Origin: Candidatus Rokuibacteriota bacterium
GTDB lineage: Bacteria > Methylomirabilota > Methylomirabilia > Rokubacteriales > CSP1-6
Direction of reading: 5' to 3'
Length of the DNA: 64,000 nucleotides
Assembly (NCBI GenBank): GCA_003220495.1
Contig: QHSP01000029.1
Span: 1 to 64,000 of the forward strand
Part shown: piece by piece, positions 1 to 64,000 of the stretch
How the letters are laid out: each line of letters starts with the position of its first letter
How positions within the stretch are numbered: position 1 is the first letter of the stretch
The notes under the pieces: generated by a model
What the model was told of the DNA's origin: nothing
What the model saw: only the letters and a program-made list of their open reading frames with translations
The model's database searches: none
Program-made: the position numbers and the translations under genes

Positions 1-1
1 A

Positions 2-316
2 CAGGGCAAGCCGCAGGTGATCGTCTTCGCGACCCCGAGGTACTGCACCAGCCGCGTGTGCGGCCCCGTCGTGGACGTGGTACGAACGCTGATCCCGACC
101 TATAGCGACCGAGTCGTCTTCGTACACCAGGAGATCTGGGAAGCAGGGTCCCTCCAGAGGTTCTCTCCCACCGTGGAGGAGTGGAATCTCCGCTCTGAGC
201 CGTGGATCTTCGTGGTGGACGGCGGAGGCATCGTCCGGGCCCGATTCGAGGGTTTGACGACGCGGCGCGAACTCGAGGCGGCCCTGAGGCGCGTGCTTGG
301 GCCGGAGCGGCGGTAA
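2..316 (+). CDS. Thioredoxin-like protein, C-terminal part (5' end outside window)
   Basis: The reading frame is open from the first bases of the window, so the N-terminus lies upstream. The visible part has a thioredoxin-fold layout: a hydrophobic strand, a loop with two cysteines spaced by four residues (YCTSRVCGPV), a helix, then an EPWIFVVD strand and a glycine turn followed by a C-terminal helix. This resembles thioredoxin-like domains with a CxxxxC loop rather than classical CxxC. A redox or metal-delivery role is possible but not shown. The first in-frame GTG in the window is probably internal. Confidence 0.6.
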   Translation, partial: QGKPQVIVFATPRYCTSRVCGPVVDVVRTLIPTYSDRVVFVHQEIWEAGSLQRFSPTVEEWNLRSEPWIFVVDGGGIVRARFEGLTTRRELEAALRRVLGPERR

Positions 317-447
317 CGATCGCATACACCTCGCTGTCCGTCAGCGAGTGCGGCCGAGCGAACGGCATCGCCCGCCGGACGTAGTCGAACACGGTCGTCG
401 CATACGGGCCAGTAGCTGCCGCCGGCAAACGGATGAAGCTTGCCGGC
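312..447 (-). pseudogene. Relic of a cytochrome c-type protein
   Basis: On the minus strand, one frame reads HPFAGGSYWP and the next reads YATTVFDYVRRAMPFARPH followed by SLTDSEVYAIV. Joined, these match the conserved C-terminal block of class I cytochromes c of the SoxD/SorB kind (WPYATT, DYVRRAMPF, LTxDEVYA). The join needs a one-base shift at about 404. No heme CxxCH motif is visible upstream and the open part is far shorter than the family. It is therefore a decayed fragment, not a functional gene. The identification rests on motif memory. Confidence 0.5.
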
Positions 448-719
448 GGCAAAATCAACGATGTGTGGTCGCGGGTCGACATACAGGCTACGCACTCGCG
501 TTCCGAGGCAACCGGCGACCGACTGAGGGGGCGCCGGCGTCAAGCCCCTCTGCCCTAGAGTTGTCAAGGAGAAGTTCACCCGTTACTCACACTGCTACTC
601 ACACTGCGCAGCCCGTTTCACAGTGCTCTGACGCAAGGCCGTGAATGCACGAGGGGTTTGATTTGGCACCCCGCTTGCGAGCTATCACGCCTTCTATGAC
701 ATCCAAGGCAGAGGTCGCG

Positions 720-890
720 ATGACGAACGCGCAGAAGATGCTACCGAAGCTCCTGAACCTCGAGCGGCTACGGACCGTGATGCGGCGCCCAGTCGTCTTC
801 GACGGGCGCAATGTCCGGGAGGCCGAGCGCATGCGGCGCCGGGGCTTCGAGTACTACTCGATCGGGCGCGCGCCCGTGCGCCGATCATAG
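720..890 (+). pseudogene. C-terminal fragment of UDP-glucose 6-dehydrogenase
   Basis: The 56-residue frame contains [15 protein letters not shown] and [14 protein letters not shown], the hallmark C-terminal segment of UDP-glucose/GDP-mannose dehydrogenases, whose full length is about 430-450 residues. The Rossmann fold, catalytic Cys and central helix are absent. The first dozen residues do not match the family. It ends 8 bp before a UDP-glucuronate decarboxylase-like gene, the next step of the same pathway, so this is probably the remnant of an ugd-uxs operon cut by a deletion. Confidence 0.6.
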
Positions 891-898
891 GCTCGCGC

Positions 899-1852
899 AT
901 GCGAGTGCTGGTCACCGGCGGCGCGGGGTTCATCGGCTCGCACCTCTGCGAGTTCTTCCTCGGCAAGGATTGGGACGTCGTCTGCATGGACGACTTCGTC
1001 ACCGGATCACGGGACAACGTCGCCCACATCGCGTCGCGACGCGGCTTCATGCTCGTCGAGCACGACGTCACCGAGTACATCCGGCTCGACGGCCAGCTCG
1101 ACTGGGTGCTCCACTTCGCCAGCCCGGCGTCGCCCCGCGACTACCTCGAGCTGCCGATCGAGACGCTGAAGGTCGGCGCGCTCGGCACGCACAACGCGCT
1201 CGGCGTGGCCAAGGCGAAGGGAGCGCGTTTCCTGCTCGCCTCGACCTCGGAGGTTTACGGCGATCCGCTGGTACACCCCCAGCGCGAAGACTACTGGGGT
1301 CACGTCAATCCGGTGGGCCCGCGCGGCGTGTACGACGAGGCCAAGCGGTTCGGCGAAGCGATCACGATGGCCTACCACCGTACCCATGGGATCGACACGC
1401 GCATCGTCCGGATCTTCAACACCTTCGGACCGCGCATGAGGGCCAACGACGGACGCGCGATCCCAGCCTTCATGAGCCAGGCGCTGACCGGCGCCCCCAT
1501 CACCGTGTTCGGCGACGGCTCGCAGACGCGCTCGTTCCAGTACGTCAGCGACCTCATCGAAGGTCTCTGGCGGCTCATGCAGGGCCCAGTCAACGATCCG
1601 GTCAACATCGGCAACCCGCACGAGATGACCTTGCTGGATCTCGCCAAGCGCATCATCAAACTCACCGGCTCGCGCAGCGAGATCGTGTTCCGCCCGTTGC
1701 CGGTCGACGATCCGAAGGTGCGCCAGCCCGATATCGGCCGCGCGCGGGCGTTGCTCGGCTGGGAGCCCCGCGTGGATATCGACGAGGGGTTGCAGCTCAC
1801 CGTGGAGTTCTTCCGGGAAAAGCTGCGTAAGAGCCGCGAGGATTGCGCATAG
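899..1852 (+). CDS. NAD-dependent epimerase, UDP-glucuronate decarboxylase-like
   Basis: A 317-residue extended SDR protein of usual length for UXS enzymes. The NAD-binding glycine motif [10 protein letters not shown] is at residues 6-15, the Ser/Thr of the triad lies in ASTSEVYG (about 114-121), and the catalytic Tyr and Lys are Y145 and K149 (YDEAK). [10 protein letters not shown] and [16 protein letters not shown] are typical of UDP-glucuronate decarboxylase and related sugar-nucleotide epimerases. It would make UDP-xylose from UDP-glucuronate for surface polysaccharide. The preceding ugd is only a fragment, so the precursor must come from elsewhere. dTDP-glucose dehydratase-type activity cannot be excluded. 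Confidence 0.82.
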
Positions 1853-1980
1853 CGGCACTTCCAAGCGTCGAGACCACCGCGCGATTGTGGGTTGCGTCTG
1901 GGTGATGCCGCGCCGCCCGCGACCAAAGTGAAACGCGGGAGCCTCTGAGGAAGACGGATCGATAAAGCCTCCGCGCAAGA

Positions 1981-2031
1981 TATAATTGAAGTACAGGAGG
2001 GCCTATGAAGTATCTGGCACTTTGGAATTGA
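1981..2031 (+). promoter_or_regulatory. TATAAT box plus strong SD leading into an aborted 8-codon frame
   Basis: A perfect TATAAT is followed after about 10 bp by AGGAGGG and an ATG that opens an 8-residue frame (MKYLALWN) ending in TGA. A one-base shift would continue as GIDPRHLTWQGK. No good -35 is seen. It may be the promoter and start of a decayed small gene, or a leader for the small gene downstream. Confidence 0.3.
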
Positions 2032-2117
2032 CCCGCGACATCTCACCTGGCAAGGCAAGACCGCGCCCTTCCAAGAAGCGCGAGCCACAATCAGCGGCCG
2101 ACAACAAGATCCTCCCA

Positions 2118-2321
2118 ATGGAGCTTCAAGTTGGCGACCGCCTCACCAACGAGGCCGGCGAGTCGGAGGTCATCGCCCCGCCATACAGCACAGCGGGCGG
2201 AAGAATCGTCCACGCGCGAGTCCAGAGAATCAACGAGCCCGCCAGTTGGGAGATATGGAATTGGGATGCTGCCAAGCGCATCAGCGTGGGGCGGACGAGC
2301 GCGGAGGAGGGTAAGGGATGA
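2118..2321 (+). CDS. Small GDRL-type conserved protein, copy 1
   Basis: A 67-residue protein beginning MELQVGDRLTNEAGESEV. It is recognisably paralogous to the minus-strand gene at 4823-5005 (MQLQIGDRLSDETGEWEV), with shared TAGG and xHxRV segments. Finding the same protein twice supports coding and this ATG, although an in-frame TTG at 1986 would add 44 unmatched residues. It is probably a small beta-rich cytoplasmic protein; the family and function are not recognised. The next small frame starts within its stop (ATGA). Confidence 0.55.
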   Translation: MELQVGDRLTNEAGESEVIAPPYSTAGGRIVHARVQRINEPASWEIWNWDAAKRISVGRTSAEEGKG

Positions 2322-2545
2322 CGCGACTCGCGGAGAGTACGCCGCCGCTCGGCGGGCGGTCCAGAGTGCCGCGTGGGAGGCGCTCACCCGCGCGAACGAC
2401 TGACTACGCTAGCAATCCACTCGCGTGGGTTGCGCCGCTCATCGTTCCACAGCTCGAAGCAGAGGACGTGGAATTGGATAGAGCGCGCGCCGTAGCCCGA
2501 CGCTTTCGAGGCGCTGTCATAAGGGAGTATTCGCCCCTGCTGTAA
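2318..2545 (+). CDS. Hypothetical small protein (weak)
   Basis: A 75-residue frame starting in a 4-nt ATGA overlap with the preceding small gene and ending 5 bp before a strong terminator, which favours it being the last gene of a short transcript. The N-terminal half is Arg/Pro-rich and looks non-coding; the C-terminal half (LEAEDVELDRARAVARRF) could be helical. No family is recognised. The last codons lie inside the 110-bp sequence that is duplicated next to tRNA-Asp. Confidence 0.25.
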   Translation: MTRLAESTPPLGGRSRVPRGRRSPARTTDYASNPLAWVAPLIVPQLEAEDVELDRARAVARRFRGAVIREYSPLL

Positions 2546-2550
2546 TGACG

Positions 2551-2586
2551 AAGGGCCACAGCATCAAACTGTGGCCCTTTATTTTT
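2551..2586 (+). terminator. Rho-independent terminator
   Basis: Arms AAGGGCCACAG and CTGTGGCCCTT enclose a 7-nt loop, followed by TATTTTT. It terminates plus-strand transcription of the small genes just upstream. A structurally equivalent hairpin with different stem bases lies at the same distance from the real tRNA-Asp. Confidence 0.85.
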
Positions 2587-2596
2587 GCGTTGTTAA

Positions 2597-2642
2597 ATGG
2601 CGGGCTCGACGGGACTTGAACCCGCGACCTCTGGATTGACAG
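2597..2642. repeat. Partial tRNA-Asp copy, att-like direct repeat (left)
   Basis: Forty-six bases identical, except for one C/T difference, to the 3' half of tRNA-Asp at 4644-4689. The match runs from the anticodon loop through the T arm to the encoded CCA and a flanking AT. The match stops abruptly inside the anticodon loop. This is the geometry left by tyrosine-recombinase integration into a tRNA 3' end. No integrase remains nearby. Confidence 0.8.
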
Positions 2643-2833
2643 AACGCTACGCGCCTTCGACGTCAGTCGCGTTTCTCGCTACTTCGCACACTTACAAATC
2701 GGGGACGGCCTATCTCGGTGACAGTGTCAGGCCCTTGTTCTATGATGTTTGGCCAAGATTCTGACATGGATTTTCGAGCATGGATCGTGGCCAAGGGCAC
2801 TGTCAGGGCGTCGTCAGGCACAGTCCAGCAATC

Positions 2834-3808
2834 CTAGTTTCTGGGAGGCTGAAAGCCCATCAACTCGCCATCGCCAAAGAAGCGCATCACCTTCCCATGC
2901 TCTACAACGTCGTCACCGAATATCTGTCCCATTGTGCGTCTCGACGCTCCCATGAATTGAGCGCGCACCTTCACAAAGAAGTCATCCTTGCAGTAGTAGC
3001 TACTTCGTCGCTGTCTCTGTAGTACGTCCACACCTAACGGATCGATGACAAACAATCGCAACCCGACACGATCAATCGCTTCGTTTATCGCGTCATTTAT
3101 GTGTTTATCGCCGAAGCTGTAGCCGATAACCATGGTTCGGGTATTCGGCTGTGACAGATACTCTCTGAATCGCTCGTAGTTCCATTTCAGAATTGGATGC
3201 TGCTCAATGGCAGAAGGCTTATCGCCTCCCATGATCAGCATCGGACGTCCACTACGCTCATCGATCCAAGTGCTCGCTCCATGCAGCTTAAAATATGGCT
3301 GACGGTCCTTCTCAAGCACAAACTTCGCTGAATCCAGGGGAACCCATGTCATTTTGTGCGGCTGCTCGCCTTCAGCTGGAATCGGCTGCATTCCAGGGAT
3401 CTGCCATCCCGCCCACTGTCGATACATGGAGAATTCATCTCTTGCGAAACCGCTGTTGAAGTAATGCTGTTCCATCAGGACATCCTGATTAAGAGTGAAA
3501 ATAGCGTCAAACATCTTTAGATAGTTCCGTACACCGCACTCAACGCCCCGGCGGCTAGAATCAAAGTGTACCGTCGAAAAAGCTCGATTTCATATCTGCA
3601 AACATCTGACGTATGGCGTCCTCCAACTTCGTGAGTCGTTGCTCCGAGCGCCTTCGAATCCACCACTGCGTTTGTGCGTCCACAACAGCGTCCGTATATC
3701 ATCATCGACTTGAGGGCAGCCAATGAGGTATTCGAACGCCTCGTCGGCTAACCAACCGCCCCAATTCCTGCCGAAGCCTGCGCCGGTGAGAAGAATGAAT
3801 TGCGGCAT
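2834..3808 (-). pseudogene. SIR2-like domain protein, frameshifted
   Basis: The N-terminal frame starts MPQFILLTGAGFGRNWGG, the NAD-binding glycine motif of SIR2-like domains, and runs to GGFEGA. A second frame carries EQRLTKLEDAIRQMFADM. A third has MFDAIFTLNQDVLMEQ, KLHGASTW and MVIGYSFGDKHINDAI, the TxNxD, LHG and GYSFGD motifs of the family. At least two indels (near 3640 and 3560) separate the three parts. Such SIR2 proteins are often antiviral NADases. This copy looks inactivated unless the indels are assembly errors. It lies in the AT-richer island between tRNA-Asp copies, divergent from a membrane protein. Confidence 0.75.
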
Positions 3809-3853
3809 GGCAACAATAGACTACACTCCGTTTTGACGGAGGCAACCTACGCC

Positions 3854-4480
3854 ATGTGGGCAACACTGTGGGGGATGCTGACAGTCCAGGACATAAACGC
3901 ATGGGCAACTGTGATTCTTGTAGGGATTACTGCCTACTACGCCTATCAGACTCGGAGACTCGTAAAGGTTGAAGCTGACCGATCCGAGTTCGAAGCCAAA
4001 CGATCTGAGCTAGAGTCGCGGCCTTATCTTGAAGTCTTATTTCAACGTTGGGCTTTAGGCGAGTTTGGTCCTCAGTTTGAGGCAATCAATGTCGGCACAG
4101 GTCCAGCCGTGCGCGTGCGCTTCGACAATCCGAGTCATCTACTGTGGCTGTCAGGTCAAGCCCACATTCAAGGATTCACTACGATTGCCACCGGACTCCC
4201 TTCAGCCCGATTCGCATTTCGAACGAAGCCAATGACTCCTGATGGCGAGCTTCCAACGACTGACTGGTCAACGGAGTTTAGGATTCGCTACAACGATGCG
4301 GCAGGGCTTCACGAATTTGCCGATAAATGGCGTCTGGGCGTAGACCAGGGCACGTCTTATCTCGTGCGGGTGAACGCCACAGTCTTGAAGACGCAGCCTG
4401 CTGAGTCCGAAGACTATGTCGCACAGCAAGGGCCGCACGGCATCAGTTTTCAAACGGTACCGGATCGTCAATCTAGCTGA
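3854..4480 (+). CDS. Membrane-anchored protein of unknown function (island gene)
   Basis: About 208 residues from the ATG chosen here; an in-frame TTG at 3800 would overlap the divergent SIR2 gene start. A single N-terminal membrane segment (WATVILVGITAYYAYQT) is followed by a charged helix rich in Glu/Arg (VEADRSEFEAKRSELES) and a beta-rich soluble domain, probably cytoplasmic. No family is recognised. Codon use is AT-richer than the flanks, which points to transfer. It is divergent from the broken SIR2 gene with about 45 bp between starts and is followed by a terminator, so it could be cargo of the integrated element. Confidence 0.6.
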   Translation: MWATLWGMLTVQDINAWATVILVGITAYYAYQTRRLVKVEADRSEFEAKRSELESRPYLEVLFQRWALGEFGPQFEAINVGTGPAVRVRFDNPSHLLWLSGQAHIQGFTTIATGLPSARFAFRTKPMTPDGELPTTDWSTEFRIRYNDAAGLHEFADKWRLGVDQGTSYLVRVNATVLKTQPAESEDYVAQQGPHGISFQTVPDRQSS

Positions 4481-4600
4481 TATGCAGCGTGCTGTTGCAC
4501 GGCTACAGAATGGGAATGGATCGGATCATCCACAGGGACGGCGAGCTTTGCCAAGTGGCAAAGTATCTGGCCAAGATTAGCCCTTGCTGTAATGACAAAT

Positions 4601-4631
4601 GCCCCAGTGCTCGTGACTGGGGCTTTTGTTT
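4601..4631 (+). terminator. Rho-independent terminator
   Basis: Stem GCCCCAGT / ACTGGGGC with a 7-nt loop, followed by TTTTGTTT. It lies about 120 bp after the island membrane-protein gene. It aligns without gaps with the terminator at 2551-2586 as part of a 110-bp duplication, but the stem bases differ with pairing kept. Confidence 0.8.
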
Positions 4632-4643
4632 ATGCGGTATCAC

Positions 4644-4689
4644 ATGGCGGGCTCGACGGGATTTGAACCCGCGACCTCTGGATTGACAG
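4644..4689. repeat. tRNA-Asp 3' half, att-like direct repeat (right)
   Basis: The partner of the left repeat. This copy is inside the intact tRNA-Asp gene. The two copies lie 2047 bp apart and bracket the AT-richer island. Ungapped similarity extends back a further 64 bp through a terminator (2533-2642 against 4580-4689). Confidence 0.8.
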
Positions 4690-4722
4690 TCCAGTGTGCT
4701 AACCAGGCTGCACCACGAGCCC
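4645..4722 (-). tRNA. tRNA-Asp (GTC)
   Basis: The minus strand folds as a complete cloverleaf: acceptor GGGCTCG/CGAGCCC, D stem GTGC/GCAC, anticodon stem CTGGA/TCCAG with loop CTGTCAA (anticodon GTC), T stem GCGGG/CCCGT with TTCAAAT loop, discriminator G and encoded CCA. Its 3' half is repeated at 2597-2642, marking it as an integration site. Confidence 0.95.
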
Positions 4723-4822
4723 GCTAAACGGATCAGCTATTTAGCGTACGGGATTCTATCACGGCGCCCGCGGTGTGACCGGAGAATGTGCCCCGCCCGC
4801 CTCCTCGCCACCCGCCCTGACC

Positions 4823-5005
4823 TCACCCGCGCGTCCCCTCGATGCGCTCGTGGGCGCCCCACGTGCGTTCCTCGACGAGGGCCGGCTGATCCACCCGTCG
4901 CACGCGCACGTGCGCGACCTTGCCGCCCGCCGTTGTGCGCGGCCGGTTGACCACTTCCCACTCGCCGGTCTCGTCGGAGAGTCGGTCGCCGATCTGGAGC
5001 TGCAT
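4823..5005 (-). CDS. Small GDRL-type conserved protein, copy 2
   Basis: Sixty residues starting MQLQIGDRLSDETGEWEV and continuing with a TAGGKVAHVRVRRVDQP segment. It is paralogous to the protein at 2118-2321, which confirms both frames and starts. The two copies point toward each other from either side of the tRNA-Asp island. It is compact and probably cytoplasmic. No family name or function is known to me. Confidence 0.6.
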   Translation of the reverse strand: MQLQIGDRLSDETGEWEVVNRPRTTAGGKVAHVRVRRVDQPALVEERTWGAHERIEGTRG

Positions 5006-5068
5006 CGGGAGGAGCCGCGTCGCGGCTGAAGGGGATTCGTGCGGCGCCCCGCGTGGGCGTCGCGCTCC

Positions 5069-5458
5069 TTATTTCACCCGCTCGTAAGTTGCCGGCCCGG
5101 TCACCGGGTTGAAGCTGCCTTCAGGCGCGAGGATCATGGTGGTCTTGCCCTTGTCCTCGGAGATCACCACGGTCCCTTCGCTCCGCGACGACTTGTACCG
5201 GACCTTGCCGCCTTGCAGATAGTATTTGCCGACCGTGAGCGTTCCGCCGTCTCGCGTCGTGGAGGATTGATAGCTGCCGTCCTCCTTGACGGTCATCAGC
5301 ACTCGCTCGGAGCCAGACAGCTGCGACGTCACCCAGCCCTGCCACGTTCCGGCGAGCTGCTTGATGTCCGTGATCTGCTTCTCGGCCGCGATGGCGGCGA
5401 GCGGAGAAACGGCGAACACCAGGGCGATCACTACCGCGAGCAAACAACGCGAGCTCAT
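5069..5458 (-). CDS. Exported small protein of unknown function
   Basis: 129 residues. A clear signal peptide (SSRCLLAVVIALVFAV, cleavage near AIAAE) is followed by a mature domain with ITDIKQLAGTWQGWV and repeated strand-turn patterns ending TGPATYERVK. This resembles small lipocalin-like or calycin beta-barrels of the periplasm, though the match is only general. The ATG is chosen because the longer upstream frame is Arg/Ala-rich shadow sequence. It lies 110 bp downstream of the DUF2207 gene on the same strand and may be co-transcribed. Confidence 0.65.
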   Translation of the reverse strand: MSSRCLLAVVIALVFAVSPLAAIAAEKQITDIKQLAGTWQGWVTSQLSGSERVLMTVKEDGSYQSSTTRDGGTLTVGKYYLQGGKVRYKSSRSEGTVVISEDKGKTTMILAPEGSFNPVTGPATYERVK

Positions 5459-5567
5459 AGGGCACGCTCCATGACGGGCAGGCTCGAGTCCACGACCGAA
5501 TGGTAGCCGAGCGCCACGGCCAGCGCCACGCCACGGCCGAGAGGCGCAGAACACGCGGGCGAGACGC

Positions 5568-7259
5568 TCAGAACGTTCCGCCGCCGCCCCCGCCCATGCC
5601 ACCGCCGGACGAGCCGCGCGAGAAGCCGCCACCGCCGGCGCTGCCGACGGTGGCGCCGTAGCCCCGCCGCGTCGTGAGGATCGCTTCCTCCGTGCGCTGC
5701 GCGAAGGTGCCGAGGTCGTGCGCGAAGCTCGGGAGCGAGAAATCGCTGCGGCTCAGATACCAGGACGGCGCCGAGACGCGGAGGCCCTGGAAGTTGAAGA
5801 TCCAGCGCTCGGTGACGCCGAGCGCGATCGCCCACGGAAGCCACCGGTGGAAGGTGTCGGCCGGCATCCGCTCGAGGCGATCCTTCTCCGCTCGCTCGAG
5901 GAACTCCTGGAAGCCGCGCGCGCGCGCCAGCTGCTGCACGCCTAGCCGGGTCTTGTGCGGCATGACCCAGCCCCAGCCGACGAAAACGAGCCCGCTGAGG
6001 ACGATGCAGATGCGCAGCCAGGGCTCGTAGAAGCCGAGCCAGGACGGTCCGTAGGACGGCAGCATGAATCCGACGATCGCCGTGATGGCGCCCGCGAGCA
6101 TCCACCCGGCGCGCACGTGGCCCGGCGACGCGGGGAAGAGACCGTCCTGCACCATGAGGCGATAGAGCCGGTCGCGGATCGGCGGGAACACGTTGTCGTA
6201 GTCGTGCCGCACCTCCGAGAGCAGGCGCATGTTGATCGCCCAGTCGCCGCCGAAGACCTTGGCCAGCACGAAGAGCTCGAAGTCCTTCAGCTCGGGGTCG
6301 CCGCCGACCGGCTTCAGCTGCTTGAACATGAAGTCCTGCGCGCCGAACGCCGTGGTGATCGGCTCGATCGCGAGGTAGCCGCGCACCGCGAGATCGACGA
6401 CCGTCGCGATGACGTCGCGTGGATGGGCGCGCTCGTCCAGGAGTGCGCCCGCCTCCGCTGGAATCAGATCAGCCGGTGGCTCGTACTCGGGCTTCACGGA
6501 GCGCGTCGACCCCGGATCGCGCCCGAACGCCCACCAGACGAAGCCTCCCCAGATCAGCGCGAGCGCGGGGAGCCCGAGCGGCCAGTGGTCGGCCACGAGC
6601 CATCCAGCCCGCCGAAGCTCCGAGGGATGCGCCACGTGCCCCGGCGGCCAGCCCACGAGCACGGTCACGCCTTCGCGCGCCCGCAGCGCACGCGTCGTCC
6701 TGAACCGCCAGTAGTCCTGGACGCGATCGACCGCATAGTCGTGCCCGACCGCGCCGAGCGCGCCGGTGTAGGCGGCGGTCCGCACCTCGGCGTCGCCGAT
6801 GCCGGCGGGGAGCGTCACGTAGACCTCGGCGGTCCCGATCGGCGCGTTCCAGTCGGTGCCGGTGGCGTTCCAGTAGAGCTCGTCGTGATCCTCGTAGGCG
6901 AGGACGCCGCGGCGCACGTGGTACACGACGCTGACCGTCTTCTTCGTGTCGACCGCGCCGGGCACCCAGGCCTTGATCGCGACGGCGTGGTCCGGGTACG
7001 ACACCTCGCTCCGGAGTGGACGGCTCCCCTCGTCGTAGACTCCGATGCCGCTCAAGGTCAGCGGGTATTCGAGCCCGTCACGGGAGTAGCGCGCCGGAAT
7101 CCTCCGGAAGATTCCCTGATGCGACCCTCGGAAGTTGAAGGTGATGTCCTCGCGAACGATGAGGCTGCCGTCGGCGTTGACGACGACGCTGGTGACGAAG
7201 CTGTCGATCGCGAATAGCCCGCGCGTCTGCGCCGCGACGCCAGACGCGGTCGCCAGCAC
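5568..7259 (-). CDS. DUF2207 domain membrane protein
   Basis: About 563 residues with the DUF2207 layout. An extracytoplasmic beta-rich N-terminal region (FAIDSFVTSVVVNADGSLIV, GIFRRIPARY) is followed by a TM at about 230-245 (WPLGLPALALIWGGFVWWAF), a cytoplasmic stretch, a TM pair at about 385-430, and a Gly-rich tail (GGGFSRGSSGGG). The DUF2207-LemA pairing seen here is common; its role is unknown, presumably in the envelope. The GTG used is the first standard start, but signal-peptide-like sequence (RLIALAPALALVLA) continues upstream of it to the lemA stop without any ATG/GTG/TTG, so the true start is unresolved. Confidence 0.8.
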   Translation of the reverse strand: MLATASGVAAQTRGLFAIDSFVTSVVVNADGSLIVREDITFNFRGSHQGIFRRIPARYSRDGLEYPLTLSGIGVYDEGSRPLRSEVSYPDHAVAIKAWVPGAVDTKKTVSVVYHVRRGVLAYEDHDELYWNATGTDWNAPIGTAEVYVTLPAGIGDAEVRTAAYTGALGAVGHDYAVDRVQDYWRFRTTRALRAREGVTVLVGWPPGHVAHPSELRRAGWLVADHWPLGLPALALIWGGFVWWAFGRDPGSTRSVKPEYEPPADLIPAEAGALLDERAHPRDVIATVVDLAVRGYLAIEPITTAFGAQDFMFKQLKPVGGDPELKDFELFVLAKVFGGDWAINMRLLSEVRHDYDNVFPPIRDRLYRLMVQDGLFPASPGHVRAGWMLAGAITAIVGFMLPSYGPSWLGFYEPWLRICIVLSGLVFVGWGWVMPHKTRLGVQQLARARGFQEFLERAEKDRLERMPADTFHRWLPWAIALGVTERWIFNFQGLRVSAPSWYLSRSDFSLPSFAHDLGTFAQRTEEAILTTRRGYGATVGSAGGGGFSRGSSGGGMGGGGGGTF

Positions 7260-7302
7260 GAGGGCCAGCGCAGGAGCCAGCGCGATGAGCCGGCCGATGC
7301 GG

Positions 7303-7866
7303 TCAGCTCCCGAAGGCGACGCGCGGGGCCTGACGGTCTTCGGGCCGGTCGAGCTCGAAGTACTGCCGCTTGGCGAAGCGGAAGAACAGCGCGATCTGGT
7401 TGGACGGAAAGCTGTCGATCGTCGTGTTGAAGTCGCGAACGACGGCGTTGTAGTAGCGGCGCGAGCTCTGGATCGTCTCCTCGATCTCCCCGAGCGAGCC
7501 CTGGAGGTCGCGAAAGCTCTGGTTCGCCTTGAGCTCGGGATACGACTCGGCGAGCGCGAAGAGCTGCCGCAGCGCGCCGGTCAGCTGGTTCTCGGCCTGC
7601 GCGCGCGCCTCGGGTGTCTGCGCCGCTACCGCCGCGCCGCGGGCGCGGACGACCTGGTCGAGCGTGCCCCGCTCGTGCGCGGCGTAGCCCCGCACGGTCT
7701 CGACCAGGTTGGGCACCAGATCGGTGCGGCGCTTGAGCTGGACGTCGATGTCGGACCACGCTTCTTCCGACCGCTGACGCAATCCGACGAGCTTGTTGTA
7801 CGTCAGGATGATCGCGACGATGAGGCCGGCGAAGACGAGAAGGAAAACGACGCCACCGAACGTCAT
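7303..7866 (-). CDS. lemA: LemA family protein
   Basis: 187 residues, standard LemA length. An N-terminal TM (GGVVFLLVFAGLIVAIIL) is followed by YNKLVGLRQRSEEAWSDIDV, RRTDLVPNLVETV and LKANQSFRDLQ, the signature helical segments. The ATG is preceded by GAGGAGG at good spacing. The mature domain is a four-helix bundle in the cytoplasm or periplasm. It is transcribed just ahead of the DUF2207 gene, the usual partner. Confidence 0.9.
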   Translation of the reverse strand: MTFGGVVFLLVFAGLIVAIILTYNKLVGLRQRSEEAWSDIDVQLKRRTDLVPNLVETVRGYAAHERGTLDQVVRARGAAVAAQTPEARAQAENQLTGALRQLFALAESYPELKANQSFRDLQGSLGEIEETIQSSRRYYNAVVRDFNTTIDSFPSNQIALFFRFAKRQYFELDRPEDRQAPRVAFGS

Positions 7867-8016
7867 GAAATCCTCCTCGATCATCGTAGCATCAGGCCGT
7901 CGCGCTCCCGAACAACGCGTGGGCTCGGGGCCGCCACCGCCGATAGTGGTGGCGCGCGCAGAATCCACATGATGAGCTAGGATTGGTCCATCCGATCCAC
8001 GAAAAGGAGACCTTCC

Positions 8017-8370
8017 ATGCCGATGCAGACTCGCTACCTCTTCAGCGCGGCCATGAGCGTGCGTCCGGACAAGGACGCCCTCTTCAACGAGGTCTACGAC
8101 ACCGAGCACGTGCCGGCGCTGCTGGGGGTGCCCGGCGTCATCGCGGTCGCGCGCTTCAAGAGCGAGCCGGTGACGATGATGATCGGCGGCGAGCGGAAGA
8201 CGATCGTGATCGAGAGCGAGCCCGCCTACAACGCGCTCTACGAGATCGAGAGCCCAGCCGTCCTCATCAGCGACGCCTGGGCGAAGGCGGTCGAGGACGG
8301 ACGCTGGGCGGAGCACGTGCGCCCCTACACTACCAACCGCCGCCACGTGATCTACCGCCGCATCGCGTAG
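8017..8370 (+). CDS. EthD-like dimeric alpha-beta barrel protein
   Basis: 117 residues, preceded by AAAGGAGACC. The pattern RYLFSAAMSV, EVYDTEHVPALLGVPGVIAV, ARFKSEP and YNALYEIESP is the ferredoxin-like stress-responsive/EthD fold, in which a His in the first helix often acts. The substrate is unknown. It is probably cytoplasmic. It is followed after 19 bp by an alpha/beta hydrolase on the same strand, so the two may act together. Confidence 0.6.
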   Translation: MPMQTRYLFSAAMSVRPDKDALFNEVYDTEHVPALLGVPGVIAVARFKSEPVTMMIGGERKTIVIESEPAYNALYEIESPAVLISDAWAKAVEDGRWAEHVRPYTTNRRHVIYRRIA

Positions 8371-8389
8371 CCGACCGCCGGGGCGCCGC

Positions 8390-9007
8390 GTGAGCGAAGA
8401 GCTCCACCTGCCCCGGGCGCCGTCCGGCGACGGGCTCGTGCTCACCCACGGCGCCGGCGGCAACGCGCGGGCGCCGCTGCTGGTGGCGCTCGGCGAGGCG
8501 TTCGCCGCCCGGGGCCTCACGGTGCTGCGCTACGACCTCCCTTTCCGGCAGGCCAACCGGAAGGCGCCCCCGCGCCCGTCGGGAGCGGGGCGGGACCGCG
8601 AAGGACTGCGCACCATGATGACGGCGATGCGATCGCGCGTGGGCGGCCGCGTCTTTCTCGGCGGGCAGTCGTACGGAGGCCGTCAGGCGAGCATGCTCGC
8701 GGCCGCCGAGGCCGGGCTCGTCGACGGGCTCCTGCTGCTCTCCTACCCGCTGCACCCGCCGGGGCGCCCGGCCGAGCTCAGGACGTCGCATCTTCCGAAG
8801 CTCGCCGCGCCCACCATGTTCGCGCACGGCTCGCGCGATCCGTTCGGCTCGCTCGAGGAGATCGAGGCGGCGCGGACCCTCATTCCCTCGCGGACAGCGC
8901 TCGTCGCCGTCCCGGGCGCCGGCCACGATCTCTTTCGCGCGCCGCGGCGGGCCGGCACCGACGTCGCCGCAGAGATCGTCGCAGCGTTCCTCGACCTCGT
9001 CGGCTAG
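8390..9007 (+). CDS. Alpha/beta hydrolase, KANL3/TEX30-like
   Basis: 205 residues starting at GTG. The order is an oxyanion strand (GLVLTHGAGGN), RYDLPFRQ, nucleophile elbow GGQSYGGRQAS with the Ser, SYPLHPPG, acid loop AHGSRDPFG and catalytic His in GAGHDLF. These are the motifs of the small hydrolase family called KANL3/TEX30 or dienelactone-hydrolase-like. The likely role is esterase or acyl hydrolase in the cytoplasm; the substrate is unknown. Confidence 0.75.
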   Translation: MSEELHLPRAPSGDGLVLTHGAGGNARAPLLVALGEAFAARGLTVLRYDLPFRQANRKAPPRPSGAGRDREGLRTMMTAMRSRVGGRVFLGGQSYGGRQASMLAAAEAGLVDGLLLLSYPLHPPGRPAELRTSHLPKLAAPTMFAHGSRDPFGSLEEIEAARTLIPSRTALVAVPGAGHDLFRAPRRAGTDVAAEIVAAFLDLVG

Positions 9008-9035
9008 AGGAAACCCGTGACCGACCAGCCTCCAG

Positions 9036-10676
9036 CTAGTCGATGCCGCGGTCGGGTAAGATCGGCGAATTGTCGGGCGCCGGCAGCGCCTCGACGCGCC
9101 CGGGACGCTCGCGCGCGCGCTCGTTCTGCTCGGTGCGCACGCGATGCATGAGGGGAATCAGCGGGACGATGCACACGAAGAGCACCGAGATCAGCCAGAA
9201 GTCGTCCGCGTAGGCCATGACCTGCGCCTGCTCGATGGTGCTGCGGTACAGCATCGCGAGCGCGCGGCGGCCGGCCGTGAACGAGTCGGCGCCCTGGCTC
9301 ACGAAATGAGCCGTCCACTGCTTGAGCCTTGCCGACGTGTCGGCGTCCCAGACGTCCAGATGGCTGACCAGCGTGGTTTGATGCGCCTGGCTGCGCCGGA
9401 CCAGGAGCGTGGTGGCCAGCGCGACCCCGATGCTTCCACCGATGTTGCGCACGACGTTGTAGGCGGCGGTCGCGTTGCCCAGACGCTCCAGGCGGATCGT
9501 GGCGAGCGTGAGCGTCTGGAGTGGCGGGAAGATGAAGCCCATCGCGAATCCCTGGAGGAAGCGCGGCCACGCGAGGCTCCAGTAGTCCATGCCGACGGTC
9601 ACGCTCGTCATCATCGTCGAGGCGAAGGCGTTCAGGAGGCATCCGCCGATGAGCATGAGGCGCTGATCCGTGCGCGCGACCAGGCGGCCCGAGATCATGA
9701 GCGAGATCATGGTGCCGAGGCCGCCGGGCGCCAGCACGAGCCCGGCGTTCCAGGCGTCCCACGCCAGAATCTTCTGCGCGTACAGCGCGACCAGCAGGAC
9801 GCTCGAGTTGAAACCCAGGGCGACCAGCGCGATGCAAATGGTGCCGACCGCGAAGTTCCGGTCGTTGAACACGCTCAGGTCGAGGATCGGCTCGCGGGCC
9901 AGGAGCTCGCGGATGACGAACGCGACGATCGCGCAGATGGCGAGCATGAGCAGCCCGATGATGAGGCCCGAGTCGAACCAGTCGTTCTTCTCGCCGAGGT
10001 CGAGGCAGAGCTGCAGGAAGCCGAATCCAAACACCATCAGCAAGAGCCCCACCGCGTCGATGCCGCGCGGCTTCTTGACGAACGGGGCGTCGAACAAGAA
10101 CACGCTGACCATCAGAAACCCGCCCAGACCGATGGGGAGGTTGATGTAGAAGATCCAGCGCCAGGACCAGTTGTCGCAGATCCATCCGCCCACGGTCGGC
10201 CCGAGAATGGGCGCCAGCATGATGCCGCCGCCCCAGACGGCCATGGCGGTGCCGCGCATCCGCAACGGGAAGATCTCCCACATGATCGCCTGCGCCATCG
10301 GAATGACCGGCCCGCCGCCGAGCCCCTGGAGGATGCGCATGGCGACGAGGAACTCGAGCGACGGCGCGATCCCGGAGAGGAACGAGCTCACGGTGAAGAG
10401 GACCGTGCAGATCAGGAAGAACCGGCGCCGACCGAATCGGGCCGAGAGCCAGCCGGTCGCCGGAATGACGATGGCGTTCGCGGCGAGGAACGAGGTGATG
10501 ACCCACGACATCTCCTCGATGCCGGCCGACATCGAGCCCTGCATGTGGGGCAGGGCGACGTTGGTCACGCTCGAGTCCAGGACCTGCATGACCGTGACCA
10601 TCATCACGGAGAACGTGATGGCCCACCGTCGGGCGGGAGAGATCTGCCCTTCGGCGACCAGCTCGACGGAGCTCAC
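9036..10676 (-). CDS. DHA2 (EmrB/QacA) family MFS drug-efflux transporter
   Basis: 546 residues with about 14 hydrophobic segments. TM1 VMMVTVMQVLDSSVTNVALP is the DHA2 hallmark, followed by motif A (GWLSARFGRRRFF), motif C-like PILGPTVGGW and the second-half RLGNATAAYNVVRNIGGSIG. It would export lipophilic compounds with proton antiport in the inner membrane. No EmrA-like adaptor or TolC sits beside it, although the next gene outward encodes an outer-membrane barrel candidate, divergent with about 145 bp between starts. Confidence 0.9.
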   Translation of the reverse strand: MSSVELVAEGQISPARRWAITFSVMMVTVMQVLDSSVTNVALPHMQGSMSAGIEEMSWVITSFLAANAIVIPATGWLSARFGRRRFFLICTVLFTVSSFLSGIAPSLEFLVAMRILQGLGGGPVIPMAQAIMWEIFPLRMRGTAMAVWGGGIMLAPILGPTVGGWICDNWSWRWIFYINLPIGLGGFLMVSVFLFDAPFVKKPRGIDAVGLLLMVFGFGFLQLCLDLGEKNDWFDSGLIIGLLMLAICAIVAFVIRELLAREPILDLSVFNDRNFAVGTICIALVALGFNSSVLLVALYAQKILAWDAWNAGLVLAPGGLGTMISLMISGRLVARTDQRLMLIGGCLLNAFASTMMTSVTVGMDYWSLAWPRFLQGFAMGFIFPPLQTLTLATIRLERLGNATAAYNVVRNIGGSIGVALATTLLVRRSQAHQTTLVSHLDVWDADTSARLKQWTAHFVSQGADSFTAGRRALAMLYRSTIEQAQVMAYADDFWLISVLFVCIVPLIPLMHRVRTEQNERARERPGRVEALPAPDNSPILPDRGID

Positions 10677-10822
10677 CCCCCCACACTACGTCATAACGGC
10701 ACGGGCATGGGGGCCGATTGCACCCCCCTGCTCGCACCGTTGGCCCGGCTCTTGCTCTTTCCCGGTGCGTACGCCGGGCTCACCGTATCAGTTCCATCGA
10801 GGCCGGCAGAGGAGGGTTCCGA

Positions 10823-11821
10823 ATGCCTCCCGCTCGGCTGATTGGGGTGATTGCCCTTGGCGTGATGCTCCTTTGGGTCCGACCGGGCCCTGCCGCGGCC
10901 CAGAGCGAGCTGCAGATGTGGCTCAACCCGGAGATGGGCAAGCAAATACCGCGCGCAGACTACCGGTACACCTTCTACCCCGAGCGAAAGGTCGAAGACC
11001 AGGACGCCCATTTCGCCATGACCGAGCAGCGGGTGAGCCTCTTCGCCCCCTTTTATCAAGACTCCAAGGACGAATGGGCTTTCTCGGCAAAGACGCTGTA
11101 TCAGGACATCGACACCCGCGCCCGGTTCCCGGAAGCGGGCGGCGTTTTTCCCAGCGAGCTGTGGGACGCGAGCGCCACCGTCAGCTATCGACACAGGTTC
11201 GACAACTCCTGGACGGGCGGGGTGGCGCTGACGGTCGGCTCCGCCAGCGACGAGCCGTTCAACACCGTCGACGAGATGTACTTCCGACTGATCACGCTCC
11301 TCCGCGTCCCTCAGGGGGAGCGCAACTCGTGGATCTTTACCTTGATCTACGCGACCGACGAGCAGATCTTCGGCCAGACCTTGCCGATACCCGGCATCGC
11401 GTACGCGTGGGTGCCATCGGACAAATTCACGGCCGTCATCGGCTTTCCGTTCTCGATGATCCGGTACAAGCCGTTGGAGAACCTCACCCTGGAGGCGGAG
11501 TATTACCCGTTCTGGACGGTCCGCTCGCGCGCCACCTGGGAGATCTTCCAGCCGTTGCGCGCGTACGTCGGATTCCAGTGGGACAGCGATCACTTCTACC
11601 GCGCCGACCGCGACGACAGGAAAGACAAGATCTTCTACCGCGAGATGCGGCTCTACGCCGGCATCCGATTCGATCTGCGGCACATCGGCTTCGAGGTCAC
11701 CGGCGGCTGGGCGTTCAATCGCTTCTATTTCGAGGGGGAGGGCTACTCAGACCGTCACGACAACCGATTCGACGTCGGCGACGCCCCCTTCATCGTCGGC
11801 AAGGTGAACCTGCGCTTCTGA
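10823..11821 (+). CDS. Outer-membrane beta-barrel candidate
   Basis: 332 residues. The start is the ATG after GAGGAGGG. It has a signal peptide (LIGVIALGVMLLWV, cleavage after AAAQ). The body has alternating aromatic/polar strands (YRYTFYPERK, ATVSYRHRF, LTLEAEYYPFWTV) and ends VGKVNLRF with the terminal Phe used for BAM insertion. It has no TolC-type helices. It may be a channel or an adhesin-like barrel. It is divergent from the DHA2 transporter, which may share its regulation. Its 3' end overlaps the opposing PAP2 gene by 75 bp. Confidence 0.6.
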   Translation: MPPARLIGVIALGVMLLWVRPGPAAAQSELQMWLNPEMGKQIPRADYRYTFYPERKVEDQDAHFAMTEQRVSLFAPFYQDSKDEWAFSAKTLYQDIDTRARFPEAGGVFPSELWDASATVSYRHRFDNSWTGGVALTVGSASDEPFNTVDEMYFRLITLLRVPQGERNSWIFTLIYATDEQIFGQTLPIPGIAYAWVPSDKFTAVIGFPFSMIRYKPLENLTLEAEYYPFWTVRSRATWEIFQPLRAYVGFQWDSDHFYRADRDDRKDKIFYREMRLYAGIRFDLRHIGFEVTGGWAFNRFYFEGEGYSDRHDNRFDVGDAPFIVGKVNLRF

Positions 11822-12451
11822 GCCCGCGCTCCGGCGTCGAGCGATGGCGTCGACGAGGTAGATCGTCGACAGCAAGTAGGCGATGCCCAGCGTGAACCCG
11901 CCGGCCACATCCGACACCCAGTGCGCCTCGAGGTAGAGCCGGCTGAACGCGACCACGAGCACGATCGCCGCGCAGCCCGTGTATCCGAGCCACCGGCGGG
12001 ATCTCCTCACGGTCGACGTGGCGAGGAGATACGTCATCAGGCCGAAGAACACCACCAGGCTCAGCGCGTGACCGCTCGGAAAACCCCATGCGGCGAGATT
12101 CGGACGCGGGCGGTCGATGGCCCACTTCGTGACGAGTTGGAGGATGCCGGTCCCGGCCATCACGAACGGTAAGGCCACGGCCCAGCGACGGCTCGGGCGC
12201 CACAGGATCGCGACTCCGAGCACGATCAGCGGGATGAGCCCGTAATGCTCGCCGAGGCCGGAGACTCCGTTCATCGCGGGATCCAGGAGCGGAAGCCGGG
12301 TCAGCTGAACGAGGTCCCGTGTGTGGTGATCGAGGACGGACAACCGATGGCCCGCGGCAACCAGAGCCAGCGCCAGGAAGCCGGCCAACGACAGGGTCGC
12401 CACGGCCAGAAAGCTCCGTGAAAGACCCGACCCTGCCCTTCCGTGGTCCAC
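11747..12451 (-). CDS. PAP2 family phosphatase
   Basis: 234 residues with about five or six TM segments. The three catalytic motifs are visible: KWAIDRPRP, PSGHA, and SRLYLEAHWVSDV. These define membrane lipid phosphatases acting on undecaprenyl pyrophosphate, phosphatidate or PGP with the active site outside. The C-terminal 25 residues (EAQVHLADDEGG) fall in the convergent overlap with the barrel gene and are probably unstructured. Confidence 0.85.
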   Translation of the reverse strand: MDHGRAGSGLSRSFLAVATLSLAGFLALALVAAGHRLSVLDHHTRDLVQLTRLPLLDPAMNGVSGLGEHYGLIPLIVLGVAILWRPSRRWAVALPFVMAGTGILQLVTKWAIDRPRPNLAAWGFPSGHALSLVVFFGLMTYLLATSTVRRSRRWLGYTGCAAIVLVVAFSRLYLEAHWVSDVAGGFTLGIAYLLSTIYLVDAIARRRSAGSEAQVHLADDEGGVADVESVVVTV

Positions 12452-12544
12452 CCCGGCAGTATGCCATGACCGTCACGGTGACGCCGGCAGCGTCAATCGT
12501 GACACCACCTGCCCAATGGCACCGGTGTTGCTGGCTCCTTATCT

Positions 12545-13513
12545 GTGCGCGCCTTCCGCTCGCTCGCGGCCACTGCCGGCCTCGCGCTCATGGTCATCCT
12601 CATCGTTCGGGTGGGGAGCGACGAGGCCCTCACCGCGGCGGCGCGCGGGCTCGGTTGGCGCTCGCTCCTGGTCTGCCTGCCGTTCGCGCTGATCATGGCC
12701 GTCGACACGCTGGGATGGCGCTACGCCTTCGCCTACGACCGTGTGCCGTTTCTGCGGCTGGTGGCCGCGAGGATCGCGGGCGAGGCCGTGAACGTGATGA
12801 CCGCGCTAGCGCCGGTCGGAGGCGACGCGATCAAGGTGTGGTTCCTCCGGCCGCACGTGGCCTATCGGGACAGCGTGGCGTCGGTGATCATCGCCAAGAC
12901 CACGATCACGCTCTCGCAAGCGCTCTTCCTGCTCGTGGGCGTGGTGGCCGCGCTAGCGCTGGCGGTCGACGCGCGGCTCGTGCGGGCGATGCTCTGGCTC
13001 TTGCTGGTCGAGCTGGTCGGCGCCGGGGGCTTTCTGGCCGTCCAGACGGCGGGGTTGGTGACTCGCGGGGCCCGCTTGTTCGAGCGGTTCAAGAAGCTCC
13101 AGGCGCTCGCCGCGGCGGAAAATCTCGATCGGACCTTGCAGAGCTTCTATCGGAGCCAGTGGCGGCGGTTCGCGCTCTCGGTCAGCTTCCATCTGCTCGG
13201 CTGGCTCATGGGCGCGCTGGAAACCTGGCTCTTCCTGCGCGTGCTCCAGATTCCGGCGTCGCTCACGATCGCCCTGGTGATCGAGACGCTCGGCTCGGCC
13301 GTTCGCTTCGCCACCTTCTTCGTTCCCGGCAGTCTGGGCGCGCTGGAAGGCGCGAACACCGCCGCCTTCGCGGCGCTCGGGCTCGGAGCCCAGGCCGGGC
13401 TGGCCTTCAGCCTCCTCAGACGACTACGCCAGGTGGTGTGGATCGCGCTGGGAATCCTCGTACTGCTGCTGGCGCGCGCTCGGATGCGACTCGCTCCCGA
13501 GGCGCCGGCCTGA
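12545..13513 (+). CDS. LPG-synthase TM-region (UPF0104) family flippase-like protein
   Basis: 322 residues starting at GTG, with about eight hydrophobic helices (FALIMAVDTLGWRYAFAY, ALFLLVGVVAALALAV, ATFFVPGSLGALEGANTAAF). The combination GEAVNVMTALAPVGGDAIKV plus FVPGSLGALEGA is typical of the lysylphosphatidylglycerol synthase TM superfamily, found next to lipid-modifying genes. There is no C-terminal aminoacyltransferase domain, so it is a lipid flippase or carrier candidate. The adjacent PAP2 and lipid-kinase-like genes support a lipid context. Confidence 0.7.
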   Translation: MRAFRSLAATAGLALMVILIVRVGSDEALTAAARGLGWRSLLVCLPFALIMAVDTLGWRYAFAYDRVPFLRLVAARIAGEAVNVMTALAPVGGDAIKVWFLRPHVAYRDSVASVIIAKTTITLSQALFLLVGVVAALALAVDARLVRAMLWLLLVELVGAGGFLAVQTAGLVTRGARLFERFKKLQALAAAENLDRTLQSFYRSQWRRFALSVSFHLLGWLMGALETWLFLRVLQIPASLTIALVIETLGSAVRFATFFVPGSLGALEGANTAAFAALGLGAQAGLAFSLLRRLRQVVWIALGILVLLLARARMRLAPEAPA

Positions 13514-14420
13514 CCACGGGTGCGTTCGCCTGCGCCGCGACCTGACGCGCCCGCAGGCGATCGAAGCTTCCCGCGGGGATCAGCAGGGCCAGCGCACCGT
13601 CGAGGATTCGCACGTCTTGCGGCTTGCGCCGATTCACGCGCACGCGGACGTGACGGCCACGGTAGAGGTCGAGCTCGTCCCGGCAGCCCGGCACGTCTAG
13701 CATCACCTTGATCAGCTGGGCCAGGATACGGGCCGGGGTCGTGCGCGGAATCACGCACACGTCGAAGACGCCGTCCGCCGGCGAGGCCGCGGGGGTCAGA
13801 CTGAGGAAGCCCCGGTAGGTCTCCACGTTCGCGATGGTCACGAGGCCGGCCTTGCCCGGGACCGCGTGGCCGTCGATCTCGACCTGGATGGCGTCGAGCG
13901 CTCCGTCGGAGAGCTGCCTCGCCGCCATCTGATAGTACGAAAGGAGGCGCCGGTAGCGCTGGCGCGGCCGGTGGAGCCGCTCCACGTCCTCCTGGATGCG
14001 CGCCAGGTAGCCGTAGCTCCGGTGCGCGAGGAACATCTCGCCGCTGGCGACGCCCACGTCGCTCCACACGAGGTCGCCGCGGCCGAGGAGCGCGACCACC
14101 TCGTCGGGGTCGCTGGGATGCTCGAAGGCGTTCGTGAAGAGGTTGCCAAAGCCCGACGGCACGGGCACGAAGGGCACCCACAGCCTGATCGCGGCCTCGG
14201 CCGCAGCGCTCACCGTCGCGTCGCCGCCGATCGCGACGAGGCTCGAGAAGGCGGCGCGACACGTCTTCGCCCACTGGACGAGCTCGTCCAGCGTGCGAAA
14301 CGCGTGCAGGCGCGCCGCGTAGCCTTCCTTCCCGAGCCGCTTTCGCACCTCTCGGGCGATAGCCACCGCGCGGCCATCGCCCGAGCCCGGCGTCACAACG
14401 ATCTGAACCAGGGTCGCCAT
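13416..14420 (-). CDS. Diacylglycerol kinase-like (DAGKc) protein with altered motifs
   Basis: 334 residues. It begins TLVQIVVTPGSGDG, as in YegS/DagK proteins, then has SLVAIGGDATVSAAAEA where the family has GGDGT, and PVPSGFGNLF where the family has GTGNDFAR. The C-terminal beta domain (FLSLTPAASPADGVFDVCVI) is present. A lipid kinase fold is likely. The two changed nucleotide-site motifs make activity or specificity uncertain. Its last 98 bp overlap the convergent flippase-like gene; the Arg/Pro-rich tail (RPAPRERVASERAPAAV) lies there. Confidence 0.7.
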   Translation of the reverse strand: MATLVQIVVTPGSGDGRAVAIAREVRKRLGKEGYAARLHAFRTLDELVQWAKTCRAAFSSLVAIGGDATVSAAAEAAIRLWVPFVPVPSGFGNLFTNAFEHPSDPDEVVALLGRGDLVWSDVGVASGEMFLAHRSYGYLARIQEDVERLHRPRQRYRRLLSYYQMAARQLSDGALDAIQVEIDGHAVPGKAGLVTIANVETYRGFLSLTPAASPADGVFDVCVIPRTTPARILAQLIKVMLDVPGCRDELDLYRGRHVRVRVNRRKPQDVRILDGALALLIPAGSFDRLRARQVAAQANAPVVRPAPRERVASERAPAAVRGFPARSTPPGVVV

Positions 14421-14462
14421 CGACCCGCGTTCAAGCGTTGCGCAGGCCGGTCGCGCTGCCGA

Positions 14463-14849
14463 TCACCGCCGGCGCAGATCCCGAACGTAGACGTTCTGCG
14501 CCACGACGGAGTTCGCCGAGATCTGCTCGGCGTAGATAACCGACGCCGTCACTTCCGGCGCCTTGATCTCACCCCGCGTATCGCCGACCTTGACGTCCTT
14601 CGACTGATGGATCTGGCCCTGGATGTTGTCGGCGTCGATCCTGTTGGCGTAGATCGTATCGGCGCGAATCTGCTGCGCCGTGATGTGATCGGCGTGGATC
14701 GTCTGCGACGACGCCGGAGCCGGATTGGGCGGTGCCGGCGGCTGCGAATTCCCCTCGATCCTGACGTGATTGGCGCGCGCCACGCCGACGGGAAGCGCGA
14801 CCATCGCGAGCCCGGTGCCGACCGTCACGAGCAATTCTCTGCGACGCAT
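14463..14849 (-). CDS. Exported protein with pentad repeats
   Basis: 128 residues. A signal peptide with RRR near the start (RRRELLVTVGTGLAMVALPV, cleavage after ARA) precedes a Pro/Ala linker and then a regular five-residue repeat: IHADH ITAQQ IRADT IYANR IDADN IQGQI, resumed near the C-terminus as VIYAEQISANSVVAQNV. Isoleucine/valine every five residues suggests a small right-handed beta-helix-like fold, like pentapeptide proteins but with a different consensus. Function is unknown. A Tat route is possible. Confidence 0.65.
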   Translation of the reverse strand: MRRRELLVTVGTGLAMVALPVGVARANHVRIEGNSQPPAPPNPAPASSQTIHADHITAQQIRADTIYANRIDADNIQGQIHQSKDVKVGDTRGEIKAPEVTASVIYAEQISANSVVAQNVYVRDLRRR

Positions 14850-15142
14850 CTCGAACCCCCTGTCCGTGTCGTTGATCCGACACGACCCAGCATCCGGCGT
14901 GCCAGTGGCCAGCGTCGCGAAGTTGCCGTTCTCGTTGAGTCGGCCATCGTCGAGCGAAGCGGTGCGTCGGCATACGAAAGAAAGAACTACCGGCTGGAGG
15001 AAAACCTACACGGGAAAAACTGGCCCGCGCCCCGGAAGAAACTACAGGGTAACTGTTACAGAGATCCTCCGTTGCGCCCCGGCGCACCGCCGAGGAAGAG
15101 CGCGTGAGGCACGCTCGCGAGCGGTATACAGTGCCCCACGAA
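14850..15142. other. Intergenic stretch without a convincing gene
   Basis: This stretch lies between the starts of the divergent pentad-repeat protein and the DUF2459 lipoprotein. It contains imperfect purine-rich repeats around 14985-15060 (AAAACTGG, GAAACTAC, GAACTACC). Short frames here do not resemble proteins. Promoters of both genes must lie here, but no clear -35/-10 pair is visible. Confidence 0.4.
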
Positions 15143-15850
15143 GTGAGGTCAACGATTCGCGTCGCCGCATTCCTCCCAACGGTCGCGCTGGCCGCCGGCT
15201 GCCTGGCGTCGGTGACCGACCGAGAGCCGCCGAGCGGCGAACCCACCCGCGCCGCCTGGGTCGTCGATCACGGCTGGCACACCGCGATCGTCGTACGTCG
15301 AGGTGACGTGGACCCGGCGGTTTGGCCCGAGGTGGGTGATGTCCCAGAGGCGGCGCTCGTGGAGGTCGCGTGGGGCGACCGGGATTTCTACATGGCGAAG
15401 GACCCAACTGGATGGCTTGCCATCAAGGCCGCGTTCTTCACGTCGGGCAGCGTGCTCCACGTCGTCGGTTTCAGCGAGTCGACCCTGGCCGGCCTCCCGG
15501 CGAGCGCCGTCGTCGAGCTCAGGGTTTCACGCGGCGGCTTCGACGCGATGACACGCTTCTTCCACGACGAATACCAGCGAAGCGGCGAAGGCCGCCCCGT
15601 GCGGCTCGAGCACGGCCTCTACGGCGCGAGCTGGTTCTACGCGGCGCGGAGCCGGTATCACCTGTTCAACACCTGCAATACCTGGGTCGCGCGCGCCCTG
15701 CAGCGGGCCGGCCTCGAGGTGACCCCGGCCGGCACGCTGACCGCGGGCAGCGTCATGCAACAGGCGCGGCGCGCGGTGGCCCCCCGGGTAGATCCGCCCT
15801 CTCAGGGCCAGCGCCCGTGCTCACCGCCGCGGGAGGAGGCGAGAGGTTGA
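15143..15850 (+). CDS. DUF2459 (TIGR02117-type) lipoprotein
   Basis: About 235 residues from this GTG, chosen because it gives a compact signal with lipobox (VAAFLPTVALAAGC); GTG 15131 and ATG/GTG 15104 are alternatives. The body has WVVDHGWHTAIVV, VAWGDRDFY and YHLFNTCNTWVARALQRAGL, the conserved blocks of the DUF2459 family, whose invariant His, Asn-Thr-Cys-Asn and Trp suggest a papain-like/NlpC-type hydrolase fold. It is expected to be attached to a membrane. The natural substrate is unknown. Confidence 0.75.
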   Translation: MRSTIRVAAFLPTVALAAGCLASVTDREPPSGEPTRAAWVVDHGWHTAIVVRRGDVDPAVWPEVGDVPEAALVEVAWGDRDFYMAKDPTGWLAIKAAFFTSGSVLHVVGFSESTLAGLPASAVVELRVSRGGFDAMTRFFHDEYQRSGEGRPVRLEHGLYGASWFYAARSRYHLFNTCNTWVARALQRAGLEVTPAGTLTAGSVMQQARRAVAPRVDPPSQGQRPCSPPREEARG

Positions 15851-16186
15851 GTCGCGCGGGTCGGGCGAGCGGCGGGAGTCGCGCCCGCGTCTGGCTTCGC
15901 GCGCATCGAGGCGGGCGACGTGACGATGGATGTCGCGGAGCAGCAGCAGCATCTGGCCGCTGAGCACGAGCGAGCCGCCCAGAATGACCGCAAGCGAGAC
16001 GGCCGCGATGGCCGCCGGAGCGAGCCGCGCTCGCCACTCCGCGGGCACCCGCGAGACGATGTCCGCCGGCCAGGGTGAGAGCACCGCAAACGCGGTGAGC
16101 GCAGCGACGAAGATGAGAAGACAGCCCGCCACGATCTGAGCGAGCGCCCAGGCTCCCACCAATCGGTATCGACGGGCTCCCGCCAT
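15821..16186 (-). CDS. Small two-TM membrane protein
   Basis: 121 residues. Two membrane helices (ALAQIVAGCLLIFVAALTAF and IAAVSLAVILGGSLVLSGQM) flank a short loop, followed by a basic tail with RDIHRHVARLD and an Arg-rich C-terminus. The tail overlaps the end of the convergent DUF2459 gene by 30 bp. No family is recognised. The TM-plus-basic-helix layout is common in small envelope proteins. Confidence 0.5.
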   Translation of the reverse strand: MAGARRYRLVGAWALAQIVAGCLLIFVAALTAFAVLSPWPADIVSRVPAEWRARLAPAAIAAVSLAVILGGSLVLSGQMLLLLRDIHRHVARLDAREARRGRDSRRSPDPRDSTSRLLPRR

Positions 16187-16362
16187 GGTCGTTCTAGCGA
16201 GGCGGGCAGACGATGCCAGCGCGGCGTGTCACCCTGGCCTGCCGGCAGGCGGCCTCGGTCGCCCCGTCGCTGTAGATCTTCGGTCGAATCCCGAGATTCA
16301 TCATTCTGGGCATTTTCGCTCAGACTCGGCCCGGAGTGTACGTCCCGGTATGATGGGACGCC

Positions 16363-16902
16363 ATGCGCTGGGACGAGTCCCCCAGGTTTCTGCTGATCGC
16401 GAGCGTCGCCTCCGCCATCGTCAGCGCCGCGTTCGGCCTGGCCGCCATCTGGGACCACCCGGGCTACAACGTGGCCGCCGCCGCGCTGGCCTTGCTGACC
16501 GCCATCCTCGGCTGCCGCGCGTACGAGCGTTCGACTCATCGCCGATTGGGACGCCTCCAGCGCGAGCACCTCGTCCTCCGGCTGCGCCAGCTACCGTCGC
16601 CGATCGAATTTCGCGTGGTCGCCGTGCCGGACGCCGAGGCGGTGAGATTCGCCCAGGAGCTGCTCGATGTCTTCGTCGAAGGGGGCTGGCCGGCCCACGG
16701 CGTCTACCGCGCGCTGCCGGCGAATGCCGCCAGCACCGGTCTCTTTGTCGCGGTGCAGGACGGCAACTTTCCGTCCGAGGAGGAGCGGCGCTTGCTGTTG
16801 ATGCTCAGCGAGTTCGGGATGTACGCGGTGAAATCGACCAGCCCGAAGCTCACTCACCCGAAAGCGCTCGAGCTCCTGGTCGGCCATCGGCCGACGATGT
16901 GA
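16363..16902 (+). CDS. Hypothetical protein, two TM plus cytoplasmic domain
   Basis: 179 residues. Two N-terminal helices (FLLIASVASAIVSAAFGLAA and VAAAALALLTAILG) are followed by a soluble alpha/beta domain (FRVVAVPDAEAVRFAQELLD, GGWPAHGVYRALPAN, EEERRLLLMLSEFGM). That domain has the strand-helix rhythm of a small regulatory module, but I cannot name it. It lies 49 bp ahead of a single-domain response regulator on the same strand. Confidence 0.6.
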   Translation: MRWDESPRFLLIASVASAIVSAAFGLAAIWDHPGYNVAAAALALLTAILGCRAYERSTHRRLGRLQREHLVLRLRQLPSPIEFRVVAVPDAEAVRFAQELLDVFVEGGWPAHGVYRALPANAASTGLFVAVQDGNFPSEEERRLLLMLSEFGMYAVKSTSPKLTHPKALELLVGHRPTM

Positions 16903-16951
16903 CGACGAGCGGCGGTTGACCGGTCGACTCGGAGCGGCTACCGTGCTCGCC

Positions 16952-17335
16952 ATGGAGGATGGCATGCTCCGCGGAAGGCGGATCCTCCTCCTCGAGGACG
17001 ATACCGATGCGCGGGAGTCGATGGCGATGCTGCTCGAGGTCGCCGGCGCCAACGTCGTCTCGACGCCGACCGCCGAGGACGCGCTCGCGGCCCTGCAGAA
17101 CACCGAGTTCGACGCCGTGGTGACCGACGTGGCCATGCCGGGACGCAGCGGCTTCTGGCTCGTGGGGCAGATCCGGCAGCTCCCGACCAGGCCGACCGTG
17201 CCCGTCCTCGCCGTCACCGGGCATCCCTTTCCCCGCGACGGCATGCTCCGCGCCGGCTTCGACGCCCAGATGCTCAAACCGGTCTCGCCCGCCTTGCTCT
17301 ACGAAACGCTGACCCACCTGATGGGCAGAAGCTGA
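16952..17335 (+). CDS. Single-domain response regulator (CheY-like)
   Basis: About 127 residues, one receiver domain only. It has acidic residues in LLLEDDTDARES, the phospho-acceptor Asp in DAVVTDVAMPG, the conserved Thr in VLAVTGHPF and the Lys in MLKPVSP. No output domain follows, so it signals through a partner protein. The ATG was chosen over an upstream frame; ATG 16964 is also possible. No histidine kinase is adjacent. Confidence 0.85.
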   Translation: MEDGMLRGRRILLLEDDTDARESMAMLLEVAGANVVSTPTAEDALAALQNTEFDAVVTDVAMPGRSGFWLVGQIRQLPTRPTVPVLAVTGHPFPRDGMLRAGFDAQMLKPVSPALLYETLTHLMGRS

Positions 17336-17422
17336 CGCGACAACCCCCCGGGAATCACCGACCGATCCCTGAGGGAAAACCCCGATGGATCGGGTCGCCG
17401 GCACCCGGCGACAACACTATGC

Positions 17423-17572
17423 ATGGACTTCGGAGCGATCCGACTGACGATCAGACGCAAGCTCGAGAACGGCCGTCTCCCGCTGCAGCTCCACCTCCGC
17501 TGCTTCGAGATCTGGGCACAGGAACGGGCGTCGCTCCTGAGGCAGCGCGAGCAGAGCGCGGCGCCGGCCTGA
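17423..17572 (+). CDS. Possible small protein, 49 residues
   Basis: Starts MDFGAIRLTIRRKLENGRLP and ends in an Arg/Gln-rich helix. Nearly every third codon position is G or C, as in neighbouring real genes. The IRRKLxxGRLP opening is a pattern I associate with small proteins of related GC-rich lineages, from memory only. A short inverted repeat (CCGATCC / GGATCGG, about 17362-17396) lies just upstream. No Shine-Dalgarno is clear. Confidence 0.4.
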   Translation: MDFGAIRLTIRRKLENGRLPLQLHLRCFEIWAQERASLLRQREQSAAPA

Positions 17573-17584
17573 CGGCCGCCGGCC

Positions 17585-19378
17585 TCAGTCGTCTTTTCGG
17601 TGCTCGGCGGGCCCACCGCGCCGAGAGAGATTCCTGGCCGTGTTGATCAGGCCGACGTGCGAGAAGGCCTGAGGAAAGTTGCCCACCAGCCGGCGCTCGG
17701 CCGGATCGTATTGCTCGGACAGGAGGCCGACGTCGTTGCGGATGTCGAGGAGGCGCTCGAAGAGCGCCCGCGCCTCGGCCTGCTTGCCCTGCAGCGCCAG
17801 ATTGTCGGCGAGCCAGAACGTGCACGCGAGGAACGCCCCTTCGCCAGGGGGTAGCCCGTCAAGCTCGGGCGTGCTCTGGTAGCGCGCGACCAATCCATCG
17901 CTCGTGAGGTGCTTCCGGATCGCGTCGACAGTTCCGAGCATGCGCGGATCCGTCGCCGGAAGAAATCCGACGAGCGGAATCATCAGAAGGCTCGCGTCGA
18001 GGAGCTTCGACCCGTAGTACTGGACGAACGCCCCGAGCCCTCGGTCGAATCCGTTTCGGCACACGTCTTCATGAATCGTGGCGCGGACGTCTCGCCAGCG
18101 CCCGACGGGCCCTTCGAGCCCGAAGCGCTCCACCGCCTTCACGGCGCGATCCAGGGCGACCCACGCCATCACCTTGGAGTGGGTGAACAGACGGCGCGGG
18201 CCGCGAACCTCCCAGATCCCCTCATCCGGCTGTTGCCACGCGGACTCGACGAACTCGACGAGATTGCCTTCGACCCGCCAGGCGTCTTCGTCGGCTTCGA
18301 GCCCGACGCGCCGGGCGCAGTGCAGCGCGTCCGCGACCTCACCCAGCACGTCGAGCTGGAACTGACTCGTCACGGCGTTGCCGACCCGCGCCGGGACGCT
18401 GCCCTCATAACCCGGCAGCCACGGGACTTCCCACTCGGGCAGGAGCCGTTCGCCGGCCACCCCGTAGACGACCTGTGCCTGTGACGGCTGGCCGGCGATC
18501 GCGCGGAGGAGCCACTTGCGCCAGGCGCGCGCTTCGTCCACGTAGCCGCCGGTCATCAGCGCGTAGAGCGCGAACGTGGCGTCTCGGAGCCAGCAATATC
18601 GATAATCCCAGTTCCGCACACCACCGAGCCGCTCCGGTACCGACGTCGTCGGGGCGGCGACCAGGCCGCCGGTCGGCGCGTACGTCAGCGCCTTGAGCGT
18701 GATGAGCGATCGAACGACGGCCTCTCGCCACTCGCCGTCGTAGGTGCACCGCTCGGACCAGGCTCGCCACCACCGCTCAGTCGTCTCGATCGCCGGCTCC
18801 GACTCCACCGCCGACGGCTCGGGTCCAGACGACGGATACCAGGCGAGCGTGAACGGCACGCGCTGCCCGGCGGCGACGCTGAAGTCGGCGACCGTGTGAA
18901 AGCGCTCGCCGCGGAGCGGGATCGGCGTGCGAAGGCGCAGGCCGTTCGCGCCGCCGATCGCCCGGATGCCGTCGGAGGTGCGGCGCACCCACGGAATCAG
19001 CGAGCCGTAGTCGAGGCGAACGACCAGATCGAGACGCATCGCGACCCGGCCGCGCTTGCCCTCGACGACCCGGACGATGGTGGGGGTTTCGGTCGCGATC
19101 GGCATGGTGTCGATCACGGTCACGGCGCCGGCATCGGTCTCGAAGTCGGTCTCGAGGACGAGGGTGCCAGGCCGGTAGCGTCGCCGGACGGCGCGGATCT
19201 CGTGCGCCGCCGGCGCGATCTGCCAGCGCCCGTGCTCCGGTGTCCCGAGGAGCGCGGCGAAGCACGCGGGCGCATCGAAGCGGGGCAGGCAGAGCCAGTC
19301 GATCGACCCGTTCCGCGCCACCAGGGCGACGGTCTCGCAATTGCCGATCAGCGCGTAGTCTTCGATCCGTGCGGGCAT
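17585..19378 (-). CDS. Glycoside hydrolase family 15 (glucoamylase/trehalase-like)
   Basis: 597 residues, the usual size of bacterial GH15 enzymes without a binding module. The N-terminal beta domain opens IEDYALIGNCETVALVARNG with SIDWLCLPRFD. The (alpha/alpha)6 domain has RNWDYRYCWLRDATFALYAL, the first acid in PDEGIWEVRG and the second in LLSEQYDP. It hydrolyses alpha-glucosides such as trehalose or maltodextrin. There is no signal peptide, so it is cytoplasmic. It stands alone rather than in a trehalose operon. Confidence 0.9.
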   Translation of the reverse strand: MPARIEDYALIGNCETVALVARNGSIDWLCLPRFDAPACFAALLGTPEHGRWQIAPAAHEIRAVRRRYRPGTLVLETDFETDAGAVTVIDTMPIATETPTIVRVVEGKRGRVAMRLDLVVRLDYGSLIPWVRRTSDGIRAIGGANGLRLRTPIPLRGERFHTVADFSVAAGQRVPFTLAWYPSSGPEPSAVESEPAIETTERWWRAWSERCTYDGEWREAVVRSLITLKALTYAPTGGLVAAPTTSVPERLGGVRNWDYRYCWLRDATFALYALMTGGYVDEARAWRKWLLRAIAGQPSQAQVVYGVAGERLLPEWEVPWLPGYEGSVPARVGNAVTSQFQLDVLGEVADALHCARRVGLEADEDAWRVEGNLVEFVESAWQQPDEGIWEVRGPRRLFTHSKVMAWVALDRAVKAVERFGLEGPVGRWRDVRATIHEDVCRNGFDRGLGAFVQYYGSKLLDASLLMIPLVGFLPATDPRMLGTVDAIRKHLTSDGLVARYQSTPELDGLPPGEGAFLACTFWLADNLALQGKQAEARALFERLLDIRNDVGLLSEQYDPAERRLVGNFPQAFSHVGLINTARNLSRRGGPAEHRKDD

Positions 19379-19392
19379 GACCGCGGGCGCGG

Positions 19393-20166
19393 CTACGAGT
19401 CGGTGTGACGTCGCGCGCGGTCGGCCGCCGCGGCGGCCTCTCGCTGCGCGTCGCGCAGCTTGCGCCGTGCGTCCGCGAGCCGCCGCTCGAGCTCGCGCAC
19501 CTCGTCGCCGGCTCGCTCGGCCTCGGCCGCGCGCCGCTCGGCGTCGCGCCGGCTCGCTTCGGCTTCCCGAGCGCGACGCGGGCGCTCCGCCTGTTCCTCG
19601 GCGCGCGTGGCCTCGGCTTGCTCGTGCCGACGCTCCGAGCCTTTCCCGCCGCGCAGGAGTTGCAGCTTCCGGCCGGGCTCGACGCCGGCGAGCACCTCGA
19701 ACCCGGGTGCGGCCAGCTCCGCGGCGAGTCGACCGCGGCGCAGGTCGTCGACCAGCGCGGCGTCGACCGCAGCCCCGAGAACCGTATTCGAGATGCGAGC
19801 GGTCGCGGAGGCCGGAACGCGATAGCCCGCCTTCGTCAGCACCTCGGTCGCGCGATTCAGTAGCGTCTGCAGCTCGGCCCGGATGGTCCGCATCCCCTCA
19901 GTGGCCGTTCGCGGGTCGCGGAGCTGGCTCTGACGCACCCGGTGCACGACGTCGACGAAATGGGCGACGCGCTCGGAATCGAGCCGCGCGAGCTGGTTGG
20001 TGGCCCAGAGAAACGGTGAGGGCTTGGCGAGCCGGCGAACGGCCTGCGCGTCCGCGGCGCGCCCGGCCGCCTTCAGCGCCGCGGCCTTCGCGTTGCGCGC
20101 GCTGGAAAAGTCTTTCGGCGGGACGCCGTAGAGCTCGTCGATCGCGTGGGCGATGTCGGAATGCAC
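19393..20166 (-). CDS. Hypothetical protein with C-terminal coiled coil
   Basis: 257 residues. The N-terminal part (DIAHAIDELYGVPPKDFSSA, SPFLWATNQLARLDSERVAH) is a helical domain of conserved hypothetical proteins found in several GC-rich phyla. The last 85 residues are a highly charged Ala/Glu/Arg coiled coil (REAEASRRDAERRAAEAERA). No signal peptide or TM is present, so it is probably cytoplasmic. The function is unknown. An intrinsic terminator for the upstream small gene sits just before its start. Confidence 0.65.
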   Translation of the reverse strand: MHSDIAHAIDELYGVPPKDFSSARNAKAAALKAAGRAADAQAVRRLAKPSPFLWATNQLARLDSERVAHFVDVVHRVRQSQLRDPRTATEGMRTIRAELQTLLNRATEVLTKAGYRVPASATARISNTVLGAAVDAALVDDLRRGRLAAELAAPGFEVLAGVEPGRKLQLLRGGKGSERRHEQAEATRAEEQAERPRRAREAEASRRDAERRAAEAERAGDEVRELERRLADARRKLRDAQREAAAAADRARRHTDS

Positions 20167-20205
20167 GACTCAAGCGTACCGCGTCTCGGCGGCGAGCGGT
20201 CGGGC

Positions 20206-20244
20206 GAGAAAATGAAATGGGCCGGGACGCGCATCCCCGGCCCA
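20206..20244 (-). terminator. Rho-independent terminator on the minus strand
   Basis: Nine-bp stem (TGGGCCGGG / CCCGGCCCA) with a 9-nt loop. On the minus strand it is followed by TTTCATTTTCTC. It lies about 50 bp after the stop of the small basic-protein gene and ends that transcript. Confidence 0.75.
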
Positions 20245-20290
20245 TCATCGCAAGCTGCTGCTCGACTAAGTCGAGCGATTGGACCTCGTG

Positions 20291-20500
20291 CTACAGGCCC
20301 ATCGCGGCCTTGACGACCGCCTTCTTCGTCCTCAGCATCATGCTCTCGGCCTTGTGCGGCGACGCCGAATGGTTCGTCGCGTGGATCGCCCGGCGGCTCG
20401 CCTTGACGGCGCGACGGATCGACTGATCCATCTGTCTCTTCCACCGAGAGACATGCTTCCCGGCACCGGCCCTGTCGAGTTTGACCACCAGTTTGTGCAT
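20291..20500 (-). CDS. Small highly basic protein, 69 residues
   Basis: ATG preceded by GGAGGAACACA, an excellent ribosome-binding site. The protein begins MHKLVVKLDRAGAGKHVSRW and is rich in Lys/Arg/His with few acids. It is expected to be soluble and possibly nucleic-acid binding, but no family is recognised. It is bounded by tRNA-Val upstream and its own terminator downstream, so it is a free-standing transcription unit. The SD and terminator together are the main evidence for a real gene. Confidence 0.6.
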   Translation of the reverse strand: MHKLVVKLDRAGAGKHVSRWKRQMDQSIRRAVKASRRAIHATNHSASPHKAESMMLRTKKAVVKAAMGL

Positions 20501-20567
20501 TGTGTTCCTCCTTGTTTCCAACCTCTCACGGCATCGTCGGATTTCGGAAGGGATTCCGTGTGTTTTC

Positions 20568-20643
20568 TGGTAGGCGGACCAGGGATCGAACCTGGGACCT
20601 CGGCCTTGTAAGGGCCGCGCTCTTCCAACTGAGCTATCCGCCC
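20568..20643 (-). tRNA. tRNA-Val (TAC)
   Basis: The minus strand gives a full cloverleaf: acceptor GGGCGGA/TCCGCCT (one G-U), D arm with AGTTGGAAGAGC, anticodon stem CGGCC/GGCCG around CTTACAA (anticodon TAC), T arm CCAGG TTCGATC CCTGG, discriminator A and encoded CCA. Confidence 0.95.
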
Positions 20644-20716
20644 GGGCCGTGACGAGCGCTGAAGCGGGGACGTTCGCCATCGTAACACTCCCGGGCGCGA
20701 GCAAGCCCAGCACGAT

Positions 20717-21466
20717 CTATCTCAGGATGGCCCAGAGCGATCCGAGCCAGCTCCCGACCTTCTCGACCCACGTCTCGCCCGCCGGCACCCGGCTGACGAC
20801 GACGTCGTCGACCCACACCTTCAGCGGCCCCTCGGCGACGAAGCGAATGTCGAGATCGGCGCGATCGCCGGAGTTGAAGTCGAGCCGGTAGAACTGCCAG
20901 CCTTTGCCGGCGCCCGCCACCTCGATCTTCGGCTCGTCCCACGCCACCGAGCTGCCGCTCGGGCTCAGCCAGAGGTCGCCGTCGTGTTCCATGCGATCGA
21001 CCTTCGCCCAGAACCGCACGTTGTAGCCGGTCCGCGGCTTGACCCGGATCCGCTGAGCGAGCGTCGAGTAGACCTCGGTCTGCTTGTCGCTGCGATGCTC
21101 GACCAAGAGCGCGAACCGACCGCCGGGCCGGTGCTCGGTCGGATCCGACCGCCAGTCCGCGACGGCGAGCTGTCCGGTCTGCGAGCTCCGCGTGGCGAGA
21201 TACTGATTGAGTCGCGCGGCGCCGCGATAGGCGGGAAAGTCTTCGAGCCATCCGGTGCCCCAGCCCACCAGGCGCGCCTCGAAGGACCCGTTCGCGAGGT
21301 TGTTCGACGTCGCCGGCAGCAGCACGAAGTACCAGAGCGCGGTGAAGAACAGGATGAGCCAGGCCGCGAGAAGGACGGTGACGGAGAGCTTCGGAGACTG
21401 CAGGTAGAACTGGACGAGGAACTCGCTCGCGCCGTCCGACATCCGATCGATCGTGCGATCGTACAT
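20717..21466 (-). CDS. Membrane-anchored protein with carbohydrate-binding-like domain
   Basis: 249 residues from the ATG that follows GGAGGAAAGAG; ATG 21500 is an alternative. One TM (VTVLLAAWLILFFTALWYFV) anchors a large outer domain containing NNLANGSFEARLVGWGTGW, VKPRTGYNVRFWAKVDR and LKVWVDDVVVSRV. The order NGSFE ... YxxRFWAK ... VWVDDVxVS is the jelly-roll pattern of CBM4/9-like carbohydrate-binding modules. No catalytic domain is present. It may bind extracellular polysaccharide. Confidence 0.65.
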   Translation of the reverse strand: MYDRTIDRMSDGASEFLVQFYLQSPKLSVTVLLAAWLILFFTALWYFVLLPATSNNLANGSFEARLVGWGTGWLEDFPAYRGAARLNQYLATRSSQTGQLAVADWRSDPTEHRPGGRFALLVEHRSDKQTEVYSTLAQRIRVKPRTGYNVRFWAKVDRMEHDGDLWLSPSGSSVAWDEPKIEVAGAGKGWQFYRLDFNSGDRADLDIRFVAEGPLKVWVDDVVVSRVPAGETWVEKVGSWLGSLWAILR

Positions 21467-21603
21467 CGCCGCTCTTTCCTCCCGGCTCCTAGCCTTCATT
21501 CCCACCCTAAACCACCCAAAGATGGCCGACCTAGCAAAGAACCCACCCGCTCGCGGGTCGTCGTCGTCGAGGGGTTGCTGCGCGCGAGGAGCCCGAGGCA
21601 CGG

Positions 21604-21900
21604 CTATCGAGCGGACACGCTGCGATAGTCGAGGTCGTGCTCCCACGTCGGATCCACGACGTGGCGCAGCTCGTGGGCAAGACACTCGTAGTCTCCGTCG
21701 GCGCAATAGACTTCGACGCGGCCGTTCGGGTACCGCAGGGTGCAGCCCCGGTTGCTGCTCCCACCGGCGGCGCAGACGTGACGCACCTCACCGATATAGA
21801 GGGTGACCGGGCCGTTGCGGTAGCCCACGAACGGCGCGATCGAACATCCGCCGAGCACGATGGCCGCCACCGTCATCGCCCTGAACCATGCCAAACGCAT
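21604..21900 (-). CDS. Small lipoprotein with HExxH-type motif
   Basis: 98 residues. The signal ends in a lipobox (TVAAIVLGGCS). The mature part has a run of cysteines (HVCAAGGSSNRGCTL, YCADGDYECLAH) and HELRHVVDPTWEHD, an HExxH zinc-site signature with a downstream Glu/His. It could be a minimal metallopeptidase-like or metal-binding lipoprotein. The protein is much shorter than known zincins, so catalysis is doubtful. No family is recognised. Confidence 0.6.
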   Translation of the reverse strand: MRLAWFRAMTVAAIVLGGCSIAPFVGYRNGPVTLYIGEVRHVCAAGGSSNRGCTLRYPNGRVEVYCADGDYECLAHELRHVVDPTWEHDLDYRSVSAR

Positions 21901-22054
21901 CGGGACGCAGAAATGAGCACGAAGGGTGCCAGACGGATATGGCCTTAAAACATCGGGGCATACGCGTGTCCGCGGCCGGCGGGGTCGGGCGCCGCGGAAC
22001 AGGCTGGCACGGTGGTGACAAATATCGACGGGATCGGGGGCGGCGGCTACACGG

Positions 22055-22882
22055 TCACTTCGGCCAGCGGGGCGTGGACAGCTCGATCCGCCACACCGGG
22101 CCCTCGACGAAGAACGGGCCCTCGAACTTCACGAACGCCGGCGCCGAGCCGCCGAGCACCCAGAACTTCAGGTCCGGCGGCTCCTTTCCCGCGACCTTCG
22201 CGAAGACGCCCGCGATGCCGCCGAGCTCGAGGTCGACGAGGTAGCGGGTCGCGGTGCGGCGCGAGTCGCCGATGAGGATCGGATCGTCTCCCACCGCGCG
22301 CATGCTCGTCTTCACCAGCCGAGGCTTCGGGAAGAACGCCACCACGTGGCCCGTCACAACCTCGCCCTTCGTCAGGTTCTTCAGAATCGTCGTCGTCATC
22401 CCGTTGTACACGTCCGCCGGCAGCTCGAGCGTGCCCGAGAGCTCCTCGGTCTCCTTCTTCCGCTTCTCGCGCTGCTTGATCTCATAGCGGCTCGGCTCGC
22501 GCGTGAACGCGACCTCGATGTCCGCCGGAAACGACGGGCCCCGCTGGATCTGCTTGTAGCTGAGCAGCGTGAGCGCGGGCTTCTGTAGATAAGTCACGAG
22601 CTCGTCCTGGAGCGAGCCGTCGCGGAATCGCCACGTGAGACGGCTCTCCATCCGGTCACCGTGCGGAGTGGCGAGGAGCTCGCCGTGCGCCAGCGTCTGG
22701 CCCTGAAGCGAGCGCAGCACGAGGAAGCCGTGCGTCGTGCCCTCGGGAAATCGCACGGTGACGGGGTCGGCGGCGGCGCTCGCCGTCGCGATCAGCACCA
22801 GGAGCGGGACCGGCGCCGCGAGGCGTGGGAGCGTGCGCCTCAGCGACCATGACCAGGAATACGGCAGACCGGTTTCTCTCAG
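22055..22882 (-). CDS. DUF3108-like exported protein, apparent CTG start
   Basis: About 275 residues. The mature part (VTVRFPEGTTHGFLVLRSLQ, SRLTWRFRDGSLQDELVTYL, ELPADVYNGMTTTILKNL) is the strand-rich pattern of DUF3108-like periplasmic proteins. The signal peptide SLRRTLPRLAAPVPLLVLIA requires a start upstream of the first standard codon (GTG 22798), and none exists. The only fitting codon is CTG, which overlaps the stop of the oxidoreductase gene as CTGA, in the same -1 register as the GTGA overlaps elsewhere in this operon. The role is unknown. Confidence 0.65.
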   Translation of the reverse strand: MRETGLPYSWSWSLRRTLPRLAAPVPLLVLIATASAAADPVTVRFPEGTTHGFLVLRSLQGQTLAHGELLATPHGDRMESRLTWRFRDGSLQDELVTYLQKPALTLLSYKQIQRGPSFPADIEVAFTREPSRYEIKQREKRKKETEELSGTLELPADVYNGMTTTILKNLTKGEVVTGHVVAFFPKPRLVKTSMRAVGDDPILIGDSRRTATRYLVDLELGGIAGVFAKVAGKEPPDLKFWVLGGSAPAFVKFEGPFFVEGPVWRIELSTPRWPK

Positions 22883-24702
22883 GCCCGAAGCCCGAGCGCC
22901 GCCAGGCGCCCGGCCGTCGGCACGCCGTCGGCGTCCCAGCCGCGCAACGCGTAGTAGTCGTCGAGCATCGCGGCGAGCTCCGCCGGCGGGCAGTGCATTC
23001 CGGCGGAGGGTCCGTCGGGGATGGGCTCGTGCATCACCTTCCACGGCAGGACGTCCTGGGCGCGGCGCACGCCCTCCCGCACGTTGAAGAGCCGCTCGAG
23101 GTTGATGATGCGCTCGCCGACGCGCTCGAGATCGTCGGCGGTCACGTCCCACCCGGTGACGGCGCGCACCATCGTGGCGTACGGGTCGCCGATGAAGAGA
23201 CCGAAGCCGCGCTCGGAGGTGAAGCGGCACATGACGAGCGAATCCCCGAGCGCCGTGAAGTGCTGGCTCCGCACGGCGAAGGCGGGCTTGTCCTTGGTTC
23301 CGCGTCGATCGAAGCCTTGCGCGTACTGCGGCGTCGGACGCGTGTCGTGGTGACTGCCGCCGCGCGTCGCCGTCGCGTAGCCGATCGAGAGCCCCTTGAG
23401 CGCGCGCGCCGAGTGGGCGGGCAGCTCGAGCCCTTTCACGGCGTACACGAGCTTCGTGCCTTCGGGATGGACCGACGCGGCGAGCCGCCAGGCGCCGTCG
23501 GCCAGGCGCGCTCCGAATCCCTCGCGGCGCGCCGTCATCTCCACCAGCCTCAGCATGCCGCGCCAGTCGCCCCAGCCGAACGGCACGCCGACCTCGCGGC
23601 GGTCGAGCCAGCCGCGCTCGAGCGCCTCCGCGACGAACGCCAGGGTGACGCCGAGTGAGATCGTGTCCATCCCGTAGAGATCGCAGAGGTCGTTGGCCAG
23701 GATGAGCGCCTCCGGGTTCGCGATGCCGAGCATCGGACCGAGCGCGAAGATCGTCTCGTACTCGGGCATCTTCGCCTTCGTGCCGCCGAACTCGCCCTCG
23801 GTGATCGCGTACTGCTTGCCGCACGCGACCGGGCACTTGAGACACGTCGTGTCGCGGTCGTGGTAGTGCAGCTTCATCTCCTCGCCGGAGACGGCCCGCG
23901 CCTCGGCGAACGTCTCCTGGCGCAGGTTGTAGGCGCCGAGACCGCCGAGGGCGTTGATGGGCCCGACGAGGAACGGCGTGCCAAAGGTCGTGAGCGCCTT
24001 CGTGCCGGTCTTGAGGGGCTCACGCGTTTCGTCGATGAGCGCCTTGAGCGCCGCGCTGTCGGCGACCTCGGTCTTGCGGGCGCCTCTGACCACGACCGCC
24101 TTGAGGTGCTTCGCGCCGAGCACCGCGCCGATGCCGCCGCGCCCCGACACACCCTCGCGGTTCTTCCAGTAGTGGGCCATCGCCGCGAAGCGCACGCGAT
24201 GCTCGCCGGCGGGACCGATCGCGATCGCGTCGGCGTCGGCGCCTTCGGCGTCGATCAGCGCGTTCACGGCCTCGCGCGTCGTCTTGCCCCAGAGCGCAGG
24301 CGCCGGCTTCAGGGTCGCACCCGTCTCGGTCACCAGCAGGTAGGACGGCGCCGCGGCGCGGCCGGTGATCGCCACGGCGTCGAAGCCCGTGCGCTTGAGC
24401 GTCGCCGGGAAGCGGCCGCCGAAGGTCGAGTCGAAGAACAGACCGGTCAGCGGCGATTTGGTCGCGACGCACGCGCGGCTGTTGCCGGGCACCGTCGTGT
24501 CGGTGATGGGTCCCACCGCGAAGACGACCGCGTTCGGCGCGTCGAACGCGTCGATGCCTGCCGGGACCTGATCGTAGAGGAGGCGGGCGGCGAGACCGTT
24601 CCCGCCCAGGAGCGCGCGGGCGGTGTCTTCGGCGAGCGATTCGATGCGGGACGCGCCCGTCGTCAGATCGACGAACAGCAGGCGGCCGCCGTACCCCTTC
24701 AC
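22879..24702 (-). CDS. Aldehyde:ferredoxin oxidoreductase family protein (tungsten/molybdopterin)
   Basis: 607 residues, full AOR length. It opens YGGRLLFVDLTTG. The pterin-domain motifs include FFDSTFGGRFPATLKR and GRGGIGAVLGAKHLKAVVV. The [4Fe-4S] ligands are in TTCLKCPVACG with the distal Cys in LVMCRF; DLYGMDTISLG is also typical. It oxidises aldehydes or related substrates with a tungstopterin cofactor in the cytoplasm. The GTG start overlaps the stop of the upstream TPR gene (GTGA). The substrate cannot be read from sequence. Confidence 0.9.
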   Translation of the reverse strand: MKGYGGRLLFVDLTTGASRIESLAEDTARALLGGNGLAARLLYDQVPAGIDAFDAPNAVVFAVGPITDTTVPGNSRACVATKSPLTGLFFDSTFGGRFPATLKRTGFDAVAITGRAAAPSYLLVTETGATLKPAPALWGKTTREAVNALIDAEGADADAIAIGPAGEHRVRFAAMAHYWKNREGVSGRGGIGAVLGAKHLKAVVVRGARKTEVADSAALKALIDETREPLKTGTKALTTFGTPFLVGPINALGGLGAYNLRQETFAEARAVSGEEMKLHYHDRDTTCLKCPVACGKQYAITEGEFGGTKAKMPEYETIFALGPMLGIANPEALILANDLCDLYGMDTISLGVTLAFVAEALERGWLDRREVGVPFGWGDWRGMLRLVEMTARREGFGARLADGAWRLAASVHPEGTKLVYAVKGLELPAHSARALKGLSIGYATATRGGSHHDTRPTPQYAQGFDRRGTKDKPAFAVRSQHFTALGDSLVMCRFTSERGFGLFIGDPYATMVRAVTGWDVTADDLERVGERIINLERLFNVREGVRRAQDVLPWKVMHEPIPDGPSAGMHCPPAELAAMLDDYYALRGWDADGVPTAGRLAALGLRA

Positions 24703-27677
24703 CGCCCGATGTCTTTCAGTCCCTTGCGGGCTTTCTCGAGAACGTCGGCGGGCGCGTCCTTCTGGGCGATGAGCTTCCGATAGACGATCTCCGCCGCATC
24801 GTTCTGCTTGAGCGCCACGAAACAGGCGCCGGCACCGAGCAGCCCGCTTCGTCCGGCCTGCGAGTCGGGCGCGACGTACGCCGCCGTCATGAAGTACTCG
24901 GCAGCGGCGAGATTCTCACCTTCACCCTGGTAGGCCTCACCGATTCCGCTGGCGGCCGACGCGACCACGTCCTTGTCGTCGCTCCGAAGCAGTCCGTCGA
25001 GCAGCTTGCGGGCTTCCGGCCAGCGCTTCTCCTGCGTCAGCAAGCGCGCATAGCCGAGCGCCATCTCGGGCCGCAGGTCAGCGACGCTCGTATCTTTCAG
25101 CGCGCGATTGTAGGCCTCGAGCGCGCCGGCGCGATCTCCGGCCGCGTCACGAGCGCGGGCCAGCGCGGCCCAGGCGCGCTGCGCGCGCGGGTCGGTCGGC
25201 GACGTCGCCACGAATTGCTCGAGCACGGATCGAGCGACGTCCGGCTTGCCGGTCGCGACCTGCGCCTCCGCGACCGTCACCCGGGCGGGCTCCAGGAACG
25301 GGCTCTTGGGATAGAGCTTCTCCATGAGGCCGTACGCCTCGATCACCGTGGGCCACGCCCCTCCCGCCGCGGCGCCGGTGCCGACGCGCTCGAGCGCGTC
25401 ATCCGCCGCTTCATCGGAAGGAAACTCGGACGTGAGCCTCTTCGCGGTCGCCAGTGCGCCGGGCCAGTCCTTCTCGTCGACCGCGATGGCGGTCAGGACG
25501 TAGAGCAGCCGCGGAGCCGAGCGCGCCTTGGGTGCGAGCGCCAGGGCCGCCTGGGCCGGCTGCTTGAACTCCTTCGCGTCGCCGCGCTGGAAGGCGACCA
25601 CCGCGAGCCCGTAGCCCGCGACCGCCGCCACCTCCGCCGTGCCGCCGTCGCGCGCCTCGGTGAGCCGGCTCGAGGCCTGCGCCCACTGCCCCTCGGTGAT
25701 CGCGGTGGCGCCGAGCCCCAGCTGGGCCAGAGGGCCGACGCCCTCGGCCTGCGCCCGCTGGAAAGCCGCGCCCGCTTCAGTCGGCCGCCCGGCGGCGAGG
25801 AGCGCCGCGCCGAGCGCGGCCTGCGCCCGGCCGAGGAGCGGCGGAAACGGCGCTCGCCTGATCCAGTCGCGGAGCGGCGCCTCGGCGCCGGTCGCGTCGC
25901 CCATCCGCATCAGGAGGATCGCGCGATTCAGCCGGGCGAAGTCCGTGCGCGGCGCGCTCGGAAAGGTCGAGATGACCCGGTCGAGCAGCTGCCGGGCTTC
26001 CGCGCGATCGGTGTCTTTGTGGAGCGCCAGCTCGGACGCGAGCTCGAGCGCGTCGGGAGCGCGCGGATCCCCTGGGAGCGCCTGCGCGAACTCGAGGAAT
26101 TCCCGCCGTGCGTCCTCGAGTCGGTCGTGACGCATCAGCGACCACGCGAGCCCGAGCCGCGCGGCCGGCGCCTGAGCGTGCCCCGGAACGTCGGTGAGCA
26201 CGCGCTTGAACGCGGCCGCCGCCGTCACGTGATCGCCGGCGTAATACGCGGCCTCGCCCCGCAGGAGGAGCGCGGCGACACGCGCGTCAGGCGACGGCGC
26301 CCCCGACACGACCGCGGAGAGGTCGCGCGAGGCCTGGGCGTATTCGCGTAGCTCGAAGTTGGCCTGGGCCAGGCGATACGCCGCGTACCAGCCCGTCGGG
26401 CTGCTCGGCTCCATGCGCTGGGCGAGCTCGTATTGCGTCCGAGCCTCGTCGCGGTTCCCGGCCAGGCGATAGCCCTCGCCCTTCAACAAGAGCACGTGAG
26501 CGCGGATCGCGTTCGTGAGCGTGGCGCCGAGCAGCTCCTGCGTGAGCGCCGGCACCTCCGCGGGCTTCTTCGCCTCGATCATCGCGCGCGTCAACCGGAT
26601 CTGGAGCGGCACGACCAGCGGCGAGCGCTTTACTTCGAGGCCGCGCAGCATTCCCCTTGCGGCCTCGGGATCGGACGGGAAGAGGGCCACCGCGAGGCCC
26701 GCCTCGACCCAGGGGCGCTCCGGGCCGGTGCCCTTCGGCGACGTGATGTAGGAGCGAAATGCTGCGATGCTCTCCGGATAGCGGTCGGCCACGAGGCTCC
26801 ACCAGCCCAGGCGCGCCCGGCCCGAGTCGAGCAAGGGATGCGGACCCCCTCGCACGAACTGGGTGAGCATGCTGATCGACCGGTCGTACTGCCCGGTACG
26901 CCCGAGCGTTTCTCCGAGCCAGAACGAGACCTCGCGGGCCAGCGACGCCGGCGCGCGGGAGGCGAGCGCCGTCCAGGCCGCGACCGCCTCGTCGTGGCGT
27001 CCGAGCGCGTAGTTGGCAAGGCCCAGGCCGTGGCGCGCCCAGGCCTCGAGCTCGGCCGGCGTCGCCGACTGAAACTGCGCGAACGTCTCGCGCGCGCGGC
27101 TCATGTCATTGAGCCGGAGCGCGGTCCAGCCGCTCGAATGCACGCTCCACACCGAGAAATCCGCGGTCTTCGGACCACGGGCGACCTGACGGAAGAGCCC
27201 GTCGGCTTGCTGGAATCGATCGAGCCGGTAGTAGGTCTCGGCGAGCCAGTAGCGCGCCTCGGTCAAGAGGTCGCGCTCCTTCCCGCGGCGCACGGCCGCC
27301 TCGAGGTCCTGCACGGCATCGTCGAACTCGCCCTTGGCGTAATGGGCGCGGCCGCACTCGAGCGCCTTCGACGCGATCCCGAAGGCGGCGCCGACACACG
27401 CGAGCGTGCCCGTCGGTGTGATCGCCGCCGTCGGCTTGGGAGCCACCGGCGCGACGATCGGCGCCAGCGGCAACGCCGGCAGCTCCGAGGGCGACGGCGG
27501 TAGCGGCAGGTCGGCGACCGTGATCGGGGGCTTCTCGATCGGCGCCTCGGCAAACGGCACGAGGAACGAGAGATCCGGCGGCGGCGGCGTCGTGGGCAGC
27601 ACCGTCGCGGCCGGCACCGTTGCCGGCAACGCAACCAGCGCGGCGAGCATCAGAAACGCGGGCAGCCGGTGGGTCAC
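24699..27677 (-). CDS. Large exported TPR-repeat protein
   Basis: 992 residues. GTG start in a GTGA overlap with the upstream TPR gene. A signal peptide (RLPAFLMLAALVALPATV) and Pro-rich spacer precede a long array of tetratricopeptide-like helices (LECGRAHYAKGEFDDAVQDL, EARYWLAETYYRLDRFQQAD, LVDKxxFP-type turns). The array continues to the C-terminus (EKARKGLKDIG). It is a periplasmic scaffold candidate. Translational coupling on both sides ties it to the second TPR protein and the AOR enzyme. Confidence 0.8.
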   Translation of the reverse strand: MTHRLPAFLMLAALVALPATVPAATVLPTTPPPPDLSFLVPFAEAPIEKPPITVADLPLPPSPSELPALPLAPIVAPVAPKPTAAITPTGTLACVGAAFGIASKALECGRAHYAKGEFDDAVQDLEAAVRRGKERDLLTEARYWLAETYYRLDRFQQADGLFRQVARGPKTADFSVWSVHSSGWTALRLNDMSRARETFAQFQSATPAELEAWARHGLGLANYALGRHDEAVAAWTALASRAPASLAREVSFWLGETLGRTGQYDRSISMLTQFVRGGPHPLLDSGRARLGWWSLVADRYPESIAAFRSYITSPKGTGPERPWVEAGLAVALFPSDPEAARGMLRGLEVKRSPLVVPLQIRLTRAMIEAKKPAEVPALTQELLGATLTNAIRAHVLLLKGEGYRLAGNRDEARTQYELAQRMEPSSPTGWYAAYRLAQANFELREYAQASRDLSAVVSGAPSPDARVAALLLRGEAAYYAGDHVTAAAAFKRVLTDVPGHAQAPAARLGLAWSLMRHDRLEDARREFLEFAQALPGDPRAPDALELASELALHKDTDRAEARQLLDRVISTFPSAPRTDFARLNRAILLMRMGDATGAEAPLRDWIRRAPFPPLLGRAQAALGAALLAAGRPTEAGAAFQRAQAEGVGPLAQLGLGATAITEGQWAQASSRLTEARDGGTAEVAAVAGYGLAVVAFQRGDAKEFKQPAQAALALAPKARSAPRLLYVLTAIAVDEKDWPGALATAKRLTSEFPSDEAADDALERVGTGAAAGGAWPTVIEAYGLMEKLYPKSPFLEPARVTVAEAQVATGKPDVARSVLEQFVATSPTDPRAQRAWAALARARDAAGDRAGALEAYNRALKDTSVADLRPEMALGYARLLTQEKRWPEARKLLDGLLRSDDKDVVASAASGIGEAYQGEGENLAAAEYFMTAAYVAPDSQAGRSGLLGAGACFVALKQNDAAEIVYRKLIAQKDAPADVLEKARKGLKDIGR

Positions 27678-29059
27678 GATTTCTTCTCGCCGCCCGTGGC
27701 CGGCTTGGCGGGCTGCACCGGCTGCGCCCTGACCACGGCCGCCCGGTCCCGCGCCCAGTCGCGCAGTTTCGCGTCTGGGCTCTTGCTGGCCACAGCGTCG
27801 TAGGCCGCGAGGGCGGCCCGAACCTCGCCGAGCTGCTCTCTCGCCAGGCCGAGCCCGGCCAGCGCGCGGTATCGATCCCCTGCCTCGACGTTCTTCACGT
27901 TGCCGACCGCCTCGAACGACTTCGCGGCGTCCCGGAAGCGCTTGAGCTGGAGCTCGGACTCGCCCCCGAGCAAGTGCGCTCGGCCGCGCAGCCCCTCGTC
28001 GTCGCTCGCGGCCGCCGTCTTGGCCTGGGTGGCCGCCTGCGCATAGTCCTTTCGCTTGAACGCGGCTTCCGCGAGGTCGAACGCCGCCTGATGAGTGAGC
28101 GGATGGTTGGGGAATTCTTTGCGGAGACGGGCCCACGCGGTCTGCTGGTCTTTGACCTGGCCGAGCTTGCCGGCGAGCGCTCCCGCGTCGTAGAGCGATT
28201 CGGCTGTCGCCGAGGGCTGCTGCATCAGCTGCGAGTACGCGCTCTTTTGCTGGGTGGGCGTGCCGGCCTTGGCGATCGATTCGGTGACTTTCCGACGCGC
28301 GGCGGCCGCCTGCGGATGCCCCGGATACGCCGCGACGAACGCCTGGAGATCGGCGAGGCCAAGATCACGCTCGCCCATGGCCAGGCGGGTCGATCCGAGC
28401 AGGTATTGCGCGTCCGGTACGAGCTTGCTCTTCGGATATTTCGTGGAGAACCCGGAGAGCAACGGCAACGCCTCGGGATAGCGCTTGAGCTCGACGAGAG
28501 TTTGCGCCTGATAGAAGGTCGCGGGCGCGGCCGTCGCGTGCTCCGGCCAGGAGGAAAGGAGATCGCGGAAGACCTTGATCGCCGGCTCCGGCCGCCGCAG
28601 CTCGAGGTCGCAGAGACCGAGTCCATACATGGCTTCGGCCGCCAGCGGCGACGCCGCATCCTTTCCGATCACGTCGTCGTAGGCGGCGCGCGCCGCTGCG
28701 AACTGCCTGAGGCGATAGAGCGACTCGGCTTCCCAGAAGCGCCCCTCGAGCTGCTGCGCCGGCAAGGTCGCGATCGCGCGAAGGCGACGGAAGGCGTCGA
28801 GCGCCTTCTCGGGCTCACCGAGCGCGAGCCGCGACCGACCCAGGAGCAACATGGCCGGCGCGACCCTGGTGTCTTTCGGATATTCAACGACGAAGCGATC
28901 CAGGGTCCGGCGCGCGATCGGATGCAGGCCGTCGGCGAAGGCCCGCTCGCCCACGAGCCACAGCCGGTCGGCCTCGTCGAGGGCGAGCGCGCGCGAAGCA
29001 GGGAAGCCGGCCAGCAGAATCGACGCCAACGCCGAAATGGAAAGCAGGCGGCGCGTCAT
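27674..29059 (-). CDS. Exported TPR-repeat protein (YbgF/BamD-like repeats)
   Basis: About 461 residues with a signal peptide (RRLLSISALASILLAG, cleavage near ALA). Repeats such as RTLDRFVVEYPKDTRVAPAM, LLGRSRLALGEPEKAL and EALPLLSGFSTKYPKSKLV have the YPxS/D turns of YbgF/CpoB and BamD-type TPRs. It is probably periplasmic. ATG 29059 is used; ATG 29080 would only lengthen the n-region. It is the first gene of the four-gene operon ending with DUF3108. Confidence 0.8.
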   Translation of the reverse strand: MTRRLLSISALASILLAGFPASRALALDEADRLWLVGERAFADGLHPIARRTLDRFVVEYPKDTRVAPAMLLLGRSRLALGEPEKALDAFRRLRAIATLPAQQLEGRFWEAESLYRLRQFAAARAAYDDVIGKDAASPLAAEAMYGLGLCDLELRRPEPAIKVFRDLLSSWPEHATAAPATFYQAQTLVELKRYPEALPLLSGFSTKYPKSKLVPDAQYLLGSTRLAMGERDLGLADLQAFVAAYPGHPQAAAARRKVTESIAKAGTPTQQKSAYSQLMQQPSATAESLYDAGALAGKLGQVKDQQTAWARLRKEFPNHPLTHQAAFDLAEAAFKRKDYAQAATQAKTAAASDDEGLRGRAHLLGGESELQLKRFRDAAKSFEAVGNVKNVEAGDRYRALAGLGLAREQLGEVRAALAAYDAVASKSPDAKLRDWARDRAAVVRAQPVQPAKPATGGEKKS

Positions 29060-29100
29060 GATGACAACCCATGGTAGCACGCCTGTGATACGGTCTCGGC

Positions 29101-29766
29101 GTGGCTCTGTGCGTCTTCGATCTCGATCACACCCTCATCCAGACGCCCCTCGACCTCGCAGCCATGGCCGTCGACATGCGCCAGCTCATCGAGCGGGCGA
29201 ATGGGCCCATGCCGGCCCGGCGGGAGCGCTACCGCGTCGGCGAGCTGATCGCGCACTGCCAGAAGCACGCGCCGTCCCTCGAAGCTGCCGTCTGGGACGT
29301 CGCGCTCGACCACGAGCGCCGTGCCATGGAGGTCGCCGCGCTCGAGCCCGGCGCCCTCGCGGCCGTCGTCGGCGCCCGGCGCGGTGGGTTCGCGACCGCG
29401 ATCTGGACCAACAATGCCCGTGAGCTCACCCTGCCGGCGCTCGCGCATCTGGGTCTGGCCGACGAGCTCGACCTGGTGGTGACCCGCGACGACATGCGCG
29501 CGCTCAAGCCCGACCCCGACGGGTGGCGGGTGATCTCGGAGCACTTCGGAAATCGGGCGAAGAGTGCGGGCGATCCGCGCGATTCGGTCGTGGTGGGCGA
29601 TTCGTGGGTCGACGGGGTCGCGGCGACCAAGGCGGGCGTTTCGTTCATCGCCTACCGGGCCCGGCAAGAGGACCTCGACCGCTGGCAGGTGACGCCGATC
29701 GTCCACCTGGCCGATCTCGCGCTCCTCCCCGCCTGGCTGGCCGCTCGACGCAACGGACGGACTTAA
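29101..29766 (+). CDS. HAD-superfamily hydrolase
   Basis: 221 residues. Motif I FDLDHTL has the nucleophile and acid Asp at 7 and 9, motif II is IWTNN, motif III Lys is in LKPDPDGW and motif IV is VGDSWVDG. The helical cap between motifs I and II marks a phosphoglycolate-phosphatase-like subfamily. It is a cytoplasmic small-molecule phosphatase with unknown substrate. It runs directly into rarA (stop and start adjoin), so the two are likely one transcript. Confidence 0.85.
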   Translation: MALCVFDLDHTLIQTPLDLAAMAVDMRQLIERANGPMPARRERYRVGELIAHCQKHAPSLEAAVWDVALDHERRAMEVAALEPGALAAVVGARRGGFATAIWTNNARELTLPALAHLGLADELDLVVTRDDMRALKPDPDGWRVISEHFGNRAKSAGDPRDSVVVGDSWVDGVAATKAGVSFIAYRARQEDLDRWQVTPIVHLADLALLPAWLAARRNGRT

Positions 29767-31140
29767 GTGGAGCTCTTCGGCGAGCCCGAGCGCGACACGG
29801 GCGCTCCGCGCCCGCCGGCGCTCCGGGAGCGCCCACTGGCGCCCCTGGCCGACCGCATGCGACCGGGCTCCCTCGACGAGATCGTTGGCCAGGAGCATCT
29901 CCTGGGCGCGGGCCGCGTGCTGCGCGCCGCGATCGAGACCGGCGAGCTCCACTCGATGATCCTCTGGGGCCCGCCGGGCTCGGGCAAGACGACGCTCGCC
30001 TCCCTGATGGCGAGCGTGACGGGCGCGCGCTTCGTCGCGTTCTCGGCGGTCCTGTCCGGCGTCAAGGAGATCCGCGAGGTGATCGCCGAGGCGGACCGGG
30101 AGCGAGCGCGCCGCGGGATGCGCACCATCCTCTTCGTGGACGAGATCCATCGATTCAATCGCGCCCAGCAGGATGCGTTCTTGCCTCACGTCGAAAAGGG
30201 CACGGTCGTCCTCGTGGGCGCGACGACCGAGAACCCGTCGTTCGAGGTCAACTCGGCGCTCCTGTCGCGCTGCCGCGTCTACGTCCTGAGAGCCCTCGAG
30301 GACGACGATCTGCTCGCGATCATGCGCCGAGCGCTCGCGGACGGCGCGCGCGGTCTCGCGTCGCTCCGTCCCGAGGTGACCGACGAGGGGCTCCGATCGA
30401 TCGCGCGCGTGGCCAACGGCGACGCACGGGTCGCGCTGAACGTGCTCGAGGTGGCCGTCGCGCTGACGCCGGCCGGCGGCGGGCCGCGCCGCGTCACCGA
30501 GACGTCGATCCGCGAGGCGGCGCAGCGGCGGACGCTGCTCTACGACAAGTCCGGCGAGGAGCACTACAACCTGATCTCGGCTCTCCACAAGTCGCTGCGC
30601 GATTCGGACCCTGACGCCGCCCTCTACTGGCTCACGCGGATGCTCGAGGCCGGCGAGGATCGTCTTTATATCGCGCGGCGGCTCGTCCGCTTCGCGTCCG
30701 AGGACGTCGGCAACGCCGACCCCGGCGCGCTCTCGCTGACCTTGGCGGCGAAGGAGGCCTACGACTTCCTCGGCGATCCCGAAGGCGAACTGGCGCTCGC
30801 CCAGGCGACGCTCTATCTGGCGCTCGCCCCGAAGTCGAACGCGGTGTACGTCGCCTACGACGAGGCGAAGCAGGACGTGACTCAGCGGCCGGCGGAGCCG
30901 GTGCCGCTCCACATCCGCAACGCTCCCACTCGGCTCATGAAGGACCTCGGCTACGGGGCCGGCTATCAGTACGCGCACGACGCGCCCGACGCGCGCGTGG
31001 ACCAGGACGACCTGCCGGAGGCGCTTCGCGGCCGACAGTACTACCGCCCGACCGAGCGGGGGCTCGAAGCCGACCTCGGGCGCCGGCTCGCGGAGTGGAG
31101 GCGCTGGCGCTCGGAGCGGCAACACCCTAGGGGGGCATAG
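29767..31140 (+). CDS. rarA: Replication-associated recombination protein A
   Basis: 457 residues starting at GTG. AAA+ clamp-loader-like ATPase: RMRPGSLDEIVGQEHLLG, Walker A GPPGSGKTTL, Walker B ILFVDEIHRFNR, sensor GATTENPSFEVN, arginine finger region LLSRCRVYVL and the C-terminal tetramer domain (HKSLRDSDPDAALYWLTRML). It acts at stalled replication forks with SSB. Length and all motifs are standard. Confidence 0.95.
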   Translation: MELFGEPERDTGAPRPPALRERPLAPLADRMRPGSLDEIVGQEHLLGAGRVLRAAIETGELHSMILWGPPGSGKTTLASLMASVTGARFVAFSAVLSGVKEIREVIAEADRERARRGMRTILFVDEIHRFNRAQQDAFLPHVEKGTVVLVGATTENPSFEVNSALLSRCRVYVLRALEDDDLLAIMRRALADGARGLASLRPEVTDEGLRSIARVANGDARVALNVLEVAVALTPAGGGPRRVTETSIREAAQRRTLLYDKSGEEHYNLISALHKSLRDSDPDAALYWLTRMLEAGEDRLYIARRLVRFASEDVGNADPGALSLTLAAKEAYDFLGDPEGELALAQATLYLALAPKSNAVYVAYDEAKQDVTQRPAEPVPLHIRNAPTRLMKDLGYGAGYQYAHDAPDARVDQDDLPEALRGRQYYRPTERGLEADLGRRLAEWRRWRSERQHPRGA

Positions 31141-31143
31141 CCG

Positions 31144-31590
31144 ATGTGGCCGCTCAATCTCCTGAAGCGCCGCCACTGGATCTTCCTGGGGGCCTGCGTC
31201 CTCTTCCTCGCGTCGTACTCCGGCTTCATCAGCTGGGGCAAGGTCGCGCAGGCGCTCGAGCGGCTGGCCGACCAGCCGGCGGTCCGCGAGAGGTTCTCGA
31301 CGCCGATCGGTCGGGGCGAGGCGATCGTCACCTCGTTCATGTTCATCCTGCTGACGCCGCTGGCGATCGCCGCCGCGCTCGGCGTGGTCGCCTTCCTCGG
31401 GGCGATCGGCGCGGGGATCATCCGGACCATCCTCCCGGTTCGCGACGCGCCCGACTACGTCTTCCTCGTCATCGCGTACGTAGGCGTTTTCATCGGCATT
31501 TGGCTCCTCCGCGGCGTCTGGAAGGGGCCCGCCTGGGAGCTCGTCGGCCTCATCGCCAAGGCCATCCTGATCGCGACCGGACCGACCTGA
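31144..31590 (+). CDS. Hypothetical membrane protein, three TM
   Basis: 148 residues, starting 4 bp after the rarA stop. Hydrophobic segments are [35 protein letters not shown] and [19 protein letters not shown], with a charged loop ([13 protein letters not shown]) between the first two. No family is recognised. A short GC-rich palindrome (GGGCGGGC / GCCCGCCC) follows its stop and precedes ddl. Confidence 0.65.
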
Positions 31591-31626
31591 TCGGGTTGGG
31601 CGGGCCGCCCGCCCTCTGCTGCTAGA

Positions 31627-32769
31627 ATGGCTGATATGCCTCGCCTGCGCGTGGGCGTGGTCTTTGGCGGGCGCTCCGGGGAGCATGAGGTGTCGCTCGC
31701 CTCCGCGGCCTCGGTCATCGCCGCCCTCGAAGAGCGCGGTCACACCGTCGTCCCCATCGGAATCGCGCGCAGCGGACGCTGGGTCGTCGGCGGCGAGCCC
31801 CTGCGGGCACTGGCCGCGGAGGCGCGCGTCGCGCTGCCGTCGAACGACGCCGACGGCGCCGTGAAGAAGGCGCTCGCCAACCGCGCCGAAGCGGTCGAGA
31901 GCGCCATGGTCGAGGGCCTCGCCCGTACCGAGCCCGCCGGAAGCCTCCCGCTCGAGCTCCGCCAGGGGCTCGACGTGGTCGTGATCATGCTCCACGGGCC
32001 CTACGGCGAAGACGGTACGATCCAGGGCCTCTTCGAGCTCGCCGACGTGCCGTACGTGGGTGCGGGTGTCCTCGCGTCCGCCGTCGGCATGGACAAGGCC
32101 ACGATGAAGGCCGTCTTCCAGGCCCACGGCCTGCCGATCGTCGAGCACCTCGTCGTCACCCGGCACGAGTGGCGCCAGGCCCCCGACCGCGTCGCGGCGC
32201 GCGTGGCCGAGACCCTCGGCTTTCCGTGCTTCGTCAAGCCGGTGAACCTGGGCTCGAGCGTCGGGATCAGCAAGGTGCCGAACCGAGGCGCGCTCGCCGC
32301 CGCGTTCGATCTCGCCGCGCGGCACGACCGCAAGATCATCATCGAGCGCGGAGTGAACGCGCGCGAGATCGAGGTCAGCGTGCTCGGCAACGACGAGCCG
32401 ATCGCCTCGCTGCCGGGTGAGATCACCTTCGACGCCGAATGGTACGACTACTCCACCAAATACCTCGAGGGCCAGTCGCGTCTCACGATCCCGGCGCCGG
32501 TCTCACCAGAGATCACGAGGCGCCTCCAGGAGCTCGCGATCGCGGCCTTCCGCGCCATCGATTGCTCGGGCATGGCCCGCGTCGACTTCTTCGTCGAGCG
32601 TGGGAGCGACCGCGTGCTGGTGAACGAGATCAACACGATCCCGGGGTTCACCGCGACAAGCGCCTACGCGAAGATGTGGGCGGCCTCCGGCCTCGGCTAC
32701 ACCGATCTGGTCGACCGCTTGATCGAGCTCGCCCTCGAGCGACATCAGAGCAAGGGAACCGCCGGGTGA
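31627..32769 (+). CDS. ddl: D-alanine--D-alanine ligase
   Basis: 380 residues, ATP-grasp. The N-terminal domain carries [14 protein letters not shown] and [17 protein letters not shown], the central domain [15 protein letters not shown] and [13 protein letters not shown], and the C-terminal metal site [13 protein letters not shown]. This is the VanA/DdlA-like longer form, with the insertion common in Ddl of about 370 residues. It makes the D-Ala-D-Ala dipeptide for peptidoglycan. ATG 31636 is an alternative start. Confidence 0.93.
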
Positions 32770-32786
32770 GGGAGGTTGTGCGCGCC

Positions 32787-32827
32787 GCAGGCCGTCGCGG
32801 GGCGGCGGCCCCGCCGACCAAGGCGCG
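32787..32827. repeat. GC-rich hairpin repeat, copy upstream of murG
   Basis: About 41 bp that recurs in the same orientation at 33960-33999. Both share GCAGGCCGTCGCGGGGC, then GCCCCGCCG, then AGGCGCG. Each copy folds into a GCGGGGC / GCCCCGC hairpin. It lies between ddl and murG. Confidence 0.7.
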
Positions 32828-32836
32828 CCTGTCATT

Positions 32837-33949
32837 GTGACCGCCGAGGTCGTCATCGCGGGCGGCGGCACGGGGGGACACACGAGCCCTGGCCTCGCGG
32901 TGGCGGCTCTGCTTCGCGAGCGTTCGATCAGCTGCGCATGGATCGGCTCTCGCTCCGGGATCGAAGCCCAGCGCGTTCCGCAGACCGGCATTCCCTACGT
33001 CGCGATCTCCACCGGAAAGCTCCGCCGCTACTGGGCGTGGCAAAACGTGGGAGATCTCGCCGTGAACGTGCCGATGGGCATGCTCGGCGCCGTGCGGGCC
33101 CTGCGCGCCCTTCGTCCCAAGGTCGTCCTCGGTACCGGCGGCTTCGTCGCGCTCCCGGTGATGTTCGCGGCGGCGGTCTCGCGCGTGCCGATCGTGCTCC
33201 ACGAGCAGACCGCGGTGCCCGGGCTCGCGAACCGGATCGGCGCCCGGTTCGCGCGGCGCATCGCGGTTACCTTTCCCGACCGGACCGGAAGCTTTCCCGC
33301 CGCCCGCGTGGTCGTGACGGGCAATCCGCTCCGGCCCGAGCTGCGGGCCGGCTCGCGGTCGAGCGCGATCGCGCGCTTCCAGCTCGATCCCGCCGTCCCG
33401 CTCGTGTACGTCACCGGCGGCGCCCTCGGCGCTCATCGAATCAACCGGGTCGTGGGCGAGGCGCTCCCGGCTCTCCTCGCGCACGCCCAGATCATCCACC
33501 AGTGCGGCGAGAATCCCACGACCGGCGACCGCCCGTGGCTCGAAGAGCGGCGCGCGGCACTGCCTTCGAGCCTGGCCCGCCGCTACACGGTCGTGCCCTA
33601 CGTGGGGGCCGAGCTGGCCGAGATCTACGCCGCGGCGGCGCTTGCCGTCGCCCGGGCCGGAGCCGGGACGGTCAACGAGTGCTGCCAGCTCGGCGTCCCG
33701 GCGCTCTACGTTCCGCTCCCCGGCACGAGCGGCGACGAGCAAACCGCGAACGCGCGTCTCGTCGAGCGCGCGGGCGGCGCCGGCGTGCTCCCCCAGTCGA
33801 TGCTCACGGCGGAGCGGCTCGAGCGCGAAGTCCTGGCGCTCGTCTCCGATCCGGCTCGGCTGAAGCAGATGGGCGAGCGCGCGCGCACCCTCGCGGTTTC
33901 CGACGCGGCCGAGCGGATCGTCGCCGTGCTGACCGAGTTCTGTCGATGA
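32837..33949 (+). CDS. murG: UDP-GlcNAc--undecaprenyl-PP-MurNAc-pentapeptide GlcNAc transferase
   Basis: 370 residues, GT28 fold, starting at GTG. The N-terminal GGGTGGHTSPG loop, VVLGTGGFVALPV and HEQTAVPGLANRIG bind lipid I; the C-terminal GGALGAHRINR and GAGTVNECCQ bind UDP-GlcNAc. It makes lipid II at the inner-membrane face. It sits after ddl rather than in a division/cell-wall cluster and is flanked on both sides by a 40-bp direct repeat. Whether it is the only MurG of the genome cannot be told. Confidence 0.9.
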   Translation: MTAEVVIAGGGTGGHTSPGLAVAALLRERSISCAWIGSRSGIEAQRVPQTGIPYVAISTGKLRRYWAWQNVGDLAVNVPMGMLGAVRALRALRPKVVLGTGGFVALPVMFAAAVSRVPIVLHEQTAVPGLANRIGARFARRIAVTFPDRTGSFPAARVVVTGNPLRPELRAGSRSSAIARFQLDPAVPLVYVTGGALGAHRINRVVGEALPALLAHAQIIHQCGENPTTGDRPWLEERRAALPSSLARRYTVVPYVGAELAEIYAAAALAVARAGAGTVNECCQLGVPALYVPLPGTSGDEQTANARLVERAGGAGVLPQSMLTAERLEREVLALVSDPARLKQMGERARTLAVSDAAERIVAVLTEFCR

Positions 33950-33959
33950 GCGGTGCGCT

Positions 33960-33999
33960 GCAGGCCGTCGCGGGGCTGGGCCCCGCCGGCCGAGGCGCG
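33960..33999. repeat. GC-rich hairpin repeat, copy downstream of murG
   Basis: Second copy of the repeat at 32787, starting 10 bp after the murG stop. It differs by a few substitutions and one base in the hairpin loop; the stem is conserved. It may serve as a terminator-like or REP-like element. Confidence 0.7.
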
Positions 34000-34040
34000 G
34001 CTATTGACAACGTCGGTGCCTCGCGTGCCTTCGCGCGTCG

Positions 34041-34763
34041 CTAGGGGGCGGGACGACGACCGCGCAGATCGAAGCGCAGCGCGCAGCCTTCGCACCGCGG
34101 CCGCGAACGACAGTGCGACTTGCCGACCGCCACGAGCAGCGCGTGAAACTCGTTGAACAGATCGGGGTCGGACGGCAGGTGCGCCTCGAGCCAGTGGCGG
34201 GCCTCTTCGTATCCCGCGCGTGGATCGATCAGCCGATGCCGGGCCAGGATCCGTCGGGCGTAGGCGTCGGCGACGAACACCGGCCGGCCCGCCGCATAGA
34301 GGAGAATCGCGTCGGCCGTCTCGGGCCCGAGGCCCGGGATCTCCAGCAGGTCGGCGCGGAGCGGGCCGAGCGGCGCCGTCCGCATCCGGTCAAGCCTTCC
34401 GTCCACACGCTCGAGGATCCAGCGGGTCAGCGCCCGAAGCCGGCGCGCCTTCACGCGCGGGGTGCCGGCCGGGCGAATCACGCGGCCAAGGCTCCCGATC
34501 CCGAGCCCGCCCACCCGCGTCGGCGTCAACATCCGGCGCGCGCGAAGCGCCGTGATGGCGCGGGCCGCGTTGACCCAGGCGGTGTGCTGGGCGAGGACCG
34601 CGCCCACGGCGATCTCGTACGGCGAGCGGCCCGGCCACCAGCGCTGAGGGCCAAACCGACGGTGGAGCGCCGCGTAGAGCCGCAGGAGCCTGGCCTTGGC
34701 GCGATCGCGGGGCGGACCGGGAGCGCGGCCCCGCCGCGTCGCTGAGCCGATGCCCGCGCTCAT
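34041..34763 (-). CDS. HhH-GPD DNA glycosylase, COG2231/HP0602 type
   Basis: About 240 residues. It has YEIAVGAVLAQHTAWVNAAR, then the helix-hairpin-helix IPGLGPETADAILLYA and the catalytic Asp in FVADAYARRIL. Endonuclease III has Lys in the hairpin; here Glu occupies it (GPETAD), as in the HP0602/MagIII-like group, so no lyase step is expected. The C-terminal cluster HCRSRPRCEGC has three Cys and lacks the fourth, so a [4Fe-4S] centre is doubtful. It probably removes alkylated bases. The start overlaps the divergent binding-protein gene by 14 bp. Confidence 0.8.
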   Translation of the reverse strand: MSAGIGSATRRGRAPGPPRDRAKARLLRLYAALHRRFGPQRWWPGRSPYEIAVGAVLAQHTAWVNAARAITALRARRMLTPTRVGGLGIGSLGRVIRPAGTPRVKARRLRALTRWILERVDGRLDRMRTAPLGPLRADLLEIPGLGPETADAILLYAAGRPVFVADAYARRILARHRLIDPRAGYEEARHWLEAHLPSDPDLFNEFHALLVAVGKSHCRSRPRCEGCALRFDLRGRRPAP

Positions 34764-35703
34764 CGTCCTTCTCCAGGCCTTGATTTTCGCGGTGAGCGGC
34801 CCGCCCACCTCACCGGAGTACCTTCCGATCCGCGTGGCCGAGGCCGAGGGCTACTTCGCCGCTGAGGGGCTTGCCATCACGGTCAGGACGACGCGAGCCG
34901 AATCCGGCGCGGCCGAGGCGGTGGCTCAGGGCCAGGCGGACCTCGCCGCGACGACTCTCGAGGCGATCTTGCGCTTCGGCCTGCGGGCGACGACGGGCCA
35001 GGCTCCGCGGCTCTTCTTCGGGCTGACGGCCGCGCCGCCGGTAGCCCTGCTGGTCGCCGGCCCTCACGCGGACGCCGTGCGCTCCATCGAGGACCTTTCC
35101 GCGATGCGCGTGGGTGTCACGACGCCGGGCGCGCCGGAGCACGCCTGGTTCGGCTGGCTCCTGGCCCGCGCAGGCATGAGCATCGCCCAGATGCGCGTAC
35201 GGAGCCTCGGCGAGCGCGGTCTGATGTCCGCGATCGACTCCGGTGACGTCCACGTCGCACTCGTCCCCGAGCCGATGGCCTCCCAGCTCCTGAGTCAGGG
35301 CCGCGCCAAGCTGCTCGCAGATTTTCGAACGCCGCGCGCCGCGGCCACGGTGCTCGGCTCCAGCACGGTGAACGCCGCGGTCTTCGCGCGCGCCGACCGG
35401 CGCCCGGCGGATCGCGACCTGGCCAATCTGGTCCGCGCTCTCAGGAAGGCCGAGCAGCGGCTCCGCGCCGTCGAAGCCCGAGACCTGGCGGGCCGACTTC
35501 CCACGCGCGTCGTGGGGGAGTTCGCCGACTTCGAGGCGAGGCTCGCGGCCTCGCGCGGGCTCTATCTGCCGGACGGCGTGGTCTCGGCGGACCAGTTGCA
35601 GCAGACCATTGCGATCATCCGGACCCACACGCCGCTGCCGCAGTCCGTGAAGATCCCGCGCGCGGAGGACATGCTGCTTCAGCTCAAGCCCTCCGCTCAC
35701 TGA
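34750..35703 (+). CDS. ABC transporter substrate-binding protein, NMT1/THI5-like
   Basis: 317 residues with a short hydrophobic N-terminus (ALIVLLQALIFAVS). Features of the NMT1/SsuA class: YLPIRVAEAEGYFAAEGLAI, AEAVAQGQADLAATTLEAIL, DLSAMRVGVTTPGAPEHAWF and HVALVPEPMASQLLSQG. It would bind a sulfonate-, nitrate- or thiamine-precursor-like ligand in the periplasm. No permease or ATPase is adjacent. It ends inside the tail of the convergent maf gene (20-bp overlap). Confidence 0.8.
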   Translation: MPALIVLLQALIFAVSGPPTSPEYLPIRVAEAEGYFAAEGLAITVRTTRAESGAAEAVAQGQADLAATTLEAILRFGLRATTGQAPRLFFGLTAAPPVALLVAGPHADAVRSIEDLSAMRVGVTTPGAPEHAWFGWLLARAGMSIAQMRVRSLGERGLMSAIDSGDVHVALVPEPMASQLLSQGRAKLLADFRTPRAAATVLGSSTVNAAVFARADRRPADRDLANLVRALRKAEQRLRAVEARDLAGRLPTRVVGEFADFEARLAASRGLYLPDGVVSADQLQQTIAIIRTHTPLPQSVKIPRAEDMLLQLKPSAH

Positions 35704-36262
35704 CGACGCCGAAGCCTTCCAGCAGCCGGCGCGTCGCCTCCACCGGAAGCCCGACGACATTGGTGTACGCGCCGACCACGCCTTCGACCAGCGCTCCGTC
35801 CAGATCCTGGATCGCATAGGCGCCGGCCTTGTCGAGCGGCGAGCCCGAGGCCACGTAGGCCGCGATCATCGCGTCTGGATACGCGGCCATCAGCACGCGG
35901 CTCACGGCGGTGGTCGAAGCCGCCCGACCAGTCCCGGCGTCGACCACCGCGACGCCGGTGATGACCTCGTGCTGACGCCCACGCAACCGCACGAGCATGT
36001 CCCCCGCCTCCTCAGGCCCCGCGGGCTTCCCCAGCACCACCCCATCGATGACCACCACCGTATCCGCCGCCAGCACGACCCCCGCCCGAACCCGCTCAGC
36101 CACCGCCCGCGCCTTCCTCAACGCCAACCCCGCGACAGCCTGCTCGACAGGACCAGCTTCCAGCGTCTCGTCGACATCGCTTGGAATCACCTCGAACTCC
36201 GGCCAAATCCTACGCAGAAGCTCTCGGCGTCGCGGGGATCGAGACGCCAATATCAATCTCAC
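35684..36262 (-). CDS. maf: Maf family nucleoside triphosphate pyrophosphatase
   Basis: 192 residues starting at GTG with LILASRSPRRRELL, then DVDETLE, the active-site AADTVVVIDG, GKPAGPEEAGDML, and QDLDGALVEGVVGAYTNVVG. It hydrolyses non-canonical or pyrimidine NTPs to the monophosphate and is linked to cell-division arrest. The first 25 codons and the sequence just before them are repeated in tandem immediately upstream. DUF4321 upstream is a common neighbour. Confidence 0.92.
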   Translation of the reverse strand: MRLILASRSPRRRELLRRIWPEFEVIPSDVDETLEAGPVEQAVAGLALRKARAVAERVRAGVVLAADTVVVIDGVVLGKPAGPEEAGDMLVRLRGRQHEVITGVAVVDAGTGRAASTTAVSRVLMAAYPDAMIAAYVASGSPLDKAGAYAIQDLDGALVEGVVGAYTNVVGLPVEATRRLLEGFGVVSERRA

Positions 36263-36571
36263 GGCTCTAGGCGGGGCGCCGGCGGAGGGGCTGGGGGTGC
36301 CGGCTGGGATCTGTGTAGGCAGCGTTGGCCTCGCACGACGCACATGGTTTTCATGCCCCCGGGAGACAGCAGTCAGATATCACCTCGAACTCCAGCCAAA
36401 TCCTACGCAGAAGCTCCCGGCGTCGCGGGGATCGAGACGCCAATATCAATCTCACGGCTCTAGGCGGGGCGCCGGCGGAGGGGCTGGGGGTGCCGGCTGG
36501 GGATCTGTGTAGGCAGCGTTGGCCTCGCACGACGCACATGGTTTTCATGCCCCCGGGGAAGGCAGCAGTCA
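36186..36571. repeat. Tandem duplication (193-bp period) covering the maf 5' end
   Basis: Two direct copies, starting at 36186 and 36379, differ by a handful of substitutions and one or two single-base indels. Copy 1 contains the real maf start and first 25 codons; copy 2 contains an orphan duplicate of them that is out of context. The near-identity implies a recent event or ongoing homogenisation. Confidence 0.9.
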
Positions 36572-36618
36572 GATCCCAGCCGGCACCCCCAGCCCCTCCG
36601 CCGGCGCCCCGCCTAGAG
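36572..36618. repeat. 47-bp inverted copy of part of the maf-upstream repeat
   Basis: Exact reverse complement of 36265-36311 and, with one extra G, of 36458-36505. It overlaps the stop codon of the DUF4321 gene. With the nearer partner it can form a 47-bp stem around a 66-nt loop in the transcript running from DUF4321 to maf. Confidence 0.9.
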
Positions 36619-36879
36619 TCGGCGAAGAGCGAGAGTGGCGAGGACGACCCCGAGGACGCCGACCAGGTTGACCTTGAGACTCAGCCCAAACGTCATGGCC
36701 AGGAACCTCAGGTCGATCGTCGCCGGCGGCATCAGCCCGATCATCGGACCCCGGGTGATCAGCTCGCGGGCGTTGCCCGCCGGGAGGAGACTGCCGAGGA
36801 GCTCGCCGAGAAGTGAGCCGACGACCAAGCCGGCGAGGACAACCAGGATGATCAGCCCGATGCCGCGCTGGGCTGCCAT
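36613..36879 (-). CDS. DUF4321 membrane protein
   Basis: 88 residues. Two TM helices (GIGLIILVVLAGLVVGSLLG and LKVNLVGVLGVVLATLAL) flank a loop with LPAGNARELITRGPMIGLMP and a PxTIDLRFLAMTFG segment. This is the compact DUF4321 family, which commonly precedes maf. The function is unknown. The gene ends in the 47-bp inverted repeat. Confidence 0.8.
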   Translation of the reverse strand: MAAQRGIGLIILVVLAGLVVGSLLGELLGSLLPAGNARELITRGPMIGLMPPATIDLRFLAMTFGLSLKVNLVGVLGVVLATLALRRL

Positions 36880-36891
36880 CGGGGAACGGGC

Positions 36892-37812
36892 TCAGGTGAC
36901 GATCAGAGGGTTGGCGTCGGTGACGACCCGGGTCTGTTTCGCGATGCTTCGGCGGATGAACTTCGGCAGGCTGAAGGCGTGCTGATGGGTCACGCCGTCC
37001 CAGTACTCGAGCGTGCCCTTGATCCTCTCGGCGATGAGCTTGTCGACCGCCTTGGCGTCCTGCTTGTTGGGGTCGACCTTCTTCGAGGCGACGATGAACC
37101 CCCACGGCGTGCCAAAGCACGAGACGAAGGTCTGGTATCCGGCCACGACGGGGAAGACCTCGCGAAGGGTCCGGTGGATCGACGTGAAGAAGCCAAGCTC
37201 CCCGCGCTTGGTCATCCCAGCCTGCATCGACATCGTCCCGCCGGCCGTGAGCCGATCTCTCACGAGCGTGTAGAACTCCCGGGTGAACAGCATGCACGCC
37301 GGCCCTTCCTCGAGCGGCTCGACGAGGTCGACGGAAATGAAATCGAAGCGCTCCTTGCTCTTCTCGAGATAACCGCGCGCGTCCTCGTGCCGCACCTCGG
37401 AGCGCGGGTCGTCGAACGCCCCTTGATGCATCTCCGGCAGGTGCGTCTTGCAGAGCTCGACCACCTCGCCGTCGATGTCCACCATGACGGCACGGGTGAT
37501 GGTGGGATACCGGAGGATCTCCCGGAGCGTGGCACCTTCACCCCCGCCGATCACCAGGGCGCTGCGAGGCGCCGCTTCAGTGGCGAGTAGGCCCGGGTGG
37601 ACCAGGGCCTCGTGGTAGATGAACTCATCACCCTGGCTCGACTGGATGCGCCCGTCGAGCACCAGGGTCTTGCCATAAGAGGCCGTCTGCAATATTTCGA
37701 CGTGCTGAAACTTGGTCTGGGCCTCCACGATCGTCTTGGCGATGGCATGCATATGCCCTTCGAAGGCGGTCGTGGTCTCGATGAACCACTTATGGGACTG
37801 CGAGCTGATCAA
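36892..37812 (-). CDS. speE: Spermidine synthase (polyamine aminopropyltransferase)
   Basis: 306 residues. It starts at TTG, overlapping the speD stop (TTGA). WFIETTTAFEGHMHAIAKTI, TLVLDGRIQSSQGDEFIYHE, LVIGGGEGATLREILRY (decarboxylated-SAM binding), VDIDGEVVELCK and the catalytic Asp in ISVDLVEP match the family. It transfers aminopropyl to putrescine. The C-terminal ADRxx-like region differs slightly from E. coli SpeE. It is directly coupled to speD. Confidence 0.93.
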   Translation of the reverse strand: MISSQSHKWFIETTTAFEGHMHAIAKTIVEAQTKFQHVEILQTASYGKTLVLDGRIQSSQGDEFIYHEALVHPGLLATEAAPRSALVIGGGEGATLREILRYPTITRAVMVDIDGEVVELCKTHLPEMHQGAFDDPRSEVRHEDARGYLEKSKERFDFISVDLVEPLEEGPACMLFTREFYTLVRDRLTAGGTMSMQAGMTKRGELGFFTSIHRTLREVFPVVAGYQTFVSCFGTPWGFIVASKKVDPNKQDAKAVDKLIAERIKGTLEYWDGVTHQHAFSLPKFIRRSIAKQTRVVTDANPLIVT

Positions 37813-38204
37813 CTGACCTGAACCGCGCTCTTGTTGACGATCGGCACCGCCGAGTTGAGGAACATCCCTCGCTGCATCTCGACGATCGACGTCCGCTCGG
37901 CGGCGAACTGCACGACCAGGTAGTTGGCGGCGACCTCCGGCTGGAGGACCTCGCCACAGGAGAAGATGTCCACCGCCGCGTACCGATACTCCGGCCACGT
38001 GTGGATCGCCAGGTGGGATTCTGCGATGACGACGACTCCGCTGATGCCGAACGGGTTGAACTCGTGAAAGACGACGTCGACGATGGTCGCTTGGGCCCGC
38101 TTCGCGGCCTCGATCAGGGCCCCCTTGACGGCCTCAAGGCTGTTAATGGCGTCAGGGTCGCAATCGAACATCTCGAGCAGAAGGTGTCGTCCCAGAGCGT
38201 TCAA
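37809..38204 (-). CDS. speD: S-adenosylmethionine decarboxylase proenzyme
   Basis: 131 residues from TTG 38204, chosen because AAAGGGGG precedes it and the product begins NALGRHLLLEMFDCD like prokaryotic SpeD; ATG 38261 would add 19 unmatched residues. The self-cleavage site is ESHLAIHTWPE with pyruvoyl-forming Ser63, His68 and Cys83 (DIFSCGE). It supplies decarboxylated SAM to SpeE. A good sigma-70-like promoter lies upstream. Confidence 0.93.
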   Translation of the reverse strand: MNALGRHLLLEMFDCDPDAINSLEAVKGALIEAAKRAQATIVDVVFHEFNPFGISGVVVIAESHLAIHTWPEYRYAAVDIFSCGEVLQPEVAANYLVVQFAAERTSIVEMQRGMFLNSAVPIVNKSAVQVS

Positions 38205-38325
38205 GCCAGTGGTCCCCCTTTCGATCCGTTCATCTACCGCACCTCTCCTGCGGCGTTTCATTCACGCCGCCATTACGCTCACCGCTGTTCCGAAAAAATT
38301 TCGCTTATAAATAAAAACTTGTTTC

Positions 38326-38354
38326 ACTGTAGGGTCCGTTTTCACCCATTGCAA
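38326..38354 (-). promoter_or_regulatory. Sigma-70-like promoter for speDE
   Basis: On the minus strand, TTGCAA is followed by exactly 17 bp and TACAGT, inside an AT-rich pocket (about 38285-38365) that stands out from GC-rich surroundings. It lies about 120 bp upstream of the chosen speD start, leaving room for a leader. Confidence 0.55.
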
Positions 38355-38724
38355 GAAAAAAACGCTTTTCCGACCGGCTCGGCGTGCTTCGGGAACTCGC
38401 GACGAGCGCCGCCGAGAGCACCGAAGAGCGCCGCGGAGCGCGCCACCGAGCGGCGGAACGGGCCGAACGCGACGCCGACTCCCTCACCGACCACCTCTGA
38501 GCCTCTCCGCAGCGCCGCGGAGCGGACGGAGCAGGGCTCGCGACCCGCGAAGTGATCGGCCGAGTCCTGCCGGCAGCGCGAGACGCCGCGTTTTCGGGCG
38601 AGCGGGCGGCGGAATCGGCCGCGAGCGGCGCGCGCTCGCGACGCTTCCCACCGCTCGCCGCCGCGCGCGCGCCATAGTTTCCACTTGCAATCGATCGGTG
38701 AGCGGCTAGAGTGGCGAATGACTC
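38355..38724. other. GC-rich stretch with no convincing gene
   Basis: This stretch lies between the speDE promoter and the ureohydrolase. Two successive plus-strand frames look codon-biased (RFSDRLGVLRELATSAAEST, then TREVIGRVLPAARDAAFSG), separated by a stop, and neither has a good start. It could be a decayed helical protein or merely GC-driven open frames. Confidence 0.35.
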
Positions 38725-39600
38725 ATGCGTTCGGTATCTCCGACCTTCATCGGCTGCCGCCTTCCGCTCGCCGAGGCCCGCATCGTCGTCTACGGCATTC
38801 CGTTCGAAGGCCGGGTGAACCTCCGCAAGGGCGCCGACGCGGGAACGCTCGACGTCCGGCTCGGCTCCGAGTCGATCGAGACCTACTCGCCCGCGCTCGC
38901 GCGCGACCTCGAAGACCTCGCGATCGCCGACATCGGCGATTGCGAGCTTCCCGACGGCGCGCCGCCACGCGAGCAGCTCGATGCCGCGCGCGAGCAGATC
39001 GCCGCCTGGTGGCATCCGGGTCTCATCCCGTTCATGCTGGGCGGCGATCACACGGCCACCGTGTCGGTGATCGAGGTGCTCGGGCCGGCGTTCCCCGACT
39101 TGCGGATCCTTCATCTCGACGCCCATCCGGACCTGCGTGAGGAGTTCCTCGGCGAGCGCTACAACTACGCCTCGGCCCTCGCCCGCGTGATGGACGTCGT
39201 ACCCCCAGAGCGCGTCTACCAGGTTGGGATCCGTACCGGCGCTCGGGAGGAGTACCACCGCCGCCGGCCCCACTTCTTCCCGATGTACCCGATGGTGGCC
39301 GGGCATCCGGTGGAGGTCGTTCGCCGGCTGCTCCCGGAGCTTTCGCGTCATCCCCTCTACGTCACGATCGACATCGACGTGCTCGACCCGGCGGAGGCGC
39401 CGGGGACCGGCTCGCCCGAGCCCGGCGGGCTCCGAGTGCCCGAGCTGGTCGAGATCGTCCGGATGCTGGAAGGCTGCCGGATCGTCGGCGGGGACCTCGT
39501 GGAGGTCGCGCACGCCTGGGATCCCTCCGGCCGCACCGGCATCGCCGCCTCCTGGGTGATCCGCGAGGCCCTTCTGGCGTGGTGGGGAGACCTCCGCTGA
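38725..39600 (+). CDS. Ureohydrolase (agmatinase/arginase family)
   Basis: 291 residues. All six metal ligands are present: His109 in LGGDHT, Asp132/His134/Asp136 in LDAHPDL, Asp216/Asp218 in TIDIDVLDPA. The GxExxE-like end PSGRTGIAASWVI fits the family. The conserved His after the second motif (usually xHGT or SHA) is absent; NYASALA is there instead. Next to speDE on the opposite strand, agmatinase giving putrescine is the likely activity; arginase or another guanidino substrate remains possible. Confidence 0.85.
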   Translation: MRSVSPTFIGCRLPLAEARIVVYGIPFEGRVNLRKGADAGTLDVRLGSESIETYSPALARDLEDLAIADIGDCELPDGAPPREQLDAAREQIAAWWHPGLIPFMLGGDHTATVSVIEVLGPAFPDLRILHLDAHPDLREEFLGERYNYASALARVMDVVPPERVYQVGIRTGAREEYHRRRPHFFPMYPMVAGHPVEVVRRLLPELSRHPLYVTIDIDVLDPAEAPGTGSPEPGGLRVPELVEIVRMLEGCRIVGGDLVEVAHAWDPSGRTGIAASWVIREALLAWWGDLR

Positions 39601-40385
39601 GGCTCTCCGAGAAGAGCCGGGCCCGGGAGTACAGCGCGCCCCGGTTCTACGAGATCGCGTTCGAGCTGAACCGGAAGGGCGAGGTCGACTTCCTGGTCCA
39701 TTGCTTCAAGCGGTTCTCACGGCGTCCGGTCCGCCGGGTCGTCGACATCGCGTGCGGCACCGGACCCCACCTCATGCGGTTGGCCGACCGGGGCTACAAG
39801 ATGTCGGGCCTCGACCTCTCGCCGCGGAACATCCAGTTCCTCCGCGAGCGGTTCGCCAGCAAGGGGCACGAGGGTGAGCTGGTCGTCGGCGACATGACGG
39901 ACTTTCGCCTCGCGCACCCGGTCGACGCGGCGATCTGCATGCAGGACTCGCAGGGCCACCTGCTGAAGACCGAGCAGCTCGTCGCCCATCTCAAGGCCGT
40001 CGCGCGGTGCCTCAAGCGCGGCGGGCTCTACGTCTTCGACCGCTACATGGTGTCCTCGTGGACGAACCCGGCGCGGCGCTGGACGTGGTCGAAGCGGCGC
40101 GGTCGCCTCATCGTCCGGGCCTCGTTCTCGGCCCTCAACGACGTCGATCCAGTGTCCCAGGTCTTCCGCGAGCGCATGACGCTCGAGGCCATCGAGAACG
40201 GCACGCGTCGCCTCTATCGACAGACCCACCTCTCGCGCATGGTCTTCCCTCAGGAGCTGAAGACCGTGGTCGAGCTGGCCGGCGGCTTCGAGTTCGTCCA
40301 GTGGTTCTTCGGCTTCAAGCCGCACCAAGTTCTAGAGCGGTCGCGGCATCCGATCATCATGGTCGTCGTCCTGCGCAAAACGTAA
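39579..40385 (+). CDS. Class I SAM-dependent methyltransferase
   Basis: 268 residues, GTG start overlapping the end of the ureohydrolase gene by 22 bp. It has motif I VVDIACGTGPHLMRLADRGY, acidic motif II SGLDLSPRN, VVGDMTDFRL, DAAICMQDSQGHLL and a Rossmann C-terminus (RCLKRGGLYVFDRYM). It is a small-molecule methyltransferase with unknown substrate. The overlap suggests co-expression with the polyamine enzyme. Confidence 0.82.
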   Translation: MVGRPPLRLSEKSRAREYSAPRFYEIAFELNRKGEVDFLVHCFKRFSRRPVRRVVDIACGTGPHLMRLADRGYKMSGLDLSPRNIQFLRERFASKGHEGELVVGDMTDFRLAHPVDAAICMQDSQGHLLKTEQLVAHLKAVARCLKRGGLYVFDRYMVSSWTNPARRWTWSKRRGRLIVRASFSALNDVDPVSQVFRERMTLEAIENGTRRLYRQTHLSRMVFPQELKTVVELAGGFEFVQWFFGFKPHQVLERSRHPIIMVVVLRKT

Positions 40386-40391
40386 ATCGCC

Positions 40392-40997
40392 GTGGCATCC
40401 AAAGCCGATGGGCGTTCCCGCCCGCGGCGAGCGGATCGCGTGACGCGAGCCTCGCGCGCCAGGCCGCCGGGCGCGCTCGAAATCGGCCGGCGGGTCTTCC
40501 TTCGCGCTCCGACCGTCCGTCACCGTGACGAGTTCCTGGCGCTGATCGAGGCGAGCCGTGGCGCGCTCCGGCCGTGGGTCGAGCCGCCGGCGAGCCGCGC
40601 CGCGTTCAGCGCGTACCTCGAGCGAGCTCGGCGACCGACAGAGCGCGCCTTCCTGGTCTGCCGGCTCGAGGACCGCGCGATCGCCGGGGTGATCAACGTG
40701 AGCCAGATCTTCCACGGCAACTTCCGGAGCGCCTACCTCGGCTACTATGCCGGAGCTCCGTTCATGGGTCAGGGCTACATGAGTGAGGGGCTTCGCCTCG
40801 TGCTCCGCCACGCCTTCGGCGCGCTCGGGCTGCACCGGCTCGAGGCGAACATCCAGCCCAAGAACCGTGCGTCGATCCGGCTCGTCAGGGGGGCCGGCTT
40901 CCGGCGCGAAGGGTTCTCGCCGCGCTACTTGAAGGTGTTCGGGCAATGGCGCGATCACGAGCGCTGGGCGATCACCGCGGAGGCGTTCTGGCGGTGA
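40392..40997 (+). CDS. GNAT acetyltransferase, RimJ/RimL type
   Basis: 201 residues from GTG. RRVFLRAPTVRHRDEFLALI and WVEPP open the RimJ-like domain. The acetyl-CoA site is represented by YYAGAPFMGQGYMSEGLRLV, followed by LGLHRLEANIQPKNRASIRL and GFRREGFSPRYLKVFGQWRD, which is strongly RimJ/RimL-like. It probably N-acetylates a ribosomal protein or other N-terminus. It overlaps rlmI by 4 bp (GTGA). Confidence 0.87.
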   Translation: MASKADGRSRPRRADRVTRASRARPPGALEIGRRVFLRAPTVRHRDEFLALIEASRGALRPWVEPPASRAAFSAYLERARRPTERAFLVCRLEDRAIAGVINVSQIFHGNFRSAYLGYYAGAPFMGQGYMSEGLRLVLRHAFGALGLHRLEANIQPKNRASIRLVRGAGFRREGFSPRYLKVFGQWRDHERWAITAEAFWR

Positions 40998-42175
40998 AGC
41001 GCGGCCAGGCGGCGCTTCGGCTCAAGCGGGGGCACGACGCCGCGCGCGCCCATCCCTGGATCTTCAAGGCCGACGTGGCCGACGCCAGCGACGTCGAGCC
41101 CGGCTCGGCGGTCGCGGTGGTCGACGCGGGCGGTCGGTTCGTCGGGCGCGGCTTTTACAATCCCAAGCCCGCCCTCTGCTGCCGGATCCTCACCTGGACC
41201 GACGAGCCGCTCGACTCCGCCTTCTTCCAGCGCCGGCTCGAAGCCGCCGTAGGCCTGCGCGCGCGCGGCCATTCCCAGGGGCCGCCGACGCTCTGCCGGC
41301 TGGTCTGGAGCGAGGCCGACGGGCTTCCGGGCCTGGTCGTCGACCGCTACGGACCCGTCCTGGTTACCCAGTGCCTCACCCTGGGGATGGCCCGTGCCCG
41401 GCCGCTTCTGACCGCGGGGCTCGGCAGGATCTTTCCCGAGACGTCCGTTTTCGGCATGGACGAGCCGCACTCGGCTCAACTGGAGGGCTTTTCGGCCGCC
41501 CTCGGCTGGGCCGGGGGCGCCGGGCCGAGGACCGTACGGGTCACCGAAGGCGGCGCCACCTTCGAGGTGACGATCGGCGTCGGCCACAAGACCGGCCTCT
41601 ACCTCGACCAGCGGGAGAATAGGGCGCGGGTCGGCGCGCTGGCCCGGGATCGGGACGTGCTCGACGCCTTCAGCTACACCGCCGGCTTCGCCTGCCACGC
41701 GCTCCGCGGCGGCGCGCGGCGGGCCGTCTGCATCGAGTCCTCGCCCGAGGCGATCGCCGGCGCCCGCCAGAATCTGCAGCTCAACGGCGCCACGGCCCAG
41801 GCGGAGATTCGCGCGGCGAACGTCTTCGACGAGCTGCGGCGCCTCGAGCGCGACGGCGCGCGCTTCGGCGTGATCGTCCTGGATCCGCCGCCGTTCGCGC
41901 GGAGCCGCTCGGCACTCGACGCGGCGGCGCGCGGCTACAAGGAGATCAACCTGCGAGCGCTGCGACTACTCGAGCGCGGCGGGAGCCTCTTCACGTTCTC
42001 CTGCTCGCACCACGTGTCCGACACGATGTTCGAGGAGATTTGCCGCGATGCCGCCGCTGACGCCGGTGTGCGGCTACGCGTCGTCGATCGCCTCGGTCAG
42101 GCCCCCGATCATCCCGTCCTTCTCTCGATTCCCGAGACTCGCTACCTGAAAGGACTTCAGCTCGAAGTTCTCTGA
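40994..42175 (+). CDS. 23S rRNA (cytosine) methyltransferase, RlmI family
   Basis: 393 residues from a GTG in a GTGA overlap. The N-terminal PUA domain (LRLKRGHDAARAHPWIFKAD) is followed by an EEHEH linker (SEADGLPGLVVDRYG) and a Rossmann methyltransferase (GLYLDQRENRARV, VLDAFSYTAGFACHAL, VIVLDPPPFARSRSAL, LFTFSCSHHV). The usual catalytic Cys and DPPxFxxS motif are in place. It methylates C5 of a 23S rRNA cytosine in E. coli RlmI; the exact site here is inferred. Confidence 0.9.
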   Translation: MKRGQAALRLKRGHDAARAHPWIFKADVADASDVEPGSAVAVVDAGGRFVGRGFYNPKPALCCRILTWTDEPLDSAFFQRRLEAAVGLRARGHSQGPPTLCRLVWSEADGLPGLVVDRYGPVLVTQCLTLGMARARPLLTAGLGRIFPETSVFGMDEPHSAQLEGFSAALGWAGGAGPRTVRVTEGGATFEVTIGVGHKTGLYLDQRENRARVGALARDRDVLDAFSYTAGFACHALRGGARRAVCIESSPEAIAGARQNLQLNGATAQAEIRAANVFDELRRLERDGARFGVIVLDPPPFARSRSALDAAARGYKEINLRALRLLERGGSLFTFSCSHHVSDTMFEEICRDAAADAGVRLRVVDRLGQAPDHPVLLSIPETRYLKGLQLEVL

Positions 42176-42237
42176 GCGGGCGGTCTTGCGGGGTTGGCGG
42201 CGGCGCGGAGGTCGGGGCGGCGGGGGTACGGGGCCGG

Positions 42238-42301
42238 CTGCGTCACCCGCTCGCCCGAATCGCAGCGCTCCGCGCTGCGCACAGGTCGAGGGGGTCCCAC
42301 T
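42238..42301. repeat. 64-bp inverted-repeat element, left copy
   Basis: Nearly the reverse complement of 42519-42582. The shared core includes CTGCGTCACCC, CTCGCCCGA, TCGCAGCGCT, CGCGCTGCG and GAGGGGGTCCCACT. An internal palindrome GCAGCG / CGCTGC is present. It lies in the non-coding gap between convergent rlmI and the MBL gene. Confidence 0.8.
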
Positions 42302-42518
42302 ACGCCGGCCCCCGCACCCCCGCCACCCCGACCCCCGCGCCGTCTCCCCTTCACCAATAGGGCGCGAGCTCGCGCCGCGTCGTCGACGCCTTGCTGTCGC
42401 CGGAGCCGCGGACACCTCGAATCTCCGCCTTGGAGCTGCAGTCGCATCCGTCACGCGCTAAGTACGAACGCAGAGGTCGTCGGGGGTCGGGCGGGGGCGG
42501 GGGGCTCACGAGCAGCGA

Positions 42519-42582
42519 AGTGGGACCCCCTCGTCCCGCCCGCAGCGCGAAGCGCTGCGAATCGGGCGAGTGGGTGACGCAG
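42519..42582. repeat. 64-bp inverted-repeat element, right copy
   Basis: Partner of the left copy in opposite orientation, 217 bp away. The flanking G- and C-runs extend the complementarity loosely. The whole 42176-42636 gap holds no gene that I can support. Confidence 0.8.
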
Positions 42583-42636
42583 CGCTCGTGGGCCCCCCGC
42601 CCCCGCCCGGCCCCCGACGACCTCGCCACTACGGCG

Positions 42637-43674
42637 TTACCAGGTCCGGGTTTGGCCGTGCTGGAGGATCCAGATGCGGTCGAGGTCGAGGCTGAGGCGG
42701 CGGGCTTCGGTGACGAGGCGCTGGGGTGGTTCCTCGAGCGGCTCCTCGGCGAGATCGAACGTGCCCCAGTGGATCGGGACGAAACGCTGTCCGCGAACGT
42801 CGTCGAACGCCTGGAGCGCCTCTTCGGGGGTCGTGTGGCTCGCGCGCATGATGACCGCTGGCACGTAGGCTCCGATCGGCAGCGCCGCGAGGTCGAACGG
42901 GCCGAGCCGCGCCCCGATCTCCTTGAATCCGCCGAAGTAGCCCGTGTCGCCGGCGAAGTAGAGGCGCTTGACCTTCCCGGCGACGACCCAGCCGCTCCAG
43001 AGGTGGCGGTTGCGGTCCCAGAGCGTCCGTCCCGAGAAGTGCTGCGCCGGGACGCAGGTGAAGGTCATCTCTCGCTCGACGCGCTGGCCCCACCAGTCGA
43101 GCTCGTCGACGTCGGTGATCCCGATGTTCGCGAACCAGCGCTTGAGCCCGAGCGGGACGAGGAACTTCGGACGATGCTCGGCGGCGAGGCGCTTGACCGT
43201 CGCGACGTCCAGATGGTCGTAGTGATCGTGCGAGATCAGCACGACGTGGATCGGCGGCAGATCCTCGAACTTGAGCCCGGGCGCCGCCACACGCTTGGGA
43301 CCGGCGAACGACACCGGGCTCGCGCGCTTGGACCAGTGGGGATCGGTCAGGATGTTGACGCCGTCGAGCTGGATCAGCAAGGTCGCGTGGCCCACCCAGG
43401 TCACGGTCGCGGCGCCGCGATTGTCGCGGATGGCCGGGAGGTCGCTGGCGATCGACTTGAAGGTGGCGCTTCGCGGCGAGAACGTGGCGGACCACATGCG
43501 CGAGATGAAGAACGTGAAGCGCGTCCAGCCGCTCGCGGGCTCGTACGACGGGCTCACGTTGGCGAACCCATTCTCGCGGTGATGGGCGGGAGCGCCCGCC
43601 ACCGGCCCTCCGATCCCGGCGCAGCCGGCCGTCAGCAGGACCAGGAGGAGCGCGACGATCGGGCGGACCGTCAG
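42637..43674 (-). CDS. MBL-fold hydrolase (NAPE-PLD/UlaG-like) lipoprotein, apparent CTG start
   Basis: About 345 residues. The metal site is HDHYDHLD, with AGDTGYF, PVHFGxT-like LPIGAY and VPIHWGTFDLAEEPLEEP, typical of NAPE-hydrolysing phospholipase D-like proteins. A signal with a probable lipobox (IVALLLVLLTAGC) lies upstream of the first standard codon (GTG 43602). No ATG/GTG/TTG precedes it, but CTG overlaps the kinase stop as CTGA in frame. It probably acts on phospholipids or similar in the periplasm. Confidence 0.8.
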   Translation of the reverse strand: MTVRPIVALLLVLLTAGCAGIGGPVAGAPAHHRENGFANVSPSYEPASGWTRFTFFISRMWSATFSPRSATFKSIASDLPAIRDNRGAATVTWVGHATLLIQLDGVNILTDPHWSKRASPVSFAGPKRVAAPGLKFEDLPPIHVVLISHDHYDHLDVATVKRLAAEHRPKFLVPLGLKRWFANIGITDVDELDWWGQRVEREMTFTCVPAQHFSGRTLWDRNRHLWSGWVVAGKVKRLYFAGDTGYFGGFKEIGARLGPFDLAALPIGAYVPAVIMRASHTTPEEALQAFDDVRGQRFVPIHWGTFDLAEEPLEEPPQRLVTEARRLSLDLDRIWILQHGQTRTW

Positions 43675-44978
43675 GTGGTGGGCTCCCCGAGCGGCAGCTC
43701 GACGACGAACGACGCCCCGCCGTCGTCGCAGTTCTCGGCCCGGAGCACGCCCCCGAGCTCGGTGACGATCCCGTAGGAGACGGACAGGCCGAGACCGCTC
43801 CCCTCGCCGGGCGGCTTCGTCGTGAAGAAGGGATCGAAGATCCGCGGCAGCGCGTCAGCCGGGATCCCCGGGCCCGTGTCGCGCACCTCCACGCAGGCGT
43901 GCCGGTCCGACGGCCACACCCGCACCGTCAGCACGCGATGCGCCGGGTGCTTGGCCATCGCCTGGTGCGCGTTCTGGACGAGGTTCAGCAGCACCACCTG
44001 CAGCTGGTTCTCGTCGGCCCACACGAAGGGGCACGAGGCGAAGTCGGTGACGACGCGGACCTTGTCCTGCTGGAGCTGGTAGCCCTTCAGCTCGAGGACC
44101 CGGCGCGCCTGGTCGGCGACCGAGCACGGCCGCCGCTCGGGCGTATAGTGCCGCGCGAACAAAAGGAGGTTCTGCACGATGCGGGCAGCGCGCCCGGCCT
44201 CCTCGGCGACGATGCCGAGGCGGTCGCGCACGTGCGAGGTCGTCTCGGGGTGCGTGAGCAGGAGGTGCGTCTGGCCGAGGATCGTCGTCAGCGGATTGTT
44301 GATCTCGTGCGCCACGCCCGAGGCGAGCTCGCCGACCGCCTTCATCTTCTCGGCGTGGATCAGCTGCCCGTGGGCGCGCTTGAGCTCGTCGATCTGGCGG
44401 AGCGATTCGGAGTAGAGCCGCGCGTTGTCGAGCGCCAGGCCGATCTGGTCCGCGGCGGCCTCGACGAGGGCCAGCTCGGGCTTGTCGAAGGGCTCGAGGG
44501 TCTTGCGGCCGAGCGAGAGCGTGCCCAGGATCTGCCCGCGACTGCGGATCGGCACGCACACGAATCCGAGAATCTGCTCGCGCCGGACCGCGGCCTTGGC
44601 GCTCGGCAAGACGTTCGGGTCCTCGTAGTTCCGGTCGAGCCGGATGGTCTTGCCGGTGACCGCGACCTTGCCGATGAGCCCCGCGCCGAAGGGCAAGATC
44701 CGATTCACCTCGCGCAGACGCGCCGACATCCCGCGCTCGCCGCGCAGCTCGAGCGTCTTGCCGTCCTCGGACAGAAGATGGAGGCTCGAGATCTCGTGGC
44801 CGGTCACGCGCGTGAGCGCTTCGACCGCGGTGTGCAGGACGTCCTCGACGTCGAGCGTACGGCTGACCGCCTCCGCGACGGTGTGGAGAATCTTGAAGTG
44901 CGGCTCGACGTCCGGGCGGCGAGGCGCCCGACGGCGACGCTCAGCCGGCGAGAGAGAGTGACCGGCGCGCCGCTTCAA
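43671..44978 (-). CDS. GAF-domain sensor histidine kinase
   Basis: 435 residues from TTG 44978, which overlaps the regulator gene by 38 bp; no standard start lies closer to the homology. The GAF domain (ILHTVAEAVSRTLDVEDVL to ALVEAAADQIGLALDNARLY) is followed by the H box GVAHEINNPL, N box NLVQNAHQAM, G1 DTGPGIP, F box FDPFFTTK and G2 GEGSGLGLS. It has no TM, so it is cytoplasmic, sensing a small molecule through GAF. It partners with the preceding response regulator. Confidence 0.92.
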   Translation of the reverse strand: MKRRAGHSLSPAERRRRAPRRPDVEPHFKILHTVAEAVSRTLDVEDVLHTAVEALTRVTGHEISSLHLLSEDGKTLELRGERGMSARLREVNRILPFGAGLIGKVAVTGKTIRLDRNYEDPNVLPSAKAAVRREQILGFVCVPIRSRGQILGTLSLGRKTLEPFDKPELALVEAAADQIGLALDNARLYSESLRQIDELKRAHGQLIHAEKMKAVGELASGVAHEINNPLTTILGQTHLLLTHPETTSHVRDRLGIVAEEAGRAARIVQNLLLFARHYTPERRPCSVADQARRVLELKGYQLQQDKVRVVTDFASCPFVWADENQLQVVLLNLVQNAHQAMAKHPAHRVLTVRVWPSDRHACVEVRDTGPGIPADALPRIFDPFFTTKPPGEGSGLGLSVSYGIVTELGGVLRAENCDDGGASFVVELPLGEPTT

Positions 44979-45621
44979 GCGCTGACTCCACGAGCGCCCG
45001 GTCCGCGGCCGGGAGATCACCGAACTCGGCGGCGATGTCGAGGAGCAGCTGCATCTCGGCGAGGTACTCATCAGCGGCCGCGCACCGACCGCCGGCGGCG
45101 TGGCGTGCCGCGGCCAGCGCGGCCGTCTCGAGCCGCTCGCCCGTCGAGGTGCGCGCGGGCGGCTGCATGGCGCGCGCGGCGCCGAACGCGGCGCGGGCCA
45201 GAATCTTCCACGGGTCGTCCGCCGCCGCTCTGTCCCCCGCGGTCTTCTCCCCCACCCGCGCGAGGCCGGCCGCGACGGCGCGGTCGAGATAGTCGAAGTC
45301 GAAGGGTTTCGCGACGTAGTCGAAGGCGCCCAGCTTGAGCGTCTCCCTGGCGAGACCGACGTCCTCGTTGGCGGTCACCATGATGACCGGCACCCGCTCG
45401 TCGAGCTCGCGGATCCGGCGCAGGACCTGGACCCCGTCGAGCCCGGGCATACGGACGTCCAGCAGGACGAGGTCTGCTCGCCCGCCTCGAATGGCGGTCA
45501 GGGCCTCCACTCCGCTGCCCGCCGCCTCGACGGCGTACCCCTCGGTGGCGAAGTACTCGGTCAGGACCTCGCGCACGGGAGCCTCGTCATCAACGACCAG
45601 GATCCGCCCCAAAGCCATCAA
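44941..45621 (-). CDS. Response regulator with C-terminal helical extension
   Basis: 226 residues. Receiver domain: ILVVDDEAPVREVL, phospho-Asp in LVLLDVRMPGLDG, VIMVTANED and Lys in YVAKPFDF. The C-terminal 100 residues are Ala-rich helices (TAALAAARHAAGGRCAAADE, LLLDIAAEFGDLPAADRAL) without a recognisable DNA-binding or sigma-54 domain. It may work by protein contact. It is translated ahead of, and overlapping, the cognate kinase. Confidence 0.88.
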   Translation of the reverse strand: MMALGRILVVDDEAPVREVLTEYFATEGYAVEAAGSGVEALTAIRGGRADLVLLDVRMPGLDGVQVLRRIRELDERVPVIMVTANEDVGLARETLKLGAFDYVAKPFDFDYLDRAVAAGLARVGEKTAGDRAAADDPWKILARAAFGAARAMQPPARTSTGERLETAALAAARHAAGGRCAAADEYLAEMQLLLDIAAEFGDLPAADRALVESALEAARRSLSLAG

Positions 45622-45654
45622 GCAACATTCTAACCCAGGGACGCTTCCCGGCCG

Positions 45655-48339
45655 TCAGCCCCCGGCGCGAGCCACGAAGGCGTAGGCCAGCTCCAAAGCC
45701 GCGTCAAGCTTGGCCGGATCCTTCCCGCCGGCCTGGGCGAGGTCGGGCCGGCCGCCCCCGCCCCCGCCGACGGCCTTGGCGACCTCCTGGATGAGCTTGC
45801 CGGCCTGGAACCGCGAGGTGAGGTCCTTCGTGACGGCGGCGATCAGATTCACCTTGCCGTCGACGACGCTGCCGACACAGACAATTCCGGAACCCAGGCG
45901 GTTTCGGAGCGTGTCCGCGACCGCGCGGAGGCCGTCGGCGTCCAGGCCGTCGATCCGGCCGGCGATCACGGCGACCCCGTTGACCTGCCGCGCCGCCTTG
46001 ACGAGATCCTCGGCGCGCGATCGGGCGAGCCGGCCCTCGAGCTCCGCCAGCTGCTTTTCGAGCGCGCGCTGCTCCTCGAGGAGCTTCTGAAGGCGCTTGG
46101 GCACCTCCAGCGGGCCGATCTTCAGGAGCTCGGCCGCCTCGCGGAGCGCCGCTTCCTTACGCGCCACGCTCTCGATCGCCGCCGGCCCCGCGACGGCCTC
46201 GACGCGACGCACGCCGGACGCGACGGCGCCCTCGCCCGCGACTTTCAACAGACCGATCTCGCCGGTGCGGTCGAGGTGGGTGCCGCCGCACAGCTCGGTC
46301 GAGAAATCGCCGATCTTGATGACGCGCACGCGGTTGCCGTACTTCTCGCCGAACAGCGCCATCGCGCCCATCCGGAGCGCTTCGTCGAGGTCCATCTCGG
46401 AGTGGGAGACCGGAACGTTGGCCTGGACCTGCTCGTTCACCAGCTCTTCGATCTGCTCGACCTCGCGGTCCTTGAGCGAGGCGCCGTGCGAGAAATCGAA
46501 GCGCAGATGGTCCGGCGCCACGAGCGAGCCGGCCTGCGTCACGTGCGTCCCGAGCACGCGGCGGAGCCCCGCGTGCAGCAGGTGCGTGCCCGTGTGATGC
46601 CGGCGCAGGCCCTGCCGGCGCGGCGTCTCGACGGTGACGGCGACGTCCTCGCTCTCGTGGAAGCTGCCGCTCACGACCTTGACCCGATGCACGATCAGCT
46701 TGGAGCCGCGGTAGTACGTGTCGACGATCTCACCGCGGCCGCTTCGCCCCACGAGCGTGCCGGTGTCGCCTACCTGGCCGCCCGATTCCGCATAGGCCGG
46801 CGTGCGGTCGAGGATCATCTCGACCTCGGCGCCCTCACCCGTCTCGGTGAGCCGCCGCGGCCCGCCGGAGCCGGCGTCGACGATCGCCAGGACCCGGGCG
46901 GGCGACGCGAGCGAGTCGTACCCGACGAACTCGGTCGACGGGATCTCGCTGCCGAGCCGCTGGTAGACGGCCGACGCCTCGGCGCCGTCCCCGGCGCCGA
47001 AGGCCGCGCCCGCGCGGGCCCGCGCCCGCTGGGCTTCCATCTCGGCATCCGCGGCCGCGCGCGTGGCTTCCGTGACACGCCACCCGGCGTCCTGGAAGAC
47101 CTCCTCGGCCAGATCCATCGGAAAGCCGTAGGTGTCGTAGAGGGTGAACAGGAAGCGGCCGTCCACGACGCGCCGCGTGTCGCTCACGTGCTCGGCGAGA
47201 TAGTCTTTGATCTTGAGCGTGCCGGTGTCGAGCGTCTCGGCGAAGCGCTCTTCCTCGCTGCGAATCGCCTCCTGGATCCGCGACCGCTCGGCGACGATCT
47301 CCGGATACGCCCCGCCCATCAGCTTCACGACCCAGTCGACGGTCTTCCACAGGAAGGGATCGGTGAGCCCGAGCATCCGGCCGTGGCGCATGGCGCGCCG
47401 CATGATCCGGCGCAGCACGTAGCCGCGCCACTCGTTGGAGGGGGTCACGCCGTCGGCGATCAGGAACGTGGTCGTGCGCGCGTGGTCGGCGATGACCCGC
47501 ATCGACACGTCGTCGACCTCGCCGGCGCCGTACCGCCGCCGGGCGAGCGTCGAGACCTCGGCGATCAGCGGCGCCATGAGGTCGGTGTCCCAGCTCGACA
47601 GCTTGCCCTGCACAACCGCCGCGATGCGCTCGAGCCCCATGCCGGTGTCGATCGAGGGTCGCGGCAACGGCGTGAGCGTGCCCGTTGTGTCGCGGTTGAA
47701 CTGCATGAAGACGAGGTTCCACACCTCGAGCCAGCGGTCGCACTCGCACGCGGGTCCCAGACATGGCCGGCCCGCGGCCACCTCGGCGCACGCGATGTGG
47801 TCGCCCTGGTGGAAGTGCACCTCGGAGGAGGGCCCGCACGGGCCGGTGTCACCCATCGCCCAGAAGTTGTCCTGCTCGCCCAGCCGCAGAACGCGATCGT
47901 CGCCGAATCCGGCCACGCGCTTCCAGAGCGCGAAGGCGTCGTCATCGTCCGTGTAGACGGTCGCGATCAGCCGCTTGCGATCGAGGGCGAGATCCTTCGT
48001 GAGGAACTCCCAGGCGAAGGCGATCGCGTCGGGCTTGAAGTAGTCGCCGAAGGAGAAGTTGCCGAGCATCTCGAAGAACGTGTGGTGGCGCGCCGTGTGG
48101 CCGACGTTCTCGAGGTCGTTGTGCTTGCCGCCCGCGCGAACGCATTTCTGGCTGGTCGTGGCACGGACGTAGGGCCGCCGTTCTTCGCCGAGGAAGACGG
48201 ACTTGAACTGGACCATGCCCGCGTTCGTGAAGAGCAAGGTCGGATCGTCGCCGGGCACGAGCGGCGAGGAGCGCACGCGGGTGTGACCGTTGCGCTCGAA
48301 GTACTGTAGGAACTTTTCGCGGAGCTCGGCGCCGGTCAT
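45655..48339 (-). CDS. alaS: Alanyl-tRNA synthetase
   Basis: 894 residues, standard length. It starts TGAELREKFLQYFERNGHTR. The class II core has LFTNAGMVQFKSVFLG and RHHTFFEMLGNFSFGDYFK. The editing domain has the zinc ligands HTGTHLLHAGL and ELCGGTHLDRTGE. The C-terminal DHHA1-like domain ends in a Gly-rich GGGGGRPDLAQAGG. It charges tRNA-Ala. It follows recX in the conserved recA-recX-alaS order. Confidence 0.97.
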   Translation of the reverse strand: MTGAELREKFLQYFERNGHTRVRSSPLVPGDDPTLLFTNAGMVQFKSVFLGEERRPYVRATTSQKCVRAGGKHNDLENVGHTARHHTFFEMLGNFSFGDYFKPDAIAFAWEFLTKDLALDRKRLIATVYTDDDDAFALWKRVAGFGDDRVLRLGEQDNFWAMGDTGPCGPSSEVHFHQGDHIACAEVAAGRPCLGPACECDRWLEVWNLVFMQFNRDTTGTLTPLPRPSIDTGMGLERIAAVVQGKLSSWDTDLMAPLIAEVSTLARRRYGAGEVDDVSMRVIADHARTTTFLIADGVTPSNEWRGYVLRRIMRRAMRHGRMLGLTDPFLWKTVDWVVKLMGGAYPEIVAERSRIQEAIRSEEERFAETLDTGTLKIKDYLAEHVSDTRRVVDGRFLFTLYDTYGFPMDLAEEVFQDAGWRVTEATRAAADAEMEAQRARARAGAAFGAGDGAEASAVYQRLGSEIPSTEFVGYDSLASPARVLAIVDAGSGGPRRLTETGEGAEVEMILDRTPAYAESGGQVGDTGTLVGRSGRGEIVDTYYRGSKLIVHRVKVVSGSFHESEDVAVTVETPRRQGLRRHHTGTHLLHAGLRRVLGTHVTQAGSLVAPDHLRFDFSHGASLKDREVEQIEELVNEQVQANVPVSHSEMDLDEALRMGAMALFGEKYGNRVRVIKIGDFSTELCGGTHLDRTGEIGLLKVAGEGAVASGVRRVEAVAGPAAIESVARKEAALREAAELLKIGPLEVPKRLQKLLEEQRALEKQLAELEGRLARSRAEDLVKAARQVNGVAVIAGRIDGLDADGLRAVADTLRNRLGSGIVCVGSVVDGKVNLIAAVTKDLTSRFQAGKLIQEVAKAVGGGGGGRPDLAQAGGKDPAKLDAALELAYAFVARAGG

Positions 48340-48365
48340 CGGAGGACTGATTGTAACACCGCGAC

Positions 48366-48863
48366 TCAGTCCTCGACCGCGAGGCCGACGCACTCGCGGA
48401 CGACCCGGGCCACCATCGACGCGGCGAAGCCGCGGCGCAGTAAGTGGTCGCGAAGGCGGGCGGCGGCCCTCGCGCGGTCGCCCCGCTGCAGGGCCGGCAG
48501 CCGCCGGCGGGCGGCGGCGCGGGCGCGCTCGAGCTCGCTGTCGTCGTCCCCCCCGGCCAGCGCCGCGGCGACCAGCGGTGCCGCGATGCCGCGCGCCCGG
48601 AGCTCCGCGCGCAGGCGCGCCGGCCCATAGCCACGTGCGGCGCGGATGGCGACCCAGTGGCGGGCGAAGGCCTCGTCGTCGAGATAGCCGCGGGCGGTGA
48701 GGTCGGCGACCACCGCGTCGGCGACGGCCGCCGGCGCGCCGCGCCGGCGCAGCCGCGCGGCCAGATCGTGCGTGGTCCAGGCGCGCCGGGAAAGGAGGTC
48801 GGCGGCCGCGAGCCGCGCGGTCCGCGCGTCGAGAGCTCGGCGCGGACCGCGCGGACTCGTTAC
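48366..48863 (-). CDS. recX: Regulatory protein RecX, apparent GTA start
   Basis: About 165 residues. Three-helix RecX repeats are visible: ARLAAADLLSRRAWTTHDLA, LRRRGAPAAVADAVVADL, ARGYLDDEAFARHWVAIRAA and GYGPARLRAELRARGI. It modulates RecA filaments. There is no ATG/GTG/TTG between the pilT stop and residue 40. The only codon in the coupling register is GTA, overlapping the pilT stop as GTAA. Context between recA and alaS supports the assignment. Confidence 0.85.
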   Translation of the reverse strand, partial: VTSPRGPRRALDARTARLAAADLLSRRAWTTHDLAARLRRRGAPAAVADAVVADLTARGYLDDEAFARHWVAIRAARGYGPARLRAELRARGIAAPLVAAALAGGDDDSELERARAAARRRLPALQRGDRARAAARLRDHLLRRGFAASMVARVVRECVGLAVED

Positions 48864-50020
48864 GATCTCTTGAAGAAGGAGCTGCCGGTCGGCGCGACGG
48901 GTGCGCGCTCGCTCGTCCGCTGCTCGAACGACTGCTCGCCGGTCGAGAAGATGCCGCGGACCTTGAGGTCGAAGTCGTCGGCGTTGGTCGCCGCTTCGCG
49001 GGCGGTCTCGTACGAGATGACCCCGTCCCGATAGAGCCTGAGCAGGCACTGGTCGAAGGTCTGCATGCCGTACTGGGACTGGCCCTGGGCGATGAACGCA
49101 GGAATCTCCGGCGTCCGCTTGGCCTCGCGAATACAGTCCTTGATCGCGCCGGTGCCGACGAGGATCTCGACGGCCGGGATCCGTCCCTCGCCGCCGATCT
49201 TCGGAATGAGGCGCTGCGAGACGATCCCGACGATGACGGCGGCGAGCTGGTCGCGGATCTGCTGCTCCTGGTGCGGGGGGAACGTACCGATGATGCGGTT
49301 GACGGTCTCACTGGCGTTCAACGTGTGGAGCGTCGAGAACACGAGGTGGCCCGTCTCCGCCGCGTGGAGCGCGACCGACATGGTCTCGGGGTCGCGCATT
49401 TCGCCGACGAGAATCACGTCCGGGTCCTCGCGGAGCGCGGCGCGCAGCGCCGTGGCAAAGCTCGACGAGTCGTGGCCGATCTCGCGCTGGCTGACCACGC
49501 AGCCGATGTCGTCGTGAGTGAACTCGATCGGGTCCTCGATCGTGATGATGTGGTCGTTCCGCGTGCGATTGATGTAGTCGATCATCGCCGCGAGCGTGGT
49601 GGACTTACCCGAGCCGGTGATGCCCGTGACCAGCAGGAGCCCGCGGCGCTCCATCGAGAGCTGCTCGAGCACCTCGGGCAGCCCGAGCTCCTCGAACTTG
49701 GGCTTCTTCGACGGGATCGATCTCAGCACCGCGCGGACCGCCCCGAGCGCCAGGAACATGTTGACGCGGAAGCGGCCGAAGTTCGGCACGGCGTACGCCG
49801 AGTCGACCTCGCGCCCATCCATCAGCTGGCCGTACATCCGCTCGGTGAGACACCGGTGGGCGATCGCGTCCATGTCCTCGGCGGTGATCACGCCGAGGTC
49901 CCCCTGCGGCACCAGACGGCCGTGGATCCGGAGGATGACCGGAGCGTTGGCCTTCAGGTGCAGGTCGGAGGCGCCGCGCTCGACGCCGGTGACCAGGAGC
50001 TTGTCGAATTCCATCGGCAT
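48860..50020 (-). CDS. pilT: Type IV pilus retraction ATPase
   Basis: 386 residues. GASDLHLKANAPVILRIHG opens the PilT N-domain, followed by Walker A GITGSGKSTT, Asp box IITIEDPIEF, Walker B VGEMRDPETM, His box AAETGHLVFSTLHT and the C-terminal AIKDCIREAKRTPEI region. It powers pilus retraction and twitching. It lies between recA and recX, 9 bp after recA, and no pilus structural gene is in the window. Confidence 0.95.
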   Translation of the reverse strand: MPMEFDKLLVTGVERGASDLHLKANAPVILRIHGRLVPQGDLGVITAEDMDAIAHRCLTERMYGQLMDGREVDSAYAVPNFGRFRVNMFLALGAVRAVLRSIPSKKPKFEELGLPEVLEQLSMERRGLLLVTGITGSGKSTTLAAMIDYINRTRNDHIITIEDPIEFTHDDIGCVVSQREIGHDSSSFATALRAALREDPDVILVGEMRDPETMSVALHAAETGHLVFSTLHTLNASETVNRIIGTFPPHQEQQIRDQLAAVIVGIVSQRLIPKIGGEGRIPAVEILVGTGAIKDCIREAKRTPEIPAFIAQGQSQYGMQTFDQCLLRLYRDGVISYETAREAATNADDFDLKVRGIFSTGEQSFEQRTSERAPVAPTGSSFFKRS

Positions 50021-50029
50021 GAGCAGCTC

Positions 50030-51049
<1,020 letters not shown>

Positions 51050-51112
51050 GCGGCTCTCCTTCATGTATCGTCGCACGCTCGCTGCACGTTTCGTTCGTTA
51101 TCGCTTCCGGCC

Positions 51113-51142
51113 ATTCTAGGTGGCCCCTCTCGCGGACGTCAA
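51113..51142 (-). promoter_or_regulatory. Sigma-70-like promoter for recA
   Basis: On the minus strand, TTGACG is followed by 18 bp and TAGAAT, about 65 bp before the recA ATG. The purine-rich leader contains GAACGAAAC but no clear LexA box of the known types. Confidence 0.55.
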
Positions 51143-51153
51143 TGTCCCAAGTC

Positions 51154-51729
51154 TCAGACAGAGTACCCGAGTCTCACCGTCGCCAGCTCGGTGTAACGGG
51201 CCCCCCGGGGCCCGAGCTCGCTTCGCATGAGCGACGCGCTCGGAACGCGCATCTGGCCGAATTCACGCGCGGTCGCGCTTCCGAGCGCGTCGCTGAGCGC
51301 GGGGTTGCGTCCGGGCTGGCGCACCCGGCCGAGCGTGACGTGGGGCGAAAAGGGCCTCTCGTCGCGCGGGAACCCGAGCGCGGCCAGCGCCACGTCGACG
51401 CATCGGGCGAGCTCGATCATCTCCCGTGCGCCCTCCGTCACCCCGGCCCAGATGACCCGCGGCCTGCCGGCCGATGGGAAGGCGCCGAGGCCGCGGATTC
51501 GCGCCTCGAAGGGGCGGGCTCCCAGGCTTGCCTCGCTCAGCGCGCCGGCGACGGAGTCGATCCGGGCCTCGGGGACCGCGCCGAGGAATTTGAGCGTGAG
51601 GTGGAGATTGGCGGGCACGACCCAGGCGACGTCGCGCGCGGCCGGGCGCAGCCGCTCGATCGCCTCGCCGAGCTCTCGGCGGACGGCGTCGCCGAGGAGG
51701 ATCGCGACGAACGCGCGAACATCGGCTAT
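51154..51729 (-). CDS. thpR: RNA 2',3'-cyclic phosphodiesterase (LigT/ThpR family), apparent ATA start
   Basis: 191 residues. The two HxTx motifs of 2H phosphoesterases are HLTLKFLG (His43) and HVTLGR (His130). The N-terminal VRAFVAILLGDAVRRELG is needed for the fold but has no ATG/GTG/TTG. ATA, overlapping the TPR gene stop as ATAG, is the only codon in the coupling register (GTT at VRAF is another thought). It hydrolyses RNA cyclic phosphates. The first standard start, at 51618, would lose 37 residues. Confidence 0.82.
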   Translation of the reverse strand: MADVRAFVAILLGDAVRRELGEAIERLRPAARDVAWVVPANLHLTLKFLGAVPEARIDSVAGALSEASLGARPFEARIRGLGAFPSAGRPRVIWAGVTEGAREMIELARCVDVALAALGFPRDERPFSPHVTLGRVRQPGRNPALSDALGSATAREFGQMRVPSASLMRSELGPRGARYTELATVRLGYSV

Positions 51730-52616
51730 CGGCGCATATCCAGGAGCTGCAGCAGATTGCGCACGCCCTGCTGTCGCTCGGGGTCCGCCTCGGCGACGAG
51801 CGCCGCACGAAGATCCGCGAGGGCCCCTTCGTGGTCACCTCGGAGCTCCTTCTCAAGACCGCGGGCCGCCAGCGCGCGCGAATCGAGCGGCAGGGGCTCC
51901 GGCGCCCGAGCAGCCGGGACTGACGCGACCTCTTGCGACGGGACGTGTGACGGCGCGCCCTCGGACGATGGAGGAGCCGGAGCGCTGGGCGGCGCTTCTG
52001 GCAGGGTCATCGCAGGAAGCGCGCTCTCGGCTGTTGAGGCTGTGGGCTCGGCGCCAGCTCCCGGTGGCGGCACAGGCGTCGCTTCCGCAGGTGCGCTGGC
52101 CATAGTCGGCGTGCTCTCGTACCCAGCTGGCGCCACCGCGAGCATCATCGCCCTTTCTCCCGGGTCCGGCTCGAGCTCGATTGCCCGCGTCCAGTCGGCG
52201 CGGGCATGATCGAGATCGCCGGCGAGGGAGCCCGCGGTACCCCGTGCGAAGAGGGCCTTCGCGTGATCCGGATTTATGGACAACGCCAGAGTGAGGTCGG
52301 CGATCGCCCCTTGATAGTCCTTCCTCGAGATCATCGCGACGCCCCGATGATAGAGGACGTCCGAGTCGGGCGGCCCGAGCGTCAGCGCCTTCGTGTAGTC
52401 CGCGATCGCGCCGTCCAGGTCGCCGAGACGCGCGCGAACGGCGCCGCGGTTCGCGTACGCGGCGACCGACGTCGGCGAGTCTCGGATCGCCTCGTCGAAG
52501 GCGTCTTTCGCTCCGGCATAGTCGCCCTGGTGCACCAGGATGACGCCGTGATCGACCGGCGACGCGGCCGAGCACGCCGCGAATGCGAGAGCCGCCGCGA
52601 CGATCCACGCCTTCAC
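51726..52616 (-). CDS. TPR-repeat lipoprotein
   Basis: 296 residues. GTG start in a GTGA overlap with cinA. A signal with a lipobox-like end (IVAAALAFAACS) is followed by three or four TPRs (GVILVHQGDYAGAKDAFDEA, ANRGAVRARLGDLDGAIADY, YHRGVAMISRKDYQGAIADL), a long Pro/Ala/Ser-rich linker and a last TPR (LEKELRGDHEGALADLRAAL). It is a membrane-attached scaffold of unknown partner. Confidence 0.75.
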   Translation of the reverse strand: MKAWIVAAALAFAACSAASPVDHGVILVHQGDYAGAKDAFDEAIRDSPTSVAAYANRGAVRARLGDLDGAIADYTKALTLGPPDSDVLYHRGVAMISRKDYQGAIADLTLALSINPDHAKALFARGTAGSLAGDLDHARADWTRAIELEPDPGERAMMLAVAPAGYESTPTMASAPAEATPVPPPGAGAEPTASTAESALPAMTLPEAPPSAPAPPSSEGAPSHVPSQEVASVPAARAPEPLPLDSRALAARGLEKELRGDHEGALADLRAALVAEADPERQQGVRNLLQLLDMRR

Positions 52617-53836
52617 GGCTGCGCCCTCAGCGAACGGCGCAGCATGTCGAGAGCCGCCTGGGTCGACTGCCACTTCACCGCGGCCCGGTCGCCCGAGAAG
52701 TAGAACCGCCGTGCCACCGCCTCTCCCCGGACTACGAGGCCGACAAAGACGGTGCCGACAGGCTTGGCCGGGGTGCCGCCTTCAGGCCCGGCGATCCCCG
52801 TGACGGCGAGCCCGCAAGACGCGCCGGCCAGTGTCGCGACGCCGCGCGCCATCGCCTCGGCACACGGCCCACTCACCGTTCCGTGGGCTGTCAGGATCGA
52901 CTCGGGCACTCCTAGAAGCTCTTCCTTCGCGCGGGTCGAGTACGCGAGCACGCCACGCTCGAAGTACGCCGACGCGCCGGGAACGCTGGTCAGGCGGTGG
53001 CCCAGGAGGCCGCCCGTGCACGCCTCGGCGACCGCCAACGTCCATCGTCGCTCGAGCAGCATCCGGCCCACGACCCCCTCGAGGGTTTCGCCGTCGCGGC
53101 CGTAGCAATCCTCGCCGAGGAGCGCGCCGATCCCGGTCTCGGCCTTCGTGAGGCTTTTCGCGGCTTCGGCTGGCGTTGAGGCGCGCGCGCGCAGCCTCAC
53201 CCACACCTCGCCGTCGGCCGGGATGGTCGAGACGATCACCTCGCCGTCGCGACCGAGCCAGTCGACGAGACGCTCCTCGACGTCGGCCGCAGCGAGGCCG
53301 GCGGTGCGAAGCGTGCGAACCACCGCGGCCCCGCGCGCGCCCGCCCACTCGCGGGCGAACGGCGTCAGGTGGCGCGCGATCATCGTCTGCAGGGCGGCGT
53401 CCCGCGTGAGCACCGCGAAGGCGCGCTGGCCGTTCTCTATCGCCCACCCGGCTTCGGCGTCGGCCGTGACCCACACCGTCGCGCCCTGCGGAAGGAGAGC
53501 CAGCCGCTCGGCCCGTCGAGGCAACGGGCGGTCGAGCCGGCGGTAGCGCTCCTGCAGCGTGGTCAGGAGCCGTTCGTTGAGGACGAGCCGCGCGCCCGTC
53601 ACGCGCGCGAGCACCCGGCGGACGATGTCGCCGGCGGAGCCTCCGGCGCCCGCCAGCACCACCGTCAACACCTCGTCGGAGCCGAGCGCCCGCTCGAGCG
53701 CGCTCTCGTCGTCCTCAACGAAGACGCGACTCACGACGGCGACTCCGGCGGCGCCGAGCGCCGCGGCGACCGCCGCGCCGTCGGCGCCGGGCGAGGGCAT
53801 CGCCCCGACCGTGACGATGTACGCGCTCGCTGTCAT
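52613..53836 (-). CDS. cinA: CinA family protein (NMN deamidase/pyrophosphatase-like)
   Basis: 407 residues. The C-terminal CinA domain is strong: AVAEACTGGLLGHRLTSVPG, YFERGVLAYSTRAKEELLGV, GLAVTGIAGPEGGTPAKPVG and VARRFYFSGDR, consistent with NMN deamidase. The N-terminal MoCF-like domain is degenerate, with the usual GxELxxGxxxN start replaced by MPSPGADGAAVAAALG. The ATG overlaps the pgpA stop (ATGA), and the 3' end overlaps the TPR lipoprotein. Confidence 0.88.
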   Translation of the reverse strand: MTASAYIVTVGAMPSPGADGAAVAAALGAAGVAVVSRVFVEDDESALERALGSDEVLTVVLAGAGGSAGDIVRRVLARVTGARLVLNERLLTTLQERYRRLDRPLPRRAERLALLPQGATVWVTADAEAGWAIENGQRAFAVLTRDAALQTMIARHLTPFAREWAGARGAAVVRTLRTAGLAAADVEERLVDWLGRDGEVIVSTIPADGEVWVRLRARASTPAEAAKSLTKAETGIGALLGEDCYGRDGETLEGVVGRMLLERRWTLAVAEACTGGLLGHRLTSVPGASAYFERGVLAYSTRAKEELLGVPESILTAHGTVSGPCAEAMARGVATLAGASCGLAVTGIAGPEGGTPAKPVGTVFVGLVVRGEAVARRFYFSGDRAAVKWQSTQAALDMLRRSLRAQP

Positions 53837-54276
53837 GGCCAGGCGAAGACGGCTCGGCCGATGACGATCACGAGGAGAGCGTACAACCCCGCGATCAGAT
53901 CATCCACCATCACGCCGATCCCGCCGGTGATGCGCTGGCTGGCGCGCGCGGGGAATGGCTTGGTAACGTCGAAGATCCTGAACAGGACGAAGCCGACCGC
54001 CAGCACCGCCGGCGTCAGCGCGAACGGCGCGACGGTGAGCGTCATGCCGGCCACCTCGTCGATGACGATCACGCCGGGGTCCTTCGCGCCGATCGCGCGT
54101 TCGGCGCGGTGGGCCGCCCAGGTTCCCGTGAGGGTGACGGCGACGAGAAACACGACGAGACCCGCGCGCGAGAACGGAACGACGCAGAGGATGAGGACGG
54201 CGAGGGCGCTGCCGACGGTGCCGGGGGCGACCGGCGAGTAACCGGCGCCGAAGGCGGTCGCGAGAACGAGCGCTAC
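53833..54276 (-). CDS. pgpA: Phosphatidylglycerophosphatase A
   Basis: About 147 residues with three or four TMs. ATAFGAGYSPVAPGTVGS, DPGVIVIDEVAGM and RIFDVTKPFPARASQRITGG with GVMVDDLIAG are the PgpA signatures. It dephosphorylates PGP to phosphatidylglycerol in the inner membrane. The first standard codon (GTG 54153) would remove the GYSPVAPGT motif. No ATG/GTG/TTG exists between the rimO stop and that point, so the coordinate used (a GTA) is a guess. Confidence 0.82.
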   Translation of the reverse strand, partial: VALVLATAFGAGYSPVAPGTVGSALAVLILCVVPFSRAGLVVFLVAVTLTGTWAAHRAERAIGAKDPGVIVIDEVAGMTLTVAPFALTPAVLAVGFVLFRIFDVTKPFPARASQRITGGIGVMVDDLIAGLYALLVIVIGRAVFAWP

Positions 54277-54298
54277 GCGGTCGAGCGCCGTGGTGAGA

Positions 54299-55615
54299 CT
54301 AGGCGCGCTCGCCGACCAGCTCGTATCCCTCGACCTCGACGATGCGGATGCGCGCGAACCGTCCCGGGGTCAGGCTCCGATCACGCAGATAGACGACGCC
54401 GTCGATCTCGGGCGCCTGCCCGGCGGTCCGGCCTTCCCAGGCGAATGCGGGGTCCTCGCTCGGGCCGTCGACCAGGACGTCCGTCACCGTGCCCGCGAGC
54501 GCCGCGCTCTGCTCCCACGCGCGACGATCTTGATGCTCCTGGACGATCGCCGCGCGCTCGGCGGCGACCTCGGGAGAGATCTGGTCGGGGTAGGCCACGG
54601 ACGGCGTCCCTTCCTCGGGCGAATAGGTGAAAACGCCGAGCCGGTCGAAGCGCGTGTCTTCCAGGAACTCGAGGAGGTTCTGGAACGCCGCCTCGCTCTC
54701 GCCCGGGAAGCCGACGAGGACGGTCGTGCGGACGGTGAGCCCGGGGATCGCCTCGCGGAACGCTCGGACGATCTCCCGCATCCGCTTCGCGGTCACGGCG
54801 CGGCGCATGGCGCGCAGCACGCCGTCGTCGCCGTGCTGGACCGGCATGTCCAGATAGGGAACGACGCGCGCGCGTGCCCAGCGCTCGACGAGGCGGTCGT
54901 TGACGTGCGCGGGATGCAGGTACATCGGGCGGACCCACGGGATGCGCGTCGCACCGAGAGCCAGCAGCAGGTCGGCGATGTCGCCGTTGCCGGGAATGTC
55001 GCGGCCGTACGCGAGCGTGTCTTGCGAGACGAGGATCGCCTCCTGAATCCCGCGGGCCGCCAGCCCCTCGACCTCTTTCACGATGTCGGCGAGCGGCCGG
55101 CTCCGGTGACGGCCGCGGAACTGGGGAATGGCGCAGAAGGTGCAGCCCATGTCGCACCCTTCCGCGATCTTCACGTACGCGTAGGGAACGCGGGACATCA
55201 GAAGGCGCGGCGTGGTTGCGTCGTAGAGATAACCCGGCGGCGCCGAGGTAGCCCAGTCCTGTCGGCCGGCCGCCTGTCGCACCAGCTCGACGATGCGCGA
55301 GAGGTTCGAGGTGCCCAGGATGCCGTCGACCTCGGGCATCTCCTTCAGAATGTCGCCGCCGTAGCGCTGAGTGAGACAGCCGGTGACGATGAGGGCGCGG
55401 CAGGATCCCCGCTTCTTCAGCTTCGCGAGCTCCAGGATCGTCTCGATCGATTCCTCGCGCGCGCGGTCGATGAACGCGCAGGTGTTGACGACGAGGCACT
55501 CGGCGTCCTCGGGGCGCTCCGCGAGCGGGAACCCGGCCTCGGTCAGCATGCCGAGCATCAGCTCGGAGTCGACCTGGTTCTTCGGACAGCCGAGGGTCGT
55601 CAGATGCACCTTCAT
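54299..55615 (-). CDS. rimO: Ribosomal protein S12 methylthiotransferase
   Basis: 438 residues. UPF0004 domain TLGCPKNQVDSELM with NTCAFID and VTGCLTQRY carries the auxiliary [4Fe-4S]. The radical-SAM motif is EGCDMGCTFCAIPQFRG, followed by VLVGFPGESEAAF and a TRAM domain at the C-terminus. It methylthiolates an Asp of S12. Length and motif order are standard for RimO rather than MiaB. Confidence 0.95.
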   Translation of the reverse strand: MKVHLTTLGCPKNQVDSELMLGMLTEAGFPLAERPEDAECLVVNTCAFIDRAREESIETILELAKLKKRGSCRALIVTGCLTQRYGGDILKEMPEVDGILGTSNLSRIVELVRQAAGRQDWATSAPPGYLYDATTPRLLMSRVPYAYVKIAEGCDMGCTFCAIPQFRGRHRSRPLADIVKEVEGLAARGIQEAILVSQDTLAYGRDIPGNGDIADLLLALGATRIPWVRPMYLHPAHVNDRLVERWARARVVPYLDMPVQHGDDGVLRAMRRAVTAKRMREIVRAFREAIPGLTVRTTVLVGFPGESEAAFQNLLEFLEDTRFDRLGVFTYSPEEGTPSVAYPDQISPEVAAERAAIVQEHQDRRAWEQSAALAGTVTDVLVDGPSEDPAFAWEGRTAGQAPEIDGVVYLRDRSLTPGRFARIRIVEVEGYELVGERA

Positions 55616-55974
55616 GGTCGCGAGCCAGTATACCTGGCCCAGCGGGCCAAATCGCCGAGCATCGAAAGGCCCACCGGGCGAGTCACGCGCGCTTGCGCAG
55701 AACGACGTGGGTTGCCTGTTCGCCCGCCAGACGTACGAGCGTACCCGTCAAGGACGGGCCCCTCCAGACGAAAACTCATTGCCCACGCGAGTGAGTGGCG
55801 AAGGTCTCACCCGTCTGGATCTCGGCAGTTTCGAAGCCATCCATCATTCCAAATGCGCACAGTCCGAGGCCACTCTAACGAGTATGTGTCTTGAACGCGG
55901 ATATCCGATATCAGAGATCTGGATGACGTGGCCGCAGACTGTTGAGGCGGCTGGACCGGCCCAGCGCCGAGTTC
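55616..55974. other. Intergenic region with no supported gene
   Basis: About 360 bp, AT-richer than the neighbours, between rimO and the yajQ stop. It includes the palindromes GATATCCGATATC and a GTACGAGCGTAC. Open frames here have poor codon bias and no ribosome-binding site. Confidence 0.5.
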
Positions 55975-56472
55975 TCAGACGCTTCGATAGTTCGTGAACT
56001 GAAGCGCGATGCCGAGGTCCTTATCCTTCAGCATCGCGATGATCTTCTGAAGGTCGTCACGGTTCTTGCCGGCCACGCGCACCTGGTCCTCCTGGATCGA
56101 GGCCTGCACGCGGACCTTCGAGTCCTTGATGAGGCGGACGATCTCCTTGGCGCGCTCGATCGGGATGCCCTGCTGGAGCGCGATCTTCTGGCGGAGGGTG
56201 CCGCCGGAGGCCTGCTCGACCTCGCCGTACGTGAGCGCCTTCAGCGGCACGCCGCGCTTGTGCAGCCGCGACTGAAGGATATCGACGACGGCCTTGAGCT
56301 TCATGTCGTCGGGCGCCGTCGCGGTGATGTCGGACTTCTCGATCGTCACGTCGCACTTGGAGCCCTTGAGGTCGTAGCGGGTGCCGATCTCCCGCCGCGC
56401 CTGGTCGAGCGCGTTCGTCACCTCTTGCATGTCGATCTTGCACGCGATGTCGAACGAGTTCTCGGCGGCCAT
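55975..56472 (-). CDS. yajQ: YajQ family nucleotide-binding protein
   Basis: 165 residues, standard length. ENSFDIACKIDMQEVTNALD, RRYDLK-like TRYDLKGSKCDVTIEKSD, LKALTYGEVEQASGGTLRQK and the C-terminus LGIALQFTNYR are diagnostic. YajQ proteins bind nucleotides, including cyclic di-GMP in some species. It is located 11 bp after lolA on the same strand. Confidence 0.95.
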   Translation of the reverse strand: MAAENSFDIACKIDMQEVTNALDQARREIGTRYDLKGSKCDVTIEKSDITATAPDDMKLKAVVDILQSRLHKRGVPLKALTYGEVEQASGGTLRQKIALQQGIPIERAKEIVRLIKDSKVRVQASIQEDQVRVAGKNRDDLQKIIAMLKDKDLGIALQFTNYRSV

Positions 56473-56483
56473 GGCCCCTCCGC

Positions 56484-57143
56484 TTACTTGAGCGGCACGA
56501 TCACGACGCCCTTGGGCGCGACGAATGTGAACGTCCGCTCCGGCAGCCCGCTGTTCACCGCCACCTTCGTGAAGCGCATCGTCACCGTGTTCTCGAACTG
56601 ATCGTGCACGACGGCCTTCCGAATCTCCCAGCTCTTGCCGTCTACCGACAGAATCAGCCGCGTGAGGGTCGGCAACGGCTGCTTCGGGGTCAGGTCGAGG
56701 ACCCAGTTCCCGTCGGCGTCTTTCGGCTGGCTCGGGTTCAGGAAGCGCACCTGGAACTCGCTCCGCAGGCGGCCGAGCCCGGCCAGGAAGCTGCCGGCCG
56801 GTCCGGCCAGCGCCTCGGGGGCGTCGGCGACATTGGCCTGGTTCAGGGTCGGCGTGTAGACCCAGAGCTTCTTGCCGTCCGACACGATCTCCTGCGGCGT
56901 CGGCTCGGTGTATTCCCAGCGGAGCTTGCCGCCCTTCTTCAAATAGACGGTGCCGCGCGCCGGAATCGTCTGGTTGAGGCTCTTGTTGAACGCGGTCTGG
57001 GTGAAGTCGGCGCGCAGGTCAGTCATGCGACCGTAGACGGACTCGATCTCGCGGACGACGTCGTCGAGCGACTGCGCGAAGGCCGGGACGGTCGCGGCCG
57101 CCACCAGGAGGGCGAGCGTCAGCACGGTGACCGCTCTCATCAT
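56484..57143 (-). CDS. lolA: Outer-membrane lipoprotein carrier protein
   Basis: 219 residues. A signal peptide (VLTLALLVAAATVPAFAQ) is followed by VVREIESVYGRMTDLRADFT, RGTVYLKKGGKLRWEYTEPT and LWVYTPTLNQ, the LolA half-barrel pattern. It ferries lipoproteins through the periplasm, consistent with the many lipoproteins encoded here, and supports a diderm cell. Confidence 0.93.
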   Translation of the reverse strand: MMRAVTVLTLALLVAAATVPAFAQSLDDVVREIESVYGRMTDLRADFTQTAFNKSLNQTIPARGTVYLKKGGKLRWEYTEPTPQEIVSDGKKLWVYTPTLNQANVADAPEALAGPAGSFLAGLGRLRSEFQVRFLNPSQPKDADGNWVLDLTPKQPLPTLTRLILSVDGKSWEIRKAVVHDQFENTVTMRFTKVAVNSGLPERTFTFVAPKGVVIVPLK

Positions 57144-57255
57144 GACTTCACTCTACACCAGAGCCGGACCACGCCCGCGAGCCGTTGAGCGTCACTGGCG
57201 TTGACCAGAAGCTCGATCGTTTTCGCCGAGAAGTCGCCGAGGAATTTCGGGGTGA

Positions 57256-58773
57256 CTATCGGCTAGGCGCCATCTCCGCCACGATCAGCCGGTAGTCGGC
57301 TCGAGGCTTGAACGCGAGGCGCCGGCTCACTCCGTACACGATGACCTCCTGAAACAGCTCGAGCCACGGTTTCTCGTCGTGGACGATCTGCGTCGCCTCG
57401 GCGTACAAGGCGCGGCGCTTGCCCGGATCGAGCGAGTAGCGCGCCTGCTCCATCAGATCGTGAAAGCGCTGGCCAGGCTGGCTACCGGCCCAGTACTTTC
57501 CGTTGAACCCGTTCGGATGCCAGAGCCGCCAGAGACTGCCGTCCGCGTCGAGCAAGGTCGACTGCGGATTGCCCAGGAGCAGACCGTTCGGCGGAACGGC
57601 GCGCTCGTTGAGCATGCGCTGGCGCGCGCCCATCTCCATGATGTCGATCTTGGCGCGAATCCCGACCTTCGCCCACATGTCCGCGATCGTCTCGAGCAGG
57701 AACTTGTCGTTGACCATCGTGCCGCTTCCGGCGTGGAGGCTCACGTCGATGCCGCCGGGCCGCCCCGCGTCGGCCAGCAGCTGCTTGGCCTTGGCCGGAT
57801 CGAACGGATACGGCTTGAGCGACGCGTTGTAGCCGAAGTCGGTGTCGGCGACGCCGCCGCTGAACGGCTTGCCCTGTCCGGCGTAGAGGTTCTTGATGAT
57901 CGACGCGACGTCGAGCGCGTAGTGCAAGGCCTGGCGGGCGCGCTTGTCGGCGAGCGGCGGCTGCGTGCTGTTGATCGAGAGGGTGACGATCCGGCTCGAC
58001 GGGATGCTGAGGATCTGGGTCGCGCGGCCGTCGGCGATGCCCTTGATGCGATCGGGCGGCACGTTCGTGATGATGTCGGCCTCGCCCTTCTCGAGCGCGA
58101 CGATCCGTGGGAAGTCCTCGGGAATCGGCTTCCAGACCACGCGATCGATCGCCGGCGCCTTTCCCTCCCAGCCCCACCAGTCGCGGTTAGCCTCCATCAC
58201 GAGGCGCTCGTCCTTCACCCACTCGACGAACCGGTACGCGCCCGTGCCCACGGGACGCCGGGCCAGCTCCTTCAGGCCCTCCTCGGTCGTCAGACGCGCC
58301 GGGAGGATCTGGGCTCCCATCTGCGCCATCCGGACGAGGAGCAGCGGGTCCGGCTTCTTCGTGTTGATTCGGATCGTCGACGGGTTCACCACCTGGACCG
58401 CCTCGATCGTGGCGAACCCGGGCTGCACGACGGTCTTGCCCGGCTGGAGGTTGCGCTCGAGGGTCGCCCTGACGTCCTCGACCGTGAGCGGCGAGCCGTC
58501 GTGGAACTTCACGCCCTGGCGGAGGGTAAACTCCCACGTCGTCTCGTTGACGCTCTTCCACGAGGTCGCGAGCCCGGGCTGCAGACGCAACGTGTTGTCC
58601 CAGCGCGTGAGCGTGTCGTAGAGGTTGTAGAAATAGTTCACGGTCAAGACCTGCGTGCTCCGGCCCGGGTCCATCGTCGTCGCCTCGGCAGGCTGCGAGA
58701 TCGTGATCTGGGCCGGCTGCGCGTATGCCGGAACCGCGGCGAGCAAAACCGTGACGGCGGCGAAGAGCTTCAT
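57256..58773 (-). CDS. ABC transporter substrate-binding protein, family 5 (peptide/nickel type)
   Basis: 505 residues with a signal peptide (LFAAVTVLLAAVPAYAQ). TSWKSVNETTWEFTLRQGVK, FHDGSPLTVEDVRATLER and the late LFQEVIVYGVSRRLAFKPRA are the DppA/OppA (SBP_bac_5) signature. It binds oligopeptides, glycosides or other solutes in the periplasm. No permease or ATPase genes are adjacent. Its start faces the TAXI-type gene across 71 bp. Confidence 0.92.
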   Translation of the reverse strand: MKLFAAVTVLLAAVPAYAQPAQITISQPAEATTMDPGRSTQVLTVNYFYNLYDTLTRWDNTLRLQPGLATSWKSVNETTWEFTLRQGVKFHDGSPLTVEDVRATLERNLQPGKTVVQPGFATIEAVQVVNPSTIRINTKKPDPLLLVRMAQMGAQILPARLTTEEGLKELARRPVGTGAYRFVEWVKDERLVMEANRDWWGWEGKAPAIDRVVWKPIPEDFPRIVALEKGEADIITNVPPDRIKGIADGRATQILSIPSSRIVTLSINSTQPPLADKRARQALHYALDVASIIKNLYAGQGKPFSGGVADTDFGYNASLKPYPFDPAKAKQLLADAGRPGGIDVSLHAGSGTMVNDKFLLETIADMWAKVGIRAKIDIMEMGARQRMLNERAVPPNGLLLGNPQSTLLDADGSLWRLWHPNGFNGKYWAGSQPGQRFHDLMEQARYSLDPGKRRALYAEATQIVHDEKPWLELFQEVIVYGVSRRLAFKPRADYRLIVAEMAPSR

Positions 58774-58844
58774 CGGGCTCCTCTGTTCGTGGTGGTCGTG
58801 CGGCTGCGGCGAGTATAGCGCGCGGACGTGATAGGGTATCCGCC

Positions 58845-59759
58845 ATGTCGACGGCGGCAGGCGTCTCGGCGGAGCGCAAGACGCCGGTAATCCTGGGCAC
58901 CGCGACGCCCGGCGGCGGATTTCCCGTCTACGGTGCGGCGGTGACCGACACGATTCACGAGATCGATTCCACCCTTGCGATCGAGCAACGCAACACCAAG
59001 GGCAGCACCGAGAACGTGCCGTTGCTCGAGGCCGGGCGGCTCGACATCGCGCTCGTCCAGGGCGAGGTCGCTCACGAGGCGTTCAACGGGATCGGCCGGC
59101 CGCCGGCCACTCTCCGCATCGTCGCCGCGATGTACTCGACGCCGGGCATGTTCGTCGTTCGCGCGGACACTCCGCACCGCCGGATCGACGATCTGAAAGC
59201 CAAGCCGGTGGTCTTCGGCGCCCGCGGCTCGGGGCTGGTGATCCTGGCCAAGTACGTGCTCGACGGGCTCGGTCTCGACCAGGAGCGCGACTTCCAGGCG
59301 CTCTACCTCGACCGCGCGGGCGATGGACCCACGATGGTGATCGAGGGTCGCGCCGCGGCGCTGTGGGGCGGAGGCCAGGGCTGGCCCGGTTTCAACGCGG
59401 TGGCCAAGGGGCCGGCCGGCGCTCGATTCATCGCGCCCGGCGGGGACGAGATCGCTCGGATTCTCGCCCGGCACGCCTTCCTCAAGCCGATGACGGTCCC
59501 GGCCGGCGCGTATCCAGGCCTGGCGGCGCCGCTTCCGTCGGTGGGCTCGTGGAGCTTCATCCTCGCGAGGCCACATCTTCCGGACGACGTGGCGTATCGG
59601 CTGGCGCGAGCGCTGCACCGGGGCGAAGCCGCCATCGCGCGCCGCCTACCGCAAGCCGAGGAGACGACCGCGGCCAATACGCTCGGCGCCGCGCCCCGGC
59701 CGGATCTGATCCACCCGGGCGTGCGCCGCTACCTCCGCGAAGTCGGCATCGCTCGCTGA
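58845..59759 (+). CDS. TAXI family TRAP-type solute-binding protein
   Basis: 304 residues. ILGTATPGGGFPVYGAAVTD, QRNTKGSTENVPLLEAGRLD, ALVQGEVAHEAF and FGARGSGLVILAKYVLDGLG are the TAXI (TRAP-associated extracytoplasmic immunogenic) pattern. No signal peptide is visible from this ATG, which is unusual for an extracytoplasmic protein; either it is cytoplasmic or the N-terminus has been lost. No DctM/DctQ membrane genes are adjacent. Confidence 0.82.
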   Translation: MSTAAGVSAERKTPVILGTATPGGGFPVYGAAVTDTIHEIDSTLAIEQRNTKGSTENVPLLEAGRLDIALVQGEVAHEAFNGIGRPPATLRIVAAMYSTPGMFVVRADTPHRRIDDLKAKPVVFGARGSGLVILAKYVLDGLGLDQERDFQALYLDRAGDGPTMVIEGRAAALWGGGQGWPGFNAVAKGPAGARFIAPGGDEIARILARHAFLKPMTVPAGAYPGLAAPLPSVGSWSFILARPHLPDDVAYRLARALHRGEAAIARRLPQAEETTAANTLGAAPRPDLIHPGVRRYLREVGIAR

Positions 59760-59774
59760 TCCTCGCCCCTTCTG

Positions 59775-60278
59775 TCACCGTCGCGGTTCGGTCTCGTCGA
59801 TGAAGATCAGGAGATCCAGGTCGCCCGGCGAGTGACCGAGCTCGGTCAGCGCCGCGGCGACCTCACCGCGATGCTGGGTCGCGTGGTTCACCTGGTGGAC
59901 GACCTGCTGCCACAGGGGATAGGCCCAGCGCTCGCCGCGGGTGTTGCGGTACTCGAGGACCTGGGCGAGGTCAGAGTCGGTCAGGCCGGCCACGAAGCGC
60001 TGCGTGTCGTTCTCGATCTGGTCCCAGCGCGCGCGAATGGATGCGACGTCGGGAAATTCCCGCGCGTCTAAAAACGAAGTCGGCGAGGTGCCCTTCCATC
60101 GAGAGAGCCAGATCAATTGAGCGGCCATGACGTGGACGAGCGTCTCGCGGACCGAGCTGAAGCTGGCTCCGCTCGGCGCGGCCAGCTCTTCCGGGCGTAG
60201 CCGCGCCGCCTTCTCGAGGATCCGCCCGGTCGCCCAGGCGCTGTAGCGATAGAGAGTCCGTACGACGTCGATGGTCAT
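59775..60278 (-). CDS. DinB family protein (copy 1)
   Basis: 167 residues. The four-helix DinB fold is indicated by TLYRYSAWATGRILEKAARL, SFSSVRETLVHVMAAQLIWL and WQQVVHQVNHATQHRGEVAA, with metal-site histidines in the second and last helices. Members include thiol transferases and unknown metalloenzymes. The ATG was chosen so the protein starts just before the first helix. It is the last of a DinB / CBU_0592 / DinB trio on this strand. Confidence 0.85.
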   Translation of the reverse strand: MTIDVVRTLYRYSAWATGRILEKAARLRPEELAAPSGASFSSVRETLVHVMAAQLIWLSRWKGTSPTSFLDAREFPDVASIRARWDQIENDTQRFVAGLTDSDLAQVLEYRNTRGERWAYPLWQQVVHQVNHATQHRGEVAAALTELGHSPGDLDLLIFIDETEPRR

Positions 60279-60286
60279 GCGCCACC

Positions 60287-60568
60287 TCATTTTTCGCGAG
60301 AGTGCGTGCGCCGACGGCGGCGGCCGGCGCCGAGCATCCGTCGCACCAGCGCCACCGCCGCGACAACCGCCCACGTGCCCTCGAGGATCACGAAGGGCGC
60401 GAAGCCGATCAGGTACGATGCGTAGCCGGCCAGCGAGGCGCCGGCGAAGTTGAGCGCCGTGTACGGATAGCTCTCGGTGCTCAGCACGCGGACCAGGTTG
60501 AGCAGAAATGCCAGCAGCAACAGGGCGACGCCCAGGGATCCGATCATGGTTTCCGGGCTCACGGTCAC
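60287..60568 (-). CDS. CBU_0592-like small membrane protein
   Basis: 93 residues with three hydrophobic segments (IGSLGVALLLLAFLLNLVRV, LNFAGASLAGYASYLIGFAP, FVILEGTWAVVAAVALVRRM) and a basic tail. This matches the CBU_0592 domain of bacterial membrane proteins. The function is unknown. It lies between two DinB genes with 8- to 9-bp gaps, so the three are probably co-transcribed. Confidence 0.7.
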   Translation of the reverse strand: MTVSPETMIGSLGVALLLLAFLLNLVRVLSTESYPYTALNFAGASLAGYASYLIGFAPFVILEGTWAVVAAVALVRRMLGAGRRRRRTHSREK

Positions 60569-60577
60569 CTCCGGCCT

Positions 60578-61072
60578 TCACTCGGGCTGGTACGGCGCCT
60601 GCGCGTCGATGTCGCCGACGAAGTCCGGGAGGTTGCGATGACCCAGCATCTGACGGACCGCCAGCGCTTCGCCGAGGTGATACCAGTAGTGATAGGTCGT
60701 CCGCCGCAGGAAGGTCCCGGCGCTCGACAGCCCTTCGGAGATCGGCGACTGCATCCGCTCGGTCGTGAGCGCGTCGAGCCAGGCATCACTCGCCTTGGTC
60801 ACCGCTCGCCAGGCGGTCCACATCTCCTCGAGCGGCGGCGTGCTGGCCGGCTTGCCGTTGGCGACGCGCTCGTTCAGGTCGGCGCGCAGGATCTGTCCCT
60901 GAGCCCTGGTGAGCCAGTTGCGCTGCTCCTGCCACGCCAGGTGGCCGATCATCCAGCTGATCGAGTTGATCGGTTGAAAACGGCGCCGAGCTTCTTCGTC
61001 CGTGAGGCCGGTCAAGCCGCGGACGAACTCATCTCTGGTGAACCGCAACTGGGTGACGAGCGGATGCGGCAT
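60578..61072 (-). CDS. DinB family protein (copy 2)
   Basis: 164 residues with PLVTQLRFTRDEFVRGL, NSISWMIGHLAWQEQRNWL and FLRRTTYHYWYHLGEALAVR, the helices of a DinB/YfiT-like bundle with His in the second helix and a HxxE-type pair in the last. It is divergent from copy 1 in sequence and therefore not a recent duplicate. The substrate is unknown. Confidence 0.82.
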   Translation of the reverse strand: MPHPLVTQLRFTRDEFVRGLTGLTDEEARRRFQPINSISWMIGHLAWQEQRNWLTRAQGQILRADLNERVANGKPASTPPLEEMWTAWRAVTKASDAWLDALTTERMQSPISEGLSSAGTFLRRTTYHYWYHLGEALAVRQMLGHRNLPDFVGDIDAQAPYQPE

Positions 61073-61093
61073 CGCTGGGCCCTCGGTCCTCGG

Positions 61094-61216
61094 TTATCCG
61101 CTGTAGTTCGCGACCACCTTCGAGACTTTGCCGGTCGGGCCGATCTCCATGTACTCGCCGGTCTTCGATCCCTTCTGGTTCACGTAGTAGAGGACGACGC
61201 TCTCGAGCCCCCACAT
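61094..61216 (-). pseudogene. C-terminal fragment of an NTF2/SnoaL-like protein
   Basis: 40 residues: VVLYYVNQKGSKTGEYMEI and GPTGKVSKVVANYSG correspond to the last two strands of NTF2-like polyketide-cyclase domains (xVLxYxNxxG, ExxxxxxDGKVxxxxAxY). The preceding about 90 residues of such a domain are missing and the upstream sequence is unrelated. It is probably a relic. Confidence 0.45.
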
Positions 61217-61341
61217 CCGTGAGCATCGTGCTTCCTCTCGAGGTTGCGTGTCGGCGGCCGCAACGGTCCTCGGCAGTATGGGCCCGGCCACGCACATGCG
61301 CAACGCTCCGCCCGTCAGGCTCCTCGAATTTTGAGGGCTGG

Positions 61342-61369
61342 GGAACCCCGGGCGAGCGGTATGGTCTAA
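61342..61369 (+). promoter_or_regulatory. ECF-type promoter for the sigma factor gene
   Basis: GGAACC, 16 bp, GTCTAA: the classical GGAAC/GTC ECF pattern. The same pair with identical spacing occurs at 62963-62990. The -10 ends only 4 bp before the first ATG, implying a leaderless or slightly shorter product. Confidence 0.65.
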
Positions 61370-61373
61370 CGGG

Positions 61374-61931
61374 ATGGAAGGACGGAGCGGCGATGATGCG
61401 TTCCTGGTGGACCGGCTCCGGCGTGGCGACCCTCGAGCCTTCGAGGACCTGGTGATCGCCTACCAGCACCGTGTCTTCGGCGTCGCCCTGCGTATGCTCG
61501 GCAACCGGGCGGAAGCCGAGGAGCTTGCTCAGGAAGTCTTTCTTCGCGTGCATCGCGCCATCGGAGAGTTCCGCGGCGACGCAAAGCTCTCGACATGGCT
61601 CTACGCGATCGCCTCACGCCTGTGCCTGAACCGCCTGACCTCGGGCGAGCGGCGCGTCGTGCGGCTGGGCGAGGAGACGTTGGCCTGGCTGGCGTCGAGG
61701 GAGGTCGGCCCGGCCGAGGAGCTGGAACGAACCGAGCTGGAGACGGCGCTTCACCGCGCGATCGCCGAGCTCAGCGAGGAGCGCCGGATCGTCGTCGTCC
61801 TCCGTGACCTCGAAGGCCTCTCCTACGAGGAGATCGCGGCGGCGCTCGAGCTCGAGCTCGGCACGGTGCGATCGCGGCTCCATCGGGCGCGAATGGATTT
61901 ACGAGACAAGCTCGAACGGTTCTTGCCATGA
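61374..61931 (+). CDS. ECF RNA polymerase sigma factor
   Basis: 185 residues. Sigma2: LVDRLRRGDPRAFEDLVIAY, RMLGNRAEAEELAQEVFLRV, STWLYAIASRLCLNRL. Sigma4: LSEERRIVVVLRDLEGLSYE, EIAAALELELGTVRSRLHRA. It resembles RpoE-like ECF factors paired with zinc-finger anti-sigmas. The gene overlaps the anti-sigma gene by ATGA and carries an ECF-type promoter at its own start, suggesting autoregulation. GTG 61407 would be an alternative start if transcription begins at or after the first ATG. Confidence 0.93.
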   Translation: MEGRSGDDAFLVDRLRRGDPRAFEDLVIAYQHRVFGVALRMLGNRAEAEELAQEVFLRVHRAIGEFRGDAKLSTWLYAIASRLCLNRLTSGERRVVRLGEETLAWLASREVGPAEELERTELETALHRAIAELSEERRIVVVLRDLEGLSYEEIAAALELELGTVRSRLHRARMDLRDKLERFLP

Positions 61932-62941
61932 CCTGCCTCGACGTGCGCGAGCAGTTCTCGGCGCTGGTGGACGACGCGCTCGCACCCGGCGAACGCGCGG
62001 CCCTGGACGCGCATCTGGCGACGTGCGCCGATTGCCGGCGCGAGCTTCAGCGTTTCCGCGACACCGTCGCGCTGGTGCGCGCGGTCGCCCCGGTTCGCGC
62101 ACCGGCCGGCTTCGTCGAGCGTGTGCTCGAGGCCGCGCGCCCCGACCCGTGGTATCGGCGCCTCGTCCGCGGCCTCTTCCTCCCCTGGCCGGTGAAGCTC
62201 CCGATGGAGGCCGCCGCCATCGTGCTGGTCGCCGTCGGCGTGGCGGTGGTGTACCGCGGGACACGAGAGATCGAGCCGTCCGCTCGCCTAGACTCGATCG
62301 CTCCGGCCGTGCGCCAGGCGCCGGAACGCGCCGCGCCGCAGGCGCTGACACCGACGCCCCAGCGCGAGACCGACGCGCGGCGTGCGCAGAACGACGCGCG
62401 CAAGCTGAAAACGGCGAAGGATCAGACGCAAGCGCCGGAACCTCCCAAGGGGCCGGCGCCGGCGGAGACGATCCACAAGAAGGCCGCTGAGACACCGGAG
62501 CGCCGGGAGAAACAGGAGCCCGAGGTCGCCGCAAAGCCCGACGCTCCTCCGTCCGCGCGCGAACGCGCGATGACCAGGGAATACGCCCGATCCCGGCCCG
62601 CTCCGGCGCCGGGAGCGCGCGCCGACGCGCAGGCTCCCCGGTCGACGCCGTCGGTCACCGGGTCATCGTACGCGTTCACACCAGCCGACGTTTCGGGTCG
62701 ATTGACGGTGAGCGACCGCGACGCCGCGCTTCGCGGCGTCGCGGAGCTCGCCACGCGGCTCGGCGCCGTCGCGAACCGCCGCGTCGACACACCCGACCTT
62801 CAGATCCTCGAGCTGACGGTTCCGCGTGATGCCTACGACGAGTTCGTCCGCGAGCTCGCGCGTCTCGGTCGATGGCAGCCGGGCAGGGAGCCGTCCGCGC
62901 TGCCCGCTCGGGTCCGCGTCGTTCTCCAGATCACCCGCTGA
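61928..62941 (+). CDS. Zinc-finger anti-sigma factor with periplasmic DUF2275/DUF4349-like domain
   Basis: 337 residues. The zf-HC2 anti-sigma domain has Cys3 and HLATCADC (HxxxCxxC). A TM follows (MEAAAIVLVAVGVAVVY), then a long low-complexity Ala/Pro/Lys linker (about 120-230) and a C-terminal domain (AFTPADVSGRLTVSDRDAAL, VDTPDLQILELTVPRDAYDE) like the predicted sensor domains of DUF2275/DUF4349 proteins. It would hold the sigma factor at the membrane until an envelope signal releases it. Confidence 0.88.
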   Translation: MTCLDVREQFSALVDDALAPGERAALDAHLATCADCRRELQRFRDTVALVRAVAPVRAPAGFVERVLEAARPDPWYRRLVRGLFLPWPVKLPMEAAAIVLVAVGVAVVYRGTREIEPSARLDSIAPAVRQAPERAAPQALTPTPQRETDARRAQNDARKLKTAKDQTQAPEPPKGPAPAETIHKKAAETPERREKQEPEVAAKPDAPPSARERAMTREYARSRPAPAPGARADAQAPRSTPSVTGSSYAFTPADVSGRLTVSDRDAALRGVAELATRLGAVANRRVDTPDLQILELTVPRDAYDEFVRELARLGRWQPGREPSALPARVRVVLQITR

Positions 62942-62962
62942 TCGGCACGGGCGGATCGCCGC

Positions 62963-62990
62963 GGAACTTCCGGCGACCTCTCCGGTCTAA
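62963..62990 (+). promoter_or_regulatory. ECF-type promoter for the DUF4139 gene
   Basis: GGAACT, 16 bp, GTCTAA, the same elements and spacing as in front of the sigma gene. The ATG is 44 bp downstream with GGAGGA before it. This makes the DUF4139 gene a likely direct target of the neighbouring sigma factor. Confidence 0.65.
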
Positions 62991-63033
62991 CTCGACAGCC
63001 GGGAATATCCGGAAGACCGGAGGAACGACGTCA

Positions 63034-64000
63034 ATGAGAACGCCCGTGATCGGCTCGCTCCTGATCGTGGCGCTCGCCACCGGACAGCCCGCCGCCGCCG
63101 CGCCCGTCAGCGTGACGCGCGAGGATCAGCGCGAGGTCATGGTGACGATCTACAACGGCAATCTCGGCCTCGTGAAGGACCTGCGCGATGTCCGGTTCCC
63201 ATCGGGACAAACCGAGGTGCAGTTCATGGACGTGGCGGCGCTGATCGACCCGACGACGGTCCATCTCAAGTCGATCACCCACGCGCGCGGACTCAAGATC
63301 CTCGAGCAGAACTACGAGTACGATCTGCTGACGAGCCAGAAGCTCATGGAGAAATACGTCGGCCGCAAGGTGGGCTCTATCAGAACGACGGCGCGTATCA
63401 CGACGCCACCCTGCTCTCGACCAACGGACCGGTCTTCGAGATCAACGGCCAGATCCACATGGGCCACTACGGCCGCCTCCTCCTGCCCTCGCTCCCGGAG
63501 AACCTCGTGGCCAAACCGACCCTCGTGTGGCTCCTCGAGAACCAGACGCCGCGGCCCCAGCGCGTCGAGGCGTCGTATCTCACGAGCGGGATCACCTGGA
63601 AGGCCGACTACGTCATGGTGCTCAACGCCGCCGACACGCTCTCCGACCTCACGGGCTGGGTCACGATCGACAACAAGAGCGGCGCCACCTACGGCAACGC
63701 CGCGCTCAAGCTGGTGGCCGGCGACGTGAACCGTGCGGCCGAGGGGCGGCGCGACCAGCGCATGATGGAGCTCGCGGCCAAGGCGGCCTCGCCCGTCGCC
63801 GCGAGCCACGACTTCGCGTCGGAAGGCTTCTTCGAGTACCACCTCTACACGCTCGACGGACGCACGACGATCAAGGACAACCAGACCAAGCAGCTCTCGC
63901 TGCTGGCGGCGAGCGAGGTGCCGATCGCGAAGGAGCTGATCTACTACGGCGCGGCGGACTACTACCGCAATGCCTACGGCGTGCCGGTCTCGAACCAGAA
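63034..64000 (+). CDS. DUF4139 domain protein, frameshifted, 3' end outside window
   Basis: A signal peptide (GSLLIVALATGQPAAAAPV) is followed by VTIYNGNLGLVKDLRDVRFP and the DUF4139-type NYEYDLLTSQKLMEKYVGRK. At 63372-63374 (a GGG run) the frame breaks; adding one G would restore LYQNDGAYHDATLLSTNGPV and continue through LPSLPENLVAKPTLVWLLEN to the window edge. It is either a sequencing/assembly indel or a true frameshift. DUF4139 proteins are exported proteins of unknown function, some involved in surface phenotypes. Confidence 0.75.

Follow-up and report, generated by a model that had tools for sequence, protein, structure and literature searches.

We analysed a window of 64,000 nucleotides from contig QHSP01000029.1 of Candidatus Rokuibacteriota bacterium, in which ARAGORN calls a single full tRNA-Asp (GTC) at positions 4645-4722 of the minus strand. 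Its 3' half, from the anticodon loop to the 3' end (4644-4689, minus strand), is present a second time at 2597-2642, also on the minus strand. The two copies are identical at 45 of 46 positions, share their orientation and are spaced 2047 bp apart, just as an earlier note on this DNA had it; equally correct was its remark on a sharp stop at the anticodon loop, the similarity ending after ...GATTGACAG inside that loop of tRNA-Asp. Searching this genome with a 44-nt pattern of the tRNA-Asp 3' half returned these two places only, and the same pattern reversed (read backwards), used as a control, had zero occurrences in the searched genome. The arrangement is that of an integrated island: a complete tRNA-Asp and a displaced fragment of it in the same orientation bound foreign DNA, and the limit of the repeat falls in one of the known crossover sublocations, namely the anticodon loop, the T loop or the acceptor junction (PMC4383910). 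We designate the 3' half within the complete gene as the putative proximal att site and the displaced half, with its one mismatch, as the putative distal one; the complete tRNA-Asp would be the integration target, regenerated by the element.

The interior between the two sites (2643-4644, no strand assigned) has a GC fraction of 0.524, compared with 0.643 in 1-2596, 0.694 in 4723-64000 and a window mean of 0.687. No 2-kb stretch of the window lies below it, and those past base 5000 all have at least 0.633. The interior, described earlier as AT-richer, is in fact the AT-richest 2 kb of the window, and the composition is not uniform across the boundary.

Two cargo genes lie in this interior. On the minus strand, the C-terminal part of a SIR2-like gene (2834-3514) matches the SIR2_2 family (PF13289, E = 1.7e-7, 31.8 bits with a cut-off of 24.5) and the PADLOC model Aga_SIR2 (E = 1.4e-10). 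What appears to be the N-terminal part of the same gene (MPQFILLTGAGFGRNWGG..., 3590-3808, minus strand) shares one frame with it, from which it is separated by a TGA at 3590-3592, so that the reading frame joining the halves is not intact. A second frame between the halves reads as plausible coding sequence, which suggests that two compensating frameshifts disrupted the gene; the gene may instead be a shorter one starting at 3514. A distant homologue spans the joined region, with no close one. In 93 other genomes of the phylum no full-length relative was found, only one distant match of 52 residues in another family, and wider searches again gave distant relatives only. Like the SIR2 anti-phage proteins (PADLOC SIR2 and Aga_SIR2; NCBIfam NF042942), the cargo has a SIR2_2 domain and partial-length model matches; unlike them, it is disrupted, lacks a recognisable partner gene and scores 34.7 bits where the NCBIfam cut-off is 500.

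On the plus strand lies an orphan ORF (3800-4480, likely start ATG 3854) with one apparent N-terminal membrane segment, read from the sequence rather than computed. Pfam gave nothing above cut-off for it, PHROG, NCBIfam and PADLOC gave no match, and searches of viral contigs, plasmids and 94 further genomes of the phylum turned up no relatives. The broken SIR2-like gene and the orphan membrane protein of the earlier note are both borne out, and no sister genome carries either gene without the tRNA fragment: neither was found, bar the one short SIR2 match in another family. Restriction of the cargo to one genome, together with its low GC, is as expected for acquired DNA.

Just left of tRNA-Asp, adjoining its 3' end, a tyrosine integrase gene survives as a C-terminal remnant (RTASVFKRYRIVNLADMQRAVARL..., 4434-4580, plus strand). 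The plus-strand codons from 4434 to the TAG at 4578-4580 read RTASVFKRYRIVNLADMQRAVARLQ..., and 4434-4577 aligns with tyrosine integrases at their C-terminal end, the RY of the nucleophile motif being among the aligned residues. We built a profile from 11 integrases that lie near tRNA-Asp in relatives and whose discovery had not involved the remnant as query; across all six frames of the window it hit this tail at E = 7e-8, and the next-best match had E = 0.55. A wider integrase profile gives the remnant E = 2e-9; since the remnant had served to find some of that profile's members, 7e-8 is the fair figure. The 54-aa remnant alone is recognised by neither Pfam nor NCBIfam, and its identification rests on the locally built profile. 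The interval contains this tail and no intact integrase gene, and a catalytic-domain profile found no integrase domain in the first 12 kb of the window; the locus is consequently filed as a decayed remnant rather than an active island. The earlier interpretation, a tyrosine-recombinase element that had lost its integrase, is supported in its essence and needs correcting in one respect, as the loss is incomplete. The tail overlaps the last ~20 codons of the membrane ORF in a different frame, which places a joint near 4425-4434 that probably arose by deletion.

No exact empty site was found: the left flank of the window is joined to tRNA-Asp in none of eight sister genomes of the genus, where the left flanks at tRNA-Asp are different or missing. 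These flanks were compared by BLAST, and the comparison was extended for two genomes, G002 and G004, in which a shared backbone follows past islands of about 11 and 14 kb. One candidate pair of empty and filled sites (G064 and G023) was rejected, its joint having no tRNA fragment. In the window itself the left flank is a mosaic, positions 1-425 and the epimerase segment at 747-1827 lying on different contigs in sister genomes. We note in passing a thioredoxin-like locus at 1-425 and an epimerase gene at 899-1852. The latter is an extra copy; the other is on contig C81 (G000), whose surroundings match relatives, and is without about 1.25 kb beside it. Small related ORFs stand on both sides of the tRNA, at 1986-2321 (plus strand, MELQVGDRLTNEAGE...) and 4823-5005 (minus strand, MQLQIGDRLSDETGE...); no Pfam model matched either, and the genus contains many copies of DNA like the former.

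The last 34 bases of contig C19 (G000, L114; 3203 bases) are the first 34 of the window, and C19 and window positions 1-425 are continuous in relatives; by these two observations, C19 probably belongs directly upstream of the window. The same overlap at a contig end, in a genome that is a 159-contig draft, would also suit an artefact of metagenome assembly in which two contigs were joined through the tRNA repeat. Such a join is extremely improbable, considering that the repeat is short at 46 bp, that the shift in GC holds coherently across all 2 kb and that the same arrangement is seen in independent assemblies of relatives.

The repeat extends beyond the tRNA piece. The earlier note described the 46-bp piece, which is real; the duplicated stretch amounts to ~116 bp, since the 70 bp to the left of each tRNA copy (2529-2598 and 4576-4645) are also homologous to each other. 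Their alignment scores 26.5, with a maximum of 15.5 in 2000 shuffles, and exceeds that of every other att flank in the family. In each flank the motif CYTGCTGTAATGAC precedes a hairpin whose loop has 7 nt. Beside the complete tRNA, the integrase-proximal end of the element (4576-4643, plus strand) consists of the CTTGCTGTAATGAC motif and then the hairpin at 4594-4630; beside the displaced fragment, the homologous end (2529-2596, plus strand) has a hairpin of its own at 2550-2580. The sequences of the two stems are different, their stabilities equal (-21.5 and -21.8 kcal/mol). Among 99 genomes the motif occurs at these two places only, with no other holder.

Could the tRNA pieces have come from local duplication or genome rearrangement instead of site-specific integration, the low GC then marking unrelated foreign DNA? 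A duplicated stretch running 70 bp past the tRNA and a left flank rearranged with respect to sister genomes might be read so. The repeat nevertheless ends sharply at the anticodon loop, as in 13 other fragments of the family, an integrase tail stands at the right end, and the 70-bp flanks are far more divergent than the 46-bp core, their hairpin stems differing; we therefore give local duplication next to no weight. After a single insertion, the DNA adjoining the displaced fragment is expected to be original chromosome. Here 2529-2596, by alignment and motif, resembles the element's own integrase-side end, and the most economical reading is tandem accretion: an older element of the same type was probably already in place and the present one inserted next to it, rather than into an empty site. 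A C-terminal profile found no second integrase remnant left of 2597, and the far end of the older element was not found; this contig starts at window base 1.

tRNA-Asp is an integration hotspot across the family. In a pattern search of 99 relatives, 41 genomes contained full tRNA-Asp genes or 3' halves of them. Detailed reading of loci gave 14 displaced 3'-half fragments, spread over nine genomes and each with its limit at the anticodon loop; two genomes (G059 and G071) have two fragments each, arrayed with tRNA-Asp, and another (G026) has one fragment 4 kb from its tRNA-Asp. Intact integrases end beside the tRNA-Asp 3' end in G025 (L057, 373 aa) and G071 (L054, 443 aa), one is frameshifted in G015 (L079), and truncated ones sit beside att copies at L053, L056 and L088. 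The left flanks of tRNA-Asp vary between genomes and the right flank is largely conserved within the genus, as expected for an insertion hotspot.

Elements also use the 5' side of tRNA-Asp in relatives: in G003, G006, G014 and G070 (L070, L071, L085, L089) integrases face the gene from that side, and G035 has a second copy of the 5' half, instead of the 3' half, ~4 kb away (L072 6093-6127). Two further observations concern individual genomes. G007 (L062 751-5222) and G001 (L065 320-4790) share a 4.5-kb stretch close to a tRNA-Asp fragment at 99.3% identity, reflecting either a recent transfer or contamination, the latter being listed as 9% for G007. G071 (L053 and L054) has two full tRNA-Asp genes, one with the two-fragment array and the other with the intact integrase; this is either a strain mixture or a true second copy.

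Many of the fragment-bounded segments in relatives have no adjoining integrase domain. Taken with the size of the present element, just 2 kb, this would fit a satellite-like cassette that never had an integrase of its own and was moved in trans by those of other tRNA-Asp elements. We judge that very unlikely: the integrase tail occupies the position and orientation of an element's own integrase, which points to loss and not to original absence.

In all likelihood, 2597-4689 is the remnant of a tyrosine-recombinase integrative element at tRNA-Asp, lying beside an older element of the same type, its integrase nearly all deleted and its SIR2-like cargo disrupted, so that it now has the status of a CIME. 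We propose the following course of events. An integrative element would have entered tRNA-Asp by means of a tyrosine recombinase, with crossover in the anticodon loop. By bringing a new 3' half it would have kept tRNA-Asp whole, the old 3' half being displaced to the far end of the element at 2597-2642. The landing site would have been beside the end of the older element, the last 70 bp of which persist, on this reading, at 2529-2596. A later deletion may then have taken nearly the whole integrase gene, leaving ~48 tail codons and both att sites, and the SIR2-like gene would have been disrupted. The present element is presumably immobile, or at best passively movable.

Islands of this general kind are well documented. 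The Islander database holds 3,919 tRNA- and tmRNA-integrated islands, of which 3,760 carry a 3' fragment and 159 a 5' one; 2,083 are anticodon-centred, and 125 tandems are counted (PMC4383910). The layout of those islands, a regenerated tRNA at one end, a displaced 3' fragment at the other and a crossover in the anticodon loop, is repeated here, but Islander demands an intact integrase and would filter out an element of which only the tail is left (PMC4383910). A CIME is an element without integration and transfer genes that has kept both att sites, and the stacking of elements at one site is termed accretion (PMC5704250). Our element agrees with both descriptions: its integration genes are gone and both att sites are kept, and it adjoins the end of another element at the same tRNA. 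In comparing it with CIMEs, its att sites are putative ones known from sequence, and no conjugation or transfer gene was seen.

Dehalococcoides genomes offer a parallel in their tandem islands at ssrA, a single RNA gene (PMC3146451). There, too, small islands stand in rows with repeats of the 3' end of the target RNA, and some are without integration genes; the difference is that Dehalococcoides uses a serine recombinase, a tmRNA and a T-loop crossover, whereas here a tyrosine recombinase and the anticodon loop of tRNA-Asp are involved (PMC3146451).

A bolder idea can be drawn from the same material, one that we consider very unlikely. tRNA-Asp would serve this lineage as a long-lived dock for cassettes, where small segments of one or two genes, bounded by tRNA-Asp 3' halves, outlast the loss of their own integrases; as CIMEs they would continue to come, go and spread through intact integrases at the same tRNA in other strains. 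On this view, the two proteins encoded in the present element, the orphan membrane one and the SIR2-like one, would be what is left of a two-gene defence cassette not described before.

The element is ordinary in kind, an integrated-island fossil at a site that many relatives use. Beyond the first reading of this DNA come the integrase tail, the longer repeat with its older neighbour and the family-wide hotspot. Altogether, the locus provides a well-bounded example of the decay of an integrated element in a lineage for which draft genomes are the main source, and shows the tRNA-Asp of this lineage to be a recurrent insertion site. The tRNA-Asp 3' half and the integrase tail together constitute a marker for foreign genes in these genomes, possible phage defences included.
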